Origin: Mycobacterium parmense
GTDB taxonomy: Bacteria > Actinomycetota > Actinomycetes > Mycobacteriales > Mycobacteriaceae
DNA length: 64,000 nucleotides
Assembly: GCF_010730575.1 (NCBI RefSeq)
Contig: NZ_AP022614.1
Coordinates: forward strand, 3,100,001 to 3,164,000
Reading direction: 5' to 3'
Of this stretch, positions 1 through 64,000 are shown piece after piece (position 1 is the stretch's first letter; each line of letters begins with the position of its first letter). A model generated the notes under the pieces. The model ran no database searches. It was given only the letters and a program-made list of their open reading frames with translations, and had not been told where the DNA came from. A program made the position numbers and the translations under genes.

Positions 1-87
1 TACGTGTGGCCTCACCACCCCGAATGGCCGCCGTGGCAAATCTTATGCGCTGCGGCTGTGGTTTCCTGAGAGGACGGGCCGACGGAG

Positions 88-1257
88 TCAGCGCAGCAGC
101 GCCCGCGACATCACCACGCGCTGGATCTGGTTGGTGCCCTCGTAGATCTGCGTGATCTTGGCGTCGCGCATCATCCGCTCCACGGGGAAGTCGACGGTAT
201 AGCCCGCGCCGCCGAACAGCTGGACGGCGTCCGTGGTCACCTCCATCGCGACATCGGAGGCCCAGCACTTCGAGGCCGCGGAGATGAAGCCGAGGTGGGA
301 TTCACCCCGCTCCGCACGCGCTGCGGCGTGGTAGACCATCAGCCGGGCGGACTCGAGCTTCATCGCCATGTCGGCGAGCATGAACTGCACACCTTGGTTG
401 TCGCTGATGGGGCGGCCGAACTGCTTGCGGTCCCGGGTGTAGGCGATGGCGGCGTCCACCGCGCCCTGCGCGATGCCCACCGCCTGGGCGCCGATCGTGG
501 GCCGGGTGTGATCCAGGGTGGCCAGCGCGGTCTTGAAGCCCGTGCCCGGCTCGCCGACGATCCGGTCGCCGGGGATGCGGCAGTTCTCGAAGTACAGCTC
601 GGTGGTCGGCGAGCCCTTGATTCCGAGCTTGCGCTCCTTGGGACCGATGGTGAAGCCCTCGTCGTCGAGGTGCACCATGAACGACGAGATGCCGTTGGCG
701 CCCTTGTCCGGATCGGTGACCGCCATCACGGTGTACCAGGACGACTTGCCACCATTGGTGATCCAGCATTTGGAGCCGTTGAGGATCCAGTCGTCCCCGT
801 CGGCCTTGGCGCGCGTACGCATCGAGGCCGCATCGCTGCCGGCCTCACGCTCGCTCAGCGCATACGACGCCATCGCCGAGCCGTCGGCGATGGAGGGCAG
901 CACCTGCTTCTTCAGCTCCTCGGAGCCGCGCAGGATCAGCCCCATGGTGCCCAGTTTGTTCACCGCCGGGATCAGCGACGCCGACGCGTCGACGCGGGCG
1001 ACCTCCTCGATCACGATGCACGCCGCCACCGAATCCGCGCCCTGCCCGCCGTATTCCTCGGGCACGTGTACAGCATTGAAGCCCGACGCGACCAGCGCGT
1101 CCAACGCCTCCTGCGGGAACCGAGAGTTCTCGTCGACATCGGCGGCGTGCGGAGCGATCTCCTTCTCCGCCAGCGCGCGGATCGCGGCCCGCAGCTCCTG
1201 GTGCTCCTCGGGCAACTGGAACAAATCAAATGTGGGGTTTCCGGCCCAACCAGCCAT
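88..1257 (-). CDS. fadE25: Acyl-CoA dehydrogenase FadE25
   Basis: This is a 389-aa FAD-dependent acyl-CoA dehydrogenase that introduces the alpha-beta double bond into acyl-CoA thioesters in the cytoplasm. The family motif YALSEREAGSDAAS and the C-terminal DAKITQIYEGTNQIQ segment, which carries the usual catalytic glutamate region, are both present and the length is full. The start is the ATG at 1257 because a GAGGAGG Shine-Dalgarno lies 5 nt upstream and the protein then begins MAGWAGNP, as I recall for the M. tuberculosis protein; an in-frame start 18 nt upstream would put the Shine-Dalgarno inside the gene. It follows purE on the same strand. The order fadE25-purE-purK matches Rv3274c-Rv3276c. 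The exact acyl substrate cannot be read from the sequence. Confidence 0.95.
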   Translation of the reverse strand: MAGWAGNPTFDLFQLPEEHQELRAAIRALAEKEIAPHAADVDENSRFPQEALDALVASGFNAVHVPEEYGGQGADSVAACIVIEEVARVDASASLIPAVNKLGTMGLILRGSEELKKQVLPSIADGSAMASYALSEREAGSDAASMRTRAKADGDDWILNGSKCWITNGGKSSWYTVMAVTDPDKGANGISSFMVHLDDEGFTIGPKERKLGIKGSPTTELYFENCRIPGDRIVGEPGTGFKTALATLDHTRPTIGAQAVGIAQGAVDAAIAYTRDRKQFGRPISDNQGVQFMLADMAMKLESARLMVYHAAARAERGESHLGFISAASKCWASDVAMEVTTDAVQLFGGAGYTVDFPVERMMRDAKITQIYEGTNQIQRVVMSRALLR

Positions 1258-1320
1258 CTCGGCCTCCTCGTGCACTCCGCCGGACGATCCGGCTCCTCCG
1301 CCCGCTGCCGGCCCCCCACC

Positions 1321-1344
1321 GTTACCGGGCTACTGGCCGGTAAC
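1321..1344 (-). terminator. Hairpin at the purE stop codon
   Basis: An 8-bp perfect inverted repeat (GTTACCGG / CCGGTAAC) with an 8-nt loop overlaps the purE stop and precedes fadE25. There is no T-tract, so it may be a weak terminator or an mRNA-processing hairpin between purE and fadE25. Confidence 0.4.
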
Positions 1345-1842
1345 TTTACCGTGAAGTTCTTGTAGCGCCGCATCCTTGGCCCGCACGCTGTCGGCCAGCT
1401 CCCCCTGGAACGCGGCGATGCGGGCCCGCAGCGCCGGATCGGACGCACCCAGGATGCGCACCGCCAGCAGGCCGGCGTTGCGTCCGCCGCCGATCGACAC
1501 CGTCGCGACCGGGACACCGGCGGGCATCTGCACGATCGACAGCAGCGAATCCAGGCCGTCCAGCCGGGCCAGCGGAACCGGGACGCCGATCACCGGCAGC
1601 GGTGTGGCCGCGGCGACCATCCCGGGCAGGTGCGCCGCGCCGCCCGCGCCGGCGATGATCACCTCGATGCCGCGGTCCGCTGCGGTCCGCGCGTAGTCGA
1701 ACATCACCTCGGGGGTGCGGTGCGCCGAGACCACCCGGGCCTCGGCCGGCACGCCGAACTCGGCCAGCGCGACGGCGGCGTCGGACATCACCGACCAGTC
1801 GCTGTCGCTGCCCATGATCACCCCGACCCGGGCCTCAGTCAT
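1330..1842 (-). CDS. purE: N5-carboxyaminoimidazole ribonucleotide mutase PurE
   Basis: This 170-aa protein is the class I PurE mutase of de novo purine synthesis and converts N5-CAIR to CAIR. The signature [11 protein letters not shown] near the N terminus, VVSAHRTPE and [13 protein letters not shown] are all visible. The ATG at 1842 is preferred because GAGGAGGAG lies about 8 nt upstream and the [10 protein letters not shown] motif then starts 4 residues in; the codons upstream of it overlap the ribosome binding site. It sits 48 nt downstream of purK on the same strand, and the two enzymes act consecutively, so one operon is likely. Confidence 0.95.
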
Positions 1843-1890
1843 TGCGCCGCTCCTCCTCATCGCTTCGTTCTGCATCGTCGCCGGCGCGGT

Positions 1891-3132
1891 TCAGCCATGT
1901 GGGTCCCATCCGTCCATCCACTGCGCGTGCGACAACCAGTGTGCCGCCAGCTCGGCCCGTTTCCGAAGCGCCGCCAGCCCGTCGGGGTCCGCACCGAGAA
2001 AGTTCACGTGCCCGACCTTGCGGCCGGGTCGTTCGGCCTTGCCGTAAAGGTGGACCCGCGCGTCGGGCATCCGGGCGAACAGGTGGTGCAGCCGCTCGTC
2101 GGTGGGCATCGCGGGCTCATGCGGCGCCCCGAGCACGTTGGCCATCACGGTCACCGGGGCGAGGGCGGCCGTGTCGCCCAGCGGGTAGTCGAGCACCGCG
2201 CGCAGGTGCTGTTCGAACTGGCTGGTGCGCGAGCCGTCCATGGTCCAGTGCCCGGAGTTGTGCGGCCGCATCGCCAGCTCGTTGACCAGCAAGTCGCCCT
2301 CGGTGTTCTCGAACAGCTCGACCGCCAGCACCCCCACCACCCCGAGCTCGTCCGCCAGCCGCAACGCCAGCCGTTGCGCGGCCGACGCCACGTCGCCGGG
2401 CAGGCCGGGGGCCGGCGCGACCACCTGCACGCAGATGCCGTCGCGCTGCACCGTCTCGACCACCGGCCAGGCGGCGCCCTGCCCGAACGGCGACCGCGCC
2501 ACCAGCGCCGACAGCTCGCGGCGCAGGTGCACCTGTTCCTCGGCCATCACCGGGATCCCCTCGGCGAGGAAGCCGGTCGCGATCTCGCGGGCGTGCAGCG
2601 GGTCACGCGCCATCCGCACCCCGCGCCCGTCGTAACCGCCGCGGATGGCTTTCACGACCACCGGGCCGGCTATGCGCCGCGCGAAGCCGTCGAGTTCGTC
2701 GACGCTTCGGATCTCGGCGAAGCGGGGCACCGCGGCGCCCAGCGCCTCGAGCCGTCGCCGCATCACCAGCTTGTCCTGGGCGTGCACCAGCGCCTGCGGC
2801 GGCGGTGCGACGTTGACGCCCTCGGCGACCAGCTTGTCGAGCAGCTCGGCCGGGACATGCTCGTGGTCGAAGGTCAGCACGTCGGCGCCGGCGGCGACCC
2901 GGCGCAGGTCCTCGAGGTCGGTGTGCGAACCGATCACCACGTCGGGGGTGACCTGAGCGGCCGACTCGTCGGCGGCGTTGGCGAGCACCCGCAGCGTCTG
3001 TCCCAGCGCGATCGCCGCCTGGTGGGTCATGCGGGCGAGCTGACCGCCGCCGACCATTGCGACGCGGGGGGCGAGGTTCGGGGCGACGGCGGGAGTGGGG
3101 CCGGGCGGGCGTTGACTCGACACGGCCATCAT
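1891..3132 (-). CDS. purK: N5-carboxyaminoimidazole ribonucleotide synthase PurK
   Basis: PurK is an ATP-grasp enzyme that carboxylates AIR with bicarbonate to N5-CAIR, the substrate of the adjacent PurE. The N-terminal VAMVGGGQLARM nucleotide-fold motif, KAIRGGYDGRGV in the ATP-grasp domain and VNELAMRPHNSGHWT near the C terminus are diagnostic. At about 413 aa it is normal in size. The start is uncertain: ATG codons at 3132 and 3129 and a GTG at 3150 are all in frame and none has a strong Shine-Dalgarno; I chose 3132 because the M. tuberculosis protein as I recall it begins MMAV. The gene is divergent from the GtrA-like gene. Confidence 0.93.
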   Translation of the reverse strand: MMAVSSQRPPGPTPAVAPNLAPRVAMVGGGQLARMTHQAAIALGQTLRVLANAADESAAQVTPDVVIGSHTDLEDLRRVAAGADVLTFDHEHVPAELLDKLVAEGVNVAPPPQALVHAQDKLVMRRRLEALGAAVPRFAEIRSVDELDGFARRIAGPVVVKAIRGGYDGRGVRMARDPLHAREIATGFLAEGIPVMAEEQVHLRRELSALVARSPFGQGAAWPVVETVQRDGICVQVVAPAPGLPGDVASAAQRLALRLADELGVVGVLAVELFENTEGDLLVNELAMRPHNSGHWTMDGSRTSQFEQHLRAVLDYPLGDTAALAPVTVMANVLGAPHEPAMPTDERLHHLFARMPDARVHLYGKAERPGRKVGHVNFLGADPDGLAALRKRAELAAHWLSHAQWMDGWDPHG

Positions 3133-3188
3133 GGTGTCACGACGCCCCACGGCGTGTTGACCGGCGGCGACGCGAAATCGTTATGTAC

Positions 3189-3213
3189 GATTTTGCGTCG
3201 ATTTTGCGTCGAT
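3189..3213. repeat. Two tandem 11-bp repeats upstream of the GtrA-like gene
   Basis: The unit GATTTTGCGTC occurs twice head to tail (3189-3199 and 3200-3210), followed by a further GAT. It lies in the divergent purK/gtrA-like intergenic region, around the expected -35 of the rightward promoter. The spacing of about one helical turn fits a protein-binding site. Confidence 0.5.
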
Positions 3214-3216
3214 CCG

Positions 3217-3222
3217 TACACT
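3217..3222 (+). promoter_or_regulatory. -10 hexamer of a leaderless promoter for the GtrA-like gene
   Basis: TACACT ends 8 nt before the GTG at 3231, so transcription would begin at or next to the start codon. A possible -35 (TTGCGT) lies about 18 nt upstream within the tandem repeats. Confidence 0.45.
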
Positions 3223-3230
3223 GACGTGTT

Positions 3231-3899
3231 GTGTCCTTCGCCGACGCCACAATCGCGCGCATGCCCCGAGCCGTTCAGCCCTATTTGCTGCGCCACCACG
3301 AGCTGATCAAATTCGCGATCGTCGGCGGCACCACATTCATCATTGACTCCGCAATTTTCTACACGCTCAAGCTGACAATTCTCGAGTCCAAGCCGGTGAC
3401 GGCGAAGGTCATCGCCGGAATCGTCGCGGTCATCGCCTCCTACGTGCTCAACCGGGAGTGGAGTTTCCGCGACCGCGGCGGCCGGGAACGTCACCACGAG
3501 GCGTTGCTGTTCTTCGCGTTCAGCGGCGTCGGGGTCCTGCTGAGCATGGCACCGTTGTGGTTCTCCAGCTACGTCATGCAGCTGCGCGAGCCGATGGTGT
3601 CGCTGACCGTGGAGAACATCGCCGACTTCATCTCGGCCTACATCATCGGCAACCTGCTGCAGATGGCGTTCCGGTTCTGGGCGTTCCGGCGCTGGGTGTT
3701 CCCCGACGAGTTCGCCCGCAACCCCGACAAGGCAATCGAGTCGGCCCTGACGGCCGGCGGCATCGCCGAGATCTTCGAGGACGAGATCGAGACCGGCAAT
3801 GTCACGCTGCTGCGCTCCTGGCGCAACAAGGCGACCAGGGCCGGACGCGTCAATCAGCTGGGTGACTCCTCGGAGCCCAGGGTGTCGAAAACTTCGTGA
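3231..3899 (+). CDS. GtrA-family membrane protein
   Basis: This is a 222-aa integral membrane protein of the GtrA family, which typically moves polyprenyl-linked sugars or supports cell-wall glycan glycosylation. The family signature HELIKFAIVGGTTFIIDSAIFY is split here by residues 23-44; four hydrophobic segments follow, and YVLNREWSF marks the loop after the second one. It corresponds in position to Rv3277, between purK and the PH-domain gene. The GTG start at 3231 is supported by a -10 hexamer 8 nt upstream and the absence of a Shine-Dalgarno, which suggests a leaderless mRNA. Its 3' end overlaps the convergent gene by 46 nt. Its specific glycan partner is unknown. Confidence 0.88.
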   Translation: MSFADATIARMPRAVQPYLLRHHELIKFAIVGGTTFIIDSAIFYTLKLTILESKPVTAKVIAGIVAVIASYVLNREWSFRDRGGRERHHEALLFFAFSGVGVLLSMAPLWFSSYVMQLREPMVSLTVENIADFISAYIIGNLLQMAFRFWAFRRWVFPDEFARNPDKAIESALTAGGIAEIFEDEIETGNVTLLRSWRNKATRAGRVNQLGDSSEPRVSKTS

Positions 3900-4384
3900 T
3901 ATAGCAGCGCGTGCACATCGCGCAGGCGCGGAATGTCGTAGAACTCCAACGGATCCTGTGACGCCGACTCGATGATCAACGTCCCGGTGCGAAACATCCG
4001 CTCGAAAAGGCGGTCCCGGAATTCGACGCTGTTGATCCGAGCCAGCGGAATGTCTATTCCGGTGCGGGTCAGCACGCCGTGCCGGTACATCACCCGGCGG
4101 TTGGTGACCACGAAATGGGTGGTCACCCAGCTCACGAAGGGCCACAGAGTCAGCCAGCCGACAGCGACCAGCCAGATGCCCCAGATGACGCCGTGCACGA
4201 CGTTCTTGGCGAGCTGTTCGAAGTGCGTCGAGTTGACAAACCCGGACGCGAACGACGCCAGCCCCGTTGCCAGGATGAGCACAACCGCGGGCCAGATCAG
4301 CCCCTTCCAGTGCGGGTGACGGTGCAGGACCACCTGCTCGCCGGCGGCCAGGGCGTTGTCCGGGTAGCTCACGCTGACAGACAT
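3854..4384 (-). CDS. PH-domain (YdbS-like) membrane protein
   Basis: This is a 176-aa protein like Rv3278c with two membrane segments (about residues 28-50 and 68-92), followed by a bacterial PH-like domain: VTNRRVMYRHGVLTRTGIDIPLARINSV. That motif is typical of bPH2/DUF304 proteins, whose role is poorly understood and probably membrane-associated. It lies 25 nt downstream of birA on the same strand. Its 3' end overlaps the convergent GtrA-like gene, so the last 15 codons of each are read from opposite strands. Only a weak Shine-Dalgarno precedes the ATG. Confidence 0.85.
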   Translation of the reverse strand: MSVSVSYPDNALAAGEQVVLHRHPHWKGLIWPAVVLILATGLASFASGFVNSTHFEQLAKNVVHGVIWGIWLVAVGWLTLWPFVSWVTTHFVVTNRRVMYRHGVLTRTGIDIPLARINSVEFRDRLFERMFRTGTLIIESASQDPLEFYDIPRLRDVHALLYHEVFDTLGSEESPS

Positions 4385-4409
4385 TAGCCCTGATAGGGGT
4401 GCGCGCCCA

Positions 4410-5228
4410 CTAGCGCAGGTGCACCACGTCGCCGGCCGAGACGACCACGGTCCGGCGCTCGGTGTCGATACACAGCCTGCCCTGGTCGTCGATGCCCGAG
4501 GCGGTCCCGACTATTTGCCTGCCGCCGGGCAGGTGGGCGCGCACGCGGGAGCCGATGGTCAGGCTGCGCGCCTGGTAGTCGGCCGCCAGCGCCCAGTCCG
4601 CCCCGCGTGCGGCGCGCCACGCCACGATCCGCCGGCCGAGCTCGGTCAGCAGGCCGGACACCAGCCGGCCGCGGTCGGGCACCGCGACGCCGAGATCGAC
4701 CAGCGAGACGGGTCTGGTGGCCCCGTCGACCGCCTCCGGGGCCTCAAACACGTTGAGCCCCAAGCCGATCACCACCACCGGCCGCGCGACCTCGGCCAGG
4801 ATGCCCGCCAGCTTGCCCGGCGCGTCGTGCGGGCCGGCCAGCACGTCGTTGGGCCACTTGAGTCCGGTCCGGACGCCGGTGACGGCATGGACCGCGTCGA
4901 CCACCGCGACGCCGGCGGCCAACGACAGCCAGCCCCACCCCTCGGTGGGCACGTCGACGACGCTCACCGCGACCGACATAGTGATCTGGGTCCGCGGGCC
5001 CGACGACCAGCCCCGGCCGTGCCGTCCGCGCCCGGCGGTCTGGTGCTCGGCGATCAGCACGGCCCCGGCGACGTCGGCTCCCGACGCCGCCTGCGCCAGC
5101 AGGTCGGCGTTGGTGGAGCCGGTCTGTTCGACGACGTCGAGCCGGCGCCAGCCCAGCCCCGTACCGATCAGCTCCGCGCGCAGCGCGGCCCGGTCCAACG
5201 GTGCCGGAAGCCGCTCGTGGTCTGTCAC
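4410..5228 (-). CDS. birA: Biotin-protein ligase BirA
   Basis: BirA activates biotin to biotinyl-AMP and transfers it to the lysine of biotin carboxyl carrier domains, such as that of AccA3 encoded at 10999-12792. The GRGRHGRGW biotin-binding loop lies at residues 66-74 and KWPNDV at about 124-129, and the C-terminal SH3-like domain is intact. There is no N-terminal helix-turn-helix, so this is a ligase-only (group I) enzyme and not a repressor. The start codon is GTG. It is followed by the PH-domain gene, as in Rv3279c-Rv3278c, and its clustering with carboxylase genes fits its function. Confidence 0.95.
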   Translation of the reverse strand: MTDHERLPAPLDRAALRAELIGTGLGWRRLDVVEQTGSTNADLLAQAASGADVAGAVLIAEHQTAGRGRHGRGWSSGPRTQITMSVAVSVVDVPTEGWGWLSLAAGVAVVDAVHAVTGVRTGLKWPNDVLAGPHDAPGKLAGILAEVARPVVVIGLGLNVFEAPEAVDGATRPVSLVDLGVAVPDRGRLVSGLLTELGRRIVAWRAARGADWALAADYQARSLTIGSRVRAHLPGGRQIVGTASGIDDQGRLCIDTERRTVVVSAGDVVHLR

Positions 5229-5245
5229 CGGATCCAGCGTAGAAC

Positions 5246-6793
5246 TCAGCGGCGCCGGTCCCGCATGTCCAGGGCGGCCAGGTGGCTGAACAACATGCTG
5301 GTCCCGATGGGATTTCCCCCGCCGGGATAGGCGGTGCCGCTCGGCGCGGCCATCGTGTTGCCCGCCGCGTACAGGCCGGGGATGGGATCACCGGACGCGT
5401 CGAGCACCCGCGCCGCGGTGTCGGTGCGCAGGCCGCCCTTGGTGCCGAGGTCGGACAGGCCGAACGCGGCGGCGTGATAGGGCGGGCGGTCGATGGCCAC
5501 CAGGGGCGACGCGCCCCCGGAGAACGCGCGGTCGAACGCCTCGTCGCCCCGGCCGAAGTCCTCGTCGACGCCGGCGGCGGCAAAGCCGTTGAACCGGGCC
5601 ACCGTGGCGGCCAGCCGCCCGGGCGGCACGCCGATCTTGGCGGCCAGTTCCTCGAGGGTGTCCGCCGTGTGCCACAGCCCGGCCGCGACGTACTTGGCGG
5701 TCTCCACGATGGGGACGTTGGCCGCCTGCACCGGCGGCACCTCGCCCTCCTTGTCGTCGTAGATCATCCAGTACGGCAACGTCATCGAGCCGTCTTGCAC
5801 CCGCGCGATGATCTCGCGGCCGGCGCGGTCGTAGGCCCGGGACTCGTTGACGAAGCGGTCGCCGTCCTGGTTGACGAAGATGCCGCCGGTGAACCACAGC
5901 GCGAAGGCGGACCGGCCGTCGGGATGGGTCATCCCGGGCGACCACCAGGCCTGGTCGAGCAGGTCGGTGTCGCCCCCCGCGGCGATGCCGGCCTGCAGGG
6001 CCAGGCCCTGACTGCCCGGGCCACCCATGGTGTCTCGCGCGACGCCCGGTACGCCGTAGCGGCGCCGCAGCTCGTCGTTGCTCTCGAAGCCGCCGGCGGC
6101 CAGCAACACCCCCAGGCGGGCGCGGATCGCGCGGCGCTCGCCGCCGGTCGCCACGATGGCGCCCGTCACGGCCCCGTCGGACGTCACCAGCTCGACCAGG
6201 GCGGTCTCACGTCGCAACGACGCCGTCGCGTACTGCCCGATGGCCTTGAGGAACCGGGCGATCAGCGCGCGGCCCCCGACGTAGTAGTCGGCCGGCGGTT
6301 CGGCGCCGAGGCGGTCGGTGGCCAGCGGACCGCGGATGGCCTCGCGGAACTCCGGCGCGGCCGCCACCTTCAGCGGCTTGGCGGCGATGTGGCGCTGCCC
6401 GTCGTGCCGCGCCTTCGGGGCCTTGCCGTAGTAGTCGGGCCAGGGCAGCGGCACGAACTTGAGGTTCGGGTCGGCCTCGAGGTACTCGATGAGCGGCGCG
6501 CCGCCGCGGACGAACGTCTCCTGCAGGTCGCGGGGCGTGCGGTCGCCGACGACCGCGTGGTAGTAGGTGAGGGCATCCTCGATGGTGTCGTCGCTGCCCG
6601 CCCTGAGCAGCACCGGGTTGCAGGGGAACCACACGCCGCCCCCGCCGGAGTACGCGGTGGTGCCGCCGAATTTCGAGGTCGCTTCGACCAGGAGCACGTC
6701 GAGGCCCTCGCGCGCGGCGGTGTAGGCGCCGGTGACGCCGCCGCCGCCCGACCCGGCGACCAGCACGTCGTGCTCCTCGGACCAGTCGACCAT
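5246..6793 (-). CDS. KstD-like FAD-dependent oxidoreductase
   Basis: This 515-aa flavoprotein has an N-terminal Rossmann motif (VLVAGSGGGGVTGAYTA, residues 10-26) and GGTTAYSGGGGVWFP, typical of 3-ketosteroid delta1-dehydrogenases and fumarate-reductase-type flavoproteins. The C-terminal GLYAAGNTMAAPSGTAYPG segment closes the FAD site. A steroid or steroid-like ketone substrate is an inference from family resemblance; the substrate is not established. The gene lies between birA and accD5, where I recall no counterpart in M. tuberculosis. It is divergent from accD5 with 73 nt between the starts, so the two promoters may be co-regulated. Confidence 0.82.
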   Translation of the reverse strand: MVDWSEEHDVLVAGSGGGGVTGAYTAAREGLDVLLVEATSKFGGTTAYSGGGGVWFPCNPVLLRAGSDDTIEDALTYYHAVVGDRTPRDLQETFVRGGAPLIEYLEADPNLKFVPLPWPDYYGKAPKARHDGQRHIAAKPLKVAAAPEFREAIRGPLATDRLGAEPPADYYVGGRALIARFLKAIGQYATASLRRETALVELVTSDGAVTGAIVATGGERRAIRARLGVLLAAGGFESNDELRRRYGVPGVARDTMGGPGSQGLALQAGIAAGGDTDLLDQAWWSPGMTHPDGRSAFALWFTGGIFVNQDGDRFVNESRAYDRAGREIIARVQDGSMTLPYWMIYDDKEGEVPPVQAANVPIVETAKYVAAGLWHTADTLEELAAKIGVPPGRLAATVARFNGFAAAGVDEDFGRGDEAFDRAFSGGASPLVAIDRPPYHAAAFGLSDLGTKGGLRTDTAARVLDASGDPIPGLYAAGNTMAAPSGTAYPGGGNPIGTSMLFSHLAALDMRDRRR

Positions 6794-6805
6794 GAGCGGA
6801 GACTA

Positions 6806-6822
6806 CTTAAGGACTTGTTAAG
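6806..6822. promoter_or_regulatory. Inverted repeat between the KstD-like gene and accD5
   Basis: CTTAA and TTAAG flank a 7-nt spacer and also form a TTAAGG direct repeat 11 bp apart. The AT-rich element in a GC-rich divergent intergenic region is a candidate operator. Confidence 0.35.
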
Positions 6823-6852
6823 GGCCTCCAACAGGTCGCGAGGTCCTGCCGA

Positions 6853-6858
6853 TACCAT
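6853..6858 (+). promoter_or_regulatory. -10 hexamer of a leaderless accD5 promoter
   Basis: TACCAT ends 8 nt before the accD5 ATG. No Shine-Dalgarno is present, which fits a leaderless transcript. Confidence 0.45.
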
Positions 6859-6866
6859 CGACTCCC

Positions 6867-8516
6867 ATGACAAGCGTTACCGACCGCTCGGACCACTCCG
6901 CGGAGCCCGCTGCAGAGCACACCGTCGACATCCACACCACCGCCGGCAAACTGGCCGAGCTGCACAAGCGACGGGAGGAGTCGCTGCATCCGGTGGGCGA
7001 GGAGGCCGTCGAGAAGGTCCACGCCAAGGGCAAGCTGACCGCCCGCGAGCGCATTTACGCGCTGCTGGACGAGGATTCGTTCGTCGAGCTCGACGCGCTG
7101 GCGCGGCACCGCAGCAAGAACTTCGGGCTGGAGAGCAACCGTCCGCTGGGCGACGGAGTGGTCACCGGCTACGGCACCATCGACGGCCGCGACGTCTGCA
7201 TCTTCAGTCAGGACGCCACGGTGTTCGGCGGCAGCCTCGGCGAGGTGTACGGCGAGAAGATCGTCAAGGTCCAGGAGCTGGCGATCAAAACCGGCCGACC
7301 GCTGATCGGCATCAACGACGGCGCGGGCGCCCGCATCCAGGAGGGCGTCGTCTCGCTGGGCCTCTACAGCCGCATCTTCCGCAACAACATCGTGGCCTCG
7401 GGCGTCATCCCGCAGATCTCGCTGATCATGGGGGCGGCCGCCGGCGGGCACGTCTACTCCCCCGCGCTGACCGACTTCGTCGTGATGGTCGACCAGACCA
7501 GCCAGATGTTCATCACCGGGCCCGACGTCATCAAGACCGTCACCGGCGAGGACGTCACCATGGAGGAGCTCGGCGGGGCGCACACCCACATGGCCAAGTC
7601 GGGCACCGCGCACTACGTGGCGTCGGGCGAGCAGGACGCGTTCGACTGGGTCCGCGAGCTGCTGGGCTACCTGCCGCCCAACAACTTCACCGACGCGCCG
7701 CGCTTCGCCGAACCCGTGCCCGAGGGCGCGATCGAGGACAATCTGACCGCCGAGGACATCGAGCTGGACACGCTGATCCCCGACTCGCCCAACCAGCCCT
7801 ACGACATGCACGAGGTGATCACCCGCATCCTCGACGAGGACGAGTTTTTGGAGATCCAGAACGGCTACGCCCAGAACATCGTCGTCGGCTTCGGCCGCAT
7901 CGACGGCCGGCCGGTGGGCATCGTGGCCAACCAGCCGACGCACTTCGCCGGCTGCCTGGACATCAACGCCTCGGAGAAGGCAGCCCGGTTCGTGCGAACC
8001 TGCGATTGCTTCAACATCCCGATCGTGATGCTGGTCGACGTCCCCGGGTTTTTGCCGGGCACCGGCCAGGAGTACAACGGCATCATCCGGCGCGGCGCCA
8101 AGCTGCTGTTCGCCTACGGCGAGGCCACCGTCCCGAAGATCACCGTCATCACCCGCAAGGCCTACGGGGGGGCCTACTGCGTCATGGGTTCCAAGGACAT
8201 GGGCTGCGACGTCAACATCGCCTGGCCGACCGCGCAGATCGCCGTGATGGGCGCCTCCGGCGCCGTCGGGTTCGTCTACCGGCAGCAGCTCAAGGAGGCC
8301 GCCGCCAACGGCGAGGACGTCGACACGCTGCGGCTCCAGCTGCAGCAGGAATACGAGGACACGCTGGTCAACCCGTACGTCGCCGCCGAGCGCGGCTACG
8401 TCGACGCGGTGATCCCGCCGTCGCACACACGCGGCTACATCGGTACGGCGCTGCGCCTGCTGGAGCGCAAGGTGGCGCACCTGCCCCCCAAGAAGCACGG
8501 CAACATTCCCCTGTGA
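6867..8516 (+). CDS. accD5: Acyl-CoA carboxylase carboxyltransferase subunit AccD5
   Basis: AccD5 is the 549-aa beta (carboxyltransferase) subunit that moves the carboxyl group from carboxybiotin on AccA3 to propionyl-CoA (and acetyl-CoA), giving methylmalonyl-CoA for methyl-branched lipids. The two crotonase-like halves carry the oxyanion-hole glycine stretches: [13 protein letters not shown] with [14 protein letters not shown] in the first, and [15 protein letters not shown] and [12 protein letters not shown] in the second. Length and sequence match Rv3280. Its stop overlaps the accE5 start by 4 nt, and maf overlaps accE5, so the three are translationally coupled. Confidence 0.97.
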
Positions 8517-8839
8517 GTCGAGTGAGCGGAGCGAACGCAGTGAGCGACGGGAACGAGACGAACGCAGTGAGCGACGGGAACGAGGCGAACGCAGTGAGCG
8601 ACGGGATCGAGGCGAACCAGCCCCACCAGCCGCACATCCAGATCCTGAGCGGCAAGCCCACCGACCGGGACATCGCCGCGCTGGTCGTCGTCCTGGCCGG
8701 CGCCGGCCGCACACCCGAGCCGCCGCCGGCCGAGCGCACCCGCTGGGGGCTCCCGGCGGATCGGCTGCGTTACGCGGTGTCCAACTTCCAGCGACTCACG
8801 ATGCAGCAACGCCTGCACATGCAGCACATGCAGCAGTGA
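8513..8839 (+). CDS. accE5: Acyl-CoA carboxylase epsilon subunit AccE5
   Basis: This is a 108-aa small subunit that binds AccD5 and AccA3 and stimulates the holoenzyme; it corresponds to Rv3281. The conserved C-terminal core is [20 protein letters not shown] followed by [13 protein letters not shown], and the tail is rich in Gln, His and Met. The N-terminal 35 residues are low complexity with three copies of a 9-residue unit (consensus ANAVSDGNE). The GTG start at 8513 overlaps the accD5 stop in a GTGA arrangement, and a second in-frame GTG at 8522 is possible. The 3' end overlaps maf by 4 nt. Confidence 0.92.
8531..8611 (+). repeat. Three tandem 27-bp repeats inside accE5
   Basis: Three head-to-tail 27-bp units (8531-8557, 8558-8584, 8585-8611) encode [18 protein letters not shown] and ANAVSDGIE. 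The copies differ at only a few positions. Because the unit is a multiple of three, copy number can change without breaking the frame. I recall a longer VSDGNET-type repeat array in the M. tuberculosis homologue. Confidence 0.9.
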
Positions 8840-9489
8840 CCCGGCTGGTGCTGGGGTCGGCCTCGGCGGGCCGGCTCAAGGTGCTGCGCCAAGCCGGTGT
8901 CGATCCGCTGGTCGAAGTCTCCGGGGTCGACGAGGACGCGGTCATCGCGGCGGCCGGTCCGGACGCTCCGCCCGGCGAGGTGGTGGCCGCCCTGGCGGTG
9001 GCCAAGGCCGAGCAGGTGGCCGCGCGGCTCGACGGCGCCGTCTCGTCCGACTGCGCCGTCATCGGCTGCGACTCGATGCTGTCCATCGACGGCCGGCTGT
9101 GCGGCAAGCCCGAATCCGCCGATGCGGCCACAGCCCAGTGGCGCCTCATGGGCGGGCGGGCCGGCCGGCTGCACACCGGGCATTGCCTGTTGCGCCTCAA
9201 CGACGGCGCGATCAGCCACCGCGTCGTCGAATCTGCTTGTACCACAGTGTATTTCGCGTCGCCCACGGACGCGGAGTTGCGGGCCTACGTCGCCCGCGGC
9301 GAGCCGCTGCGGGTGGCGGGCGGGTTCACCCTCGACGGGCTGGGCGGTTGGTTCGTCGAGCGGATCGAGGGCGACCCGTCCAACGTCATCGGCGTGAGCC
9401 TGCCGCTGCTGCGCTCGCTGCTGGGCCGGGTCGGGCTGTCGGTGCCCGAGCTGTGGGCGGCCAACGCCGGCGCCGGTCGCGAGACGTAA
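8836..9489 (+). CDS. maf: Maf-family nucleotide pyrophosphatase
   Basis: This 217-aa Maf/HAM1-type protein hydrolyses non-canonical or modified nucleoside triphosphates to monophosphates, a house-cleaning role also linked to septum control in some bacteria. The N-terminal [14 protein letters not shown] motif binds substrate phosphate and [11 protein letters not shown] contains the catalytic aspartate; GKPESADAA and [10 protein letters not shown] are further family motifs. The GTG start at 8836 overlaps accE5 by 4 nt, as in the Rv3281-Rv3282 arrangement. The nucleotide preference cannot be told from the sequence. Confidence 0.93.
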
Positions 9490-9552
9490 TCCGCCGCGCC
9501 CGCCAGGCCGGGAGGGATCACCGTGCCGGACGCTGCCGCCGAAGCCGCGCGG

Positions 9553-9558
9553 TAGGCT
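9553..9558 (+). promoter_or_regulatory. -10 hexamer of a leaderless sseA promoter
   Basis: TAGGCT ends exactly 6 nt before the GTG at 9565. This supports that GTG over the TTG at 9562 as the start. Confidence 0.55.
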
Positions 9559-9564
9559 CGTTTG

Positions 9565-10455
9565 GTGCCGCTACCCGCCGATCCGGACCCCGCACTCTCG
9601 GCCTACGCCCACCCCGAACGACTGGTCACCACCGACTGGCTGTCCGCCCACCTCGGCGCCCCCGGCCTGGTGATCGTCGAGTCCGACGAGGACGTCCTGC
9701 TCTACGACGTCGGCCACATCCCCGGCGCGGTCAAGATCGACTGGCACACCGATCTCAACGACCCGCGCGTGCGCGACTACATCGACGGCGAGCGGTTCGC
9801 CGAGCTGATGAACCGCAAGGGCATCGCCCGCGACGACACCGTCGTGATCTACGGCGACAAGAGCAACTGGTGGGCGGCCTACGCGCTGTGGGTCTTCACG
9901 CTTTTCGGCCACCCCGACGTGCGGCTGCTCAACGGCGGGCGTGACCTGTGGCTGGCCGAGGGCCGCGAGACCACCCTGGACGTGCCGACGAAGACGTCGT
10001 CCGGTTACCCGGTGGTCGCGCGCAACGACGGGCCGATCCGCGCCTACAAGGACGACGTGCTGGCCATCCTGGGCAGCCAGCCGCTGATCGACGTACGCTC
10101 GCCCGACGAGTACACCGGCAAGCGCACCCACATGCCGGAGTACCCCGAGGAGGGCGTGCTGCGCGGCGGCCACATCCCCACCGCCCGGTCCATCCCGTGG
10201 GCCAGGGCGGTCGACGAGAGTGGGCGTTTCCGCAGCCGCCCTGAGCTCGAAGAGCTCTACGACTTCATCGGACCGGACGACAAGACCGTCGTGTACTGCC
10301 GCATCGGCGAGCGGTCCAGCCACACCTGGTTCGTGCTCACGCACCTGCTCGGCAAGCCCGGGGTCCGCAACTACGACGGATCCTGGACGGAGTGGGGCAA
10401 CACCGTGCGGGTGCCGATCGTCGGCGGCGAAAGCCCGGGAACCGTACCGGCCTGA
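9565..10455 (+). CDS. sseA: Thiosulfate sulfurtransferase SseA
   Basis: SseA is a 296-aa two-rhodanese-domain sulfurtransferase. The catalytic cysteine is Cys245 in the loop CRIGERSS, and the second domain also holds [13 protein letters not shown]. The GTG start at 9565 gives MPLPADPDP, matching my memory of Rv3283, and is preceded by a -10 hexamer at leaderless distance. The next gene starts inside the sseA stop (TGATG) and encodes a SufE-like partner, so SseA may hand persulfide sulfur to SufE for Fe-S cluster or other sulfur chemistry. Confidence 0.95.
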
Positions 10456-10874
10456 TGCCTCTCCCCGCGCCCCTTGCCGAGGTGGTGTCCGACTTCGCCG
10501 AAGTCGAGGGCCAGGACAAGCTGACGTTGCTTCTGGAGTTCGCCAACGAGCTCCCGGCGCTGCCGCCCGACCTCGAAGAGGCGGCCATGGAGCCGGTGCC
10601 CGAGTGCCAGACGCCGCTGTTCATGCACGTCGACGCCAGCGACCCCAACCGGGTGCGGCTGCACTTCAGCGCGCCGGCCGAGGCGCCGACCACCCGCGGC
10701 TTCGCCTCGATCCTGGCCGCCGGCCTCGACGGGCAGCCCGCCGCCGACATCCTGGAAGTGCCCGAGGATTTCTACACCGACCTGGGTCTGGCCGCGCTGA
10801 TCAGCCCGCTGCGGCTGCGCGGAATGTCGGCGATGCTGTCCCGAATCAAGCGCACATTGCGCGAGACCTCCTGA
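10455..10874 (+). CDS. SufE-like sulfur acceptor protein
   Basis: This 139-aa protein belongs to the SufE family, which accepts persulfide sulfur from a desulfurase or sulfurtransferase and passes it on. The conserved cysteine lies in [13 protein letters not shown] and the helical C-terminal part ([19 protein letters not shown]) is typical. The ATG overlaps the sseA stop by one base, so the two proteins are made in coupled fashion; it corresponds to Rv3284, for which I recall a reported SseA-SufE interaction in M. tuberculosis. Confidence 0.88.
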
Positions 10875-10948
10875 AAACGCGCCAAATCCGGCACCGCCTC
10901 GAAGTCCCGACGGCGCGGCGCTTAGACTTCCTCGCAGTCGTAAGAAAC

Positions 10949-10959
10949 TCTCTTAGAGA
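10949..10959. promoter_or_regulatory. Short palindrome upstream of accA3
   Basis: TCTCT-T-AGAGA is a perfect 5-bp inverted repeat about 40 nt before the accA3 start, in an unusually AT-rich 50-nt stretch. It could be a regulator site or simply part of the promoter. Confidence 0.3.
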
Positions 10960-10998
10960 AGCCGCAACCAAGTCTGCAGATACGCCAAAGGAGGCGCA

Positions 10999-12792
10999 GT
11001 GGCTAGTCACGCCAGCTCGAGGATCTCCAAAGTGCTCGTCGCCAACCGCGGCGAAATCGCTGTCCGGGTGATCCGCGCAGCCCGCGATGCGGGCCTGCCC
11101 AGCGTGGCGGTGTATGCCGAGCCGGACGCCGACGCGCCGCACGTGCGCCTCGCCGACGAGGCCTTCGCCCTGGGCGGCCAGACTTCCGCGGAGTCCTACC
11201 TCGACATCGGCAAGCTGCTCGACGCGGCGGCCAAGTCGGGCGCCAATGCGGTCCACCCCGGCTACGGCTTCCTTTCCGAGAACGCCGATTTCGCGCAAGC
11301 GGTGCTCGACGCCGGCCTGATCTGGATCGGCCCCAGCCCGCAGTCCATCCGCGACCTCGGCGACAAGGTCACCGCCCGCCACATCGCCGCGCGCGCCCAG
11401 GCCCCACTGGTGCCCGGCACCCCCGACCCGGTCAAGGACGCCGACGAGGTGGTGGCCTTCGCCAAGGAATACGGCGTGCCGATCGCCATCAAGGCCGCCT
11501 TCGGCGGCGGCGGGCGCGGGATGAAGGTGGCCCGCACCCTCGAGGAGATCCCGGAGCTGTTCGAGTCGGCCACCCGGGAGGCCGTCGCGGCGTTCGGCCG
11601 CGGCGAATGCTTCGTCGAGCGCTACCTGGACAAGCCCCGCCACGTCGAGGCGCAGGTGATCGCCGACCAGCACGGCAACGTCATCGTCGCCGGCACCCGG
11701 GACTGTTCGCTGCAGCGCCGCTTCCAGAAGCTGGTCGAGGAGGCGCCCGCGCCGTTCCTGTCCGACGCGCAGCGCAAGGAGATCCACGAGTCGGCCAAGC
11801 GCATCTGCAAAGAGGCCCACTATTACGGCGCCGGGACCGTCGAGTACCTGGTCGGCCAGGACGGGCTGATCTCGTTCCTCGAGGTCAACACCCGACTGCA
11901 GGTCGAGCACCCGGTCACCGAGGAGACGGCGGGCATCGACCTGGTGCTGCAGCAGTTCAAGATCGCCAACGGCGAGAAGCTCGACCTCACCGAGGATCCG
12001 ACGCCCCGCGGCCACGCCATCGAGTTCCGGATCAACGGCGAGGACGCCGGCCGCGGCTTCCTGCCCGCCCCGGGTCCGGTCACCCGCTACGACATCCCCA
12101 CCGGTCCCGGCGTGCGGCTGGATTCCGGGGTCGAGGCCGGCTCGGTGATCGGCGGCCAGTTCGACTCGATGCTGTCCAAGCTGATCGTCTACGGCGCCAC
12201 CCGCGAGGAGGCGTTGGCCCGCTCCCGCCGCGCCCTGGACGAGTTCCACGTCGAGGGGCTCGCCACGGTCATCCCGTTCCACCGCGCCGTGGTCCGGGAC
12301 CCGGCGTTCATCGGTGACGACGACGGCTTCTCGGTGCACACCCGCTGGATCGAGACCGAGTGGAACAACACCGTCGAGCCGTTCACCGGCGGGGAGTCCA
12401 TCGACGAGGAGGACACCCGGCCTCGGCAGAAGGTGGTCGTCGAGGTCGACGGCCGTCGGGTCGAGGTGTCGCTGCCCGGTGACCTCGCGATGTCCGGGGG
12501 CGCCGCCGACCCGGCCGGCGTGATCCGCAAGAAGCCCAAGCCGCGCAAGCGGGGCGCCCACGCGGGCGCGTCGGCCTCCGGCGACGCCGTGACCGCGCCC
12601 ATGCAGGGCACCGTCGTCAAGGTCGCTGTCGAGGAGGGACAGCAGGTAGCCACCGGCGACCTCGTGGTGGTCCTCGAGGCGATGAAGATGGAGAATCCGG
12701 TCACCGCGCACAAGGACGGCACCATCACCGGCCTCGCGGTCGAAGCCGGCGCCGCCATCACCCAGGGGACTGTGCTCGCCGAGATCAAGTGA
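10999..12792 (+). CDS. accA3: Acyl-CoA carboxylase alpha subunit AccA3 (biotin carboxylase and carrier)
   Basis: AccA3 is the 597-aa biotinylated subunit shared by mycobacterial acyl-CoA carboxylases. Residues 1-450 are biotin carboxylase, with [13 protein letters not shown] at the N terminus, the glycine-rich [14 protein letters not shown] lid and [14 protein letters not shown]. The C-terminal carrier domain has the biotinylation site EAMKMENP with Lys563. The GTG start is preceded by a strong AAAGGAGG site 4 nt upstream. It is the partner of AccD5 and AccE5 encoded just upstream and the substrate of BirA. Confidence 0.97.
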
Positions 12793-12811
12793 TCCGCGGG
12801 CCAGGCTGAAC

Positions 12812-12838
12812 GTTGTCGGCTGGGCCACACGCGGGTAC
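12812..12838 (+). promoter_or_regulatory. SigF-like promoter upstream of the STAS gene
   Basis: GTTG, a 17-nt spacer and GGGTAC resemble the mycobacterial SigF consensus (GTTT, 15-17 nt, GGGTAT). It would give a 5' leader of about 130 nt before the STAS start at 12974. Its position next to sigF strengthens the case, but the -35 and -10 each carry a mismatch. Confidence 0.4.
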
Positions 12839-12973
12839 TGTTCAATCAGGTTGAGTTCACAGCCGTCCGGATCACGTCGGGAGACGCGGCCGGGGGCTGA
12901 ATTCCCGGGCCCCCCAGCGCCACCACTTCGGCGTCCTCCCCAGCACATCCTCCTCTTACGCAGGGAGTCGGCA

Positions 12974-13402
12974 ATGTCTGTGGCCCAACCGCGGCAATAC
13001 AGCCACACGGCGCAGTTCACCGCTCGATGGGACGCGTCCGGTGCCACCGTCATCACCGTCGACGGCGAGCTCGACGCCTCCAACGCCGATCAGCTGGCCG
13101 CCTACGTCCAACACGGCATCACCCGTTGCCGGCGGGTGGTGCTGGACCTTCGCGGCTTGAAATTCATTGGCACTGCTGGTTTTTCGGCATTGCACCGGAT
13201 CAACGTGGTGTGTTCGGGCGCGCAGGCGCACTGGGCCATGGCGCCCAGCGCGGCGGTGGCCAGGTTGCTGCGCATCTGCGATCCCGACGGCACCCTGCCG
13301 GTGACGACACCGCGCGACGAGCCGTTGCTGGGGTCCAGGACCTTCGACGGCAGCGACGGCGAACCCGAAGCGCTACTCCAACTGGTCGCGGAGCCGCGCT
13401 AG
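12974..13402 (+). CDS. STAS-domain anti-anti-sigma factor
   Basis: This 142-aa protein is a single STAS domain. VITVDGELDASNADQLAAYV and VVLDLRGLKFIGTAGFSAL match anti-sigma antagonists such as SpoIIAA, RsbV, RsfA and RsfB, with Thr67 at the usual phosphorylation position (GTAG). It probably binds an RsbW-type anti-sigma factor, and the neighbouring one is the obvious candidate. The ATG at 12974 has GGGAG 8 nt upstream; an in-frame TTG at 12851 would add 41 residues of unlikely sequence. Its last 30 nt overlap the 3' end of sigF on the opposite strand. I recall no such gene here in M. tuberculosis. Confidence 0.88.
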   Translation: MSVAQPRQYSHTAQFTARWDASGATVITVDGELDASNADQLAAYVQHGITRCRRVVLDLRGLKFIGTAGFSALHRINVVCSGAQAHWAMAPSAAVARLLRICDPDGTLPVTTPRDEPLLGSRTFDGSDGEPEALLQLVAEPR

Positions 13403-14161
13403 CGACTTGGCCAGCAACCGGGAGACGTGCATCTGCGAAATGCCGACCCGCTCGGCGATCTGTGTCTGCGTCATCGACTCGAAGAACCTGAGCACCAACA
13501 CCGCTCGCTCCCGCTCCGGCAGCGCCTCGAGCAGCGGGCGCAGCGACTCGCGGTCCTCGATCCGGTCGAGACCGGTGTCCACGTCGCCGAGGGTGTCGGC
13601 GATGGCGCGCGCCTCCTCTTCCTCGCTGCCGCCGCCGCTGTCGATGGACAGGGTGTTGTAAGAGCTGCCCGCCACCAGGCCCTCGACCACCTCGTCGCGG
13701 TCCATGTCGAGTTCGGCGGCGAGTTCGGTTGCGGTGGGCGCCCTTCCGAGCCGTTGGGACAGATCCGCGGTGGCGGTGCCCAGCCGCAGGTGCAATTCCT
13801 TGAGGCGCCGCGGAACCTTCACAGACCAACTGTTGTCGCGGAAGTGGCGGCGGACCTCGCCCATGATCGTGGGGACCGCGAACGAGACGAAGTCGGACCC
13901 GGTCTCGACGTCGAAGCGGACGACCGCGTTGACCAGTCCCACCCGCGCCACCTGGATCAGGTCGTCGCGCGGCTCGCCGCGGCCCTCGAACCGGCGGGCG
14001 ATGTGGTCGGCCAGCGGCAGGCAGCGCTCGACGATCTTGTCCCGCTGACGCTGATATTCCATCGAACCGGCGGTGACGCCGGTCAGCTCACGGAACATCT
14101 CCGGGACATCGGCGTATTCGTTCGGGCGCGAAGCCGAACCGCCGGCAGCGCGCGATGTCAC
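13373..14161 (-). CDS. sigF: RNA polymerase sigma factor SigF
   Basis: SigF is a 262-aa alternative sigma factor (SigB/SigF/SigG group) controlling stress and stationary-phase genes. Region 2 includes PRDDLIQVARVGLVNAVVRFD and the FVSFAVPTIMGEVRRHFRD stretch; region 4 ends with TQTQIAERVGISQMHVSRLL. The GTG start at 14161 overlaps the rsbW stop by 4 nt (GTGA) and gives the length expected from the 261-aa M. tuberculosis protein; an upstream start would fuse unrelated residues. RsbW, encoded just upstream in the same operon, holds SigF inactive. Confidence 0.96.
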   Translation of the reverse strand: MTSRAAGGSASRPNEYADVPEMFRELTGVTAGSMEYQRQRDKIVERCLPLADHIARRFEGRGEPRDDLIQVARVGLVNAVVRFDVETGSDFVSFAVPTIMGEVRRHFRDNSWSVKVPRRLKELHLRLGTATADLSQRLGRAPTATELAAELDMDRDEVVEGLVAGSSYNTLSIDSGGGSEEEEARAIADTLGDVDTGLDRIEDRESLRPLLEALPERERAVLVLRFFESMTQTQIAERVGISQMHVSRLLAKSLARLRDQLE

Positions 14162-14595
14162 CTGCTGGAGGCCGCCCGTCGCGCCGTCAGCGTGATACCG
14201 AAGACGCTTCCGGTTTCGTCGGGTTCTCGACCGTCGTGGAACGTGCGCACGTCGTCGGCCAACGATGTCAGGACATGCCAACTGAAGCTGCCCGGCGACA
14301 CCACGTCGTGGGTGTCACAGGCCGCGGACGCCTCGACCACCAATTTGTCGTCCTGCGGGTCGACCACCACAACGAGCGTCGCGTCCGGGGTGGCCGAGCG
14401 GATCAGCCGGGTGCACACCTCGTCGACCGCAAGCCGCAGGTCGGCCACCGCGTCGAAATCCAGGTCCGCGAAGGTGCCGATGGCACCCACCAGCGTGCGC
14501 AGCATGGCGAGGTTCTCCAGTCGGGCCGCGACGTGCAATTCGACGGCACGGCGGCCCCGTTGACGCTTGCTCACACGCAATCCCGTTTCGTTCAT
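14158..14595 (-). CDS. rsbW: Anti-sigma factor RsbW/UsfX
   Basis: This 145-aa GHKL-fold anti-sigma factor sequesters SigF. The N box region DLRLAVDEVCTRLIRSA is clear, and the C terminus reads GSVFGITLTARR. The ATG at 14595 has GGGAGA about 5 nt upstream and gives exactly the length I recall for UsfX; the reading frame is open for 27 more codons upstream but they look non-coding. It is translationally coupled to sigF. Antagonists would be STAS proteins such as the one encoded at 12974-13402. Confidence 0.94.
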   Translation of the reverse strand: MNETGLRVSKRQRGRRAVELHVAARLENLAMLRTLVGAIGTFADLDFDAVADLRLAVDEVCTRLIRSATPDATLVVVVDPQDDKLVVEASAACDTHDVVSPGSFSWHVLTSLADDVRTFHDGREPDETGSVFGITLTARRAASSR

Positions 14596-14666
14596 CTGGT
14601 CTCCCGGCGACGTTTGACTGACACTACTACTGCTCCGCAGCCCCTCATCGACCGTCGGCTCGAGCC

Positions 14667-14692
14667 GATTAGTCACGATGGCCGCCGGGTAT
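14667..14692 (+). promoter_or_regulatory. SigF-like promoter for the 57-aa membrane protein
   Basis: GATT, a 16-nt spacer and a perfect GGGTAT -10 element lie just before the ATG at 14703. Transcription would begin near 14699-14702, giving an almost leaderless mRNA. The spacing and the -10 fit SigF, and the region is divergent from rsbW-sigF. Confidence 0.5.
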
Positions 14693-14702
14693 TCCGCCCC
14701 AC

Positions 14703-14876
14703 ATGGACGGGATCGGCAACGGGACCGTGGGACCAGTGGAAACGACCGATCCGAAACGCGAGCGCCGGCTCACGCGCGTCGCGATCATCGCCGGAATCAC
14801 GCTGGTGGTGCTGATGGTTTTGGCTGTAAGCATTTACGTCGGTGTTGTCGTGATCCTGGCCCCGATGGCGGGGTGA
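14703..14876 (+). CDS. Small single-pass membrane protein (57 aa), possibly SigF-dependent
   Basis: A short open frame encodes a charged 26-residue N terminus (ending ETTDPKRERRLTR) followed by one strongly hydrophobic helix, VAIIAGITLVVLMVLAVSIY, and a short tail ending LAPMAG. The amino-acid pattern, high third-position GC and SigF-like promoter immediately upstream argue that it is a real gene despite its size. A positively charged stretch before the helix predicts the N terminus in the cytoplasm. I do not recognise a family; the function is unknown. It is divergent from rsbW. Confidence 0.7.
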   Translation: MDGIGNGTVGPVETTDPKRERRLTRVAIIAGITLVVLMVLAVSIYVGVVVILAPMAG

Positions 14877-15008
14877 CCACGCTAACGCGTCCTTTCGACT
14901 CTGGTCATGACTGACGGCCGTGACTCACGGCATGGTGCAGACGTGATACCCGTTCATCGTCGCCGGTAACCCCGCAATCGCGGCCCGGACGCGCGTGGGC
15001 AGTTTCGT

Positions 15009-15392
15009 CTAGGGCCCCAGTGGCGGTCCGGCGATCGGCGTGACGCCCATCGCCACCATCACCGCCATCAGCGTGAACAGCAACCAGCCGGCCCCGTGCC
15101 ATCCCCACCAGGTGCCGCCGGCCTTCTAGACGCGGTAGGTGCGCAGGAACGCCCAGATGCCGGAGGCCAGGAGGATCAACGGCCCGCCGAGCGCCAGGAT
15201 CGTGCGCTGCGGGGTACCGCAGGCCGCCGTGTCGGTGCCCGTCACCGGGCAGGTACTCACCCACAGCGCGGCCATCACCAGGAAGCCGACCGCCGCGCAC
15301 CCCGCCAGGGCCGCGAAGCGGACGGCGGCGTGGACCTCGCGGTCTTCCCGCCCCAGGCGGTCACCGCCCGGTCTCTCGTGTGCTTTGTGCAT
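15009..15392 (-). pseudogene. Rv3289c-like membrane protein interrupted by an amber codon
   Basis: An 88-aa frame beginning MHKAHERPGG has two membrane helices (about residues 25-45 and 65-85) and ends at TAG at 15126-15128. The same frame then continues for 38 codons, starting KAGGTWWGWHGAGW and containing a third helix (WLLFTLMAVMVAMGV), to a TAG at 15009. The full 127 residues match the length I recall for Rv3289c of the sigF locus. A single TGG-to-TAG change would explain the break. The shorter protein may still be made, or the gene may be inactive. Confidence 0.6.
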
Positions 15393-15719
15393 CCGCGACC
15401 TCGACTCCCCTGGTTGTGGAACTCACCCGGTTCTGGAGCTTCACCCGGTTCTGAAACTCTCGTTTCTGGCCCCATCTTCTGCTCATCGTTCATCGCTCGC
15501 CGCATCGGATTGGTTACCACACCCGAGACGATCCCCCCGAGGGTGTCGCCTGGGCGCCGGCCGGAAACCGCGCAACGCCAACCGGCGCGGGGTGCGGTGC
15601 CGCCCCACAGCCCCGCGGGCGCAGGCCACTCGGACGGGCTCACGTTGTCTGCGGGCGCCGGGTCGGTAAAAATCGATCGGAACGGGTCCACAGTCTGGGA
15701 CGGGTCGAGGCGGGGGTAA
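15393..15719. other. Intergenic stretch without a convincing gene
   Basis: No frame here looks coding. It holds two copies of TCACCCGGTTCTG (15423-15435 and 15441-15453) 18 bp apart, and should contain the promoters of the flanking divergent genes. Confidence 0.5.
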
Positions 15720-16427
15720 ATGGATCTCTCGGTGCGCAGCACTATGCCGGAAGTCCTCGACGGCGAAACCGTCGACATCGCCGATTACCGGCGCTGCCTG
15801 AACGAACTCGCCGTCGTCAATCGCATCACCCTCACCCACCGCCCGTCATTGCACTGGCTGGCGCAGGCGACGAAAGGCTGGCCCGTCGGCGAGAAATTCT
15901 CGGTGCTCGACGTCGGTTACGGCGACGGCGATCTGTTGCGCGCCATTGCCCGGTGGGCGGACCGGCGCGGGCTCAAGGCCCAATTGACGGGAATCGACCT
16001 CAATCCGCGGAGCGCTCAGGCGGCCAGCGGCGCCACCCCGCCGGAAATGGATATCACCTACCTGACGGGTGACGTTTTTTCCTATACTCCGAGCGAGCCA
16101 GCGGATTTCATCGTGAGCTCGCAGTTCGCGCATCACCTCGGCGACGATGATATTGTCAAATTTCTCCACTGGCTCGAGACGAATTCCGTTTATGGCTGGC
16201 ATGTCAGTGATCTCCATCGCCATTCGCTCGCATATCACAGCTTTCCCATTCTCGCTCGCTTGATGCGATGGCACGGCATTGTCCTCTCCGACGGGCTGGT
16301 GTCCATCGCCCGGAGTTTTCGCCGCCAGGACTGGGAGGAATACCTGGACAAAGCGGGGCTGGACGCGGAGATTTCCTGGTACGCATTCCGGTTCTGCGTG
16401 CGCCGGATGAAAAGGGAATGGAATTGA
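15720..16427 (+). CDS. Class I SAM-dependent methyltransferase
   Basis: This 235-aa protein carries the methyltransferase motif I VLDVGYGDGDLLRAIARWA, motif II LTGIDLNPRSA and the motif LTGDVFSYTPSEPADFIVSS. Such proteins in actinobacteria and proteobacteria are often found with type III polyketide synthases, but none is nearby, so the acceptor is unknown. An alternative ATG at 15744 (MPEVLDGE) is in frame; neither has a strong Shine-Dalgarno. Base composition dips in the second half of the gene (for example the ATATTGTCAAATTTCTC region), which may indicate recent acquisition. Confidence 0.82.
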   Translation: MDLSVRSTMPEVLDGETVDIADYRRCLNELAVVNRITLTHRPSLHWLAQATKGWPVGEKFSVLDVGYGDGDLLRAIARWADRRGLKAQLTGIDLNPRSAQAASGATPPEMDITYLTGDVFSYTPSEPADFIVSSQFAHHLGDDDIVKFLHWLETNSVYGWHVSDLHRHSLAYHSFPILARLMRWHGIVLSDGLVSIARSFRRQDWEEYLDKAGLDAEISWYAFRFCVRRMKREWN

Positions 16428-16510
16428 TTATCCGGTGGCCATTCGCGCCGGCTATGTGAGCTCATTCACGCCGAACCCGCCGAACCCGTTGCCGGGCGCG
16501 GCAATCCGTC

Positions 16511-16529
16511 CCGGCGCCCTGAGCGCCGG
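16511..16529 (+). terminator. Hairpin downstream of the methyltransferase
   Basis: CCGGCGC and GCGCCGG form a perfect 7-bp stem with a 5-nt loop, 84 nt after the stop codon. There is no T-tract, as is common for proposed mycobacterial terminators. Confidence 0.35.
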
Positions 16530-16577
16530 CGCTTGGCCGCCGCTTTGTGGTGTCGCCCACGTTCTTCTCGGCGAAAT

Positions 16578-16634
16578 GTGTCTGATAAACGAATTCCGAA
16601 TTGCGACTTAGGCTCCGTGGGTACTATCTGACAC
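16578..16634 (+). promoter_or_regulatory. Promoter and inverted half-sites in front of the tetR gene
   Basis: GTGTCTGATA (16578-16587) and TATCTGACAC (16625-16634) are inverted copies differing at one position. The second overlaps a -10 hexamer (TACTAT, 16622-16627) and abuts the ATG at 16635. This layout suits autorepression by the TetR protein and a leaderless mRNA. The two half-sites are 37 nt apart, so they may be separate sites and not one operator. Confidence 0.45.
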
Positions 16635-17303
16635 ATGCCAACAGCTAGGAGGCGGTTATCCCCCGAGGATCGACGCGCCGAGCTGCTCGCTTTGGGGGCG
16701 GAAGTCTTCGGCAAGCGGCCGTACGACGAGGTTCGAATCGACGAGATCGCCGAACGGGCCGGGGTTTCCCGTGCCCTGATGTATCACTACTTCCCCGACA
16801 AGCGGGCCTTCTTCGCCGCGGTCGTGCAGGACGAGGCCGACCGGCTGCACGAGGCCACCAACCAGTTGCCTCCTTCCGGCTTGACGCTGTTCGAAGAGGT
16901 CAAGATGGGCGTGCTGGCCTACATGGCCTACCAGCAGCTCCATCCCGAGTCGGCGTGGGCGGCCTACGTCGGCCTCGGCCGCTCGGATCCGGTCCTGCTG
17001 GGCGTCAGCGACGAGGCCAAGAACCGCCAGATGGAGCACATCATGTCGCGCGTCGGGGAGGTGCTGGCCTCCGCGGTGCCGGACTCGAAACTCGACAGCG
17101 ACGTCGAGCGGGACCTGCGCGTGATCGTGCACGGCTGGCTGGCGTTCACCTTCGAGCTTTGCCGGCAGCGCATCATGGACCCGTCGACCGACGCCGACCG
17201 GATGGCCGACGCCTGTGCGAACGCCCTGCTGGACGCCATCGCGCGGCTCCCGGGAATCCCGGAGGAGCTGGAATACGCGATGACCCACGCGCGACTCCAG
17301 TGA
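16635..17303 (+). CDS. TetR-family transcriptional regulator
   Basis: This 222-aa protein has an N-terminal TetR helix-turn-helix: VRIDEIAERAGVSRALMYHY with the following FPDKRAFF, at about residues 32-62. The C-terminal ligand-binding domain is all-helical. It matches Rv3295, which also precedes lhr. The ATG at 16635 lies right after inverted half-sites and a -10 hexamer. The gene is 31 nt upstream of lhr, with a perfect palindrome in between, so it could control lhr or itself. The ligand is unknown. Confidence 0.9.
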   Translation: MPTARRRLSPEDRRAELLALGAEVFGKRPYDEVRIDEIAERAGVSRALMYHYFPDKRAFFAAVVQDEADRLHEATNQLPPSGLTLFEEVKMGVLAYMAYQQLHPESAWAAYVGLGRSDPVLLGVSDEAKNRQMEHIMSRVGEVLASAVPDSKLDSDVERDLRVIVHGWLAFTFELCRQRIMDPSTDADRMADACANALLDAIARLPGIPEELEYAMTHARLQ

Positions 17304-17310
17304 TTTTGTC

Positions 17311-17326
17311 GGTGCCGATCGGCACC
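17311..17326. promoter_or_regulatory. Perfect 16-bp palindrome between tetR and lhr
   Basis: GGTGCCGATCGGCACC begins 8 nt after the tetR stop and ends 8 nt before the lhr start. Without a loop it is more like a dimer-binding operator than a terminator, and it would sit in the lhr translation initiation region. Confidence 0.5.
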
Positions 17327-17334
17327 ATGGTGGA

Positions 17335-20300
17335 GTGAGCAAGGCCGATCCCCTGGCGCGCTTCGGCGCGGTCACCCGCGAATGGTTCACCAGCACCTTC
17401 GCCGCGCCCACGACGGCGCAGGCCGACGCCTGGAACGCCATCGCCGACGGTCACAACACGCTGGTGGTTGCGCCGACGGGGTCCGGCAAGACGCTGGCGG
17501 CCTTCCTTTGGGCCCTGGACAACCTCGCCGCCCTCGCGGGTGCGCCGGACCGTGCGCCCGGCACGCAGGTGCTGTACGTCTCCCCGCTCAAGGCCCTCGC
17601 GGTCGACGTCGAGCGCAACCTGCGCACCCCGCTGGCCGGACTCACCCGGATCGCCGAACGCCACGGTGTGGCGCCGCCGGACATCAGCGTCGGCGTCCGC
17701 TCCGGCGACACGCCGCCCGCACGCCGCCGCGAGCTCATCGCCCGGCCGCCCGACGTCCTGATCACCACCCCCGAGTCGCTGTTCCTCATGCTCACCTCGG
17801 CCGCGCGCGAGACCCTGGCGGGGGTTCACACGGTCATCGTCGACGAGATCCACGCGATCGCCGGCGGCAAGCGCGGCGCACACCTGGCCCTGTCGCTGGA
17901 GCGGCTCGACGACCTGCGCCGCGGCATGTCCGGGAGCCGGCCCGCGCAGCGCATCGGGTTGTCCGCGACGGTGCGCCCACCCGAGGAACTGGCCCGGTTC
18001 TTGTCGGGGCAGTCCCCCACCCGCATCGTGGCGCCCCCGTCGACCAAGACCGTCGAGCTCTCGGTGCAGGTGCCGGTGCCCGACATGGCCAACCTGCCGG
18101 ACAACACCATCTGGCCCGACGTCGAGAAGCGACTGGTCGACCTCATCGAGTCGCACGCCTCGACCATCGTGTTCGCCAATTCGCGGCGGCTCGCGGAGCG
18201 ACTGACCGCGCGGCTCAACGAGATTCACGCCGAGCGTTGCGGTCTAGAGCCGTCGGTCGAACCGAATCCGAAGGTGCCCGGCGGGGCGCCGGCACACCTC
18301 ATGGGCAGCGGCCAGACCCTGGGCGCGGACGCGGTGCTGGCCCGCGCGCACCACGGATCGGTCAGCAAGGAACAGCGCGCCCTCGTCGAGGAGGACCTCA
18401 AACGCGGGCTGCTCAAGGCGGTGGTCGCGACGTCGAGCCTGGAGCTGGGCATCGACATGGGCGCCGTCGATCTGGTGATCCAGGTGGAGGCGCCGCCTTC
18501 GGTGGCCAGTGGCCTGCAACGCATCGGCCGGGCGGGGCATCAAGTCGGCGAGGTCTCGCGCGGCGTGCTCTTCCCCAAGCACCGCACCGACCTGATCGGA
18601 TGCGCGGTCAGCGTGCAGCGGATGCTGGCCGGCCAGATCGAGACCATGCGGGTGCCCGCCAACCCGCTCGACATCCTCGCTCAGCAGACCGTGGCCGCGG
18701 CCGCGCTGGAGCCGCTGGACGCCGACCAATGGTTCGACACCGTGCGCCGCAGCGCGCCGTTCGCCACCCTGCCGCGCAGCGTGTACGAGGCCACCCTGGA
18801 CCTGCTGTCGGGCAAGTATCCGTCCACCGAGTTCGCCGAGCTGCGCCCGCGGCTGGTCTACGACCGCGACGCGGGCACGCTGACCGCGCGGCCCGGCGCG
18901 CAGCGGCTGGCCGTCACCTCCGGCGGCGCCATCCCCGACCGCGGCATGTTCACCGTCTATCTCGCCACCGAGTCGGAGAAGCCGTCGCGGGTCGGCGAGC
19001 TCGACGAGGAGATGGTCTACGAGTCGCGCCCCGGCGACGTCATCTCGCTGGGGGCCACCAGCTGGCGGATCACCGAGATCACCCACGACCGGGTGCTGGT
19101 GATCCCCGCGCCGGGGCAACCGGCAAGGTTGCCGTTCTGGCGCGGCGACGACGCCGGCCGCCCCGCCGAGCTCGGCGCCGCCCTGGGCGCCTTCACCGGC
19201 GAGTTGGCCGCCCTCAGCCGCGACGCCTTCGACAAGCGTTGCGCCACTCTGGGTTTCGACGCCTACGCGACCGACAATCTGTGGGGCTTGCTGGACGAGC
19301 AGAAGGCGGCCACCGGGGTGGTGCCCACCGACACCACCCTGCTGATCGAGCGGTTCCGCGACGAGCTGGGCGACTGGCGGGTGATCCTGCACTCGCCGTA
19401 TGGGCTGCAGGTGAACGGCCCGCTCGCCCTGGCGGTCGGCCGGCGGCTGCGGGAACGCTACGGCATCGACGAGAAGCCGACCGCGTCCGACGACGGCATC
19501 GTGGTGCGGTTGCCCGACACGCTCGAGGAGACCCCGCCCGGTGCCGACCTGTTCGTCTTCGACGCCGACGAGATCGACCCCGTCGTCACCGCCGAGGTGG
19601 GCGGGTCGGCGCTGTTCGCGTCGCGGTTCCGCGAATGCTCGGCGCGGGCCCTGCTGCTGCCCCAGCGCAACCCGGGACGCCGCTCGCCGCTGTGGCAACA
19701 GCGCCAGCGCGCTGCCCAGCTGCTGGAGGTGGCCCGGAAGTACCCCGACTTCCCCGTGGTCCTCGAGACGGTCCGGGAATGCCTGCAGGACGTGTACGAC
19801 GTCCCTGCGCTGACCGGGCTCATGGCCGGGATCGCCCAGCGCCGGGTGCGGGTGCTCGAAACGGAGACTGCCAGGCCCTCGCCGTTCGCCGCGTCGCTGC
19901 TGTTCGGCTACGTCGGCGCCTTCATGTACGAGGGCGACACCCCGCTCGCCGAGCGCCGGGCCGCGGCGCTGTCCCTGGACAGCTCCCTGCTCGCCGAGCT
20001 GCTCGGCCGGGTGGAGCTGCGCGAGCTGCTCGACCCCGCGATCGTCGCCGCTACGGGCCGGCAATTGCAGCACCTCACCGAGGACCGGACCGCGCGTGAC
20101 GCCGAGGCCGTCGCCGACCTGCTGCGGCTGTTGGGCCCGCTGACCGAGGAAGAGGTCGGCGCCCGCGCCGGCGGCGCCGACGTCGGCGGCTGGCTGGAAG
20201 GTCTGCTGGCTGCCCGGCGCGCCCTGCGCGTGTCGTTCGCGGAGCGGGCCTGGTGGGTGGCCGTCGAGGACATCGGCCGGTTGCGCGACGCCGTGGGCGT

Positions 20301-21909
20301 GGCCGTGCCGCTGGGCGTACCGGCCACCTTCACCGAGGAGGTGCCGGACCCGCTGGGCGAGCTGCTCGGCCGCTATGCCCGCACCCGCACCCCGTTCACC
20401 ACGGCCGAGGCCGCCGCCCGATTCGGCCTGGGGTTGCGGGTGACGGCCGACGTGCTGGGCCGGCTGGCCGGTGACGGCCGGCTGGTGCGCGGCGACTTCG
20501 TCGCGGCGCACCAGGGTTCGGCGGGCGCCGGGGGCGAGCAGTGGTGCGACGCCGAGGTCCTGCGCATCCTGCGGCGACGCTCCCTGGCGGCGCTGCGCGC
20601 CCAGGTGGAGCCGGTGAGCACCGCCGCCTACGGGCGCTTCCTGCCGGCCTGGCACCGGGTGGGCGGCGGCGACTCCGGACGTTTCAGCGGACTGGACGGC
20701 CTGGTCGCGGTGGTAGACCAGCTGGCGGGGGCCCGGGTGCCGGCGTCGGCGCTCGAGCCGTTGGTGCTGGCCCCGCGGGTGCGCGACTACGCCCCGGCGA
20801 TGCTCGACGAGCTGCTCGCCACCGGCGAGGTCACCTGGTCGGGCTCCGGCTCGATCTCTGGCAGCGACGGCTGGGTCGCGCTGCACCCCGGCGACACGGC
20901 GCCGCTCACGCTGGCCGGGCCCGCCGACATCGAGCTCACCGACGCCCACCGTGCGATCCTCGACACGCTCTGCGGGGGCGGCGCGTACTTCTTCCGCCAG
21001 CTCGCCCAGAGCGGGGCCGCCGAGGCCGACCTCAAAGCCGCTCTGTGGGAACTGGTCTGGGCCGGCTGGATCACCGGTGACACGTTCGCGCCGGTGCGCG
21101 CCACGCTCGGCGGCGCGGGCGGCCGCAAGCGTTCCGCCCCGGCGCACCGGACCCGCCGCGCGCCGCGCCTGAGCCGGTACAGCGTCGCGCACCCACAGAC
21201 CCGCACCACCGACCCCACCGTCGCGGGCCGTTGGTCGGTCCTCGCGCCACCGGAGCCGGACTCCACGGTGCGCGCCCACTACCAGGCCGAACTGCTGTTG
21301 AACCGGCATGGCGTGCTCACCCGGGGCGCCGTGGCGGCCGAAGACGTTCCCGGCGGGTTCGCCACCCTGTACAAGGTGCTCAGCACGTTCGAGGACGCCG
21401 GCAGGTGCCAGCGGGGCTATTTCGTCGAGTCGCTGGGGGGCGCGCAGTTCGCCGTCGCGTCCACCGTCGACCGGCTGCGGAGCTACACCGACGGGATCGA
21501 CCCCGAACGGCCCGAGTACCGGGCCGTCGTGCTGGCCGCCGCCGATCCGGCCAACCCCTATGGCGCCGCCCTGCCCTGGCCGGCCCGGGACGCGGACGAC
21601 GCCGGGCCGGGGGCGCGGCCGGGCCGCAAGGCGGGGGCGCTGGTCGTGCTGGTGGACGGCGAGCTGGCCTGGTTCCTCGAGCGGGGCGGGCGATCGCTGC
21701 TGACCTTCAGCGAAGACCCTGCGGCCCACCACGCGGCCGCCGCGGCGCTGGCCGACCTGGTCACCTCGCGGCGGGTCTCGGCGGTGCTCGTCGAACGCAT
21801 CGACGGGGCGCCGGCCCTGCAGCCGCACGCCGGCGGGCCCGGCCCCGTCGTCGAGGCGCTGACCGACGCCGGCTTCGCCCGGACACCGCGCGGAATGCGG
21901 CTGCGCTAG
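17335..21909 (+). CDS. lhr: ATP-dependent helicase Lhr
   Basis: Lhr is a large (1524 aa) superfamily 2 3'-5' DNA and RNA:DNA helicase used in DNA repair. Motif I APTGSGKT is at residues 46-53, motif II DEIH at 170-173 and the motif III region GLSATV follows; the RecA2 motif RIGRAGHQ is near residue 400. The extra C-terminal half, with Lhr-specific winged helix and beta-barrel domains, is present. The GTG start at 17335 has only a weak GGTGGA upstream. nei follows after 2 nt, so helicase and glycosylase are co-expressed, as in Rv3296-Rv3297. Confidence 0.96.
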
Positions 21910-21911
21910 CC

Positions 21912-22667
21912 ATGCCCGAGGGAGACACCGTCTGGCACACCGCGGCCAACCTGCGAGCACACCTGGCGGGTCGCACGCTGACCCGCTGCGACGTGCGGGT
22001 GCCGCGCTTCGCCACCGTGGACCTGCGGGGCCACGCGGTCGACGAGGTGCTCAGCCGGGGCAAGCACCTGTTCATCCGTGTAGGGCCGGCCAGCATTCAC
22101 TCGCACCTGAAGATGGACGGCAGCTGGCGCGTCAGCGAGCGCCCCGTCCGGGTGGACTACCGGGCGCGCATCGTCCTGGAGGCCGGCGCCGTGCGTGCCG
22201 TCGGAGTCGACCTGGGCGTGCTGGAGATCCTCGACCGCGACCGCGACGGCGACGCCGTGGCGCACCTGGGGCCCGACCTGTTGGGCCCGGACTGGGACCC
22301 GCGGCTGGCGGCGGCCAACCTGACCGCGGTCCCGGATCGGCCGATCGCCGAGGCGCTGCTGGACCAGCGGGTCATGGCCGGGATCGGCAACGTCTACTGC
22401 AACGAGCTGTGCTTCGTCAGCGGAGTCCTGCCGACCGCGCCGGTCGCCGCGATCCCCGACCCCCACCGGCTGGTCGTGCGTGCCCGGGACATGTTGTGGC
22501 TCAACCGCTCACGCTGGAACCGCTGCACCACGGGCGACACCCGTGCGGGCCGGCAGCTGTGGGTGTACGGGCGGGCGGGCCAGGGCTGCCGTCGCTGCGG
22601 GACCCCGGTCAACTACGACGACACCGGCGAGCGGGTCACGTATTGGTGCCCCACCTGTCAGCGTTGA
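21912..22667 (+). CDS. nei: Endonuclease VIII-type DNA glycosylase Nei
   Basis: This 251-aa Fpg/Nei-family glycosylase and AP lyase excises oxidised pyrimidines. The N-terminal [11 protein letters not shown] provides the catalytic proline (after Met removal) and glutamate; [18 protein letters not shown] is the helix-2-turn-helix. The C-terminal zinc finger has CRRC and CPTC pairs. The ATG lies 2 nt after the lhr stop. Its 3' end faces lpqC with only 4 nt between the stop codons. Confidence 0.95.
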
Positions 22668-22671
22668 TCGC

Positions 22672-23589
22672 CTACTCGCGGCCGTGCGCCAAGAAGAACT
22701 GCGCGATGGCCTCCGACGCGTTGAGCGCGCGGGTGGTGGGCCCGATGACGGTTCGAGGCAGGTATTGCTTGCCGCCCGGCCAGGTGTGGCCGCCCTTGTC
22801 GACCTGATAGAGGACCACCTCTGAGGCCGCGGCGCACTCGCCGGAGTCGAAGCGGTGAACGACGGTGCCGTCCCCGGCGTCGGGCAGCACCTGCGCCGAC
22901 GGGTCGCCCTGACAGCCGTCGACCGCACGCCATTTGCTCAACATGTTTTTAACGGACACCGCATGGCTCACCCCTCCGCGACCGCGCACCACGCCCCCGT
23001 TGAACGGCACCAGCGGATCGGCGGTGCCGTGCGCCGCCCACACCGAGACCGGCCGCGACGGGTTGCACGCCACGTTCGCGCCGAGTGTGCCCGCCACCGG
23101 CGCGATGGCGGCGAACACGTCGGCTCGGTCACAGGCCAGCCTGGTCGACATGAATCCGCCGTTGGACATGCCGGTGACGAAGACGTGACCGGGGTCGATG
23201 TTGTAGTCGCCCCGCAGTTTGCCGACCAGCGAGACGAGGAAGGCGACGTCGTCGACGTGGTGGCGGTCGGCGGGCGCCGCGCCGCGGCCATCGGCCCAGC
23301 TCTTCTCGAATCCGTCGGGATAGACCACCAACAGGTGATGGGCGTCGGCGACGGGGTCGAAATCGGTCAGGCCACGTTGCCCGATCCCGGTTCCGCCGCC
23401 CCCGTGCAGGCTGAGCACCAGCCCGACGGGTTCGCCCGGCGGCACATGCAGCGTGTAGGTCCGGTCGATGCCGCCCGAACGCAGGCCGCCGGGCAGGTCC
23501 TGGGCGCTGGCGGCCTCCACGTGCCGCACGCCGCAACCGACCAGACAGGTGGCCACCGCCGCGAGCGACAGCCATCGTGGGTACGGCAT
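22672..23589 (-). CDS. lpqC: Lipoprotein esterase LpqC (PHB depolymerase-like)
   Basis: LpqC is a 305-aa predicted lipoprotein with a lipobox LVGC at residues 16-19 of a short signal peptide. The alpha/beta-hydrolase core has the nucleophile elbow VTGMSNGGF (G-x-S-x-G) and LVLSLHGGGGTG forming the oxyanion region, as in poly(3-hydroxybutyrate) depolymerase and feruloyl esterase relatives. The true substrate is unknown. The ATG at 23589 lies 6 nt after a -10 hexamer on the minus strand, suggesting a leaderless mRNA. It corresponds to Rv3298c. Confidence 0.9.
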   Translation of the reverse strand: MPYPRWLSLAAVATCLVGCGVRHVEAASAQDLPGGLRSGGIDRTYTLHVPPGEPVGLVLSLHGGGGTGIGQRGLTDFDPVADAHHLLVVYPDGFEKSWADGRGAAPADRHHVDDVAFLVSLVGKLRGDYNIDPGHVFVTGMSNGGFMSTRLACDRADVFAAIAPVAGTLGANVACNPSRPVSVWAAHGTADPLVPFNGGVVRGRGGVSHAVSVKNMLSKWRAVDGCQGDPSAQVLPDAGDGTVVHRFDSGECAAASEVVLYQVDKGGHTWPGGKQYLPRTVIGPTTRALNASEAIAQFFLAHGRE

Positions 23590-23595
23590 GCGGAC

Positions 23596-23601
23596 AAATT
23601 A
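23596..23601 (-). promoter_or_regulatory. -10 hexamer of a leaderless lpqC promoter
   Basis: On the minus strand TAATTT ends 6 nt before the lpqC ATG. Confidence 0.5.
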
Positions 23602-23793
23602 CCGACCGCGGGTGGGCTTCGACGAGTGCCGGGCGGCTGGGCGCGGCGAGCGCAAGCCCGACGGCCACGGAGTTGCGGCGTTAGTAATGCCGACGATGAT
23701 TGCAGGACGCCGTTTCGTAACTTTCCGGCCATGTTGGAAGGCCACGTTATGGACGACGAATCAGGGCCCTCACGTCGTACGGGAGTTTTCCAC

Positions 23794-24144
23794 ATGTTGA
23801 TCACGCGCACTCGGACACCCAGCTGGGTGCTCACCCTTGTCGGTGCCGTCGTCGCTTCGGCGATTGCGCTGCTCACGCCCCTGCTAGCAGCGCCTACCGC
23901 GCACGCGGACGCCACAGACGACGCCTTCGTCGCGGCGCTCAAGGCTCACGGCATCGTCCACGAGTCCAACTCGGCCGCCATCGCCGCCGGCCACCTGGTC
24001 TGCCACCAGATGGACATGGGCAAGACCCAGGAGCAGATCGCCACGGACGTGATGAACAGCAGCACGCTCGACGGCGACAACGCCGGATACTTCGTCGCCG
24101 TCGCCGAACGCGCGTACTGCCCGCAGTACGCCGACATCTCCTGA
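23794..24144 (+). CDS. Secreted DUF732-family protein (first copy)
   Basis: This 116-aa protein has a Sec signal peptide (hydrophobic VLTLVGAVVASAIALLTPLL, then AHA-DAT as cleavage site) and a short mature domain. DDAFVAALKAHGI, GHLVCHQMDMG and AYCPQY match the DUF732 family of small mycobacterial exported proteins, with two cysteines likely to form a disulfide. GGGAG lies 8 nt before the ATG at 23794; in-frame ATGs at 23731 and 23749 would break the signal peptide. A clear terminator follows. A paralogue lies about 200 nt downstream. The function is unknown. Confidence 0.85.
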   Translation: MLITRTRTPSWVLTLVGAVVASAIALLTPLLAAPTAHADATDDAFVAALKAHGIVHESNSAAIAAGHLVCHQMDMGKTQEQIATDVMNSSTLDGDNAGYFVAVAERAYCPQYADIS

Positions 24145-24155
24145 GATAGCCGCCG

Positions 24156-24190
24156 GGGGCGGGGTTCGCAATCCCGCCCCATTCTTTCCT
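24156..24190 (+). terminator. Intrinsic terminator after the first DUF732 gene
   Basis: GGGGCGGG and CCCGCCCC form a perfect 8-bp stem with a 9-nt loop, followed by ATTCTTTCCT. It begins 12 nt after the stop codon and is the most canonical terminator in the window. Confidence 0.75.
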
Positions 24191-24351
24191 CAACCACCCC
24201 CTTCGATAGGGCCGTCGGCGGCGGCACCGTCCGCGCCGCCGTGGCCCAGATCTCAGCGATTCCCGGCTCGCGAGAACCTGTAACGTGCGAGCATTCGGGC
24301 TGGATTCGATGACAGCAACCAACGGCGCTTATGTTCTGGGGAGTGGCACAG

Positions 24352-24690
24352 ATGACGAGCATCCGTATGCGAAAGCACGCGCGGTTGTTCTTGGCTACCG
24401 GGGTCGTCCCCGCGGTCGGGCTGCTCGGCACGCTGGCGGCGCCGAACGCACGCGGCGACGCCGTCGACGACGCGTTCATCGGGGCGCTGAAGGCAAAGAA
24501 CATCACCTTCGAATCGCCGGCGACCGCCATCAACTCGGGCCACCTGGTCTGCCACGAACTCGACCTCGGCTCGACGCCGGAGCAGACCGCGCAGGACGTG
24601 ATGAACAGCAGTCAGCTCGACGGCTACCACGCGGGCTACTTCGTCGGCGTCAGCATCCGGGCGTACTGCCCCAAGTACGCCGGCCAGTAA
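24352..24690 (+). CDS. Secreted DUF732-family protein (second copy)
   Basis: This 112-aa paralogue of the preceding gene shares DDAF, GHLVCHELDLG, DVMNSSQLDG, AGYFVGV and AYCPKY. It has a signal peptide ending ARG-DAV. The ATG at 24352 has GGGAG about 8 nt upstream; an in-frame ATG at 24331 precedes that site. The two copies are near 55-60 percent identical over the mature domain by eye, so they are an old tandem duplication. The role is unknown; the two conserved cysteines and secretion suggest an envelope function. Confidence 0.83.
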   Translation: MTSIRMRKHARLFLATGVVPAVGLLGTLAAPNARGDAVDDAFIGALKAKNITFESPATAINSGHLVCHELDLGSTPEQTAQDVMNSSQLDGYHAGYFVGVSIRAYCPKYAGQ

Positions 24691-24782
24691 CGATCCGATA
24701 ATTAACAGCGCGTTGACAGGAACGCGATAATCCGGCGCGTAAAATTGGCGCGATACAAACAATTACGGAGATTCGGCTTTTC

Positions 24783-25001
24783 ATGATAATGAAAGTCCTC
24801 AGCGGTGGTGCCATCGTCGTGGGCGTCGCCGTCGGACTATCGGGGACGGCCACCGCCGACCCGCCCAGTCCGTTCGGATCGCTCGGATGCAGCTGCCAGG
24901 AGACCGCACCGGCGGGTAGCCCGGCACTCACCCAGAAGATCGACCGCGGGATACGGCAGGGCCTTTCCGGGCTGCCGTCAAGCCCCGTATTCGACCAGTA
25001 G
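24783..25001 (+). CDS. Small secreted cysteine-containing protein
   Basis: This 72-aa protein starts with a signal peptide (KVLSGGAIVVGVAVGLSGTA, cleavage after ATA) and has a mature part of about 46 residues with SLGCSCQETAPAG and IDRGIRQGL. I recall similar small exported proteins with the CSCQETAPAG motif repeated across mycobacterial genomes, without known function. ATG codons at 24783 and 24789 are both possible; the Shine-Dalgarno is weak (GGAGA, 14-20 nt upstream). It is probably transcribed on its own. Confidence 0.75.
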   Translation: MIMKVLSGGAIVVGVAVGLSGTATADPPSPFGSLGCSCQETAPAGSPALTQKIDRGIRQGLSGLPSSPVFDQ

Positions 25002-25086
25002 CGTTCGTCGGGCCGCATGTTCAGCCCGTCGCCCCCTGCGCCACGGCTTGCCGCGGACGGTGACCTGGCCCGCGGGAAATCGGTTC

Positions 25087-25114
25087 TGTAGACACCTGCT
25101 TGCAGCTGTCTACA
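25087..25114. promoter_or_regulatory. 28-nt near-perfect palindrome
   Basis: TGTAGACA and TGTCTACA flank CTGC-TT-GCAG, so 12 of 13 pairs match around a TT centre, with one C-C mismatch on each side. It lies alone in the 480-nt gap before the ABC importer genes. It could be an operator for a dimeric regulator, a recombination site or a hairpin terminator. Confidence 0.55.
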
Positions 25115-25168
25115 CCGAGGTAGTCATACATATGGTGCCGCCGCTGCGCCTTGTCGGGAGTCAGGGTG

Positions 25169-25372
25169 TCACTTGCCGAAACCAACTGTGGGGTCACGAT
25201 TGTCACGCAGCGCGCGTGACAGCGAGGCGTAGCCGGCCGGCCTGACGGTGTAGTAGCGCGGCAACAAGCCGGGGAACTCGCGGACCGATCCGAAGCCCGC
25301 ACGGGTCAGCAGCGCCGCGCGAGTCGGTGAGCTGAACCCGAAAGGCTTCTGCGACGTCTGTTTACCGCCCAT
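25169..25372 (-). CDS. Unrecognised 67-aa open frame, possibly a gene remnant
   Basis: This short frame begins MGGKQTSQKPFGFSS and contains RAALLTRAGFGSVREFPGLL. The phrase LLTRAGFGSVR looks like the C-terminal part of some SAM-dependent methyltransferases, but the upstream part of such a protein is missing: a stop codon directly precedes the ATG. It may be the end of a decayed gene. No clear ribosome binding site is seen. The remainder of the 25002-25483 gap holds only the palindrome and no convincing coding sequence. Confidence 0.35.
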   Translation of the reverse strand: MGGKQTSQKPFGFSSPTRAALLTRAGFGSVREFPGLLPRYYTVRPAGYASLSRALRDNRDPTVGFGK

Positions 25373-25483
25373 TCACTCTGTGGATGGCGGCACCGGTGTC
25401 CGCTTGGTGAAAGCGTCTTCAGTGCGCCACCATTGCCCCTGGCTCGCCGAGCCGATTTCGCTGAGTGTCAGGGCGGTGGACGG

Positions 25484-27232
25484 ATGACCTTGGTTGGCAC
25501 ATTTCCCGGCCGCGGTGTGGCTATGGCGGCGCGGCCGCCGCGCAACTGGGCAGCGGATGTCGCCGTGTTCGTCGGCGCCGCGGTTTTGTTGTGGTTGGTG
25601 GTGCGTGTCGGCCGCGGGACGGCTGTGCCGTGGACGGTGCCGAGCGCGCCCTCGTCGGTGTCCACCGATCCCGGCCAATTGCCGTACTACGCCGCCCGAT
25701 CGCTGCTACGTATGTTCGCCGCGCTGGGCTTGTCGTTGATCTTCACGTTCTTCTACGCTACTGCGGCGGCGCGCTCACGACGCGCTGAAAAAGTGCTCAT
25801 CCCGCTGTTGGACTTTCTGCAATCCGTGCCAGTCCTGGGATTCCTCGCCATCACCATCACCGGGTTCATCGCGTTGTTTCCCGGTTCGATGTTGGGCCTG
25901 GAATGCGCGTCGATCTTCGCGATCTTCACCTCGCAGGCGTGGAACATGACATTCGCGTTCTACCAATCGCTGATCACCCAGCCTCACGATCTCGACGAGG
26001 CCTCCCGTCTGTTACGGCTCTCACGATGGCAGCGATTCTGGCGGGTCGACCTGCCCAGCGGGGTAATTCCGCTCGTCTGGAACGGCATGATGAGTTTCGG
26101 CGGGGGCTGGTTTTTCCTCACCGCGTCGGAAGCCTTGAGCGTCAACAACCACAAGTTCGCCCTGCCCGGGATCGGCGCCTACGTGGCGTCTGCCAGCAAC
26201 GAGGGAAACCTGACCAGGGTGCTGCTGGCCATCGTGACCATGATCGTGGTGATCATCGGGGTCAACGCGCTGTTCTGGCGCCCGTTGACGGCGTGGTCCG
26301 AACGGTTCCGCATCGAGGAATCCCAGGCCATCGAAGCGCCGCGCAGTGTCACGCTGAACATCCTGCGGCGCTCTCGTGTTCCCGGCATCGTCGGCCGTCC
26401 GCTCGGGCGGCTGGTGTATCCGATCGACCGAGTGACCGCGGTGTTCGGGACCACCGGACCTCCGCTGAAAACATCACCCGTGCGCCGCCGCGCCGGCGAC
26501 GCCGTATTCATTCTCAGCGTGACGGTCGCGCTCGGCTACGGCGCGTTCCGGGTGATCGCTTACATCGCCGGCAGCGCCGGCTTCAGCGAGGTCGGGCACG
26601 CGGCGCTGCTCGGCTTGGCCACCTTCGCCCGCGTCGTGGTGGTGGTCGTCGTCTCAACGTTGATCTGGGTGCCGATCGGAGTCTGGATTGGCATGAATCC
26701 CAAGGTGACTCGGCTGGCCCAGCCGGTGGTGCAGGTGCTGGCGTCATTTCCGGCAAACTTCTTGTTCCCGTTGTTCACTGCCGCGCTGCTTGCCACCGGG
26801 ATCAGCATCAACTGGGGCGGTATTTTGCTCATGGCGCTCGGCACGCAGTGGTACATCCTGTTCAACGTGATCGCCGGGGCCAGTGCGATTCCCACCGAGC
26901 TTCGTGACGCCGCCGCCAGCCTGAGGCTGCCCACGATGCTGAGGTGGCGCACCCTGATACTGCCCGGAATCTTCGGTAGCTACGTCACCGGCGGCATCAC
27001 CGCAGCCGGGGGGGCGTGGAACGCGTCCATCGTCGCTGAAGTCGTCCAGTACCACAGCACCACATTGTCGGCCGTCGGGCTGGGCGCCTACATCACGCAT
27101 GCCACCGCGGTGGGTGACGCGCCGCGCCTGCTGATCGGCGTGATCGCGATGAGCTTCTATGTCGTGACGATGAACATCGTGCTTTGGCAGCGCCTCTACC
27201 GCCTGTCCGAGCGGCGTTTCTCCTTATCCTGA
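25484..27232 (+). CDS. ABC importer permease with two fused permease domains
   Basis: This 582-aa protein fuses two NitT/TauT-type permease domains. Each half has about six helices and an EAA-type loop: LDEASRLLRLSRWQRFWRVDLP in the first (split here around residue 170) and LRDAAASLRLPTMLRW in the second. The ATG at 25484 is preferred; a longer frame exists upstream without better evidence. The ATPase gene follows 26 nt downstream. No substrate-binding protein is nearby, which is unusual for this importer class. The substrate is unknown; nitrate, sulfonate or bicarbonate relatives exist. Confidence 0.85.
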   Translation: MTLVGTFPGRGVAMAARPPRNWAADVAVFVGAAVLLWLVVRVGRGTAVPWTVPSAPSSVSTDPGQLPYYAARSLLRMFAALGLSLIFTFFYATAAARSRRAEKVLIPLLDFLQSVPVLGFLAITITGFIALFPGSMLGLECASIFAIFTSQAWNMTFAFYQSLITQPHDLDEASRLLRLSRWQRFWRVDLPSGVIPLVWNGMMSFGGGWFFLTASEALSVNNHKFALPGIGAYVASASNEGNLTRVLLAIVTMIVVIIGVNALFWRPLTAWSERFRIEESQAIEAPRSVTLNILRRSRVPGIVGRPLGRLVYPIDRVTAVFGTTGPPLKTSPVRRRAGDAVFILSVTVALGYGAFRVIAYIAGSAGFSEVGHAALLGLATFARVVVVVVVSTLIWVPIGVWIGMNPKVTRLAQPVVQVLASFPANFLFPLFTAALLATGISINWGGILLMALGTQWYILFNVIAGASAIPTELRDAAASLRLPTMLRWRTLILPGIFGSYVTGGITAAGGAWNASIVAEVVQYHSTTLSAVGLGAYITHATAVGDAPRLLIGVIAMSFYVVTMNIVLWQRLYRLSERRFSLS

Positions 27233-27258
27233 TCCGCAAAAGTTTGACGGAGGTTCCC

Positions 27259-28584
27259 ATGACTGAAGACGACGTGATCATCCACCTCGACCACGTCGGC
27301 AAGACCTTCGCAAAGCCCGATGGCGGCACGTTGGTGGTCCTCGACGACATCAACCTCGACATTCGCGAGGGAGAAGTCGTCGCGCTGCTCGGCCGCTCCG
27401 GATGCGGCAAGTCGACGCTGCTGCGCATTATCGCCGGACTGATCGCCCCCACCAGCGGCGCCGCGCTCAACCACGACGCCGAACTCGACGCTGCCAACCC
27501 CGGTACGGCGATGGTGTTCCAAAACTTCGCCCTGATGCCATGGCTAACCGTGCAAAAGAATGTGGAACTCGGACTGGCAGCACGCAAGATCCCGCCGGCT
27601 GAACGGAGTCGGCAAGCGACGGAGGCCATCGACCTGATCGGCCTCGACGGTTTCGAATCCGCCTATCCCAAGGAACTTTCCGGCGGCATGCGGCAACGCG
27701 TCGGATTCGCCCGGGCGCTGGTGCTGCAACCCGATCTGTTGCTGATGGACGAACCCTTCTCCGCGCTGGACGTCCTGACCGCCGAAAACCTGCGCAACGA
27801 GCTGATGAGCCTTTGGACCGGCCAGGAGTTCCCTACCAAGGCCATCTGCGTCGTCACCCACAACATCGAAGAAGCGATCGTGCTGGCCGACCGCGTCGTC
27901 GTGCTGAGCAGCAATCCCGGCCACGTCTTGGCCGAATTCCCCATCCACCTCGAACGTCCCCGCGATCGCCGTTCGCCATCCTTCGAAGCGCTCGTGGACA
28001 AGCTTTACGGACTGCTGACCGGCACCGGATCCGCCACCACACTCGTCGAACCCGGCGCCACACCCACCAGCCACCCCCTGCCCAGAGCGACCGTCGGCGG
28101 GCTGGCCGGGTTGGTCGAAATCGTCTATGGCAAAGGTGGGCACGTCAGCATCCCCAACGTCGCCGCCGACTTGGGTATCGCGGCCGCAGACCTGTTGCCA
28201 CTCGTGGACGCCGCCGCGTTGCTCGACTTCCTGCGCGTCAGCGGAACCGACCTCGAGCTCACCCCCATCGGCAAGGATTTCACCACCGGTGATATCCAAA
28301 CCAGCAAGCAGATCTTCGCCCAACAGGTGCGCACCCGCGCGCCCCTGGTGCGCACCATCTGCCACGCTCTACATGACTGCCCCGACGGCAGCCTGCGCGC
28401 CGGATTCTTCCTCGACATCCTCCAACAGGGATTCAATCCCGAGGACGCCCGGCGACAACTCGACATCGCCATCGGCTGGGGCCGCTACGCGGAGCTCTTC
28501 GACTACAACACACACACCGACCAAATCACCGCCGACTCCAACGCCATCCTCGTGACGCCGGCCGAGTCCAGCGTCGCTCAGTAG
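27259..28584 (+). CDS. ABC ATPase with a C-terminal AAA-associated domain
   Basis: This 441-aa protein has a complete nucleotide-binding domain: Walker A GRSGCGKS (45-52), signature LSGGM (140-144) and Walker B LLLMDEP (160-166). Residues from about 295 to the end form an extra domain resembling the AAA-associated C-terminal domain ([19 protein letters not shown] and [18 protein letters not shown]). The ATG has ACGGAGG 7 nt upstream. It pairs with the two-domain permease just before it. The 3' end overlaps phoY1, read from the other strand, by 7 nt. The extra domain may sense a ligand and replace the missing binding protein; that is inference. Confidence 0.88.
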
Positions 28585-29243
28585 GCGGATATCTCGTCCT
28601 CGGAGGGCAGCTCGCCGGTGACCATGAAGGTCACCCGGCGGCCGACCTCCACGGCGTGGTCGGCGAAGCGCTCGTAGAAGCGGCCCAGCAGGGCGGTCTC
28701 CACGGCCGCGGGGATGCTGTGCTTCCATTCGCCGTCGATCAGCTCGGTGAACAACCGCCGGTACAGCTCGTCCATGGCGTCGTCCTGTTCGTGCAGCCGG
28801 GCGGCCTCCTGCGGATCGCGGGAGATCAGCACCCGTTTGGCGCTGTCGCCCAACATGATCGCCACCTTGGCCATGCCGGCGAAGCACTCGCGGACTTCCG
28901 CCGGAAGGAGCTGTTGCGGGTACTCTCGCCGCGCGATCTCGGCGACGTGCACCGCCAGCGCGCCCATCCTTTCGGTGTCGGCGAGGATCTGGATGGCGCT
29001 GAAGACGGCGCGCAGCTCGCCGGCCACCGGCTGTTGCAAGGCCAACAGCGCGAACGCTTTGCCCTCGGCCTGCTGACGCAACGCCACGATCCGGGCGTGG
29101 TCGCGGATCACGCGGTTGGCGGCGTCGGCGTCGGCGTCCAGCAGGGCCTGGGTCGCGCGCTTCATCGCCACGCCGGCCAGGCCGCACATCTGCCCGAGTT
29201 GGCCGGTCAGCTCGTCCAGCTGCTGGTGGTAGACGGTTCGCAT
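28578..29243 (-). CDS. phoY1: PhoU-type phosphate signalling protein PhoY1
   Basis: This 221-aa PhoU homologue modulates phosphate sensing by connecting Pst transporters to the SenX3-RegX3 two-component system. Two PhoU repeats are visible, with [22 protein letters not shown] and [16 protein letters not shown] carrying the metal-binding acidic motifs. The C-terminal EDEISAY and length match PhoY1 (Rv3301c) better than PhoY2. The ATG at 29243 has AGAGAGG upstream. In M. tuberculosis I recall phoY1 lying between Rv3300c and glpD2, whereas here it is about 7 kb away from them. Confidence 0.9.
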
Positions 29244-29447
29244 GGTGGTGACGCCTCTCTGAAGGACACCTGACTGGCACGCTAGGGACTCCCCGCCGAC
29301 TTCCGCTAGGGACGAAAGCCACCCGGTGGCCGGTTTGTCGGCACGCCCGCCCGACCCGCCGGCGCGCCGCAGACGGTCACGCGGAGAAGGGCACAAGGTC
29401 ACACCCGCGCGGTGCCCTCGACCCTGTCGGTCAGCGGTCACACCGAC

Positions 29448-29453
29448 CAGAAT
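29448..29453 (+). promoter_or_regulatory. -10 hexamer before the DUF5994-like gene
   Basis: CAGAAT ends 6 nt before the GTG at 29460, in line with a leaderless mRNA. The first base deviates from the TANNNT consensus. Confidence 0.4.
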
Positions 29454-29459
29454 CGAGCC

Positions 29460-30107
29460 GTGAACAACGAGAGCCGGGTGCAGCTCAAGCCTTATCGGTC
29501 TGTATCGGAGCACATCGACGGGGCGTGGTGGCCGCGGTCCTACGACCTGATCGGCGAGCTGCCCGGCCTACTCGCGTCGGTCGCCGAGCGGCTCGGGCGG
29601 GTGGTGATCGTGGGCTACCGCCGCAACGGCTGGCAGGAAACGCCGCCCCTTGCCGAGATCGGCGGCCACACGGTGGAACTGCTCGGGTTCACCAGCGACG
29701 AATCGGCCACCGTCATCCTGATCGGCGAGCACGGCCACCACCTCACGCTGGAGGTCGTCCGCCCGGACACCAGCGAGGACGCCGCGCGCGATGCGCTGAA
29801 ACGGGCGGCGGTGCCCGCCGACACCGAGCCCGCACCCGCCGGTCGGACGACGATCGCGCGAACCGTGGCCGACGTGGCGGACAAGCTGGCCCGCCACGAG
29901 GGCCTCGGCGACGAGGAGCGGACCGCTCAGATCAGACAATGGGCGCAGGAGGCCCATCGACAGTTCGCCGATGCGCCCCTGCAGACCTTCGTGCCGATCC
30001 TGGTCGAACACATCGTGCGCAACCGCATGCTGGAAACCCGCCCGCGTCAGCATCGCGGTCCGCCGGCCGAAGAATCACGGACCGCAGAACAATCACAGAC
30101 CGGGTAG
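29460..30107 (+). CDS. DUF5994-like protein
   Basis: This 215-aa protein starts [12 protein letters not shown] within the first residues and has [22 protein letters not shown] split over residues 17-38, a pattern I associate with the DUF5994 family of mycobacterial hypothetical proteins. The C-terminal third, [15 protein letters not shown] to [11 protein letters not shown], looks like a small helical bundle. The GTG start at 29460 gives MNNESRV and follows a -10 hexamer by 6 nt. The 3' end overlaps the convergent glutamate-synthase-like gene by 15 nt. The function is unknown. Confidence 0.72.
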
Positions 30108-31634
30108 GCCGCCCATCAGGGCGCTCAACGCTTTGGCGTCGGCCGGTCCGGGCAAACCCCAGCCGGGCCGGTAGTCGAACAACCGGTCCACCGTCACCGC
30201 CTTGAGGTCGACGTCCAGGAGCTCGATGGCGTCCGGCGGCACGAGCGCGGGATGCGCATAGCCACAGGCGCGCGCCAGGGACAACAGCTCGAAGCGCAGG
30301 GTGGCCAGATAGTTGGCGCAGCGCACCGATTTCACCGCCGGGTCCAGGCCGTGCTGCAACCACGCCGACTGGGTCGCGACGCCGGATGGGCACCGACCCG
30401 TGTGGCAGCGCTGGGCCTGGATGCAGCCGATCGAAAACATCGCCGTACGGCCGGCGTTGATCATGTCGCAGCCCGCGGCCAGAGCCAGCAGGGCGTTCTC
30501 CGGGATGCCGAGCTTGCCCGAACCGACGAACACCACCTCGTGATGCAGCCCGTGTTCGGCGAAAACCCGGTAGACGCGGGAGAACGCCCACTTGAAGGGC
30601 AGGGCGACATGGTCGGTGAAAACGAGCGGGGCCGCGCCGGTGCCGCCCTCGCCGCCGTCGATGGTGACGAAGTCGACACCGGTGCCGGTGCGGGCCATGC
30701 GCGCCGCCAGGTCGATCCAGAACCGCTCCTCGCCGACCGCCGACTTAATGCCCACCGGCAGGCCGGTCTCGGCGGCGATGGTCTCCACCAGCTCCAGCAG
30801 CCCGTCGACGTCGCGGAACGCCGTGTGGCCGGCGGGGCTCTTGCAGTCCACGCCTACCGGGATGCCGCGGATGGCGGCGATCTCGGGGGTGACCTTGGCG
30901 CCCGGCAGCATGCCGCCCAGTCCTGGTTTGGCGCCCTGGCTGAGCTTGATCTCGATGGCCCGGATCGATTGCGTGGCCGCAACCCGGTCGATCAGCCGGG
31001 GCAGGCTGAAGGTGCCGTCGTCGTTGCGGCACCCGAAGTAGCCGGTGCCGATCTGCCACACCAGTTCTCCCCCGTTGAGGTGGTACGGCGACACCCCGCC
31101 CTCGCCGGTGGTGTGCAGGGCTCCGGCCAGGGCCGCCCCCTTGTTGAGCGCGGTGATCGCCGCGGCGGACAGCGCACCGAAGCTCATCCCCGAGACGTTG
31201 ACCAGCGACGCCGGCCGGAAGGCTCTGGCCCGCCCCCGCGCGCCGCCGAGCACCTTCGCCGACGGCAGCGGCACGGCGGGGTCGGGATGCCCGGGCTCGC
31301 CGCCGCCGGCCGGCAGCGGGAACGCCGCGTGCTTGATGATCGGGTAGTTATGGACCCGTTCCAGGTCGTTGTCGGTGCCGAACCCGAAGTATCGATTGCC
31401 CATCTTCGACGACGCGTACACCCACCGGCGCTGGTCGCGGCTGAAGGGCCGTTCCGCGTCGTTGTCGGTGACGATGTACTGGCGCAGCTCCGGGCCCACC
31501 GCCTCGAGCAGGAACCGCAGGTGGCCGACCACGGGATAGTTGCGCAGGATGGTGTGCCGGCGCTGCAACAGATCCCATCCCGTCACCCCGGCCAGGCCGC
31601 CACCCAGCAGGGCGGCCGCGAATCGTCGCTTCAC
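30093..31634 (-). CDS. FMN-binding glutamate synthase family protein
   Basis: This 513-aa protein corresponds to the FMN-binding synthase domain of glutamate synthase without the amidotransferase. NVSGMSFGALS, IEIKLSQGAKPGLGGMLP and DFVTIDGGEGGTGAAP form the FMN and 2-oxoglutarate sites, and CIQAQRCHTGRCPSG carries the cysteines of a 3Fe-4S cluster. Unlike the soluble enzyme it has an N-terminal hydrophobic anchor (residues 4-20, FAAALLGGGLAGVTGW). Stand-alone proteins of this family have no settled function; a redox or amine-metabolising role is possible. The start is GTG at 31634. Confidence 0.87.
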   Translation of the reverse strand: MKRRFAAALLGGGLAGVTGWDLLQRRHTILRNYPVVGHLRFLLEAVGPELRQYIVTDNDAERPFSRDQRRWVYASSKMGNRYFGFGTDNDLERVHNYPIIKHAAFPLPAGGGEPGHPDPAVPLPSAKVLGGARGRARAFRPASLVNVSGMSFGALSAAAITALNKGAALAGALHTTGEGGVSPYHLNGGELVWQIGTGYFGCRNDDGTFSLPRLIDRVAATQSIRAIEIKLSQGAKPGLGGMLPGAKVTPEIAAIRGIPVGVDCKSPAGHTAFRDVDGLLELVETIAAETGLPVGIKSAVGEERFWIDLAARMARTGTGVDFVTIDGGEGGTGAAPLVFTDHVALPFKWAFSRVYRVFAEHGLHHEVVFVGSGKLGIPENALLALAAGCDMINAGRTAMFSIGCIQAQRCHTGRCPSGVATQSAWLQHGLDPAVKSVRCANYLATLRFELLSLARACGYAHPALVPPDAIELLDVDLKAVTVDRLFDYRPGWGLPGPADAKALSALMGGLPGL

Positions 31635-31801
31635 GCCGGCACGGCGCGGAGTTCGCTCATGTGATCATGCTCGCCGCCCACGCCGCCCCTTCCTAGTGAC
31701 GTGAGTCCTCAATTCCCTCCGGCACATGCGACATCCGGCCCTAGTCCGCGCCGCCGTCGCGACATCAGGCTGGCACACATGGGCGCTGCGGCGCGGAGCC
31801 C

Positions 31802-33037
31802 TCACCCCGCTGACGGCGGGCGGTGCATCACCGTCCCCTTGAGCTCCAGGCCGTACTCGATCCCCTCGTAGTCGCGCCCCTCGAGCTTGCGTGCCTTCTT
31901 CGAGGCCGCCGCCGCCGCGGGCATTCGCATCGGCGGCATCGGGATGGAGGGAAAACCCATGTCGTCCACGGGAAGGGGGGTCACCGACGACGCGAGCTGG
32001 ACCGGAACCTGCGCGGCGGGCACCAGGCCCACCACCGACGGCGGCATCATCAGCTTGCCCACCGACACGGCCGCGCCCATCGCCGCGGCGGGCTCCACTT
32101 CCGCCACTCCGGCGCCCAGGGCACCGCCGAGTGAGCCCAGGCCCGAGGCCTCCGCGCCCAGCGCCGCCTCCCCCTCCGAGACGCCAGACCCGACGTCGGC
32201 GCCGACCGACTGCAGCGACTGGGACGCGCTCAACTGCGCGAGGTAACTGAGCAGGTTGATCGGGATCCCGCCCGCGATGAACTGGTTGCCGTACGCCATG
32301 GCCAGTCCGAACCACCCGGCCTTGGGGTCAAAGCCGAAAGGGGTGCTCAGCAGCGAGGTCAGCAGATCCCCGATCGCCGACTGCGCCGACGTCACGGCGG
32401 TCGGAGCAGCGGCCGCCGCGGGACTGGCGGCGGGGGTCGCGGCCGCGGCCCGTACCGTGCGGGCCGGCCCGGCGGCGGCCCGGGCTACACCGGCCACGTT
32501 CGGCAGCCGCGACGACTTCGCGATCGGGGGCGGCGGCGAGAACGACGGCAGCGTGACGGCCTGTGCCGACGCTGCCTGGTAGCGGTGCATCGCCCCGGTG
32601 TTGTTCGCCCACATCGCCGCGTACTCGTCTTCGGTCGCAGCGATCGCCGCGAGGTTGTTCCCGAACCAGTTGGTGGCCAACAACTGCGCCAGCCTAGCCC
32701 TGTTGTCGGCGACCTGGGCCGGCGTGACCATCGCCGAGCGGGCGGCGTCGAAGGCCGCCGCGGCGGCCTGAGCCGAGGAAGCCGCCTGCATACACTGCTG
32801 CGCGGTGACGGCCATCCAGTCGAGGTAGGGCTCGACGGCCCCGGTCATCGCGTCCGACGACGTGCCACCCCAGGAATCGGTCAGCGACGACAGGACCGCG
32901 GCGTAGCCTTCTGCGGAGGCCTCCAAGCCGTTGCCCAGTTCCTCCCAGGCGTCCGACGCCTCGATCAACGGCCAGGCTCCGGGGCCGGTGTGGATCAGCG
33001 CCGAGCTGACCTCGGGCGGCAGCGCTAGGGAATCCAT
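31802..33037 (-). CDS. PPE family protein (first of a tandem pair)
   Basis: This 411-aa protein starts MDSLALPPEVSSALIHTGPG and has the PPE-domain features SWGGTSSDAM (WxG) and LATNWFGNNLAAIAATEDEYAAMW at about residues 120-143. The C-terminal part is Ala/Val/Pro rich and ends VMHRPPSAG, a tail common to many PPE proteins. PPE proteins are normally exported by ESX systems with a PE partner, but no PE gene is nearby. It lies 101 nt from a paralogue and both are on the minus strand, so they could share a transcript. Confidence 0.93.
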   Translation of the reverse strand: MDSLALPPEVSSALIHTGPGAWPLIEASDAWEELGNGLEASAEGYAAVLSSLTDSWGGTSSDAMTGAVEPYLDWMAVTAQQCMQAASSAQAAAAAFDAARSAMVTPAQVADNRARLAQLLATNWFGNNLAAIAATEDEYAAMWANNTGAMHRYQAASAQAVTLPSFSPPPPIAKSSRLPNVAGVARAAAGPARTVRAAAATPAASPAAAAAPTAVTSAQSAIGDLLTSLLSTPFGFDPKAGWFGLAMAYGNQFIAGGIPINLLSYLAQLSASQSLQSVGADVGSGVSEGEAALGAEASGLGSLGGALGAGVAEVEPAAAMGAAVSVGKLMMPPSVVGLVPAAQVPVQLASSVTPLPVDDMGFPSIPMPPMRMPAAAAASKKARKLEGRDYEGIEYGLELKGTVMHRPPSAG

Positions 33038-33138
33038 GCCGTCTCATTCAGGAGAATGTCTCGGTTGCTGCTCGTCGCCGTTGACTCAGCCGGTGGCGGC
33101 AATGGGTGTCCGCGGTCGTGGGGCACCATGGTGTGCTC

Positions 33139-34317
33139 TTATCCGGCAGATGGCGGTCGGGGCATCACCGATCCCTTGACTCGCGCGCCGTACTCCTGCT
33201 CCTCGTATTTCTGCTGCTTGCGTTTGCGCCAGCCACTGCCCGCCGAGATCGGCGGCGGCATCAGGGGCGGGAGCATGGGCATGCCGGCGTCGCCCGGCGG
33301 CAGCGGCGACGCCGCCGACGCCAGCTGCACCGGCGCTTGCGCGGCGGGCAGCAGCCCCACCACCGCGGGGGGCGCGGTGATCTTGCCCAGCGACACCCCC
33401 ACGCCGATCGCGCCGGTGGTACCCACTTGTCCGAGTCCGGCGCCGAGGCCACCGCCCATGGCCCCCAGACCCGACGCCGCGCCCGAGGCCGCCCCGCCGA
33501 TCGCGGACTCGCCTTCGGTGAGGCCGGTGCCGACCTCGGCGCCCACCGACTGCAGGGCCTGGGCGGAGTTGGCCTGCGCCAGGTAGCTGAGCATGTTGAT
33601 GGGGAAGCCCGACGAGATGAACTGGTTGGCCCACGTATTGGCCAGCCCGAACCAGCCGGCGTTGGGGTCGAAGCCGAATGGGGTACTCAGGATCGAGGTC
33701 AGCAGATCGCCGATCGCCGTCTGCGCTGACGTCGCCGCGCCGGGAGCGGCGCTCGTGGACGTGGCGGTGGTCTGGGCCGCCGCCCCGGCGGGATTCACGA
33801 TCGAGGCCGGCGACGAGAACTGCGAGAGCGTCGTCGTGGCCTGAGACGACGCCGTCTGATAGCGGTTCATCGCCGCCGAGTTGTTGGCCCACATGGTCTG
33901 GTACTGATCTTCGGTCGCGGCTATCGCCGGCAGGTTGTTGCCGAAGCGGTTGGTCGCCAGCAACTGCGCCAGCCGCGCGCGGTTCGCACTCACCTGGGCC
34001 GGCGTAACCATCGTCGAGGCGGCGGAGGTGTAGGCCACCGCGGCGGCCTGAGTGGAGTAGGCCATCTGCTGGGCCTGCTGCGCGGTGTTGCGCATCCAGG
34101 CCACGTACGGGCGCGCGGCCTGGATCGCGGCGGCCCCGGACGGGCCGTCCCACGACTCAGCCAGCGACGAGAGCACCGCAGAGTAGCCGGCGGTGGAGTT
34201 CTCCAACTCGGTGCCCAGGCGCTCCCACGCTGCGGACGCCTCCATGATCGAGCCGGCTCCGGGCCCCGAGTGGATGAGCGCCGAGGTGATCTCTGGGGGC
34301 AGGGCTGAGAAGTCCAT
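33139..34317 (-). CDS. PPE family protein (second of a tandem pair)
   Basis: This 392-aa PPE protein begins MDFSALPPEITSALIHSGPG and contains SWDGPSGAAA (WxG) and LATNRFGNNLPAIAATEDQY. Its central GFDPNAGWFGLANTWANQF and the tail VMPRPPSAG are closely shared with the neighbouring paralogue. It is the upstream gene of the pair. The missing PE partner implies either use of a PE encoded elsewhere or a divergent export route. Confidence 0.93.
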   Translation of the reverse strand: MDFSALPPEITSALIHSGPGAGSIMEASAAWERLGTELENSTAGYSAVLSSLAESWDGPSGAAAIQAARPYVAWMRNTAQQAQQMAYSTQAAAVAYTSAASTMVTPAQVSANRARLAQLLATNRFGNNLPAIAATEDQYQTMWANNSAAMNRYQTASSQATTTLSQFSSPASIVNPAGAAAQTTATSTSAAPGAATSAQTAIGDLLTSILSTPFGFDPNAGWFGLANTWANQFISSGFPINMLSYLAQANSAQALQSVGAEVGTGLTEGESAIGGAASGAASGLGAMGGGLGAGLGQVGTTGAIGVGVSLGKITAPPAVVGLLPAAQAPVQLASAASPLPPGDAGMPMLPPLMPPPISAGSGWRKRKQQKYEEQEYGARVKGSVMPRPPSAG

Positions 34318-34653
34318 GGCACCTCACTTCGCAAACGTGGGCGACGAACGGAAGACATCGCGATGACTACGCCGCAACGAAACCCCAAACATTGAGTTTT
34401 GAAGTCTCATCTGCGGATCGGCGCCTTTCCCTGTCCCCCTACCGGATGCCACGAACATATACCGGCGACGCTGGTCAGCGAAGTGTTTACCGGTCAGGAG
34501 ACCCTGTGTTTCGCTACACGTTTACCGTGGCGCCGCGCGGCAGGTCGACTCGGCCAAGCACGGCGGACAGCCGCGGCCGTCGTCGAACCGGATCGGGATC
34601 GTTTCGAGGGCCGGCGACGAGGTCGGTCTCGCCTCGACGGGCCGACGACGGGA
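34318..34653. other. Intergenic region with repeated GTTTACCG motif
   Basis: No convincing gene is seen. GTTTACCG occurs at 34485-34492 and 34520-34527 (35 bp apart), upstream of the PPE pair. The region carries the PPE promoter and the end of the P450 gene. Confidence 0.5.
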
Positions 34654-35832
34654 CTACCAGCGCAGCATCAGGCTTTCCAGGTGGGTCACGCCCGTCGGTT
34701 GATGCACGATGGCTGGCGCGAAGTCTGGTTCTAACTCGAAGTCTGGGATGCGGCCCAACCACTCGGCCACGAAGGTGGCCATTTCAAGGCGGGCCAAGTG
34801 CATGCCGAGGCATCTGTGTATGCCACTGCCGAACGCCCAATGACGTTGCCGATGAATCTCTCCGTCGCCGGCTGTCGATATCTCGTCGCCGCCGTTCTCT
34901 CTGCCCGCGGCTTCCAAAGCCAGCCAGACCACACTGCGCGCCGGGACTGTGACGCCGCCGATCTCGACCGCACGAGAGGTGACGCGCGGGATGGCCGGTC
35001 CCGGCGCTTCCAGCCGTAGCATCTCCTCGACGAACGCCGGGATCTGCGCGGCATCCTCGCGTAGGCGGGCCCGCAGCTGCGGGTCGCGGGCAAGGCGCAG
35101 TAGAGTGAAACAGTTTGCGGCGGAAACCATTTCAACCCCGGCGACGGAGAACAGCAAAAGGAGGACCGACACGGCTTCCACCTCGCTGAGCGGAAAGTCG
35201 CGATCGGCGGTGACTCCTTCCAGGAGCGGCCAGAGAACGCCGGGCAATCGAGCGGGATTGCTCGTCTGGGTGACCAGTTCAGAATTCAGCCATTGGACCA
35301 GCTCAAGTTCGGCCGCTCCGTTGGGGTCACCGACCACTGCCGCCCGGATCAGCCGTTCAGCCCTGGCGTCCTCAGCCGGTATCCCGCACACGGTGAGCAG
35401 CGTTTGGCAGGCGAAGCTGTCGGTGACCCCGACGGCGTCGCATCGCCCTTTCGCAGCGACCGTGTCGAACAGCAGCGCCGCCCGGGACCGCAACGCCGGA
35501 GCGAAGGGAGCCAATGCTTTAGGGCTGAAAAGAGGATGCAGTACACGGCCGAAACGGGCATGCTCGGACCGGCTCCCACAAGAAAGCGGAACTTGAGGAA
35601 GCGGCACGCCCGACAAGGCGATCTTGAAGGTTTTCGGTGGCGAGACAAACGTTTCCGGGTCGAGCAAAGCCGCCCGCACATCGTCTCGTCTGGTGAGGTA
35701 ATAGCCGCGTAGCTCTGGTTTACCCGCCTCGAGTTTCACCACCGGGCCCAGTTCCCGCAACTGGCGCCAGAACGCGCCGCGGTCCGCAGCGAACTCCGGA
35801 CTCTCCTTGTGGTGCAGCGGAGGCCAAGTCAT
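34654..35832 (-). CDS. Atypical cytochrome P450
   Basis: This 392-aa P450 has the heme-ligand motif FGSGIHRCLG with Cys341 and the K-helix ExxR (EMLR, 270-273). Two features are odd: the I-helix reads AGVEM (231-235) where AGxET or AGxDT is usual, so the oxygen-activating threonine is Met, and the meander before the heme loop lacks the normal PxxF motif. Some phenol-coupling P450s also lack this threonine; alternatively the gene may be decaying. The ATG has CGGAGG 5 nt upstream and overlaps a tiny upstream frame by 4 nt. No ferredoxin is nearby. Confidence 0.85.
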   Translation of the reverse strand: MTWPPLHHKESPEFAADRGAFWRQLRELGPVVKLEAGKPELRGYYLTRRDDVRAALLDPETFVSPPKTFKIALSGVPLPQVPLSCGSRSEHARFGRVLHPLFSPKALAPFAPALRSRAALLFDTVAAKGRCDAVGVTDSFACQTLLTVCGIPAEDARAERLIRAAVVGDPNGAAELELVQWLNSELVTQTSNPARLPGVLWPLLEGVTADRDFPLSEVEAVSVLLLLFSVAGVEMVSAANCFTLLRLARDPQLRARLREDAAQIPAFVEEMLRLEAPGPAIPRVTSRAVEIGGVTVPARSVVWLALEAAGRENGGDEISTAGDGEIHRQRHWAFGSGIHRCLGMHLARLEMATFVAEWLGRIPDFELEPDFAPAIVHQPTGVTHLESLMLRW

Positions 35833-35978
35833 GCCGCCTCCGACGAAGCCCAGGGCTCACCAACACAGGTGGCACAGCGATAACCCCGAATCGCGCGTCG
35901 TGGCGTCCCCGCGGACGCGGTCTCTGAATTCGCCTCGCCGAGCTCACCAAAGATGCCGAAGATCGTTGTTCGGTTCAT
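35829..35978 (-). CDS. 49-aa frame coupled to the P450
   Basis: This short frame begins MNRTTIFGIFGELGEAN and ends with GYRCATCVGEPWASSEAA; its stop overlaps the P450 start codon as ATGA. Its own start overlaps the stop of another small frame in the same way. It has no Shine-Dalgarno, so it would rely on re-initiation. It may be a real peptide such as a substrate of the P450, or a chance or decayed frame. The composition does not settle the question. Confidence 0.35.
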   Translation of the reverse strand: MNRTTIFGIFGELGEANSETASAGTPRRAIRGYRCATCVGEPWASSEAA

Positions 35979-36091
35979 CGTTTCGATGGCGGCATTCCGA
36001 ATCCGAAGGACCGGGCACAATGAGTACGAGAGGCGCCGGGCGCTTTCATGCAGAAGGTGATGTCCGACATTCCAGGAAGCTCGGGACGCAT
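35975..36091 (-). CDS. 38-aa frame overlapping the next small frame
   Basis: This frame begins MRPELPGMSDITFC and ends FGFGMPPSKR; its TGA overlaps the following ATG as ATGA. No recognised domain and no strong Shine-Dalgarno are present. Together with the 49-aa frame and the P450 it forms a chain of three frames joined by 4-nt overlaps. The rest of the 35833-36277 gap, beyond these two frames, holds nothing I can identify. Confidence 0.25.
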   Translation of the reverse strand: MRPELPGMSDITFCMKAPGASRTHCARSFGFGMPPSKR

Positions 36092-36277
36092 GCTGTCGCG
36101 GGCCTCGGCACGCGGCGTGTCCCTGTCGTTCATTCCTGCCCAACTTACAGTCTCGTCGCAGCGATAGTTCAGGAACGCGGTGTAATGCGACGTGGATCAC
36201 GGCCGGGGTTGTGCCGGCCGGGTTGGAACAACCGCATGAATGGCCGCCCTAACCGCTCCGCGCGCCGCCCGAGCAGC

Positions 36278-37135
36278 TCAGGGACCCGCCTGGCGGCTGA
36301 CGAACTCGCGTCGCGCGCCGGTCAGCGGGTCGTCGAACTCGATGCGCTGCGCCAGCAGGCGCAACGGCGCACTGAAGTCGTCAGCCGGAACATCAATGAT
36401 GTTGGGATACAACGGGTCTCCCCAGATCGGCACGCCCAGCGACGCCATGTGAACCCGCAGCTGGTGGGTGCGCCCGGTGCGCGGCGTCAGCCGGTAGACG
36501 CCGTCGGGCAACAACTCCACCAGGGTCTCGGCGTTGGGCGGACCCGGTTCGCACACCGCCTGCAGAACGCCCCGGCGCTTGACGATCTGGTTTGCCACGA
36601 CGCGCGGCAGCTCCAGCGCCGGGTCGACGTCCGCCCGGGCCAGGTACGTCTTGTGCACCGCCCCGCGGGCGAACATCGTCTGGTAGGCGCCGCGCACCTC
36701 GCGCCGCGTGGTGAGCAACAGCACCCCGGCCGTCAGCCGGTCGAGCCGATGCGCCGGGCTCAGCTCGGGCAGGTCCAACTCCCGGCGCAGCCGCACCACC
36801 GCGGTCTGGGCGACGTGGCGCCCCCGCGGCATGGTGGCCAGAAAGTGTGGCTTGTCGACCACGACGATGCTGTCGTCGCGGTAGAGCACCGGGATGTCGA
36901 AGGGCACCGGCACCTCATCGGGCAGTTCTCGATACAGGTAGACGCTGGCCCCGGCGGGCAGCACCGTGGCCGGGTCGACCGCCGTGCCGTCGGCGTCGAC
37001 GACCTCCCCGGCCAGGACCTTGGCGCGGGCCGAAGCGCCGAAGCGTGCGGTCAGCTCGGCGAGCACCTCGCCGCCGCGCAGGCGCACCCGGGCGGGGCCC
37101 AGCCCGTCGCGCACGGGCAGCGGCGCGGTTCTCAA
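36278..37135 (-). CDS. RluA-type RNA pseudouridine synthase
   Basis: This 285-aa enzyme isomerises uridine to pseudouridine in rRNA or tRNA. The catalytic motif SPAHRLDRLTAGVLL (Asp in HRLD) and the C-terminal RLTPRTGRTHQLRVHMA are clear; an N-terminal S4-like region precedes. The TTG at 37135 overlaps the glpD2 stop (TTGA); a GTG at 37114 is an alternative start. It corresponds to Rv3300c. Its coupling to glpD2 suggests co-transcription, although the functions are unrelated. Confidence 0.85.
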   Translation of the reverse strand: MRTAPLPVRDGLGPARVRLRGGEVLAELTARFGASARAKVLAGEVVDADGTAVDPATVLPAGASVYLYRELPDEVPVPFDIPVLYRDDSIVVVDKPHFLATMPRGRHVAQTAVVRLRRELDLPELSPAHRLDRLTAGVLLLTTRREVRGAYQTMFARGAVHKTYLARADVDPALELPRVVANQIVKRRGVLQAVCEPGPPNAETLVELLPDGVYRLTPRTGRTHQLRVHMASLGVPIWGDPLYPNIIDVPADDFSAPLRLLAQRIEFDDPLTGARREFVSRQAGP

Positions 37136-38886
37136 TTCAGGGGCACCGGCTCGAGGATCTCCGCGCGCGCCTCGGGCGCGCTGGCCCGCAATTCGTCGGC
37201 GGAGACGTCGTCGGGCTGGGCCTGCGAGAGGATCTCGGCCTCCACCCGCGCGGTGTAGTTCGCGACCTCGCGGTCGATGTCGCCCGCGGTCCACCCCAAC
37301 ACGGGCGCGACCACGTCGGCGACCTCGCGGGCGCAGTCCACGCCGCGGTGCGGATACTCGATGGAGATGCGCATGCGTCGGGCCAGGATGTCCTCGAGGT
37401 GCAGGGCCCCCTCGGCGGTGACCGCGTAGAGGGCCTCCACCCGCAGGTATCCCGGCGCCTCCTTGATGGGGTGGAGCAGGCCCGGATTGTCGGCCGCCAA
37501 CCCCAGCACGTCGCCGATCAGCGAGCCGTAGCGGTCGAGCAGGTGGCGCACGCGGTAGGAATGCAGACCCTGCAGCGCGGCGACGTGCTCGGCCTGGTTG
37601 ATCAGCGCGAAGTAGCCGTCGGCCCCCAGCAGGCTGACCTTCTCGGTGATCGACGGCGCAACCCGGGCCGGCACGAACTGGACCGCGGCGTCGATCGCGT
37701 CGGCCGCCATCACGCGGTAGGTGGTGTACTTGCCGCCGGCGATCGCCACCAGCCCGGGGGCGGGCACCGCGACCGCGTGCTCGCGGGACAGCTTGGAGGT
37801 CTCCTCGCTCTCCCCGGCGAGCAGCGGCCGCAAGCCGGCGTACACGCCGTCGATGTCGGCGTGGGTGAGCGGCGTGGCCAGCACGGTGTTGACGGTCCCG
37901 AGGATGTAGTCGATGTCGGCCTTGGTGGCCGCGGGGTGGGCCAGGTCCAGGGCCCAGTCGGTGTCGGTGGTGCCGATGATCCAGTGGCTGCCCCACGGGA
38001 TGACGAACATCACCGACTTCTCGGTGCGCAGAATGATCGCGACGTCACTGACGATCCGGTCGCGCGGCACCACCACGTGGACGCCCTTGGACGCACGCAC
38101 CCGAAATCGCCCGCGCTGCTTGGACAATGCCTGGATCTCGTCGGTCCACACCCCGGTGGCGTTGACCACGACGTGCCCGCGCACCTCGGTGATCGCGCCG
38201 TCCTCGGAGTCGCGCACCCGCACGCCCGTCACCCGGTCGCCCTCGCGCCGCAGCGCGACCACCTGCGTCGAGGAGCGCACCACCGCGCCGTAGTGCGCGG
38301 CGGTGCGCGCGACGGTCATGGTGTGCCGGGCGTCGTCGACGACGGTGTCGTAGTAGCGGATTCCGCCGACCAGCGACGTCCGCTTCAGGCCGGGGCTCAA
38401 CCGCAGGGCACCGGCGCGGGTCAGATGTTTCTGCGCGGGAACGGATTTCGCGCCGCCGAGACGGTCGTAGAGGAAGATCCCGGCGGCGATGTAGGGGCGT
38501 TCCCACACCCGGTTGGTCAGCGGGAACAGGAAGGGCATCGGCTTGACCAGGTGCGGCGCCAGCGTCGTCAGCGCCAGCTCGCGCTCGTAGAGCGCCTCGC
38601 GCACCAGCCCGAACTCGAGCTGCTCGAGGTAGCGCAGCCCGCCGTGGAACATCTTCGACGAGCGGCTCGACGTGCCGGAGGCGAAATCGCGCGCCTCGAC
38701 CAGGGCCACCTTGAGCCCGCGGGTGGCGGCGTCGAGTGCACAGCCGGAGCCCACGACGCCGCCGCCGATGACCACCACGTCGAACTGCTCGGTGCCCAGC
38801 CGCTCCCAGGCCACCGCACGCTGCTGCGGTCCCAGCACCGAAGCCGGCGAGTCGAGCTGGCTGGGCGCGTGGATCGGATCACTCAC
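37132..38886 (-). CDS. glpD2: FAD-dependent glycerol-3-phosphate dehydrogenase GlpD2
   Basis: This 584-aa flavoenzyme oxidises sn-glycerol-3-phosphate to dihydroxyacetone phosphate and feeds electrons to quinone at the membrane. FDVVVIGGGVVGSGCALDA (residues 35-53) binds FAD; GTSSRSSKMFHGGLRYLEQ and GSHWIIGTTDTDW are family motifs, and a C-terminal helical domain is present. The GTG start at 38886 has AGGAG about 10 nt upstream. It matches Rv3302c in length and order before lpdA. Confidence 0.95.
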   Translation of the reverse strand: MSDPIHAPSQLDSPASVLGPQQRAVAWERLGTEQFDVVVIGGGVVGSGCALDAATRGLKVALVEARDFASGTSSRSSKMFHGGLRYLEQLEFGLVREALYERELALTTLAPHLVKPMPFLFPLTNRVWERPYIAAGIFLYDRLGGAKSVPAQKHLTRAGALRLSPGLKRTSLVGGIRYYDTVVDDARHTMTVARTAAHYGAVVRSSTQVVALRREGDRVTGVRVRDSEDGAITEVRGHVVVNATGVWTDEIQALSKQRGRFRVRASKGVHVVVPRDRIVSDVAIILRTEKSVMFVIPWGSHWIIGTTDTDWALDLAHPAATKADIDYILGTVNTVLATPLTHADIDGVYAGLRPLLAGESEETSKLSREHAVAVPAPGLVAIAGGKYTTYRVMAADAIDAAVQFVPARVAPSITEKVSLLGADGYFALINQAEHVAALQGLHSYRVRHLLDRYGSLIGDVLGLAADNPGLLHPIKEAPGYLRVEALYAVTAEGALHLEDILARRMRISIEYPHRGVDCAREVADVVAPVLGWTAGDIDREVANYTARVEAEILSQAQPDDVSADELRASAPEARAEILEPVPLN

Positions 38887-38995
38887 GGCCGAGGACTCCT
38901 AGGGTGAATCTGGTGTTGGTTACTCGTCAGTAGGACGCTGCCTCACCAAGGCTAGTCGGCAAGCCGATGTTCCGCCGTCCGGTGTGACGCGCACT

Positions 38996-40420
38996 TCAGT
39001 CGAGATCGTCGTGAGCCATCAGGCGGCGGGCGGCCTCGGTGATCGAGCCCGACAACGACGGGTAGACGGCCAGCGTCTGCGCCAGCTCGTTGACGGTGAT
39101 GCGGTTCTGCACGGCGACGGCGATGGGCAGGATGAGCTCGGAGGCGATGGGCGCGACCACCACGCCGCCGATCACCACGCCGGTGGACTTGCGGCAGAAC
39201 ACTTTGACGAAGCCCTGCCGCAGCCCCGACATCTTCGCCCGCGCGTTGGTGCGCAACGGAAGCATGATGGTGCGGGCCGACACCGACCCGTCGTCGATCG
39301 CCGACTGCGGGACCCCGACGGCGGCGATCTCGGGCCTGGTGAACACCGTTGACGCCACGGTGCGCAGCCGGATCGGGCTGACGCCCTCGCCCAGCGCGTG
39401 GTACATGGCGATGCGGCCCTGCATGGCGGCCACCGAGGCCAGCAGCAGCAGGCCGGTGCAGTCGCCGGCGGCGTAAATGCCCGGCACGGACGTCCGCGAC
39501 ACCCGGTCGACCTTGAGGTAGTCGCCGCGGCCCAGCTCGATGCCCACGCGTTCGAGGCCGAGTCCTGCGGTGTTGGGCACCGACCCGATGGTCATCAGGG
39601 CGTGGCTGCCCTCGACGGTGCGACCGTCGGTCATGGTGACCAGGACCCCACTGGGGGGATGGCCGGTGCGGGTGACCGATTCCGCGCGGGCGTTCTTGAT
39701 CAGCTGGACGCCTCGTTCGGCGAACGCCTCCTCGAGCACCAGCGCTGCGTCGGCGTCCTCGTAGGGCAGCACCCGGTCCCGGCTGGCCGCGACCGTCACC
39801 GGCACGCCCAGTTCGGTGTAGGCGTGCACGAACTCCGCGCCGGTGACGCCCGAGCCCACTACGATCAGGTGCTCGGGCAGCGCGTCCAGGTCGTAGAGCT
39901 GGCGCCAGGTCAGGATGCGTTCGCCGTCGGGCTGGGCCGACGGCAGCACCCGCGGGCTGGCGCCGGTGGCGATCAGCACCACGTCGGCCTCGTGCTCGGT
40001 GGTCGAGCCGTCCGCGGCGGTGGCCATGATGCGGTGCCGGGCCAGGCCGGGTTCGGGGTCGATCAGCTCGCCCCGCCCGGCGATCACGTGCACGCCCTTG
40101 CTGAGCAGGTCGGCGGTGATGTCGGCGGACTGTTCGCTGGCGAGCCGTTTGACCCGGGCGTGGATCCGCGGCAGCGAGATCTTGGCGTCGTCGATGTCGA
40201 TGTCGAAGCCCAGCCGCGGCGCCCGGCGCAGTTCGGTGCGCAGCCAGGTGGAGGCGATGAACGCCTTGGACGGCACGCAGTCGTCCAACACGGCCGCGCC
40301 GCCGATGCCCTCGGAGTCGATCACGGTGATGTGCGTGGTGTCGGGGTGGGAGGTCGCGGCCACCAGCGCGGCTTCGTAACCGGCCGGGCCTCCACCGAGG
40401 ATCACGATGCGGGTCACCAC
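38996..40420 (-). CDS. lpdA: LpdA flavoprotein (quinone reductase of the lipoamide dehydrogenase family)
   Basis: This 474-aa two-dinucleotide-binding flavoprotein resembles lipoamide dehydrogenase but lacks the redox disulfide: where GGTCLNVGC is usual it has GGAAVLDDC, so only Cys48 remains and the first cysteine is Ala43. The M. tuberculosis homologue Rv3303c is known as an NAD(P)H:quinone reductase and not a true lipoamide dehydrogenase. IVILGGGPAGYEAAL and IYAAGDCTGLLLLASVAAMQG are the FAD motifs. The GTG at 40420 (or 40417) follows a -10 hexamer by 7 nt, giving a leaderless mRNA divergent from the next gene. Confidence 0.94.
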   Translation of the reverse strand: MVTRIVILGGGPAGYEAALVAATSHPDTTHITVIDSEGIGGAAVLDDCVPSKAFIASTWLRTELRRAPRLGFDIDIDDAKISLPRIHARVKRLASEQSADITADLLSKGVHVIAGRGELIDPEPGLARHRIMATAADGSTTEHEADVVLIATGASPRVLPSAQPDGERILTWRQLYDLDALPEHLIVVGSGVTGAEFVHAYTELGVPVTVAASRDRVLPYEDADAALVLEEAFAERGVQLIKNARAESVTRTGHPPSGVLVTMTDGRTVEGSHALMTIGSVPNTAGLGLERVGIELGRGDYLKVDRVSRTSVPGIYAAGDCTGLLLLASVAAMQGRIAMYHALGEGVSPIRLRTVASTVFTRPEIAAVGVPQSAIDDGSVSARTIMLPLRTNARAKMSGLRQGFVKVFCRKSTGVVIGGVVVAPIASELILPIAVAVQNRITVNELAQTLAVYPSLSGSITEAARRLMAHDDLD

Positions 40421-40427
40421 AAGCCCT

Positions 40428-40433
40428 AACCTA
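40428..40433 (-). promoter_or_regulatory. -10 hexamer of a leaderless lpdA promoter
   Basis: On the minus strand TAGGTT ends 7 nt before the GTG at 40420. Confidence 0.5.
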
Positions 40434-40467
40434 GCCGCGACCCGATACCCGTGCGCGGCGTGACGTC

Positions 40468-40473
40468 TAAGCT
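40468..40473 (+). promoter_or_regulatory. -10 hexamer of a leaderless promoter for the GGCT-like gene
   Basis: TAAGCT ends 6 nt before the GTG at 40480; the divergent lpdA -10 element is only about 35 bp away. Confidence 0.55.
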
Positions 40474-40479
40474 TTCCCC

Positions 40480-40953
40480 GTGCCGCTCTACGCCGCGTAC
40501 GGCTCGAACATGCATCCAGAGCAGATGCTCAAGCGTGCGCCGCACTCTCCGATGGCCGGAACGGGGTGGCTGCACGGGTGGCGGCTGACCTTCGGCGGCG
40601 AGGACATCGGCTGGGAGGGCGCCCTGGCCACCGTCGTCGAGGATCCCGGCGCCAGGGTGTTCGTCGTCCTCTACGACATGACCCCTGCCGACGAGATCAA
40701 CCTCGACCAGTGGGAGGGCTCGGAGTTCGGCGTGCACAAGAAGATCCGGTGCCGGGTGGAGAGGATCTCGTCGGACACCAACACCGACCCCGTGCTGGCG
40801 TGGCTGTATGTGCTCGACGCCTGGGAGGGCGGCCTGCCGTCGGCGCGGTATCTGGGCGTGATGGCCGACGCCGCCGAAATCGCCGGCGCCCCGCAGGATT
40901 ACGTGCACGATCTGCGAACGCGCCCGGCCCACAACATCGGCCCCGGCACCTAG
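40480..40953 (+). CDS. Gamma-glutamylcyclotransferase-fold protein
   Basis: This 157-aa protein has the GGCT fold: LYAAYGSNMHPEQM at the N terminus is the substrate-binding signature and the domain continues to the C terminus. It corresponds to Rv3304. Members of this superfamily release 5-oxoproline from gamma-glutamyl compounds, but many have other or unknown activities. The GTG start at 40480 follows TAAGCT by 6 nt. A double hairpin separates it from the convergent amiA1. Confidence 0.85.
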   Translation: MPLYAAYGSNMHPEQMLKRAPHSPMAGTGWLHGWRLTFGGEDIGWEGALATVVEDPGARVFVVLYDMTPADEINLDQWEGSEFGVHKKIRCRVERISSDTNTDPVLAWLYVLDAWEGGLPSARYLGVMADAAEIAGAPQDYVHDLRTRPAHNIGPGT

Positions 40954-40960
40954 GTTTCTT

Positions 40961-40995
40961 CGCCGCTCGATGCGGCGTGTCGCTGTACAGACACG
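40961..40995. terminator. Overlapping hairpins between convergent genes
   Basis: CGCCGC/GCGGCG (40961-40977) and CGTGTC/GACACG (40976-40995) form two adjacent stems between the GGCT-like gene and amiA1. They could terminate transcription from both sides. Confidence 0.45.
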
Positions 40996-41008
40996 CGCGC
41001 TCGCGGGG

Positions 41009-42178
41009 CTAGAGGCGACCCGCCTGCTCGACGATGTTGACCATCAGCCGCACGCCGGTCGCCAGTGCTCGCTCGTCGAGGTCGAACGTCGGCTGGTGCA
41101 GGTCCAGCTGCGGGCCCTCCCCGGACCAGACGCCGAGCCGCGCCATGGCGCCGGGAACCTCCTCCAGGTACCAGGAGAAGTCCTCGCCGCCGCCGGACTG
41201 CCGGGTGTCGGCCAGCACGTCGGGCCCGATGGCCTCGATCGCGTGGGTGAGGATGTGCGTCGAGACTTCCTCGTTGACCACCGGCGGCACGCCGCGGTGA
41301 TACCGCATCGTGTGCTCGATCGCCAGCGGCGACAGCAGCGCCGACACGGCCTCGCGGATGATCGCCTCGAGCGACACCCACGTCTGCCGGCTCGCCGTGC
41401 GCACGGTGCCGGACAGCACGCCGCTCTGCGGTATGGCGTTGGCGGCCACACCGGCGTTGACCGCGCCCCACACCAGTACCGTGGCGTTGCGTGGGTCGAT
41501 GCGGCGCGACAGCACCCCGGGCAGCCCGGTGATCAGGGTGCCCAACCCGTAGACCAGGTCGGCCGTCAGGTGCGGGCGCGACGTGTGCCCGCCGGGTGAA
41601 TACAGCGTGATCTCGATCGAGTCGGCCGCAGACGTGATCGGCCCCTGCCGCACGGCGACCTTGCCGACGGCCAGATGGGGATCGCAGTGCAGGGCGAAGA
41701 TCCGCGTCACCCCGGCCAGCGCCCCGGCCGCGATCGCGTCGATCGCGCCGCCGGGCATCAGCTCCTCGGCGGCCTGGAAGATCAACCGCACCCCGACCGG
41801 CAGCTCCGGCACTGAGGCCAGCACCAGCGCGGTGCCCAGCAGGATCGCGGTGTGCCCGTCGTGGCCGCAGGCGTGCGCGATGTTGGGCATGGTCGAGGCG
41901 TACGGGGCGCCGGTCCGCTCGGCCATGGGCAGCGCGTCCATATCGGCCCGCAGCGCGAGCCTGGGCTCGCGCTCGGGACCGAGGTCGCACACCAGCCCCG
42001 TTCCGCCGGGCAGCACCTTGGGGTTCAGCCCCGCGTCGGCCAGTCGCTCGGCGACGAACTGGGTGGTGGCGTACTCCTGCCGGCCCAGCTCCGGGTAGCG
42101 GTGCAGGTGGCGGCGCCACTCCACCAGGTCGTCGGCGTGGGCGGCCAGCCACGAATCGGCGGTCTCGGCGAGGCTCAT
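41009..42178 (-). CDS. amiA1: M20 amidohydrolase AmiA1
   Basis: This 389-aa member of the M20 peptidase family is an N-acyl-L-amino-acid amidohydrolase or hippurate-hydrolase-like enzyme. HACGHDGHTAILLG supplies the metal ligands and FQAAEELMPGGA the catalytic glutamate region; the dimerisation domain is present. Its ATG overlaps the amiB1 stop by 4 nt, and amiB1 encodes a related enzyme, so the two are probably made together. The natural substrate is not established. It corresponds to Rv3305c. Confidence 0.92.
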   Translation of the reverse strand: MSLAETADSWLAAHADDLVEWRRHLHRYPELGRQEYATTQFVAERLADAGLNPKVLPGGTGLVCDLGPEREPRLALRADMDALPMAERTGAPYASTMPNIAHACGHDGHTAILLGTALVLASVPELPVGVRLIFQAAEELMPGGAIDAIAAGALAGVTRIFALHCDPHLAVGKVAVRQGPITSAADSIEITLYSPGGHTSRPHLTADLVYGLGTLITGLPGVLSRRIDPRNATVLVWGAVNAGVAANAIPQSGVLSGTVRTASRQTWVSLEAIIREAVSALLSPLAIEHTMRYHRGVPPVVNEEVSTHILTHAIEAIGPDVLADTRQSGGGEDFSWYLEEVPGAMARLGVWSGEGPQLDLHQPTFDLDERALATGVRLMVNIVEQAGRL

Positions 42179-43359
42179 GCGTGTCCCCGACGTTCACACA
42201 GCGCCAGCACCCGGTCCCGCTCGGCGGGCGTCTGGGCCAGGGTGACGACGGTGCGCGCCAGCATGATGGCGCCGTCGACGACGGCGGCGTCGGCGCTGGG
42301 CCTGGCGGCGGCGGCCGTGAAGGCGCGCTGGTGCACCATGGCCCCGCCGGCGTCTACCCCGATCACCGGGTGGATCCCGGGCAAGACATGCGTCACGTTG
42401 CCCATGTCGGTGCTTCCCATGGGCAGCGCCGCCTCATACTGCGGCGCCACCGGCTCACGCCCGAGCCGGCGCATCTCCTCGCGGAAGACGTCGGCCAGCC
42501 ACGCGTCGGGCTTGAGCTCGTCGTAGGCCGGCGCGGGGTTGTCGATCTCGTATTCGCATCCGGTGGCCAGCGCGCCCGCGGCGAAGCACGCGTATATCCG
42601 GCCCTCCAGCTCCCGCAGCGAATCCGCCTCGACGGCGCGCATCGCGTACTGCAGCGTGGCGTGCCCGGGGATGACGTTGACGGCCTGGCCGCCGTCGGTG
42701 ACGATCCCGTGCACCAGCTGGCCCGCCGCGAGCTGCTGCCTCAGCACCCCGATGGCAACCTGCGCGACGGTCACGGCGTCGGCGGCGTTGATGCCGAGGT
42801 GCGGCGCGACGGCCGCGTGTGACTCCTTGCCTCGGTAGCGCACCACCGCCTCCGAGAGCGCCAGCGAGCGGGCGGCGGCGATGTCGGCCGGCCCGGGATG
42901 GATCATGACGGCCACGGCCACGTCGTCGAACAGGCCGGCCTTCAGCAGCAGCGCCTTACCGCCGCCGGCCTCTTCGGCCGGCGTGCCCAGCAACGACACC
43001 CGCAGGCCCAGTTCGTCGGCCACCTCGGCCAGCGCGAGGGCGGCGCCGACGGCCGACGCCGCAATGATGTTGTGCCCGCAGGCATGACCGATCTCCGGCA
43101 GCGCGTCGTACTCGGCGCACACGCCGACCACCAGCGGCCCGCTGCCGAAGTCGGCGCGGAACGCGGTTTCCAGACCACCGGCGGGCGCAGTGATCTCGAA
43201 GCCGCGCTCGGCGACCAGCGCCTGCGCCTTCGCGCAGCTCCGGTACTCGGTGAACGCGAGCTCGGGCTCGGCGTGGATGGCGTGCGACAACTCGACCAGA
43301 TCGGCACCGCGGCGCCGCACGACGTCCTCGACGCTTTCCAACGCGGTGACTGTGGGCAT
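42175..43359 (-). CDS. amiB1: M20 amidohydrolase AmiB1
   Basis: This 394-aa M20-family amidohydrolase is paralogous to AmiA1. The metal-binding region is HACGHNIIAASAVG with GTPAEEAGGGKALLLKAG, and VHQRAFTAAAARP is near the C terminus; it is closest to the aminobenzoyl-glutamate-hydrolase/ACY1L2 branch. The ATG lies 6 nt after a GATACT hexamer, suggesting a leaderless mRNA. amiA1 overlaps its end by 4 nt. The extra domain and substrate are not identifiable. Confidence 0.92.
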   Translation of the reverse strand: MPTVTALESVEDVVRRRGADLVELSHAIHAEPELAFTEYRSCAKAQALVAERGFEITAPAGGLETAFRADFGSGPLVVGVCAEYDALPEIGHACGHNIIAASAVGAALALAEVADELGLRVSLLGTPAEEAGGGKALLLKAGLFDDVAVAVMIHPGPADIAAARSLALSEAVVRYRGKESHAAVAPHLGINAADAVTVAQVAIGVLRQQLAAGQLVHGIVTDGGQAVNVIPGHATLQYAMRAVEADSLRELEGRIYACFAAGALATGCEYEIDNPAPAYDELKPDAWLADVFREEMRRLGREPVAPQYEAALPMGSTDMGNVTHVLPGIHPVIGVDAGGAMVHQRAFTAAAARPSADAAVVDGAIMLARTVVTLAQTPAERDRVLALCERRGHA

Positions 43360-43365
43360 GCTCGC

Positions 43366-43371
43366 AGTATC
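43366..43371 (-). promoter_or_regulatory. -10 hexamer of a leaderless amiB1 promoter
   Basis: On the minus strand GATACT ends 6 nt before the amiB1 ATG. Confidence 0.4.
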
Positions 43372-43398
43372 GCACCGCGGCCCCCCGGCCTCAGCGGC

Positions 43399-44058
43399 CT
43401 ACACCAGTCCGGCGATGAACCCCGCGGCCTGGCCCGGGTAGGGCGGCGAGTCGTAGTCGTGGTGCGCGTCGCGGTCACGACCGCCCACGACGCAGACCGG
43501 GTCACCGGGGCTACACAGGTCGATGGCCCGCCCGGCGAACTGTCCCGTCGTCGACAGGGGAGTGTTGAAGCGGTTGCCGGGGTTGCCGAACACCGCCACC
43601 GCGGCGACCTTGCCGGCCAGGCCGGGGTCCAGCGCGGGGGCCGAGCCGAAGTTGCCGATCGTGTTGCCCAGCGGCGGCACTCCCGCCAGCATCGACACCG
43701 CGGCGGCGCCCTGCGAGAAGCCCCCGAGCACCAGATGCGTCGCGGGACACTGGTCGACCATCTGCGCGATGTGGTCGCGCGCGTCGTTGGCGGCGTCGGC
43801 GGTGGTCAGAAAGTTGTAGCTGGCAGGGTAGTTCACCGCGTAGTTGTCCAGGCTGCGCCCGCCGAGCGCGGACTGCATTGCGGCGAACAGCGCGTCGCCT
43901 TCGGCTCCCAGCCCGGGCGGTTCGGCGGTGCCGCGGGCGAAGATGAGCTGGACATCGGGACAGTCGGCGTTCGCCGTCGGCGAGCCGCCGCACAATGTCG
44001 AGGCCGACACCCCGACAGCGAGGACCAGGCCGACGAGCGGCCAACTACGAAAACCCAT
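43399..44058 (-). CDS. Secreted cutinase-family esterase
   Basis: This 219-aa protein has a Sec signal peptide (about residues 1-31, ending ANA-DCP) and a cutinase-like serine hydrolase domain. DCPDVQLIFARGT starts the mature enzyme, LVLGGFSQGAAAV is the nucleophile elbow, and LCSPGDPVC holds the catalytic aspartate with the disulfide cysteines. Such mycobacterial cutinase-like proteins act on lipid esters or phospholipids at or outside the cell surface. It lies between amiB1 and deoD, where I recall no gene in M. tuberculosis. Confidence 0.9.
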   Translation of the reverse strand: MGFRSWPLVGLVLAVGVSASTLCGGSPTANADCPDVQLIFARGTAEPPGLGAEGDALFAAMQSALGGRSLDNYAVNYPASYNFLTTADAANDARDHIAQMVDQCPATHLVLGGFSQGAAAVSMLAGVPPLGNTIGNFGSAPALDPGLAGKVAAVAVFGNPGNRFNTPLSTTGQFAGRAIDLCSPGDPVCVVGGRDRDAHHDYDSPPYPGQAAGFIAGLV

Positions 44059-44100
44059 GTGGCAGATCCTGACATATGTCGGCAAACACCGTCGCGGCGC

Positions 44101-44106
44101 TAAGCT
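44101..44106 (+). promoter_or_regulatory. -10 hexamer of a leaderless deoD promoter
   Basis: TAAGCT ends 8 nt before the GTG at 44115 and so favours that start over the ATG at 44076. Confidence 0.45.
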
Positions 44107-44114
44107 CGCGCATT

Positions 44115-44909
44115 GTGAGTGACCCCGGCGAACTCGCCAGGCGGGCGGCGCAGGTGATCGCCGAGCGCACGGGAATCCCCCGCCACGACGTCGCGATCGT
44201 CCTGGGCTCGGGCTGGTCGCCGGCCGTGGCGGCGCTCGGCACCCCGACCGCGGTGCTGCCACAGGCGGAGCTGCCGGGATTCGCGCCGCCGACGGCCGTC
44301 GGGCACACCGGCGAGCTGCTGTCGATGCGGGTCGGCGGGCACCGGGTGCTGGTGCTCGTCGGCCGCGTGCACGCCTACGAGGGACACGACCTGCGCCACG
44401 TCGTGCACGCGGTGCGCGCGGCATGCGCTGCCGGCGTGCACACCGTCGTGCTGACCAACGCGGCGGGCGGGCTGCGCCCGGAGATGACGGTCGGCGAACC
44501 GGTGCTGATCAGCGACCACCTGAACCTGACCGCCCGATCGCCGTTGGTCGGGCCGCGGTTCGTCGACCTCACCGACGCCTACTCGCCGCGGCTGCGCGGC
44601 CTCGCCCGCCAGGCCGACCCCACCCTGGCCGAAGGCGTGTACGCCGGATTGCCCGGGCCGCACTACGAGACCCCCGCCGAGATCCGGATGCTGCAGACGC
44701 TGGGCGCCGACCTGGTGGGCATGTCGACCGTGCACGAGACCATCGCGGCCCGCGCGGCCGGTGCCGAGGTGCTGGGGGTGTCGCTGGTGACCAACCTGGG
44801 CGCCGGGATCGGCGGGCAGCCGCTGAGCCACGCCGAGGTGCTGGCCGCCGGGGCCTCGTCGGCCAACCGGATGGGCGCTCTGCTGGCCGGCGTGATCGCC
44901 CGGTTCTGA
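44115..44909 (+). CDS. deoD: Purine nucleoside phosphorylase DeoD
   Basis: This 264-aa trimeric-type purine nucleoside phosphorylase cleaves inosine and guanosine (and deoxy forms) with phosphate. [13 protein letters not shown] holds the phosphate-binding glycine-serine, [11 protein letters not shown] and LTNAAGGL are conserved, and [13 protein letters not shown] and STVHETIAA form the base site. The GTG at 44115 gives a start similar to the M. tuberculosis protein and follows a -10 hexamer by 8 nt. It is followed after 27 nt by pmmB, as in Rv3307-Rv3308. Confidence 0.94.
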
Positions 44910-44936
44910 CCCCGACGAGACTCCGACGAGACCCCG

Positions 44937-46529
44937 ATGACACCGTCGATGACACCCGAGGAATGGATCGCCCACGATCCCGACCCCCGGACGGCCGCCG
45001 AGCTCGCCGCCTGCGCCCCGGACGAGATCGCCGCGCGGTTCGCGCGGCCGTTGACGTTCGGCACCGCCGGGCTGCGCGGCCCGGTCCGGGGCGGGCCCGA
45101 CGCCATGAACGTCGCGGTGGTGTCCCGCGCCACCTGGGCGGTGGCGCGGGTCCTCGGCGGCGCGCCCGGATCGCTGATCGTGGTGGGCCGCGACGCCCGC
45201 CACGGTTCGGCGGTGTTCGCCACCGTCACCGCGGAAGTGCTTGCGGCGCAGGGGGTTTCGGTGATCCTGCTGCCGGGTCCGGTGCCGACACCGCTGACCG
45301 CGTACGCCGTGCGCCGCCGGGGCGCGACCGCCGGGATCCAGATCACGGCCTCGCACAATCCGCGCACCGACAACGGCTACAAGGTGTACGCCGACGGCGG
45401 CATCCAGATCGTCTCGCCCACCGACCGCGAGATCGAGGCCGCGATCGCCGCAGCGCCCCCGGCCGACCAGATCCCCCGGGCACCGGTCGCACCTGCCGAC
45501 ACCGATCTGGTCCGGCGCTACGTCGAGCGCGCCGCCGGGGTGCGCCGCGGCAGGGGCTCGGTGCGGGTGGCGCTGACCGCGCTGCACGGCGTGGGCGGCG
45601 CGGTGGCGGTCGAGACGCTGCGCCGCGCGGGCTTCGACCATGTACACACCGTCGGGGAGCAGTTCGCGCCCGATCCCGACTTCCCGACCGTCGCCTTCCC
45701 GAACCCCGAGGAGCCCGGCGCCACCGACGCGCTGCTCACCCTGGCCGCCGACGTGCGCGCCGATGTCGCGATCGCGCTCGATCCCGACGCCGACCGGTGC
45801 GCGGTCGGCATCCCCACCGAGACGGGTTGGCGGATGCTGTCCGGCGATGAAACCGGTTGGCTGCTAGGCGATTACATTCTTTCCAGCTCAACGCCGGAGG
45901 CGCCGCCGGGACAGCGCGTGGTGGCCAGCACCCTGGTGTCGTCGCGGATGCTGGCGGCCATCGCAGCGCGCCATGGGGCCACCCACGTCGAGACCCGCAC
46001 CGGCTTCAAGTGGCTGGCGCGCGCCGACGCGGACCTGCCCGGCCGCAGGCTGGTGTACGCCTACGAGGAGGCGATCGGGCACTGCGTCGACCCGGAGGCC
46101 GTGCGCGACAAGGACGGAATCAGCGCCGCGGTGCTGGTGTGCGACCTGGTGGCGACACTTGCCGCGCAGGGCCGCTCGGTGCCCGACGCGCTCGACGACC
46201 TGGCCCGGCGATACGGCGTGCACGACGTCGCGGCCGTGTCGCGCCGGGTTGCCGAGGCCGGCGAGGCCACCGGCCTGATGCGGCGGCTGGCCGCCGAGCC
46301 GCCACGACGGGTGGCCGGATTCGCCGCCACGGCCACCGACCTCGGCGACGCCGTGATCCTGACCGGCGGCGACGACGACGCCTCGGTGCGGGTGGTGGTG
46401 CGGCCCTCGGGAACCGAGCCGAAGCTCAAGTGCTACATGGAGGTTCGCTGCGCCGTGACCGGTGACCTGGCGGCGGCCCGGCGGCGGGCGCGCGCGCTGC
46501 GCGAGCAGCTGGTGGCCGAGTACGGCTAG
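44937..46529 (+). CDS. pmmB: Phosphohexomutase or phosphopentomutase PmmB
   Basis: This 530-aa alpha-D-phosphohexomutase has the active-site serine in [15 protein letters not shown], the metal site [10 protein letters not shown] and the sugar-binding loop [11 protein letters not shown], with [12 protein letters not shown] as the phosphate-binding C-terminal motif. It is annotated PmmB in M. tuberculosis, but the location beside deoD, deoA and upp suggests a possible role on ribose- or deoxyribose-1-phosphate. That is inference. ATG codons at 44937 and 44949 are both possible. Its stop overlaps the convergent upp stop by 4 nt. Confidence 0.9.
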
Positions 46530-47149
46530 CGGGGCCCGTACTGCCGGTCGCCCGCGTCGCCGAGCCCCGGCACGATGTAGGCGTTTTCGTTGAGCCCGTC
46601 GTCGACGGCGACGGTGAACAACCGCGCTTCTGGCGCCGCTTTCTCCAGCGCCGCAACACCTTCGGGCGCGGCGACCGCGCACAGCACCGTGATGTCGTCG
46701 GCGCCGCGGCGTTGCAGCAGGCCGATCGTGTGTCTCAGCGACCCGCCGGTGGCCAGCATGGGGTCGAGAACCATGACCGGGTGCCCGGCCAAGTCGTCGG
46801 GCAGGGACTCGAAATACCCGCTCGCCTGGTGGGTTTGCTCGTCGCGGGCGACGCCGACGAATCCGACCCGGGCCTGCGGCAGCAGAGCGAGGGCCTGGTC
46901 GACCATGCCCAGCCCGGCCCGCAGCACCGGAACGAGGACGGGCGGCCGGGCCAATCGCACACCGAGTGTTTCGGCGAGCGGCGTGCGGATCGGGAAGGCC
47001 TCCCGGCCCGCGTCCCGGGTGGCCTCGTAGACCAGCATCGCGGTCAGATCGCGCAGCGCGGCCCGGAAGGCCGCGTTGTCGGTGCGTTCGTCGCGCATGA
47101 TCGTGAGCCGGGCGACCGCCAGCGGGTGGTCAACGACGCGCACCTCCAC
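46526..47149 (-). CDS. upp: Uracil phosphoribosyltransferase Upp
   Basis: This 207-aa enzyme makes UMP from uracil and [17 protein letters not shown] is the PRPP-binding motif, [11 protein letters not shown] is conserved, and the C-terminal [16 protein letters not shown] binds uracil. The GTG at 47149 gives [10 protein letters not shown] and exactly the length I recall for Rv3309c; it follows TAGGGT by 8 nt, which implies a leaderless mRNA. The gene is divergent from sapM and supports pyrimidine salvage together with cdd and deoA. Confidence 0.94.
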
Positions 47150-47157
47150 GGGGATCG

Positions 47158-47163
47158 ACCCTA
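47158..47163 (-). promoter_or_regulatory. -10 hexamer of a leaderless upp promoter
   Basis: On the minus strand TAGGGT ends 8 nt before the GTG at 47149, within the AT-rich stretch TTATATAGGG. Confidence 0.45.
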
Positions 47164-47230
47164 TATAACAATCGCGCGTAAGCCCGCTGACACGCCTTCG
47201 CGGACGCCGCCAACGCAACGGTTGCCGCCA

Positions 47231-47236
47231 TATACT
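47231..47236 (+). promoter_or_regulatory. -10 hexamer of a leaderless sapM promoter
   Basis: TATACT ends 6 nt before the GTG at 47243. It is a near-perfect -10 element. Confidence 0.6.
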
Positions 47237-47242
47237 CCCCCG

Positions 47243-48136
47243 GTGCGGAGCCGGAGAAAGCGGCCAAGAAGGCTGCCGGGCAGGGCATATCACGTCCTGC
47301 GCCTGGCCGGCGCCTTGGCGCTGGCCGCCTTGGCCGCGACCCCGCTGGCGCCGCGGGTGGACCTGAGCGCGGCCGCCATGCCGCAGCTGGCGCACGTGGT
47401 CGTCGTGATCGAGGAGAACCGCTCCGAATCCAACATCATCGGCAGCAAGTCGGCGCCGTTCATCACCGCGCTGGCCGCGGGCGGGGCGAACATGGCGCAG
47501 TCGTTCGCCGAGACCCACCCGAGTGAACCGAACTATCTGGCGCTGTTCGCCGGCAACACCCTCGGCGTCACCAAGGACGTCTGCCCCGTCAACGCCGGTG
47601 CGGTGCCCAACTTGGCGTCCGAATTGCTTTCCGCCGGTTACACATTCGCCGGTTTCGCCGAAGGCCTGCCCACGGTCGGCTCACCGGTGTGCACGGCGGG
47701 CAAGTACGCCCGCAAGCACGTGCCGTGGGCGAATTTCACCAACGTGCCGCCGGCGAACTCCCTGCCGTTCTCGTCGTTCCCGATGGGCAACTACGCGAGC
47801 CTGCCCACCGTGTCGTTCGTCATTCCCAACAACGACGACAACATGCACGACGGCTCCATCGCGCAGGGCGACGCCTGGCTCAACCGCGAGCTGTCGGGTT
47901 ACGCCAACTGGGCGATGGCCAACAACAGCGTGCTGATCGTGACCTGGGACGAGGACGACGGCGGCCCCCGCAACCAGATCCCGACGGTCATCTACGGCGG
48001 GCACGTGCGTCCCGGCACCTACACCGAACAGATCAGCCACTACAACGTGCTGTCGACGCTCGAGCAGATGTACGGCCTGCCCAAGACCGGCTACGCGGCC
48101 AACGCGCCGGTGATCACCGACATCTGGAGCCCGTAG
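47243..48136 (+). CDS. sapM: Secreted acid phosphatase SapM
   Basis: This 297-aa protein has an Arg-rich N terminus and a hydrophobic export signal (about residues 20-36) and belongs to the phospholipase-C-like phosphoesterase family. [18 protein letters not shown] is the N-terminal metal-binding motif, and the C-terminal part has VTWDEDDGG with further metal ligands. M. tuberculosis SapM (Rv3310) dephosphorylates host phosphatidylinositol 3-phosphate and impairs phagosome maturation; the same role here is inference. The GTG at 47243 follows TATACT by 6 nt. Confidence 0.92.
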
Positions 48137-48230
48137 AGCCCTTCGAGGCCCCTGGCCCAATCGCCCCCTCAACCTCGCCGTCCCGGCGCTCGCCGTCGCG
48201 GGGTGTGGCAATCGCGGCGCCGATCGTCGC

Positions 48231-48236
48231 TATTGT
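48231..48236 (+). promoter_or_regulatory. -10 hexamer of a leaderless promoter for the Rv3311-like gene
   Basis: TATTGT ends 7 nt before the ATG at 48244. Confidence 0.55.
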
Positions 48237-48243
48237 GTGCCGC

Positions 48244-49593
48244 ATGGCTGCTGACCTCGTGCCCATCCGCCTGAGCCTGCCGGCCGGCGACCGCTACACC
48301 GTCTGGGCGCCGCGCTGGCGCGACGCCGGCGACGAGTGGGAGGCGTTCCTGGGCAAGGACGAGGACCTCTACGTCTTCCAGAGCGTCGCCGACCTGGCCG
48401 CGTTCGTGCGTTCCGACACCGACAACGACCTGGTCGACCACCCCGCATGGAAGGACCTGACCGCAGCGCACGCGCGCAAGCTGCAACCCGCCGAGGACAA
48501 GCAGTTCGACCTGGTCGCCGTCGAGGAGCTGATGGCGGAGAAGCCCAGCGAGGCGTCGGTGAGTGCGCTGGCCGGCGCGCTGGCGATCGTGTCGTCGATC
48601 GGGTCGGTGTGCGAGCTGCCCGCCGTGTCGAAGTTCTTCAACGGCAACCCCTCGCTGGGCACGGTCTCCGGCGGGATCGACCACTTCGCCGGCAAGGCAG
48701 GGCAGAAGCGCTGGAACGCGATCGGCGAGGTCATCGGGCGCAGCTGGGACGACGTGCTCGATGCGATCGAGGAGATCATCAGCATCCCCGAGGTCGACGA
48801 CGCCCTGTCCGAGAAGGCCGCCGAGGAGCTGGCCGAGGAGCCCGAAGAAGAAGACACCGGAGAAGCCGGCGACGAAGACCACGCCACAGAAGCCACCGAG
48901 GCCACCGAGGCCACCGAGGCCGGGGAGGCCACCGACTCCTCAGACGAGCCGGAGCAAGACGAAGCCGAACCCAGGCAAGACGAACACGAAGACGAAGAAG
49001 TCGAAGAAGACCGCGCGCCCGGCGACACCGTCGTGCTGGGCGGCGACGAGGACTTCTGGCAGCAGGTGGGCATCGACCCGATCCGGATCATGACGAGCTC
49101 GGGCACGTTCTACACGCTGCGCTGCTACCTCGACGACCAGCCGGTCTTCCTCGGGCGCAACGGCAGGATCAGCGTCTTCACCTCCGAGCGTTCGCTGGCG
49201 CGCTACCTCGCCGACGAACACGACCACGACCTGGCCGACCTGAGCACCTACGACGACATCCGCACCGCCGCCACCGACGGCTCGCTGGCCGTCGAGGTCA
49301 CCGACGACAACATCTATGTCCTCAGCGGGCTGGCCGACGACCTCGCCGACGGGCCGGACGCCGTGGACCGCGACCAGCTGGACCTGGCGGTGGAACTGCT
49401 CCGCGACATCGGCGACTACTCGGAGGATTCCGCGGTGGACAAGGCGCTCGAAACCGGACGGCCGCTGGGCAAACTGGTGGCCTACGTCCTCGAGCCGGGC
49501 TCGGTCGGCAAGCCGGCGCCCCCGTACGCCGCGGTGGTGCGCGAGTGGGAGAAGCTGGAGCAATTCGTCGACGGGCGGCTCAGGCGCGAATAG
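48244..49593 (+). CDS. Rv3311-like conserved acidic protein
   Basis: This 449-aa cytoplasmic protein is conserved in mycobacteria (Rv3311) and has no assigned function. Two similar halves are visible: YTVWAPRW and LYVFQSVADLAAFVRSDTDNDLVDHPAW in the first, and FYTLRCYLDDQPVFLG and ISVFTSERSLARYLADEHDHDLADL in the second, so it is probably an internal duplication. They are separated by a disordered acidic segment (about residues 195-260) with ATE repeats. The ATG at 48244 follows TATTGT by 7 nt. It is downstream of sapM on the same strand but has its own promoter. Confidence 0.85.
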   Translation: MAADLVPIRLSLPAGDRYTVWAPRWRDAGDEWEAFLGKDEDLYVFQSVADLAAFVRSDTDNDLVDHPAWKDLTAAHARKLQPAEDKQFDLVAVEELMAEKPSEASVSALAGALAIVSSIGSVCELPAVSKFFNGNPSLGTVSGGIDHFAGKAGQKRWNAIGEVIGRSWDDVLDAIEEIISIPEVDDALSEKAAEELAEEPEEEDTGEAGDEDHATEATEATEATEAGEATDSSDEPEQDEAEPRQDEHEDEEVEEDRAPGDTVVLGGDEDFWQQVGIDPIRIMTSSGTFYTLRCYLDDQPVFLGRNGRISVFTSERSLARYLADEHDHDLADLSTYDDIRTAATDGSLAVEVTDDNIYVLSGLADDLADGPDAVDRDQLDLAVELLRDIGDYSEDSAVDKALETGRPLGKLVAYVLEPGSVGKPAPPYAAVVREWEKLEQFVDGRLRRE

Positions 49594-49667
49594 CCCGTTT
49601 GACGGGTTTCCAAGTCTCCTCTTTACTGGCGGGCAGTGTCCGCCGCCGGCCGATGGGACGGCCGGCG
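49594..49667 (+). terminator. Two hairpins after the Rv3311-like gene
   Basis: A small stem (CCCGT/ACGGG, 49594-49606) is followed by TTTCC, and a second stem (CGCCGGCC/GGCCGGCG, 49644-49667) lies further on. Together they could end transcription before the VWA gene. Confidence 0.45.
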
Positions 49668-49684
49668 GGCTCTAGAACGGGAAG

Positions 49685-50677
49685 GTGGACCACGTGTCGC
49701 TGCCCGGGATCGGCCCGCTGCCCCTGTACGGGTTTCAGCGTCCGGCCCTGCTGCTGTTCGCGCTGATCCCGGTCGCGCTGCTCGCGGTTTACGTCCTCGT
49801 TCAGGCCCGGCGCCGCCGCCGGCTGCGCCGGTACACCGAGGCCGAGGTGCCGCAGTCGTTGTGGCGGCACCTGCCGATCGCGGTGTCGCTGCTCGCGCTG
49901 CTGCTCTTGACGGTCGCCCTGGGCACGCCGACCCACGACATGCGCATTCCCCGCAACCGGGCGGTCATCATGCTGGTGATCGACATGTCCAACTCCATGC
50001 GGGCCACCGACGTCGACCCCAACCGGCTCAAGGCCGCCGAACAGGCCGCGAGCCAGTTCGCCACCCAGCTGACGCCGGGGATCAACCTCGGGCTCGTGGC
50101 GTTCGCGGGAACGCCATTCCTGCTGGTGCCCCCCACGCCGCAGCACCAGGCGACCGTCGACGCCCTGAAGAAGCTCGACTTCGCCGACAGCACGGCGACC
50201 GGCGAGGCCATCTTCACCGCCCTGCACGCGATCAGCGCCACGGCCGTGGCCGGCGGCGACACCCCGCCGCCCGCCCGCATCGTGCTGCTCTCCGACGGCG
50301 GCGAGAACAAGCCGTCGGACCCCAACGATCCGCACGACGGGGCCTACACCGCGTCCCGCCTGGCCAAGGACCAGGGCGTGCCCATCTCGACGATCTCCTT
50401 CGGGACGCAGAGCGGCGAGATCGAGATGGAAGGCCACCGCATCGCGGTCCCCGTCTCGACGGACCAGATGAAGATGATCGCCAAGTTGTCGGGCGGTCAG
50501 TCCTACACCGCCACCAACCTCAAGGAGCTGGAGAAGGACTACAACGCCATCGAGAACGAGATCGGGTATCGCACGGTGCCCGGCCCCGGCAGCTCGGGGT
50601 GGCTGCGCCTGGCCGTCGTCACCGCGCTGGTCGCGGCGGCGCTGGGGCTGTTGATCAACCGGCGGCTGCCCGCCTGA
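49685..50677 (+). CDS. VWA-domain membrane protein (UPF0353 type), copy 1
   Basis: This 330-aa protein has two N-terminal helices (residues 21-41 and 64-81), a von Willebrand A domain with the MIDAS motif DMSNS (about residues 99-103) and a C-terminal helix ending LLINRRLPA. It resembles Rv1481, the BatA-like protein encoded near moxR genes. No MoxR ATPase or DUF58 gene is nearby. The GTG at 49685 has GGGAAGG upstream. The gene converges on a paralogue with 4 nt between the stops. The role is probably assembly or chaperoning at the membrane, by analogy only. Confidence 0.87.
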   Translation: MDHVSLPGIGPLPLYGFQRPALLLFALIPVALLAVYVLVQARRRRRLRRYTEAEVPQSLWRHLPIAVSLLALLLLTVALGTPTHDMRIPRNRAVIMLVIDMSNSMRATDVDPNRLKAAEQAASQFATQLTPGINLGLVAFAGTPFLLVPPTPQHQATVDALKKLDFADSTATGEAIFTALHAISATAVAGGDTPPPARIVLLSDGGENKPSDPNDPHDGAYTASRLAKDQGVPISTISFGTQSGEIEMEGHRIAVPVSTDQMKMIAKLSGGQSYTATNLKELEKDYNAIENEIGYRTVPGPGSSGWLRLAVVTALVAAALGLLINRRLPA

Positions 50678-50681
50678 GGAA

Positions 50682-51689
50682 CTAGGCCGGCAACCTGCGG
50701 TTGAGCAGCAGACCCGCCAGGATCGCGCCGGCCATGACGACCGCGCCGAGCAGCATCCAGGCCAGGCTGGCATCCCCCTTGACGGTTTCGTAGCCGATCT
50801 GGCGCTGCAGCGTCGTGTAGACCTGCTTCAGCGACTCCAGGCTGTCGGCGTGGAAGGCCTGGCCGTCGGTGATCTCGCAGATCTTCTGCAGGGTCTGGTC
50901 GTCCACCGGGACGGGGATCGTGGCACCCTCGAAGACGACCGTGCCGTCCGGCGTCCCGAAGGAGATCGTCGAGATCTGCACCCCCTCCGATTTGGCTGCC
51001 CGCGCTGCGGTGAACGCGCCCTGGGGGGCGTTGGGGTCCAGCGGCACGTTCTCGGCGCCGTCGGACTCCAGCACGATCCGCGCCGGCGGCGGGCCGTCAC
51101 CGCCGCCCATCACCGAGCCCACCGTCGCGATCGCCTGCAGCGCGGTGAAGATGCCCTCGCCCGTCGCGGTCTTGGGTGCCGGCTGCAGGCTGTCGATGCC
51201 CGCCTTCACCGCCGCGCGGTTGGTGGTCGGCGGGACCAACAGCGTGGCGTTCGCCGCGAACTCCACCAGCCCGAGGTTGATGGCCGGCGTCAGCTCGCTG
51301 GCGAACTGCTTGCCCGCCTCCTTGGCGGCGTCCAGCCGGGTGGGGGCGACGTCGGTGGACGCCATCGACTCCGAGACGTCGATGACCAGCATCACGACCG
51401 CGCGGTTCAGCGGAATCCGGACGTCGGAGGTGGGCCCGGCCATCGCCGTCGTCAGCAGCACCAGCGACGTGGCCAGCAGGATGGTCGGCACGTGCCGCCA
51501 CTTGCTCGGCCGCGCCGGCGCGACCCGCTCGAGCACCTCCATGTTGGCAAACCGCAGCACCCGCCGGCGCCGCGCGAACTGTTGGGCCACGTAGCCGACC
51601 ACAACCAACGCCACGACCAGCAGAAACAGGAAGAACCAGGCGTTCTGGAAGCCGGTGAGCGACACGGGGCCCAGCAGGGGCAACTTCAT
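50682..51689 (-). CDS. VWA-domain membrane protein (UPF0353 type), copy 2
   Basis: This 335-aa paralogue starts [20 protein letters not shown], with membrane helices near residues 18-38 and 60-77, the MIDAS motif DVSES and a C-terminal helix ending LLLNRRLPA. It is closer to Rv1481 than copy 1 is, and has its exact length. The ATG at 51689 follows TACTGT by 8 nt on the minus strand. It is divergent from the TIR gene, so both may be expressed under related conditions. Confidence 0.88.
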
Positions 51690-51697
51690 GTCCAGCC

Positions 51698-51703
51698 ACA
51701 GTA
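51698..51703 (-). promoter_or_regulatory. -10 hexamer of a leaderless promoter for VWA copy 2
   Basis: On the minus strand TACTGT ends 8 nt before the ATG at 51689. Confidence 0.45.
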
Positions 51704-51917
51704 TTCGTCGAGAGCCGACGCTGCACGCGCCCCGCGCGGGCGAAGCCGGGGCGCGAGATGGAACATTCGCGGGCCCGCCGCGGGCGAGCCGGCTACGTTC
51801 CCGGGTTGACCGGGCCACTTTGGTCCGCCAAGCACCCCGTCGACCGGGTATTCTCCTGCTCTATCGGCGGCTGGTGTGGGGCGTGTGGCCGACGTCGAGC
51901 GCGTGAGGGAGGCCGTG

Positions 51918-53432
51918 ATGGGTCTTTTTATCAGCTACGCCAGCCGCGACAGGCGGGCCCTCGACGGCCTCATGGCGGCGTTCCAACGGGCCCACCTGCA
52001 GGTCTGGCTGGACGAGGAACTGGGCGGCGGCGAGGCGTGGTGGCGCGTGATCCTCGAGCGGATCCGCGACTGTGACGTCTTTATCGTCGCGTTGTCGAAC
52101 AACTCGCTGGCGTCGAAGCCGTGTCAGGCCGAACTCCGCTATGCCCAGGCGCTGCAGCGGCCCATTCTGCCGGTTCAGGTCGGCCCGCTCGACAGCATGC
52201 GCCTCAACCCGCTGTCCACCATGCAGATCATCGACTACCGGAACCCGAGCGTCGACACCGGCATCCAACTGATCGCCGCCGTGCACGAGCAGCGGGCGCG
52301 GGTGGGCCCGCTGCCCTCGCCGCTGCCCGACGAGCCGCCGGTGCCGTTCGCCTACCTGATGCGGTTGGCCGTCACGATCAAAGACCCCGTACTCAGCGCT
52401 CGCCAGCAGTCCGAGTTGGTGTCGGAACTCAAGTCCGCGCTCGACGAAGACGGCGACGACCCGGCCGCCCGGCGCGATCTCACCCAGCTCCTGTGCATGC
52501 TGCGCGACCGCCCCGACGTCACCTACCGCACCCGAACCGACGTCGAGAGCATCATTGCCTCGATGAACGCGGCGGAACCCGCGTCCGGCCCCACCCCACA
52601 GCCTCCGTTCCCCCCCGGCCCGTTCCCACCACACACCTCGGGGCCGTTCCCAAGCCAGGGCGGGGGCCCGCCCCCGCAGCCTTTCACGGGACCGGCGCGG
52701 CCACCGTTTCCGGGCCCGACCCAGCATCCGGCCCCGACGGGTCGGCGGTCCCGGACGACATGGATCCTCGCCGGCGCCGGCGCCCTGGTCGCCGTCGTCG
52801 CGATAGTAATTGCGGCCGTGGTGTTTTGGCCGCACCCGCATCCGACGACGAAAGTCGTCAAGGCCGAGCAGCTGGACTCGATCCTGCTCACCGCCAGCGA
52901 CCTGAACTCCATCATGGGCACCTCGAACATGCAGCAGATCTCGTCGAGCCATCAGATGGCCACCGCGCCGACGCTGTCGGATCCCAGTTGCGCCGGCGCG
53001 GCTGACACCGAGGAACTCACGGCCTATCAGGGCAGTGACTATCAGGCCGTGGCCGACCGGTACGTGCGCGAACCCGGCACCCAATTCGACCATGTCGTGG
53101 TCGAGGCCGCGGTCACGTTCTCGTACGCCCCCAACGCCCCCGCGTTCGTGCGGTCTTCCGCCGACAAGTGGAAAGCCTGCGCCGGAAAGACCGTGACGAA
53201 GACGCAGCCCGACGGGAAAACCTCGCAGTGGGGCTTCGCCGACGTCGTCGACAACGACACGAAGATCAGCGTCACGTCGTCGCAGGAAGGCTATGTCTGG
53301 AGCTGCCAACACACCCTGAGCACGGTGGCCAACGTCGTCATCGACGCCAACGCCTGCGCCGAGCACGTGACCAACGAAGGCACTCAGATCGCCGACAAGA
53401 TCGCGACCAACGCGACCAACGCCGCGAAGTAG
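51918..53432 (+). CDS. Transmembrane TIR-domain protein with a PknH-type extracellular domain
   Basis: This 504-aa protein starts with a TIR domain (residues 1-125: LFISYASRDRRALD, LQVWLDEELGGGEAWW, and SNNSLASKPCQAEL with Glu72 at the position of the NADase glutamate). A helical segment (about 143-216) and a Pro-rich linker (221-275) lead to one helix (282-303). The outer part (305-504) starts DSILLTASDLNSIMG and has four cysteines, as in the sensor domain of the kinase PknH. It looks like a receptor in which TIR replaces the kinase. The ATG has AGGGAGG 6 nt upstream. Binding partner and activity are unknown. Confidence 0.85.
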   Translation: MGLFISYASRDRRALDGLMAAFQRAHLQVWLDEELGGGEAWWRVILERIRDCDVFIVALSNNSLASKPCQAELRYAQALQRPILPVQVGPLDSMRLNPLSTMQIIDYRNPSVDTGIQLIAAVHEQRARVGPLPSPLPDEPPVPFAYLMRLAVTIKDPVLSARQQSELVSELKSALDEDGDDPAARRDLTQLLCMLRDRPDVTYRTRTDVESIIASMNAAEPASGPTPQPPFPPGPFPPHTSGPFPSQGGGPPPQPFTGPARPPFPGPTQHPAPTGRRSRTTWILAGAGALVAVVAIVIAAVVFWPHPHPTTKVVKAEQLDSILLTASDLNSIMGTSNMQQISSSHQMATAPTLSDPSCAGAADTEELTAYQGSDYQAVADRYVREPGTQFDHVVVEAAVTFSYAPNAPAFVRSSADKWKACAGKTVTKTQPDGKTSQWGFADVVDNDTKISVTSSQEGYVWSCQHTLSTVANVVIDANACAEHVTNEGTQIADKIATNATNAAK

Positions 53433-53465
53433 CCGCCCGCACGCGCTCGCCGCGGCGCGCCCGCG

Positions 53466-54518
53466 TCAGCCGGCGACGAGATCGCGCCGCTGAGTGAACT
53501 TGATGTCGAGGCTGCGCAGGTAAGTCTGCAGCCCCGCGTCCTGGATCGGGATGAGGTGCGCGGGCTCGCCGGTCTCGTTGTAGTGGGCGTGCCACATGCC
53601 CGGCGGGGTGGTGAAGGCGCAGCCCGCCCGCCAGTCGACGCGGGTCGGGTCGACGATGTCGCCGTGCTCGTCGAGGCGCGTCCCCAGCAGTGAGTAGCAG
53701 CCGCTTTCGGGCGCGTCGAGGATCAGGTCCAGCGCGACGGACTGATGCCGGTGCGGGCGCTGAACCTGATTGGGCGGCAGCACCCCGAACATGGCCCACA
53801 GCACGTGGGTGATGGTCAGCGTCTGCTCCTGGTTGGCGTTGGCCAGCAGGACGCTGACCCGGCTCTTCTCGTTGGCGCCGGGCCGCGACGCGATCTCCTC
53901 CAGCTTCGCCACCGCGTCCGCACGCCGGAACTTGGTCGCCCGGAACCGCGGCTGGGTCGCTTCGACGCCCAGGTAGCGCATCAGCGGCTCGTCGTGCACC
54001 CAATACATGGTCGTGTCGGTGGCCGCGTAGAACACCGAACGGGCGCCCGCCGGCAGCGTCAGGAAATCGCCCTTCTCCCACTCGACCAGCTGGCCGTTGA
54101 CGGCCGCGAAGCCGCGCCCGTAGAGGACGTAGAACAGCTGCGAGGTGGCGTTGGGGCTGGTGTCGATCTGCTCGCCGGGACGGATGCGCAGGAAGTTGGC
54201 CAGCAGGGCGGGGCTAGTCGCCGCGCCGGAGCCGATGCCGAGTTCGCCCGACAGGTCCAGCGGGATGACTCCGGTGGGCGAATCGAGGTAGATCTCGGGC
54301 TCGAACCGGGTAATCGGCACCTGTGGGGCAAGGCCCGAGCCGATCGGGTTGGCGGCCTTGGAGTACTCGAACAGCCTGGCGTCGTCCGCCCAGTCCTGGA
54401 AGCGGCCCTCGAAGCCGTACTCGGCCACGTTGATCATCGGCGCGGGGACCGTGGGGTCCAGCATGGGGGCCAGCTCAGGGGCCGGCTTGGGGGCCACTGC
54501 GTTTTCGGTGGTGCTCAT
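53466..54518 (-). CDS. Bicupin protein, gentisate-dioxygenase-like
   Basis: This 350-aa protein has two cupin domains. The second holds RPHRHQSVALDLIL and GMWHAHYNETG, supplying the histidine metal ligands typical of iron-dependent gentisate 1,2-dioxygenase-type enzymes; the first has FLRIRPGEQID and LFYVLYGRGFAAVNG. The substrate could be gentisate, salicylate or a related aromatic acid, but the sequence does not decide. It is divergent from a GntR regulator across a region full of GTATCT repeats, so it is very probably regulated by that protein. Confidence 0.82.
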   Translation of the reverse strand: MSTTENAVAPKPAPELAPMLDPTVPAPMINVAEYGFEGRFQDWADDARLFEYSKAANPIGSGLAPQVPITRFEPEIYLDSPTGVIPLDLSGELGIGSGAATSPALLANFLRIRPGEQIDTSPNATSQLFYVLYGRGFAAVNGQLVEWEKGDFLTLPAGARSVFYAATDTTMYWVHDEPLMRYLGVEATQPRFRATKFRRADAVAKLEEIASRPGANEKSRVSVLLANANQEQTLTITHVLWAMFGVLPPNQVQRPHRHQSVALDLILDAPESGCYSLLGTRLDEHGDIVDPTRVDWRAGCAFTTPPGMWHAHYNETGEPAHLIPIQDAGLQTYLRSLDIKFTQRRDLVAG

Positions 54519-54552
54519 CAGCGTCTCCGTACATCGTCTCGTGTCGTGTCGC

Positions 54553-54638
54553 GTATCTGAATAGTATCTATCTTGTATCTCAGTTGCAAGGCCAACGTGG
54601 CCCGCGGCGGTGTACGGTCACCTCCACAACTGAGATAC
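54553..54638. promoter_or_regulatory. GntR operator array between the bicupin and gntR genes
   Basis: GTATCT occurs at 54553, 54564 and 54575, exactly 11 bp apart. The last copy extends to GTATCTCAGTTG (54575-54586), and its perfect inverted copy CAACTGAGATAC lies at 54627-54638. This fits multiple regulator dimers binding on one DNA face and covering the divergent promoters. Confidence 0.7.
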
Positions 54639-54662
54639 GACTCAGCTACCAGGAAGGACTCG

Positions 54663-55334
54663 GTGACGACGACGAACGCACGGCCGGCCACGGCCAAGGA
54701 CCGCGCACTGGAATACGTCAAGACCCAGGTGCTCACGGGCGCTTTCCCCGGCGGCGACCTGATCAGCGAGGGCGACGTGGCCACCGCGCTGGGGATGTCG
54801 CGGACCCCGGTCCGCGAGGCGTTCCTGCGACTCGAGGCCGCGGGCCTGCTGCGGCTCTATCCGCAGCGCGGCGCCCTGGTCATCCCGGTCTCGCCCGAGG
54901 AGGTCCGCGCCGTCATCGAGGCGCGGCTGGCCCTGGAGCAGTTCGCCGCCGCCAGGGTGGCCGGGCGCGACCCCGCCGCGGGCGCCGCGCTGTACGAACG
55001 ACTTTCGGGCGAGCTGGACCGGCAGCGCGCCGCCGCCGCGGCGGAGAACTGGAAGGATTTCCTGGACGCCGACCGCGCCTTCCACGCCGTCACACTGGAA
55101 GAGGCCGGGAACGCCATCCTGTCCGGGTTCTACTCGTCGCTGCGGGACCGGCAGATGCGGATGATCGGGGAATCAGCGCTGCGCGATCCCAACCGGATGT
55201 CGACGATCATGGACGAGCATCAGAGCATCGCCCAAGCCCTGCGCGACGGCGATCAGCCGCGCGCGCTGCAGGCCGTGCAGGACCATCTGGCGAGCACCGT
55301 GCGCGCGATGGGCCTCGCCTGGGACCCGATCTGA
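54663..55334 (+). CDS. GntR-family regulator (FCD subfamily)
   Basis: This 223-aa protein has a winged helix-turn-helix (ISEGDVATALGMSRTPVREAFLRLEAAGLL) split over residues 34-63, and a C-terminal FCD ligand domain with DRAFHAVTLEEAGN and DEHQSIAQALRDGD, whose acidic and histidine residues usually bind a metal and a carboxylate ligand. The GTG at 54663 has AGGAAGGA upstream. It probably represses the divergent bicupin gene and itself through the repeat array, and responds to an aromatic acid or related organic acid; that is inference. Confidence 0.88.
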   Translation: MTTTNARPATAKDRALEYVKTQVLTGAFPGGDLISEGDVATALGMSRTPVREAFLRLEAAGLLRLYPQRGALVIPVSPEEVRAVIEARLALEQFAAARVAGRDPAAGAALYERLSGELDRQRAAAAAENWKDFLDADRAFHAVTLEEAGNAILSGFYSSLRDRQMRMIGESALRDPNRMSTIMDEHQSIAQALRDGDQPRALQAVQDHLASTVRAMGLAWDPI

Positions 55335-55346
55335 CGGCCCAATTGC

Positions 55347-55371
55347 GTTAGACAATCGTCGATTCGGGGAA
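55347..55371 (+). promoter_or_regulatory. SigF-like promoter before the GlsB-type gene
   Basis: GTTA, a 15-nt spacer and GGGGAA resemble the SigF consensus, with mismatches. Stress induction would fit the GlsB/YeaQ family. Confidence 0.3.
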
Positions 55372-55423
55372 GTCCTTGACACAGATGGTGCCCGTCCCGG
55401 GTGCCGCGAAGTCAGGAGCTGAA

Positions 55424-55708
55424 ATGATCGGATCGATTATCCTCGCCATCGTCGTGGGCGCGATCGTCGGTTTGGTGGCACGTCTCGTCATGCCGGGCAA
55501 GCAGAACATCGGCATGCTGATGACGGTTCTCGTCGGCGCCGTGGGGGCGCTGATCGGCTCGGCGGTGGCCAGCCAGTTCGGGTACCACAACGCCAACGGC
55601 GGAATCGCGTGGATTCCGTTCTTCATCGGGGTCGGCGCCGCCGTCGTCCTCATCGCGATCTACGAGGCCGTGACGGGTCGCCGCAGCGGCACCCGGCTGC
55701 CTCACTAG
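55424..55708 (+). CDS. GlsB/YeaQ/YmgE-type small membrane protein
   Basis: This 94-aa protein starts MIGSIILAIVVGAIVGLVAR and has three hydrophobic helices with small-residue motifs, typical of the transglycosylase-associated GlsB/YeaQ/YmgE stress-response family. The ATG at 55424 has AGGAG 7 nt upstream. Despite the family name, no enzymatic activity has been shown. A SigF-like promoter lies about 60 nt upstream. Confidence 0.87.
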   Translation: MIGSIILAIVVGAIVGLVARLVMPGKQNIGMLMTVLVGAVGALIGSAVASQFGYHNANGGIAWIPFFIGVGAAVVLIAIYEAVTGRRSGTRLPH

Positions 55709-55771
55709 GGTTACAGCCAAGCAGTTGACCGCCCGAGGGCCGCGATCTTCTCCCGAGACCGCGGCTTTCGG

Positions 55772-56482
55772 GTGGTTGCGTTTAGAGCCAGGCTGAAAGG
55801 TGTTGCGTTGCTGGGTCTCTCGGGGCTTCTGCTGGCGAAGCTGGCCGCGTCGGCGCTGGTCGTGGCGCTGTCGCCCGTGGCGATCGTGGTGACCCTGGTG
55901 CTGTTGATCCACAACGACCGGCCGAAGTGGTCGAGCATCGGCTACCTGCTGGGCCGATCGGTGTCGGTGACGGCGATGACGCTGGTGTTCATGCGACTGC
56001 CCCGGTTGTTCGAGACTTTTCAGAGCCTTCAGGAGCCCGCGCCGGCGTGGACGGATTGGGTCGCCGTGACCGCCGGGGCGGTGCTCGTCGTGCTGGGCGC
56101 CTGGCTGTGGCGGCGGCGGGACCGGGCCACGAACAGCCGCTGGTGGGACGGGGTCGGCCGGATCCCGCCGGCGGTGGCCGCCGCCATCGGGATGTTCCCC
56201 ATCCTGACCAATCTCAAGGTGCTGGCCGCCAGCGCGGCCGCGGGCACCCAGATCGCCCACGCGCCGTTGGACGTCGCCGGCGCGGTGGCGGCAGTCGCCT
56301 TCTATGCCGTCCTGGCGAACTCGACCGTCGCCGCGCCCATCCTGGCCTACCTCGTCGTCGGGCCGCGTATCGACCCGCAGCTGGAACTGATCCGGCGCTG
56401 GGTTCAGCGCCGCCACCGCACCATGACCGCCGCGACCTCCGTGGCCGTGGGGGTGGCCGTAGTGCTGTACGGGCTGGCCTGA
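55772..56482 (+). CDS. GAP-family (Sap-like) membrane protein
   Basis: This 236-aa protein has about six membrane helices and resembles the GAP family of mycobacterial proteins, several of which take part in moving glycopeptidolipid or sulfolipid to the cell surface. LVVALSPVAIVVTLVLL, LLGRSVSVTAMTLVFM and AIGMFPILTNLKVLAA are recognisable. The GTG at 55772 gives the longest form; the TTG at 55808 has GAAAGG 6 nt upstream and may be the true start, because the protein would then begin at the first helix. The lipid cargo is unknown. Confidence 0.78.
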   Translation: MVAFRARLKGVALLGLSGLLLAKLAASALVVALSPVAIVVTLVLLIHNDRPKWSSIGYLLGRSVSVTAMTLVFMRLPRLFETFQSLQEPAPAWTDWVAVTAGAVLVVLGAWLWRRRDRATNSRWWDGVGRIPPAVAAAIGMFPILTNLKVLAASAAAGTQIAHAPLDVAGAVAAVAFYAVLANSTVAAPILAYLVVGPRIDPQLELIRRWVQRRHRTMTAATSVAVGVAVVLYGLA

Positions 56483-56510
56483 GATCCGGCGCGCCCGTCG
56501 GAACGCCCCG

Positions 56511-57593
56511 TCAGCCGATCAGCACCGCGTACCGCGGTTTGATCACGTCGTCGATGATCGCCAGCCGCTCGTCGAACGGGATGAACGCCGACTTCATCGC
56601 GTTGATGGTGAAACGCTCCAGATCGCTCCACCCGTAGCCGAAAGCCTGGACCAGCCGGTGCATCTCGAGACTCATCGTGGTGTCGCTCATCAGCCGGTTG
56701 TCGGTGTTGACGGTGACCCGGAACCGGGCGCGGGCAAGCAGGTCGAACGGGTGCTCGGCGATGCTCTTGACGGCGCCGGTCTGCACGTTGGAGCTGGGGC
56801 ACAACTCCAACGGAATTCGCTTGTCCCGCAGGATGGATGCCTGCCGGCCCAGGCGGACCCCGCCGTCAGCGAGCACGTCGATGTCGTCGACGATGCGCAC
56901 CCCGTGGCCCAGCCGGTCGGCCCCGCAGAACGCGATCGCCTCGTGGATGGACGGCAGGCCGAAGGCCTCACCGGCGTGAATGGTGAACCGCGCGTTGTGG
57001 TCCCGCATGTACTCGAAGGCGTCCAGGTGACGTGTCGGTGGGTTGCCCGCCTCGGCCCCGGCGATGTCGAACCCGACAACGCCTTTGTCCCGGAAGCGGA
57101 TCGCCAGCTCGGCGATCTCGCGGGACACCGCCGCGTGCCGCATGGCGGTGACCAGGAGGCGCACCACGATGGGGCGGCCGGCGGCCGCGGCGGCCTTCTC
57201 GCCGTCGGCGAAACCCGCGAGCACCGCGTCGACGATCTCGTCGAACGACAGGCCGCGGTCGATGTGCAGCTCGGGCGCAAACCGGACCTCGGCGTACACC
57301 ACCGAGTCGGCGGCCAGGTCCTCCACGCACTCGTAGGCGACACGGTGCAACGACTCGGGTGTCTGCATCACCGCGACGGTGTGGGAGAACGGCTCCAGAT
57401 AACGCTCCAGCGACCCGCTGTGCGACTGGGTGCGGAACCACTTCGCCAGTTCGTCGACGTCGGTGGTGGGCAGCCCGTCGTAGCCGACCTGGGCGGCGAT
57501 CTCCACCACGGTCGACGGCCGCAGCCCGCCGTCGAGATGGTCGTGCAGCAGTGCCTTGGGCGCCTTCTTGATCTGAGACAGGTCCAGCTTCAT
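56511..57593 (-). CDS. add: Adenosine deaminase
   Basis: This 360-aa zinc enzyme deaminates adenosine and deoxyadenosine to inosine forms, which DeoD can then cleave. The N-terminal zinc site [10 protein letters not shown], the [10 protein letters not shown] region and LGHGVRI with the following acidic residues are all present. The ATG overlaps the deoA stop by 4 nt and deoA overlaps cdd likewise, so cdd-deoA-add is a coupled nucleoside-salvage operon matching Rv3315c-Rv3313c. Confidence 0.95.
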
Positions 57594-58873
57594 GCGGTGA
57601 TCCGATCGATGATCAGCGGACGCGGCGGGGGCGGTGCGTCGCCGACGCTCCAGCCGCCGTCGAGCTCTGCCAGCGCGGCGGCAAAGCGCTCCGGGGTGTC
57701 GGTGTAGAGGGTGAACAGCGCCTCGCCGGCCGCGACGGGCTCACCCGGGCGGCGGTGGATCCTGATGCCCGCGCCGGATTGCACCGCGTCGCCCGGGCGG
57801 GATCGCCCCGCGCCCAGCCGCCACGCCGCCAGCCCCACTGCCATCGCGTCGATATCGCCCATTGTGCCGCCCCGGCCGGCGGTCACGGTCTCCGAACACC
57901 GACCGATCGGGAGCGGCACAGACAAATCGCCGCCCTGCGCGGCGATCAGGCGGCGGAATCGGTCCATGGCGGAGCCGTCGCGCAGGGCCTCGGCGGGGTC
58001 GCGGCCGTCGATTCCGGCGAGCCGCAGCATCTCGGCGGCCAGCCGCAGAGTCAGCTCCACCACGTCGGGCGGTCCGCCGCCGGCCAGCACGTCGAGCGAC
58101 TCGGCCACCTCGAGGGCGTTGCCGGCGGTTGCTCCCAGGGGGCGGTTCATGTCCGTCAGGAACGCGTGGGTGGGCACGCCGTGGGCGGCGCCCAGCTCGA
58201 CCATGGTGTGCGCCAGCTCGCGGGACTGCGCCTCCGAGCCCGTCAACGCCCCGGCACCGACCTTCACGTCGAGCACCAGCGCGCCGGCCCCCTCGGCCAG
58301 CTTCTTGCTCATCACCGAGCTCGCGATCAGCGGCACCGACTCGACGGTGGCGGTGACGTCGCGCAGTCGGTACAGCTTGGCGTCGGCCGGCGCCAGCTCG
58401 CCGGCGGCGAAGATGGCCGCCCCCACCTCGGCGAGTTGCTCGCGCACCCGCCGCGTACAGATCGCGCCGGTGAACCCGGCGATCGCCTCCAGCTTGTCCA
58501 GCGTGCCGCCGGTGTGGCCGAGCCCACGGCCGGATGCCTGCGGCACCGCCGCGCCGCACGCGGCGACGACGGGCACCAGCGGGAGGGTGATCTTGTCCCC
58601 GACCCCACCGGTGGAGTGCTTGTCGACCGTGGGCAGCGGCAGGTCGCTGAAGTCGAGCCGCTCGCCCGACGCCAGCATCGCCGCGGTCCACCGGGCGGTC
58701 TCGCCGGAATCCATGCCGCGCAACAGGATCGCCATCAGCAGCGCCGCCATCTGCTCCTCGGCCACGATGCCCTCGGTGTAGGCCGCGATCACCCAGTCGA
58801 TGGCGGCGTCGGACAGCCGGCCGCCGTCGCGCTTGGTCCGGATCACCGTGGGCGCATCGAAGGTCGCGGTCAT
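57590..58873 (-). CDS. deoA: Thymidine phosphorylase DeoA
   Basis: This 427-aa enzyme cleaves thymidine with phosphate into thymine and deoxyribose-1-phosphate. [17 protein letters not shown] is the phosphate and substrate loop, [19 protein letters not shown] is the second signature, and the length is that of Rv3314c. It overlaps cdd and add by 4 nt on either side, in a single operon. Confidence 0.96.
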
Positions 58874-59265
58874 GCCCGCGCGAGATCATCGGGCCCGAAC
58901 GGGTCGGGCAGCAGGTCGCCCAGCCGGCGGGGCCCGGCCGGGTGGTCGATCAGCAGTTCGGTGCCGCCGTGCTCGAGCAGCACCTGACGGCACCGCCCGC
59001 ACGGCATCAGCAACGCCCCGCGCCCGTCGACGCACGCCAGCGCGACCAGCCGGCCGCCCCCGCTCGCGTACAGGGCGCACACCACGCCGCACTCGGCGCA
59101 GAGACCAAGGCCATATGAGACGTTCTCCACATTGCAGCCGGTGACCACCCGCCCGTCGTCGACCAGCCCGGCCGCGCCCACCCGGAATTCCGAATAAGGC
59201 GCGTAGGCGTGGTCGGCCACACCTTTTGCCTTGTCCCGCAACATATTCCAATCGATATCAGGCAC
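58870..59265 (-). CDS. cdd: Cytidine deaminase
   Basis: This 131-aa zinc enzyme deaminates cytidine and deoxycytidine to uridine forms. CNVENVSYGLGLCAECG carries the catalytic glutamate and first zinc ligand (Cys), and MPCGRCRQVL the other two zinc cysteines. It is the first gene of the cdd-deoA-add operon. The GTG start has a G-rich stretch upstream and is divergent from sdhC, with 175 nt in between. Confidence 0.95.
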   Translation of the reverse strand: MPDIDWNMLRDKAKGVADHAYAPYSEFRVGAAGLVDDGRVVTGCNVENVSYGLGLCAECGVVCALYASGGGRLVALACVDGRGALLMPCGRCRQVLLEHGGTELLIDHPAGPRRLGDLLPDPFGPDDLARA

Positions 59266-59440
59266 GCGCAGCCCCCCGGAAGCCGCGCTGCCGTATGGGC
59301 CTGATCACGACAGCAACCCTAGCCCGAGGTGGCACTTCGCAGTGCGGACCGCTCGGAGCAAACGGCACCCTGTGCGAGCTAGGCTGAACTGCTCGGCGTT
59401 GACTTCGACGAGCCGTGACTCGAGGCGGTGAGGGGCAGAG

Positions 59441-59884
59441 GTGAGTACGCAGGCGAAAACCGCGGATTCGGCCGGACCCGGCCCGGGTTCGGCGGCCTCG
59501 CGCAGGCGGCGCCCACCGCGAACCCTGTACCGCGGCGACCCCGGCATGTGGTCGTGGGTGCTGCACCGCATCAGCGGCGCGACGGTCTTCTTCTTCCTGT
59601 TCGTGCACGTGCTGGGCACCGCGATGCTGCGGGTCAGCCCGCAGACCTACGACGGGGTCATCCACGACTATCAGACCCCGGTGGTCGGGCTGATGGAGTT
59701 CGGGCTGGTCGCGGCCGTGCTGTTCCACGCGCTGAACGGGATCCGGGTGATCCTCATCGACTTCTGGGCCGACGGCACCCGCTACCAGCGGCTGATGTTG
59801 TGGATCGTCGGCGTGGTCTTCCTGCTGCTGCTCGTCCCGTCCGGCGTGGTGCTGGGCGTTCACGCTCTGGAGCACTTCCGATGA
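59441..59884 (+). CDS. sdhC: Succinate dehydrogenase cytochrome b subunit SdhC
   Basis: This 147-aa membrane subunit contains three helices and a heme-ligand region in SWVLHRISGATVFFFLF, plus ALNGIRVILIDFW. It anchors SdhA-SdhB and passes electrons to menaquinone. An Arg/Pro-rich N-terminal extension of about 30 residues precedes TLYRGDPGMW, making it longer than Rv3316 as I recall. The GTG at 59441 has GAGGGGCAGAG upstream. sdhD overlaps its end by 4 nt. Confidence 0.93.
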   Translation: MSTQAKTADSAGPGPGSAASRRRRPPRTLYRGDPGMWSWVLHRISGATVFFFLFVHVLGTAMLRVSPQTYDGVIHDYQTPVVGLMEFGLVAAVLFHALNGIRVILIDFWADGTRYQRLMLWIVGVVFLLLLVPSGVVLGVHALEHFR

Positions 59885-60351
59885 ACAGCCCGGACCTGCA
59901 GCTCGGGAAGGGCGAGGTCGCGCCCGTCCGGCAGCGCAGCCACGACCGCCCCGCCAGCCTGGACAACCCGCGCTCGCCGCGCCGGCGCGCCGGCATCCCG
60001 AACTTCGAGAAGTTCGCCTGGCTGTTCATGCGGTTCTCCGGCGTCGCGCTGGTGGTGCTGGCGCTGGGGCACATGTTCATCACGCTGATGTGGGACGACG
60101 GCGTCTACCGCATCGACTTCAACTTCGTCGCGCAGCGCTGGGCCTCGCCGTTCTGGCAGATGTGGGACCTGCTGTTGCTGTGGCTGGCCGAACTGCACGG
60201 CGGCAACGGCCTGCGCGTCATCATCGACGACTACAGCCGCAAGGACAGCACCCGGTTCTGGCTGAACTCGCTGCTGCTGTTGTCCGTGCTGTTCACGCTG
60301 GTGCTGGGCACCTACGTGATCATGACCTTCGACCCGAACATCGGGAGCTGA
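59881..60351 (+). CDS. sdhD: Succinate dehydrogenase membrane anchor SdhD
   Basis: This 156-aa subunit has three helices after a soluble N terminus: FMRFSGVALVVLALGHMFI contains the likely heme-binding histidine, AELHGGNGLRVIIDDYSR is the quinone-side loop, and WLNSLLLLSVLFTLVLGTYV the last helix. It completes the membrane anchor with SdhC. The ATG overlaps sdhC (ATGA) and the stop precedes sdhA by 3 nt. Confidence 0.93.
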   Translation: MNSPDLQLGKGEVAPVRQRSHDRPASLDNPRSPRRRAGIPNFEKFAWLFMRFSGVALVVLALGHMFITLMWDDGVYRIDFNFVAQRWASPFWQMWDLLLLWLAELHGGNGLRVIIDDYSRKDSTRFWLNSLLLLSVLFTLVLGTYVIMTFDPNIGS

Positions 60352-60354
60352 CCC

Positions 60355-62127
60355 ATGATCGCCCAACACCGATACGACGTGGTGATCGTCGGCGCCGGGG
60401 GCGCCGGCATGCGGGCGGCGGTCGAGGCCGGTCCCCGGGTGCGCACCGCGGTGCTGACCAAGCTCTACCCCACCCGCAGCCACACCGGCGCCGCCCAGGG
60501 GGGCATGTGCGCCGCGCTGGCCAACGTCGAGGACGACAACTGGGAATGGCACACCTTCGACACCGTCAAGGGCGGCGACTATCTCGCCGACCAGGATGCC
60601 GTCGAGATCATGTGCCGCGAGGCCATCGACGCGGTGCTCGACCTGGAGAAGATGGGGATGCCGTTCAATCGGACCCCCGAGGGCCGCATCGACCAGCGCC
60701 GCTTCGGCGGGCACACCCGCGACCACGGCAAGGCCCCGGTGCGCCGCGCGTGCTACGCCGCCGACCGCACCGGCCACATGATCCTGCAGACCCTCTATCA
60801 GAACTGCGTCAAGCACGACGTGCAGTTCTTCAACGAGTTCTACGCGCTGGACCTGGTGCTCACGCAGACCCCGGGCGGGCCGGTGGCCACCGGGGTGGTC
60901 GCCTACGAGCTGGCGACCGGCGAGATCCACGTGTTCCACGCCAAGGCCGTCGTGATCGCGACCGGCGGCTCGGGCCGCATGTACAAGACCACCTCCAACG
61001 CGCACACCCTGACCGGTGACGGAATCGGCATCGTCTTCCGCAAGGGGCTTCCGTTGGAGGACATGGAGTTCCACCAGTTCCACCCGACCGGGCTGGCCGG
61101 CCTGGGCATCCTGATCTCCGAGGCCGTGCGCGGCGAGGGCGGCCGGCTGCTCAACGGCGAGGGCGAGCGGTTCATGGAGCGTTACGCCCCGACGATCATC
61201 GACCTGGCGCCACGCGACATCGTCGCCCGCTCGATGGTGCTCGAGGTCCTCGAGGGACGCGGCGCGGGACCGCACAAGGACTACGTCTACATCGACGTGC
61301 GTCACCTGGGCGCGGACGTGCTGGAGGCCAAGCTGCCCGACATCACCGAGTTCGCCCGCACCTACCTGGGCGTTGACCCCGTGCACGAACTGGTCCCGGT
61401 CTACCCCACCTGCCACTACGTGATGGGCGGCATCCCGACCACGGTGACCGGACAGGTGCTGGCCGACAACACCTCCACCGTGCCGGGGCTCTACGCGGCC
61501 GGGGAATGCGCATGCGTGTCGGTGCACGGCGCCAACCGGCTGGGCACCAACTCGCTGCTGGACATCAACGTCTTCGGCCGCCGGGCCGGGATCGCCGCGG
61601 CTTCGTACGCGCGGGGCCACGACTTCGTCGACATGCCGCCGAACCCGGAGCAGATGGTGGTGGGCTGGGTGCGCGGCATCCTCTCCGAGCACGGCAACGA
61701 GCGCGTCGCCGACATCCGCGGTGCCCTGCAGCAGACGATGGACAACAACGCCGCGGTGTTTCGCACCGAGGAGACGCTGAAGCAGGCGTTGACGGACATC
61801 CACGCCCTCAAGGAGCGGTACTCGCGGATCACCGTGCACGACAAGGGAAAGCGCTTCAACAGCGACCTGCTGGAAGCCATCGAGCTGGGCTTCCTGCTGG
61901 AGCTGGCCGAGGTCACCGTGGTCGGGGCGCTGAACCGCAAGGAATCCCGCGGCGGGCATGCCCGCGAGGACTACCCGGACCGCGACGACGTGAATTACAT
62001 GCGACACACCATGGCCTACAAGCAAATTGGGGCCGACAAGCAGGGCACCGAGCTGCTGAGCGACATCGCGCTGGACTTCAAGCCCGTCGTGCAGACCCGC
62101 TACGAACCCAAGGAGCGCAAGTACTGA
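60355..62127 (+). CDS. sdhA: Succinate dehydrogenase flavoprotein SdhA
   Basis: This 590-aa subunit carries covalent FAD and oxidises succinate to fumarate. VVIVGAGGAGMRAA starts the FAD fold; RSHTGAAQGGM contains the histidine that bonds FAD; GGHTRDHGKAPVRRACYAAD and NRLGTNSLLDINVFGRR are substrate and FAD motifs. The capping and helical domains are complete. It lies in sdhCDAB order with 3 nt to sdhD and a one-base overlap with sdhB. It matches Rv3318. Confidence 0.97.
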   Translation: MIAQHRYDVVIVGAGGAGMRAAVEAGPRVRTAVLTKLYPTRSHTGAAQGGMCAALANVEDDNWEWHTFDTVKGGDYLADQDAVEIMCREAIDAVLDLEKMGMPFNRTPEGRIDQRRFGGHTRDHGKAPVRRACYAADRTGHMILQTLYQNCVKHDVQFFNEFYALDLVLTQTPGGPVATGVVAYELATGEIHVFHAKAVVIATGGSGRMYKTTSNAHTLTGDGIGIVFRKGLPLEDMEFHQFHPTGLAGLGILISEAVRGEGGRLLNGEGERFMERYAPTIIDLAPRDIVARSMVLEVLEGRGAGPHKDYVYIDVRHLGADVLEAKLPDITEFARTYLGVDPVHELVPVYPTCHYVMGGIPTTVTGQVLADNTSTVPGLYAAGECACVSVHGANRLGTNSLLDINVFGRRAGIAAASYARGHDFVDMPPNPEQMVVGWVRGILSEHGNERVADIRGALQQTMDNNAAVFRTEETLKQALTDIHALKERYSRITVHDKGKRFNSDLLEAIELGFLLELAEVTVVGALNRKESRGGHAREDYPDRDDVNYMRHTMAYKQIGADKQGTELLSDIALDFKPVVQTRYEPKERKY

Positions 62128-62945
62128 TGACGGCAGGCGACAGCGTCGATACGGACGTCGAACGGGCGCCCGATCCCCCTCTGCCCCCCATCCCCGAGGG
62201 GGCGGTGATGGTGACGGTGAAGATCGCCCGGTTCAACCCCGACGATCCGGACGCCTTCGCCAAAACCGGCGGCTGGCAGAGCTTCCGGGTGCCGTGCCTG
62301 CCCAGCGACCGGCTGCTCAACCTGTTGATCTACATCAAGGGCTACCTGGACGGGACGCTCACCTTCCGGCGGTCCTGCGCCCACGGGGTGTGCGGCTCCG
62401 ATGCCATGCGCATCAACGGCGTCAACCGGCTGGCCTGCAAGGTGCTGATGCGCGACCTGCTGCCACCAGACCGGCGCAAGACCAAAAAGGGGGGGCTGAC
62501 CGTCACGGTCGAACCGATCCGCGGGCTGCCCGTGGAGAAGGACCTGGTGGTCGACATGGAGCCCTTCTTCGACTCCTACCGCGCGATCAAGCCCTACCTG
62601 GTCACCAGCGGCAATCCGCCCACGCGCGAACGCATTCAGAGCCCCACCGACCGGGCCCGCTACGACGACACGACCAAGTGCATCCTGTGCGCGGCGTGCA
62701 CCACGAGTTGCCCCGTGTTCTGGAACGAGGGCAGTTACTTCGGCCCGGCGGCGATCGTCAACGCGCACCGCTTCATCTTCGACAGCCGCGACGAGGCCGC
62801 AGCAGAGCGCCTCGACATCCTCAACGAGGTCGACGGCGTGTGGCGGTGCCGCACCACGTTCAACTGCACCGAAGCCTGCCCGCGCGGCATCCAGGTCACC
62901 AAGGCGATCCAAGAGGTCAAGCGCGCCCTGATGTTCACGCGCTGA
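62127..62945 (+). CDS. sdhB: Succinate dehydrogenase iron-sulfur subunit SdhB
   Basis: This 272-aa subunit relays electrons from SdhA to the membrane anchor. The 2Fe-2S cysteines are in RRSCAHGVCGSD and RLAC, and the 4Fe-4S and 3Fe-4S clusters in CILCAACTTSCPVFW and CRTTFNCTEACPRGI. The ATG overlaps the sdhA stop (TGATG). A strong hairpin follows. The N-terminal 30 residues are Pro/Asp-rich. Confidence 0.97.
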   Translation: MTAGDSVDTDVERAPDPPLPPIPEGAVMVTVKIARFNPDDPDAFAKTGGWQSFRVPCLPSDRLLNLLIYIKGYLDGTLTFRRSCAHGVCGSDAMRINGVNRLACKVLMRDLLPPDRRKTKKGGLTVTVEPIRGLPVEKDLVVDMEPFFDSYRAIKPYLVTSGNPPTRERIQSPTDRARYDDTTKCILCAACTTSCPVFWNEGSYFGPAAIVNAHRFIFDSRDEAAAERLDILNEVDGVWRCRTTFNCTEACPRGIQVTKAIQEVKRALMFTR

Positions 62946-62957
62946 CGCACTGCCCGC

Positions 62958-62983
62958 CGAGCGTGACGGCCGCGTCACGCTCG
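62958..62983. terminator. Strong hairpin after sdhB
   Basis: CGAGCGTGACG and CGTCACGCTCG form a perfect 11-bp stem with a 4-nt loop, 13 nt after sdhB and before a convergent gene. It has no T-tract but the strongest stem in the window. Confidence 0.65.
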
Positions 62984-63000
62984 GGCCGCGGCCCCGGCCG

Positions 63001-63551
63001 TCAAAGCCCGTTGTCTCGCTTCATGATGATCGGCCCACACACTTCGGCTATGCCGTCGTTGTACACGTTACGGACCCGCTCGGTGGCGTTGTACACCGTG
63101 ACGAGGTCCGACTGGCTTTGCAGAACCATGATCAAGGCGCGCGCCGCGTCCAGCCAGGCACGGATCGCACCCACGGGCGGATCGGGCACGTCGCTGCCCA
63201 GCGCGTCCGAGACCTGCTGCACGGCATTACTTTCCGCGGCGATAAACGCCAACCGCGTGGCATCGTAGGCAGGACTGGCCGTATTGAATGTGTTGAACTG
63301 CTGGTCGAAATCCAACTCGGAGTATCTGGCCAGTCGCGCTTGTGCCTCGACGTTCTCGCACGCATCATCGGCGGCCCATGCCGCATCGGTCGAAGCCGTG
63401 GCCGCCGGCGGCGGCGACGCGTGGCTTCCCGGGTGCGGGGTCGGTGCGGGGTCGAACAGGCCGCCATCGACCCGACGAGAACCAGGACAGCCGCCAGCAG
63501 CGGGGCGGCTATCTGCCGTGCCGTGGCACGGTCCGGGTGGGAGTCTGCCAT
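63001..63551 (-). pseudogene. Frameshifted exported-protein gene
   Basis: The ATG at 63551 (AGGTCGAG just upstream) starts MADSHPDRATARQ and a hydrophobic export helix (IAAPLLAAVLVLVGSMAA). Near 63455-63480 the natural reading moves to another frame, which runs FDPAPTPHPGSHASPPP (a Pro-rich linker), then DDACENVEAQARLARYSE and a helical domain ending CGPIIMKRDNGL at 63001. In the first frame the sequence becomes an implausible Arg-rich run. A single-base deletion would explain this. I do not recognise the domain, which looks like a mycobacterial exported protein of unknown function. Confidence 0.6.
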
Positions 63552-63777
63552 CTCGACCTGTCGACTTCCTGCAATCGCCGGCTGCGGGCTTAGTGACAAG
63601 TACAGCTCACGCGGCCGTATTGAGCAAAGGGTGGCGCGTTTTGCTCGCGCGGCCCCGAAGTTGGCGGATAACTTTCGTGGCGTGGCGGGAGGTGTCAGAC
63701 TTTGGCTGGCGGATGCGGTGTGGGCAAAGTCCGGTCGGTAGCCGGGTGGCAAGACGCCTGACGCTTCGGAGGTCGTG

Positions 63778-64000
63778 ATGTCAGACACCACGCAGGCATG
63801 GGGACCGCCGGCGCCGGGATGGCAGGCGGGTGGCCCGCCGCCGACGCTGGAATACGACGCGTTCTTGTCCTACACCCACCGCGACCGGCCGGTGGCCTCC
63901 GGAATCCAGAAGGGACTACACCAGATCGGGCGCCGGCTGGGCCAGTTACGCGCGCTGCGGGTGTTTCGCGACGACACCGACCTGACCGTGCGCCCCGACT
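63778..64000 (+). CDS. TIR-domain protein (5' part, runs off the window)
   Basis: The first 74 residues start MSDTTQAWGPPAPGWQ and enter a TIR domain with YDAFLSYTHRDRPVASGIQ and LRALRVFRDDTDL. This TIR subtype is often fused in actinobacteria to WD40 or other C-terminal repeats, but the rest lies beyond the window. The ATG at 63778 has CGGAGG 5 nt upstream. It is divergent from the frameshifted gene, with 226 nt between them in which no other gene is seen. The TIR is of a different subtype from that of the 51918-53432 protein. Confidence 0.8.
   Translation, partial: MSDTTQAWGPPAPGWQAGGPPPTLEYDAFLSYTHRDRPVASGIQKGLHQIGRRLGQLRALRVFRDDTDLTVRPD

Follow-up and report, generated by a model that had tools for sequence, protein, structure and literature searches.

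A gene on the Mycobacterium parmense chromosome (51918..53432, forward strand of the window, i.e., of the whole analysed stretch of 64,000 nucleotides) encodes a receptor in which a cytoplasmic TIR domain is joined across the membrane to an external domain of the type found in the Ser/Thr kinase PknH, and in many relatives the corresponding gene has as its neighbour one for a membrane protein that carries an RyR (ryanodine-receptor-type) domain. Our best model, which we hold at slightly under even probability, is that an envelope signal would cause the TIR domain to make an NAD-derived messenger, and that the RyR membrane protein would read this messenger. The features of the gene are the following:

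51905..51912, forward strand: Shine-Dalgarno-like sequence GAGGGAGG, 5 bases 5' of the ATG, read from the sequence
51918..53432, forward strand: whole gene, 504 aa, with the order TIR, four-helix module, Pro-rich linker, membrane helix and PknH-type ectodomain (translation, Pfam, AlphaFold2, 120-row alignment)
51921..52298, forward strand: TIR domain, residues 2-127
52131..52133, forward strand: codon of Glu72, the putative catalytic glutamate, invariant in 120/120 rows and aligned with Cat1 E74
52350..52574, forward strand: four-helix module, residues 145-219, with a Pro-rich lead-in from about residue 129 (AlphaFold2 model; recurs joined to TIR)
52575..52763, forward strand: Pro-rich linker, residues 220-282 (sequence; pLDDT <50 at 224-251 and 253-289)
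52764..52820, forward strand: membrane helix, residues 283-301 (Kyte-Doolittle)
52857..53405, forward strand: PknH-type ectodomain, residues 314-496, with invariant Cys 358, 421, 463 and 480

An earlier note, made from the sequence alone, had described a cytoplasmic TIR domain with the glutamate Glu72, a Pro-rich linker, a single membrane helix and an external four-cysteine domain resembling that of PknH, and all of these parts were borne out. PF13676 (TIR) matched residues 4-109 with a Pfam E of 1.6e-20, and PF14032 (PknH sensor) matched residues 314-496 with an E of 2.1e-41; with both values far over the cut-offs, the outcome named beforehand as refuting, i.e., no significant match to TIR or PknH-sensor models, did not occur. 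The N-terminal part has a TIR fold in the AlphaFold2 model, and the modelled ectodomain superposes on the PknH sensor (4ESQ) at 1.2 A; together with this fold and model match, the four invariant cysteines mark it as a PknH sensor domain (four Cys, two disulfides). The PknH sensor has reportedly been the subject of a study by Cavazos et al. in 2012. The helix at residues 283-301 reaches a 19-residue Kyte-Doolittle mean of 2.84 and is the sole segment >1.6. Among Pfam matches up to E 1, no protein kinase domain was found in the 504-aa protein, which rules out a misannotated kinase and is consistent with the suggested output other than phosphorylation. A chance or spurious frame is likewise ruled out, since all 120 alignment rows, made up of the query and of 119 homologues that share 47-56% identity with it, align across the protein length. 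The source genome consists of one contig of 5.95 Mb, and the named relatives of the receptor are mostly Mycobacterium or Mycolicibacterium. The proposal of an envelope sensor whose output could be NAD hydrolysis or TIR-based signalling is supported and fits everything found.

None of the residues Glu72, Asp32, Ser6 and Ser66, nor any of the four ectodomain cysteines, varies within the alignment (120/120 rows), and in a sequence alignment S6, D32, S66 and E72 stand opposite S7, D33, S68 and E74 of Cat1, which among solved TIRs is nearest in sequence (E 0.0023). According to the Cat1 report (PMC12162218), these four Cat1 residues line the NADase site, and each of the substitutions D33A, S68A and E74A abolished growth arrest in cells. 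By sequence, the receptor carries the conserved Glu and pocket residues by which catalytic TIRs are recognised. The other refuting outcome named beforehand was a predicted structure without an NAD pocket around Glu72; at sequence level, the residues expected to line such a pocket are conserved. The TIR model fits catalytic TIRs, a Hydra receptor TIR and MyD88 about equally well by fold; MyD88, a scaffold TIR, is a weak sequence match too, and its fold match is nearly as good. Because fold similarity does not separate catalytic from scaffold TIRs, it is from the conserved residues, and not from the fold, that we infer the NAD chemistry of the TIR domain.

The glutamate is also widespread in a broader set, in which the TIR model was matched by 239 of the 249 proteins examined and the glutamate was present in 232 of these 239. 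The 7 TIRs without it have Leu at the Glu72 position and all come from one TIR-thioredoxin group (P0240-P0247, with a thioredoxin-like ectodomain; Leu in 7/8), whose member P0246 keeps the Glu, as do the TIR-thioredoxin proteins P0157, P0221 and P0227. The Leu in these 7 proteins indicates that catalysis would not be required in every cassette of this kind, and on sequence grounds the Leu-bearing proteins are perhaps pseudo-enzymes.

Between the TIR domain and the linker, AlphaFold2 places helices at residues 145-154, 161-178, 182-196 and 203-219, and again four helices when the module is folded alone. As regards described families, such as the named effector-associated or death-like domains, the module had no match in Pfam; in fold searches, Foldseek gave no hit at E <= 0.001, and the VIA hits were helical bundles of middling quality. 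TIR domain and module recur together as a cassette with varied partners. In the receptor's own genome, the cassette is also joined to a DUF308-like multi-helix membrane part (sub-threshold in Pfam) and to an RDD membrane domain. In other genomes, it is followed by a membrane helix and an NHL beta-propeller that matches the PknD sensor 1RWI with an E of 9e-54 (L083, 1885-3558 +), by a membrane helix and a thioredoxin-type ectodomain (L084, 1578-3080 -), a type to which the PknE sensor may be similar, or it occurs with guanylate cyclase and AAA domains (L064, L087) or with TPR and PknH_C (L086). A protein search with L083 returned FHA, TPM and others as further cassette partners and, among the matches without TIR, PknD-like kinases (kinase plus NHL). 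Kinase-type sensors, as we read these sequences, appear to be common to phosphorylation output and TIR output, with the cassette as an alternative output.

FHA-fused TIR cassettes include P0155, P0159, P0176, P0177 and others; FHA domains bind phosphothreonine, and a bridge between kinase and TIR signalling through such fusions is possible. Proteins of about 620 aa that aligned over about residues 129-500, and so apparently shared the four-helix module, were discarded as cassette carriers: those fetched are ordinary PknH-like kinases, in which local models find the ectodomain only. Another type of transmembrane TIR receptor, with a CHASE2 sensor, membrane helices and a C-terminal TIR domain, is encoded in the same genome (L050, 4352-6259 -, at G000:C1, ~2.92 Mb).

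Exchange of sensors was further examined in an unrooted, long-branched ectodomain tree of 78 TIR, 8 kinase and 14 other rows; the 'OTH' label of this tree includes ectodomains of broken TIR genes (L065, L081, L082), which inflates change counts, and only the placings of P0057 and L086 were used. For the TIR homologue P0057, the ectodomain branches within the clade formed by the 8 PknH kinase ectodomains, which likely represents a sensor swap, or otherwise a metagenomic chimera, and L086 groups with a TIR-less sensor protein. From these two placings, with the caution that the P0057 sequence is metagenomic, TIR and PknH-type sensors have probably been joined more than once.

The architecture is not rare. 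A total of 559 protein clusters matched the receptor at E <= 0.001, with both Pfam domains in 120/120 of the matches listed (the best 120 of 559), and many homologues are labelled 'serine/threonine kinase PknH' by a source database. In a genus set of 198 genomes, 38 single-stretch near-full-length matches were found in 37 genomes, and 6 further genomes have both parts in one frame according to local models, giving at least 43 of the 198 genomes. Within a family draw of 151 genomes (10 from the receptor's own genus), TIR and PknH-type ectodomain were not found together outside the genus. At five loci (L065, L079, L080, L081, L082), TIR and ectodomain lie in different frames, and in two 3.27-Mb genomes a stop falls inside the four-helix stretch (G075:C1:2380769-2381011 and G115:C1:2615442-2615708); the receptor gene thus seems to decay in some lineages.

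For the analysis of gene neighbourhoods, 20 loci with flanks were taken from the 37 genomes before the neighbours were inspected. In 19 of them, the TIR gene adjoins a gene for either a c1 (16 loci) or a c17 protein (3 loci), and only L095 has neither. The c17 proteins (~600 aa) showed TrkA_N and RyR (PF02026) above the cut-offs in all three scanned, and of the three c1 proteins scanned (c1 being ~790-950 aa where whole, and cut short or split in two loci), one was above the RyR cut-off, one scored 27.3 against 27.4 and one 23.3. Both are homologous across 595 columns (hhalign probability 99.9%), and both match solved animal RyR by sequence, c17 matching an RyR1 chimera (E 8e-16) and RyR3 (E 1.4e-8), and c1 with E 1.7e-6 and about 1e-4. 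Layouts of the RyR-type and TIR genes vary between tandem, divergent and convergent; in 12 tandem loci measured, gaps from the longest open start are 39-237 bases in 11, with an overlap in 1. L111 and L112 have flanking genes in common and the TIR gene in both, yet one of them holds c17 where the other holds c1.

The linkage was then counted across the genus set, with RyR places taken from Pfam PF02026; a local RyR model built from two sequences misses the c1-type RyR. The four-helix model yielded 66 places in 57/198 genomes, not counting four second pieces of genes already included, and PF02026 yielded 85 places in 74/198 genomes, 69 of them above the cut-off. RyR lies within 3 kb of the module in 49/66 places (upstream and on the same strand in 39, divergently in 8 and convergently in 2), and 17/66 have no RyR neighbour. 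Of the 57 module-bearing genomes, 53 also have RyR (Fisher p 5.6e-26), and TIR_2, found in 100/198 genomes, occurs in 73 of the 74 RyR genomes (Fisher p 5e-30). Neither statistic is corrected for phylogeny, and a single gene order accounts for 11 of the 20 orthologue loci. In G089, the sole RyR genome without a TIR match, the RyR match is sub-threshold. A further 36 RyR places are not near the module; for 24 of them a local model finds another TIR gene at no more than 6 kb, one in the receptor's own genome lies ~5.9 kb from a TIR gene by coordinates, one in G193 lies at 6.0 kb, and 10/36 have no TIR in the stretch fetched, several of these near contig ends. TIR matches number 1-12 per genome where there are any, so that by our arithmetic the chance of a randomly chosen gene lying within 6 kb of one is very roughly 0.5-3%. 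That RyR is a neighbour by chance is ruled out, since it recurs in several arrangements and also near other TIR genes. In the family draw, TIR_2 was found in 43/151 genomes and RyR in 8, with an RyR place ~1 kb from a TIR place in G198, from another genus, and RyR without TIR_2 in G331. From both sets of counts, TIR without RyR is common and RyR without TIR is rare.

This genomic tie to RyR membrane proteins favours the messenger version of the idea. According to a 2026 preprint (PMC13232231), RyR domains from phages act on cADPR isomers by binding or cleaving them, and Thoeris TIR proteins make cyclic nucleotides of the cADPR kind; a TIR receptor beside an RyR protein is therefore what a messenger circuit would be expected to look like. 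In our model, the PknH-type domain would bind a cell-envelope ligand in its cleft outside the membrane, as suggested by the PknH sensor, for which a review (PMC3601408) gives two disulfides, a conserved cleft and an unknown ligand. Binding would change receptor association through the single helix and the Pro-rich linker, and the cytoplasmic cassettes could thereby assemble into oligomers in which the TIR active site becomes complete, as in other TIRs. The TIR domain would then cleave NAD+ with Glu72 and release a nucleotide of ADP-ribose type, in all likelihood one of the cyclic ADPR isomers, which in many relatives would be read by the RyR domain of the adjacent RCK-type, channel-like protein. 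This protein would in turn alter ion flux or membrane permeability, a step suggested by the gene linkage and the binding of cADPR isomers by phage RyR domains.

Conserved catalytic positions would also suit a receptor that senses envelope damage, e.g., by phage, and halts growth by destroying NAD+ without any messenger, and Cat1 works in this way (PMC12162218). In PADLOC, the TIR models of ThsB and Aga match weakly and point in the same direction, the ThsB matches being local, with at best 26.5 bits over residues 43-84 and no curated cut-off given. Such an effector would, however, leave the tie to RyR proteins unexplained. Furthermore, no phage match was found, and none of the 23 matching records among the plasmids searched covers >80% of the query, the matches among the 20 listed being to the ectodomain part only; on these searches, a phage or plasmid gene was rejected. 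One gene order is common to 11/20 orthologue loci, a chromosomal setting unlike that of typical mobile defence genes, and we consider NAD depletion alone an unlikely explanation.

We regard it as improbable, to the same degree, that the TIR domain is a scaffold without enzyme activity that recruits partners by TIR-TIR or four-helix contacts in the style of Toll-like receptors. A pure scaffold would have no need for the full or almost full conservation seen at Glu72 and the remaining pocket positions, and the linkage to RyR points to a nucleotide.

The RyR partners themselves bear on how a messenger might be handled. The phage work (PMC13232231) gives H75, W78 and H100 as ligand residues of RyDEP and D117 as catalytic. 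H-x-x-W followed by a His at +25 was found in 13/14 c1 proteins (the other one has no motif match), and H-x-x-W without the His at +25 in 4/7 c17 proteins. At +42 from the His, equivalent to RyDEP D117 by spacing only, 13/13 c1 proteins with the motif have a residue other than Asp: ten have N, and I, V and S each occur once. That the RyR protein is an off-switch that binds or degrades the TIR product, with the real effector elsewhere, would follow the phage precedent, in which RyDEP cleaves and its homologues sequester cADPR isomers (PMC13232231), yet seems quite unlikely to us, as the RyR domain sits late in a large membrane protein (c17 with TrkA_N, c1 homologous), a build that suits gating at the membrane better than a soluble sponge, and hydrolysis by c1 looks unlikely from the missing Asp, placed by spacing only.

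Returning to the messenger model, hydropathy predicts one to four membrane segments in the N-terminal part of the RyR partners, with the RyR domain towards the end in both c1 and c17. The T-x-G-[YF]-G filter was absent in 21/21 partners checked; by sequence, channel function is therefore not certain. None of the three RyR partners scanned had a PADLOC match.

In the window, the four nearest genes scanned encode a divergent VWA/BatA-type protein, a second VWA protein, a convergent cupin and a GntR regulator, and RyR was not among them. The two VWA genes (49685-50677 + and 50682-51818 -, one BatA-like) are convergent and lie just upstream of the TIR gene. Across the receptor's own genome, 0/3 cassette genes are near RyR; two RyR places were found with Pfam and a third with the two-sequence local model, at ~4.034-4.053 Mb, 0.9 Mb from the receptor gene. 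These RyR genes surround the gene of a TIR protein of 1488 aa, in which repeats of WD40 type can be made out by eye, and so form another kind of TIR-RyR pairing, with the following coordinates for the RyR/TIR cluster:

L181 (G000:C1:4030000-4049000): 3626-5641, forward strand; 7663-8334, reverse strand; 9820-14286, forward strand
L182: 5762-8575, reverse strand

The receptor is thus an orphan in its own genome, where it would act on RyR proteins encoded at a distance or by NAD consumption alone; that it signals to the distant RyR proteins by a diffusible nucleotide is our conjecture.

In the literature searched, with subscription papers largely outside it, queries for PknH with TIR and mycobacteria, TIR receptors, RyR with TIR or TrkA, and Thoeris with RyR returned no description of the architecture or the linkage, in agreement with the earlier note, which knew of no such mycobacterial system. 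Burroughs and colleagues, in their 2015 work on nucleotide-centred systems, reportedly may already discuss prokaryotic RyR domains with TIRs. A TIR survey notes actinobacterial TIR groups, and the term mycobacteri* is absent from it (PMC7075850). Extending the model, we consider it conceivable but on balance doubtful that mycobacteria have a family of transmembrane TIR receptors that share their external sensors with kinases (PknH, PknD and perhaps PknE types) and make an NAD-derived cyclic nucleotide that gates an RyR membrane channel, as a bacterial counterpart, controlled by envelope sensors, of cADPR-to-ryanodine-receptor signalling. If true, receptors now filed as 'PknH kinases' or 'sensor domain proteins' would use NAD chemistry instead of phosphorylation, mycobacterial kinase sensors would be exchanged between signalling chemistries, and a bacterial system would be at hand for testing a cADPR-type messenger and an RyR membrane protein together by simple biochemistry, with a bearing on the debated cADPR link to animal ryanodine receptors.

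Among known systems, Toll-like and IL-1 receptors are also single-pass proteins with a cytoplasmic TIR domain, a resemblance of layout only. Their domain order is opposite to that of the receptor described here, with its N-terminal TIR domain, and their ectodomain is unrelated. Thoeris with a membrane effector (ThsB TIR plus ThsA TM-macro; PMC11204291) likewise pairs a TIR gene with a membrane protein that has a domain of a kind binding nucleotides of ADP-ribose type. It differs in that here the TIR protein spans the membrane and carries the external sensor itself, as a receptor, while its partner is RCK-type with RyR and has no macro domain. NCBIfam ThcB4 gave the receptor TIR 17.6 bits against a cut-off of 220, and no ThsA effector (SIR2-SLOG or TM-macro) was found adjacent, the neighbours being the VWA, VWA, cupin and GntR genes of the window and, in relatives, the RCK/RyR partner. 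The RyR domain of this partner belongs to the same family (PF02026) as phage RyDEP and the animal RyR R12 domain (PMC13232231), with H-x-x-W and the later His at equal spacing in 13/14 c1 proteins; it differs in being part of a bacterial RCK-type membrane protein, with putative cADPR binding. Cat1, a CARF-TIR NADase of type III CRISPR (PMC12162218), has its pocket residues at matching positions and is activated by cyclic tetra-adenylate inside the cell, whereas an external signal is proposed for the receptor. PknH-type kinases, finally, are like the receptor in ectodomain fold, in the four cysteines and in the succession of linker, one membrane helix and external domain, and they carry a kinase domain where the receptor has the TIR domain and the four-helix module.
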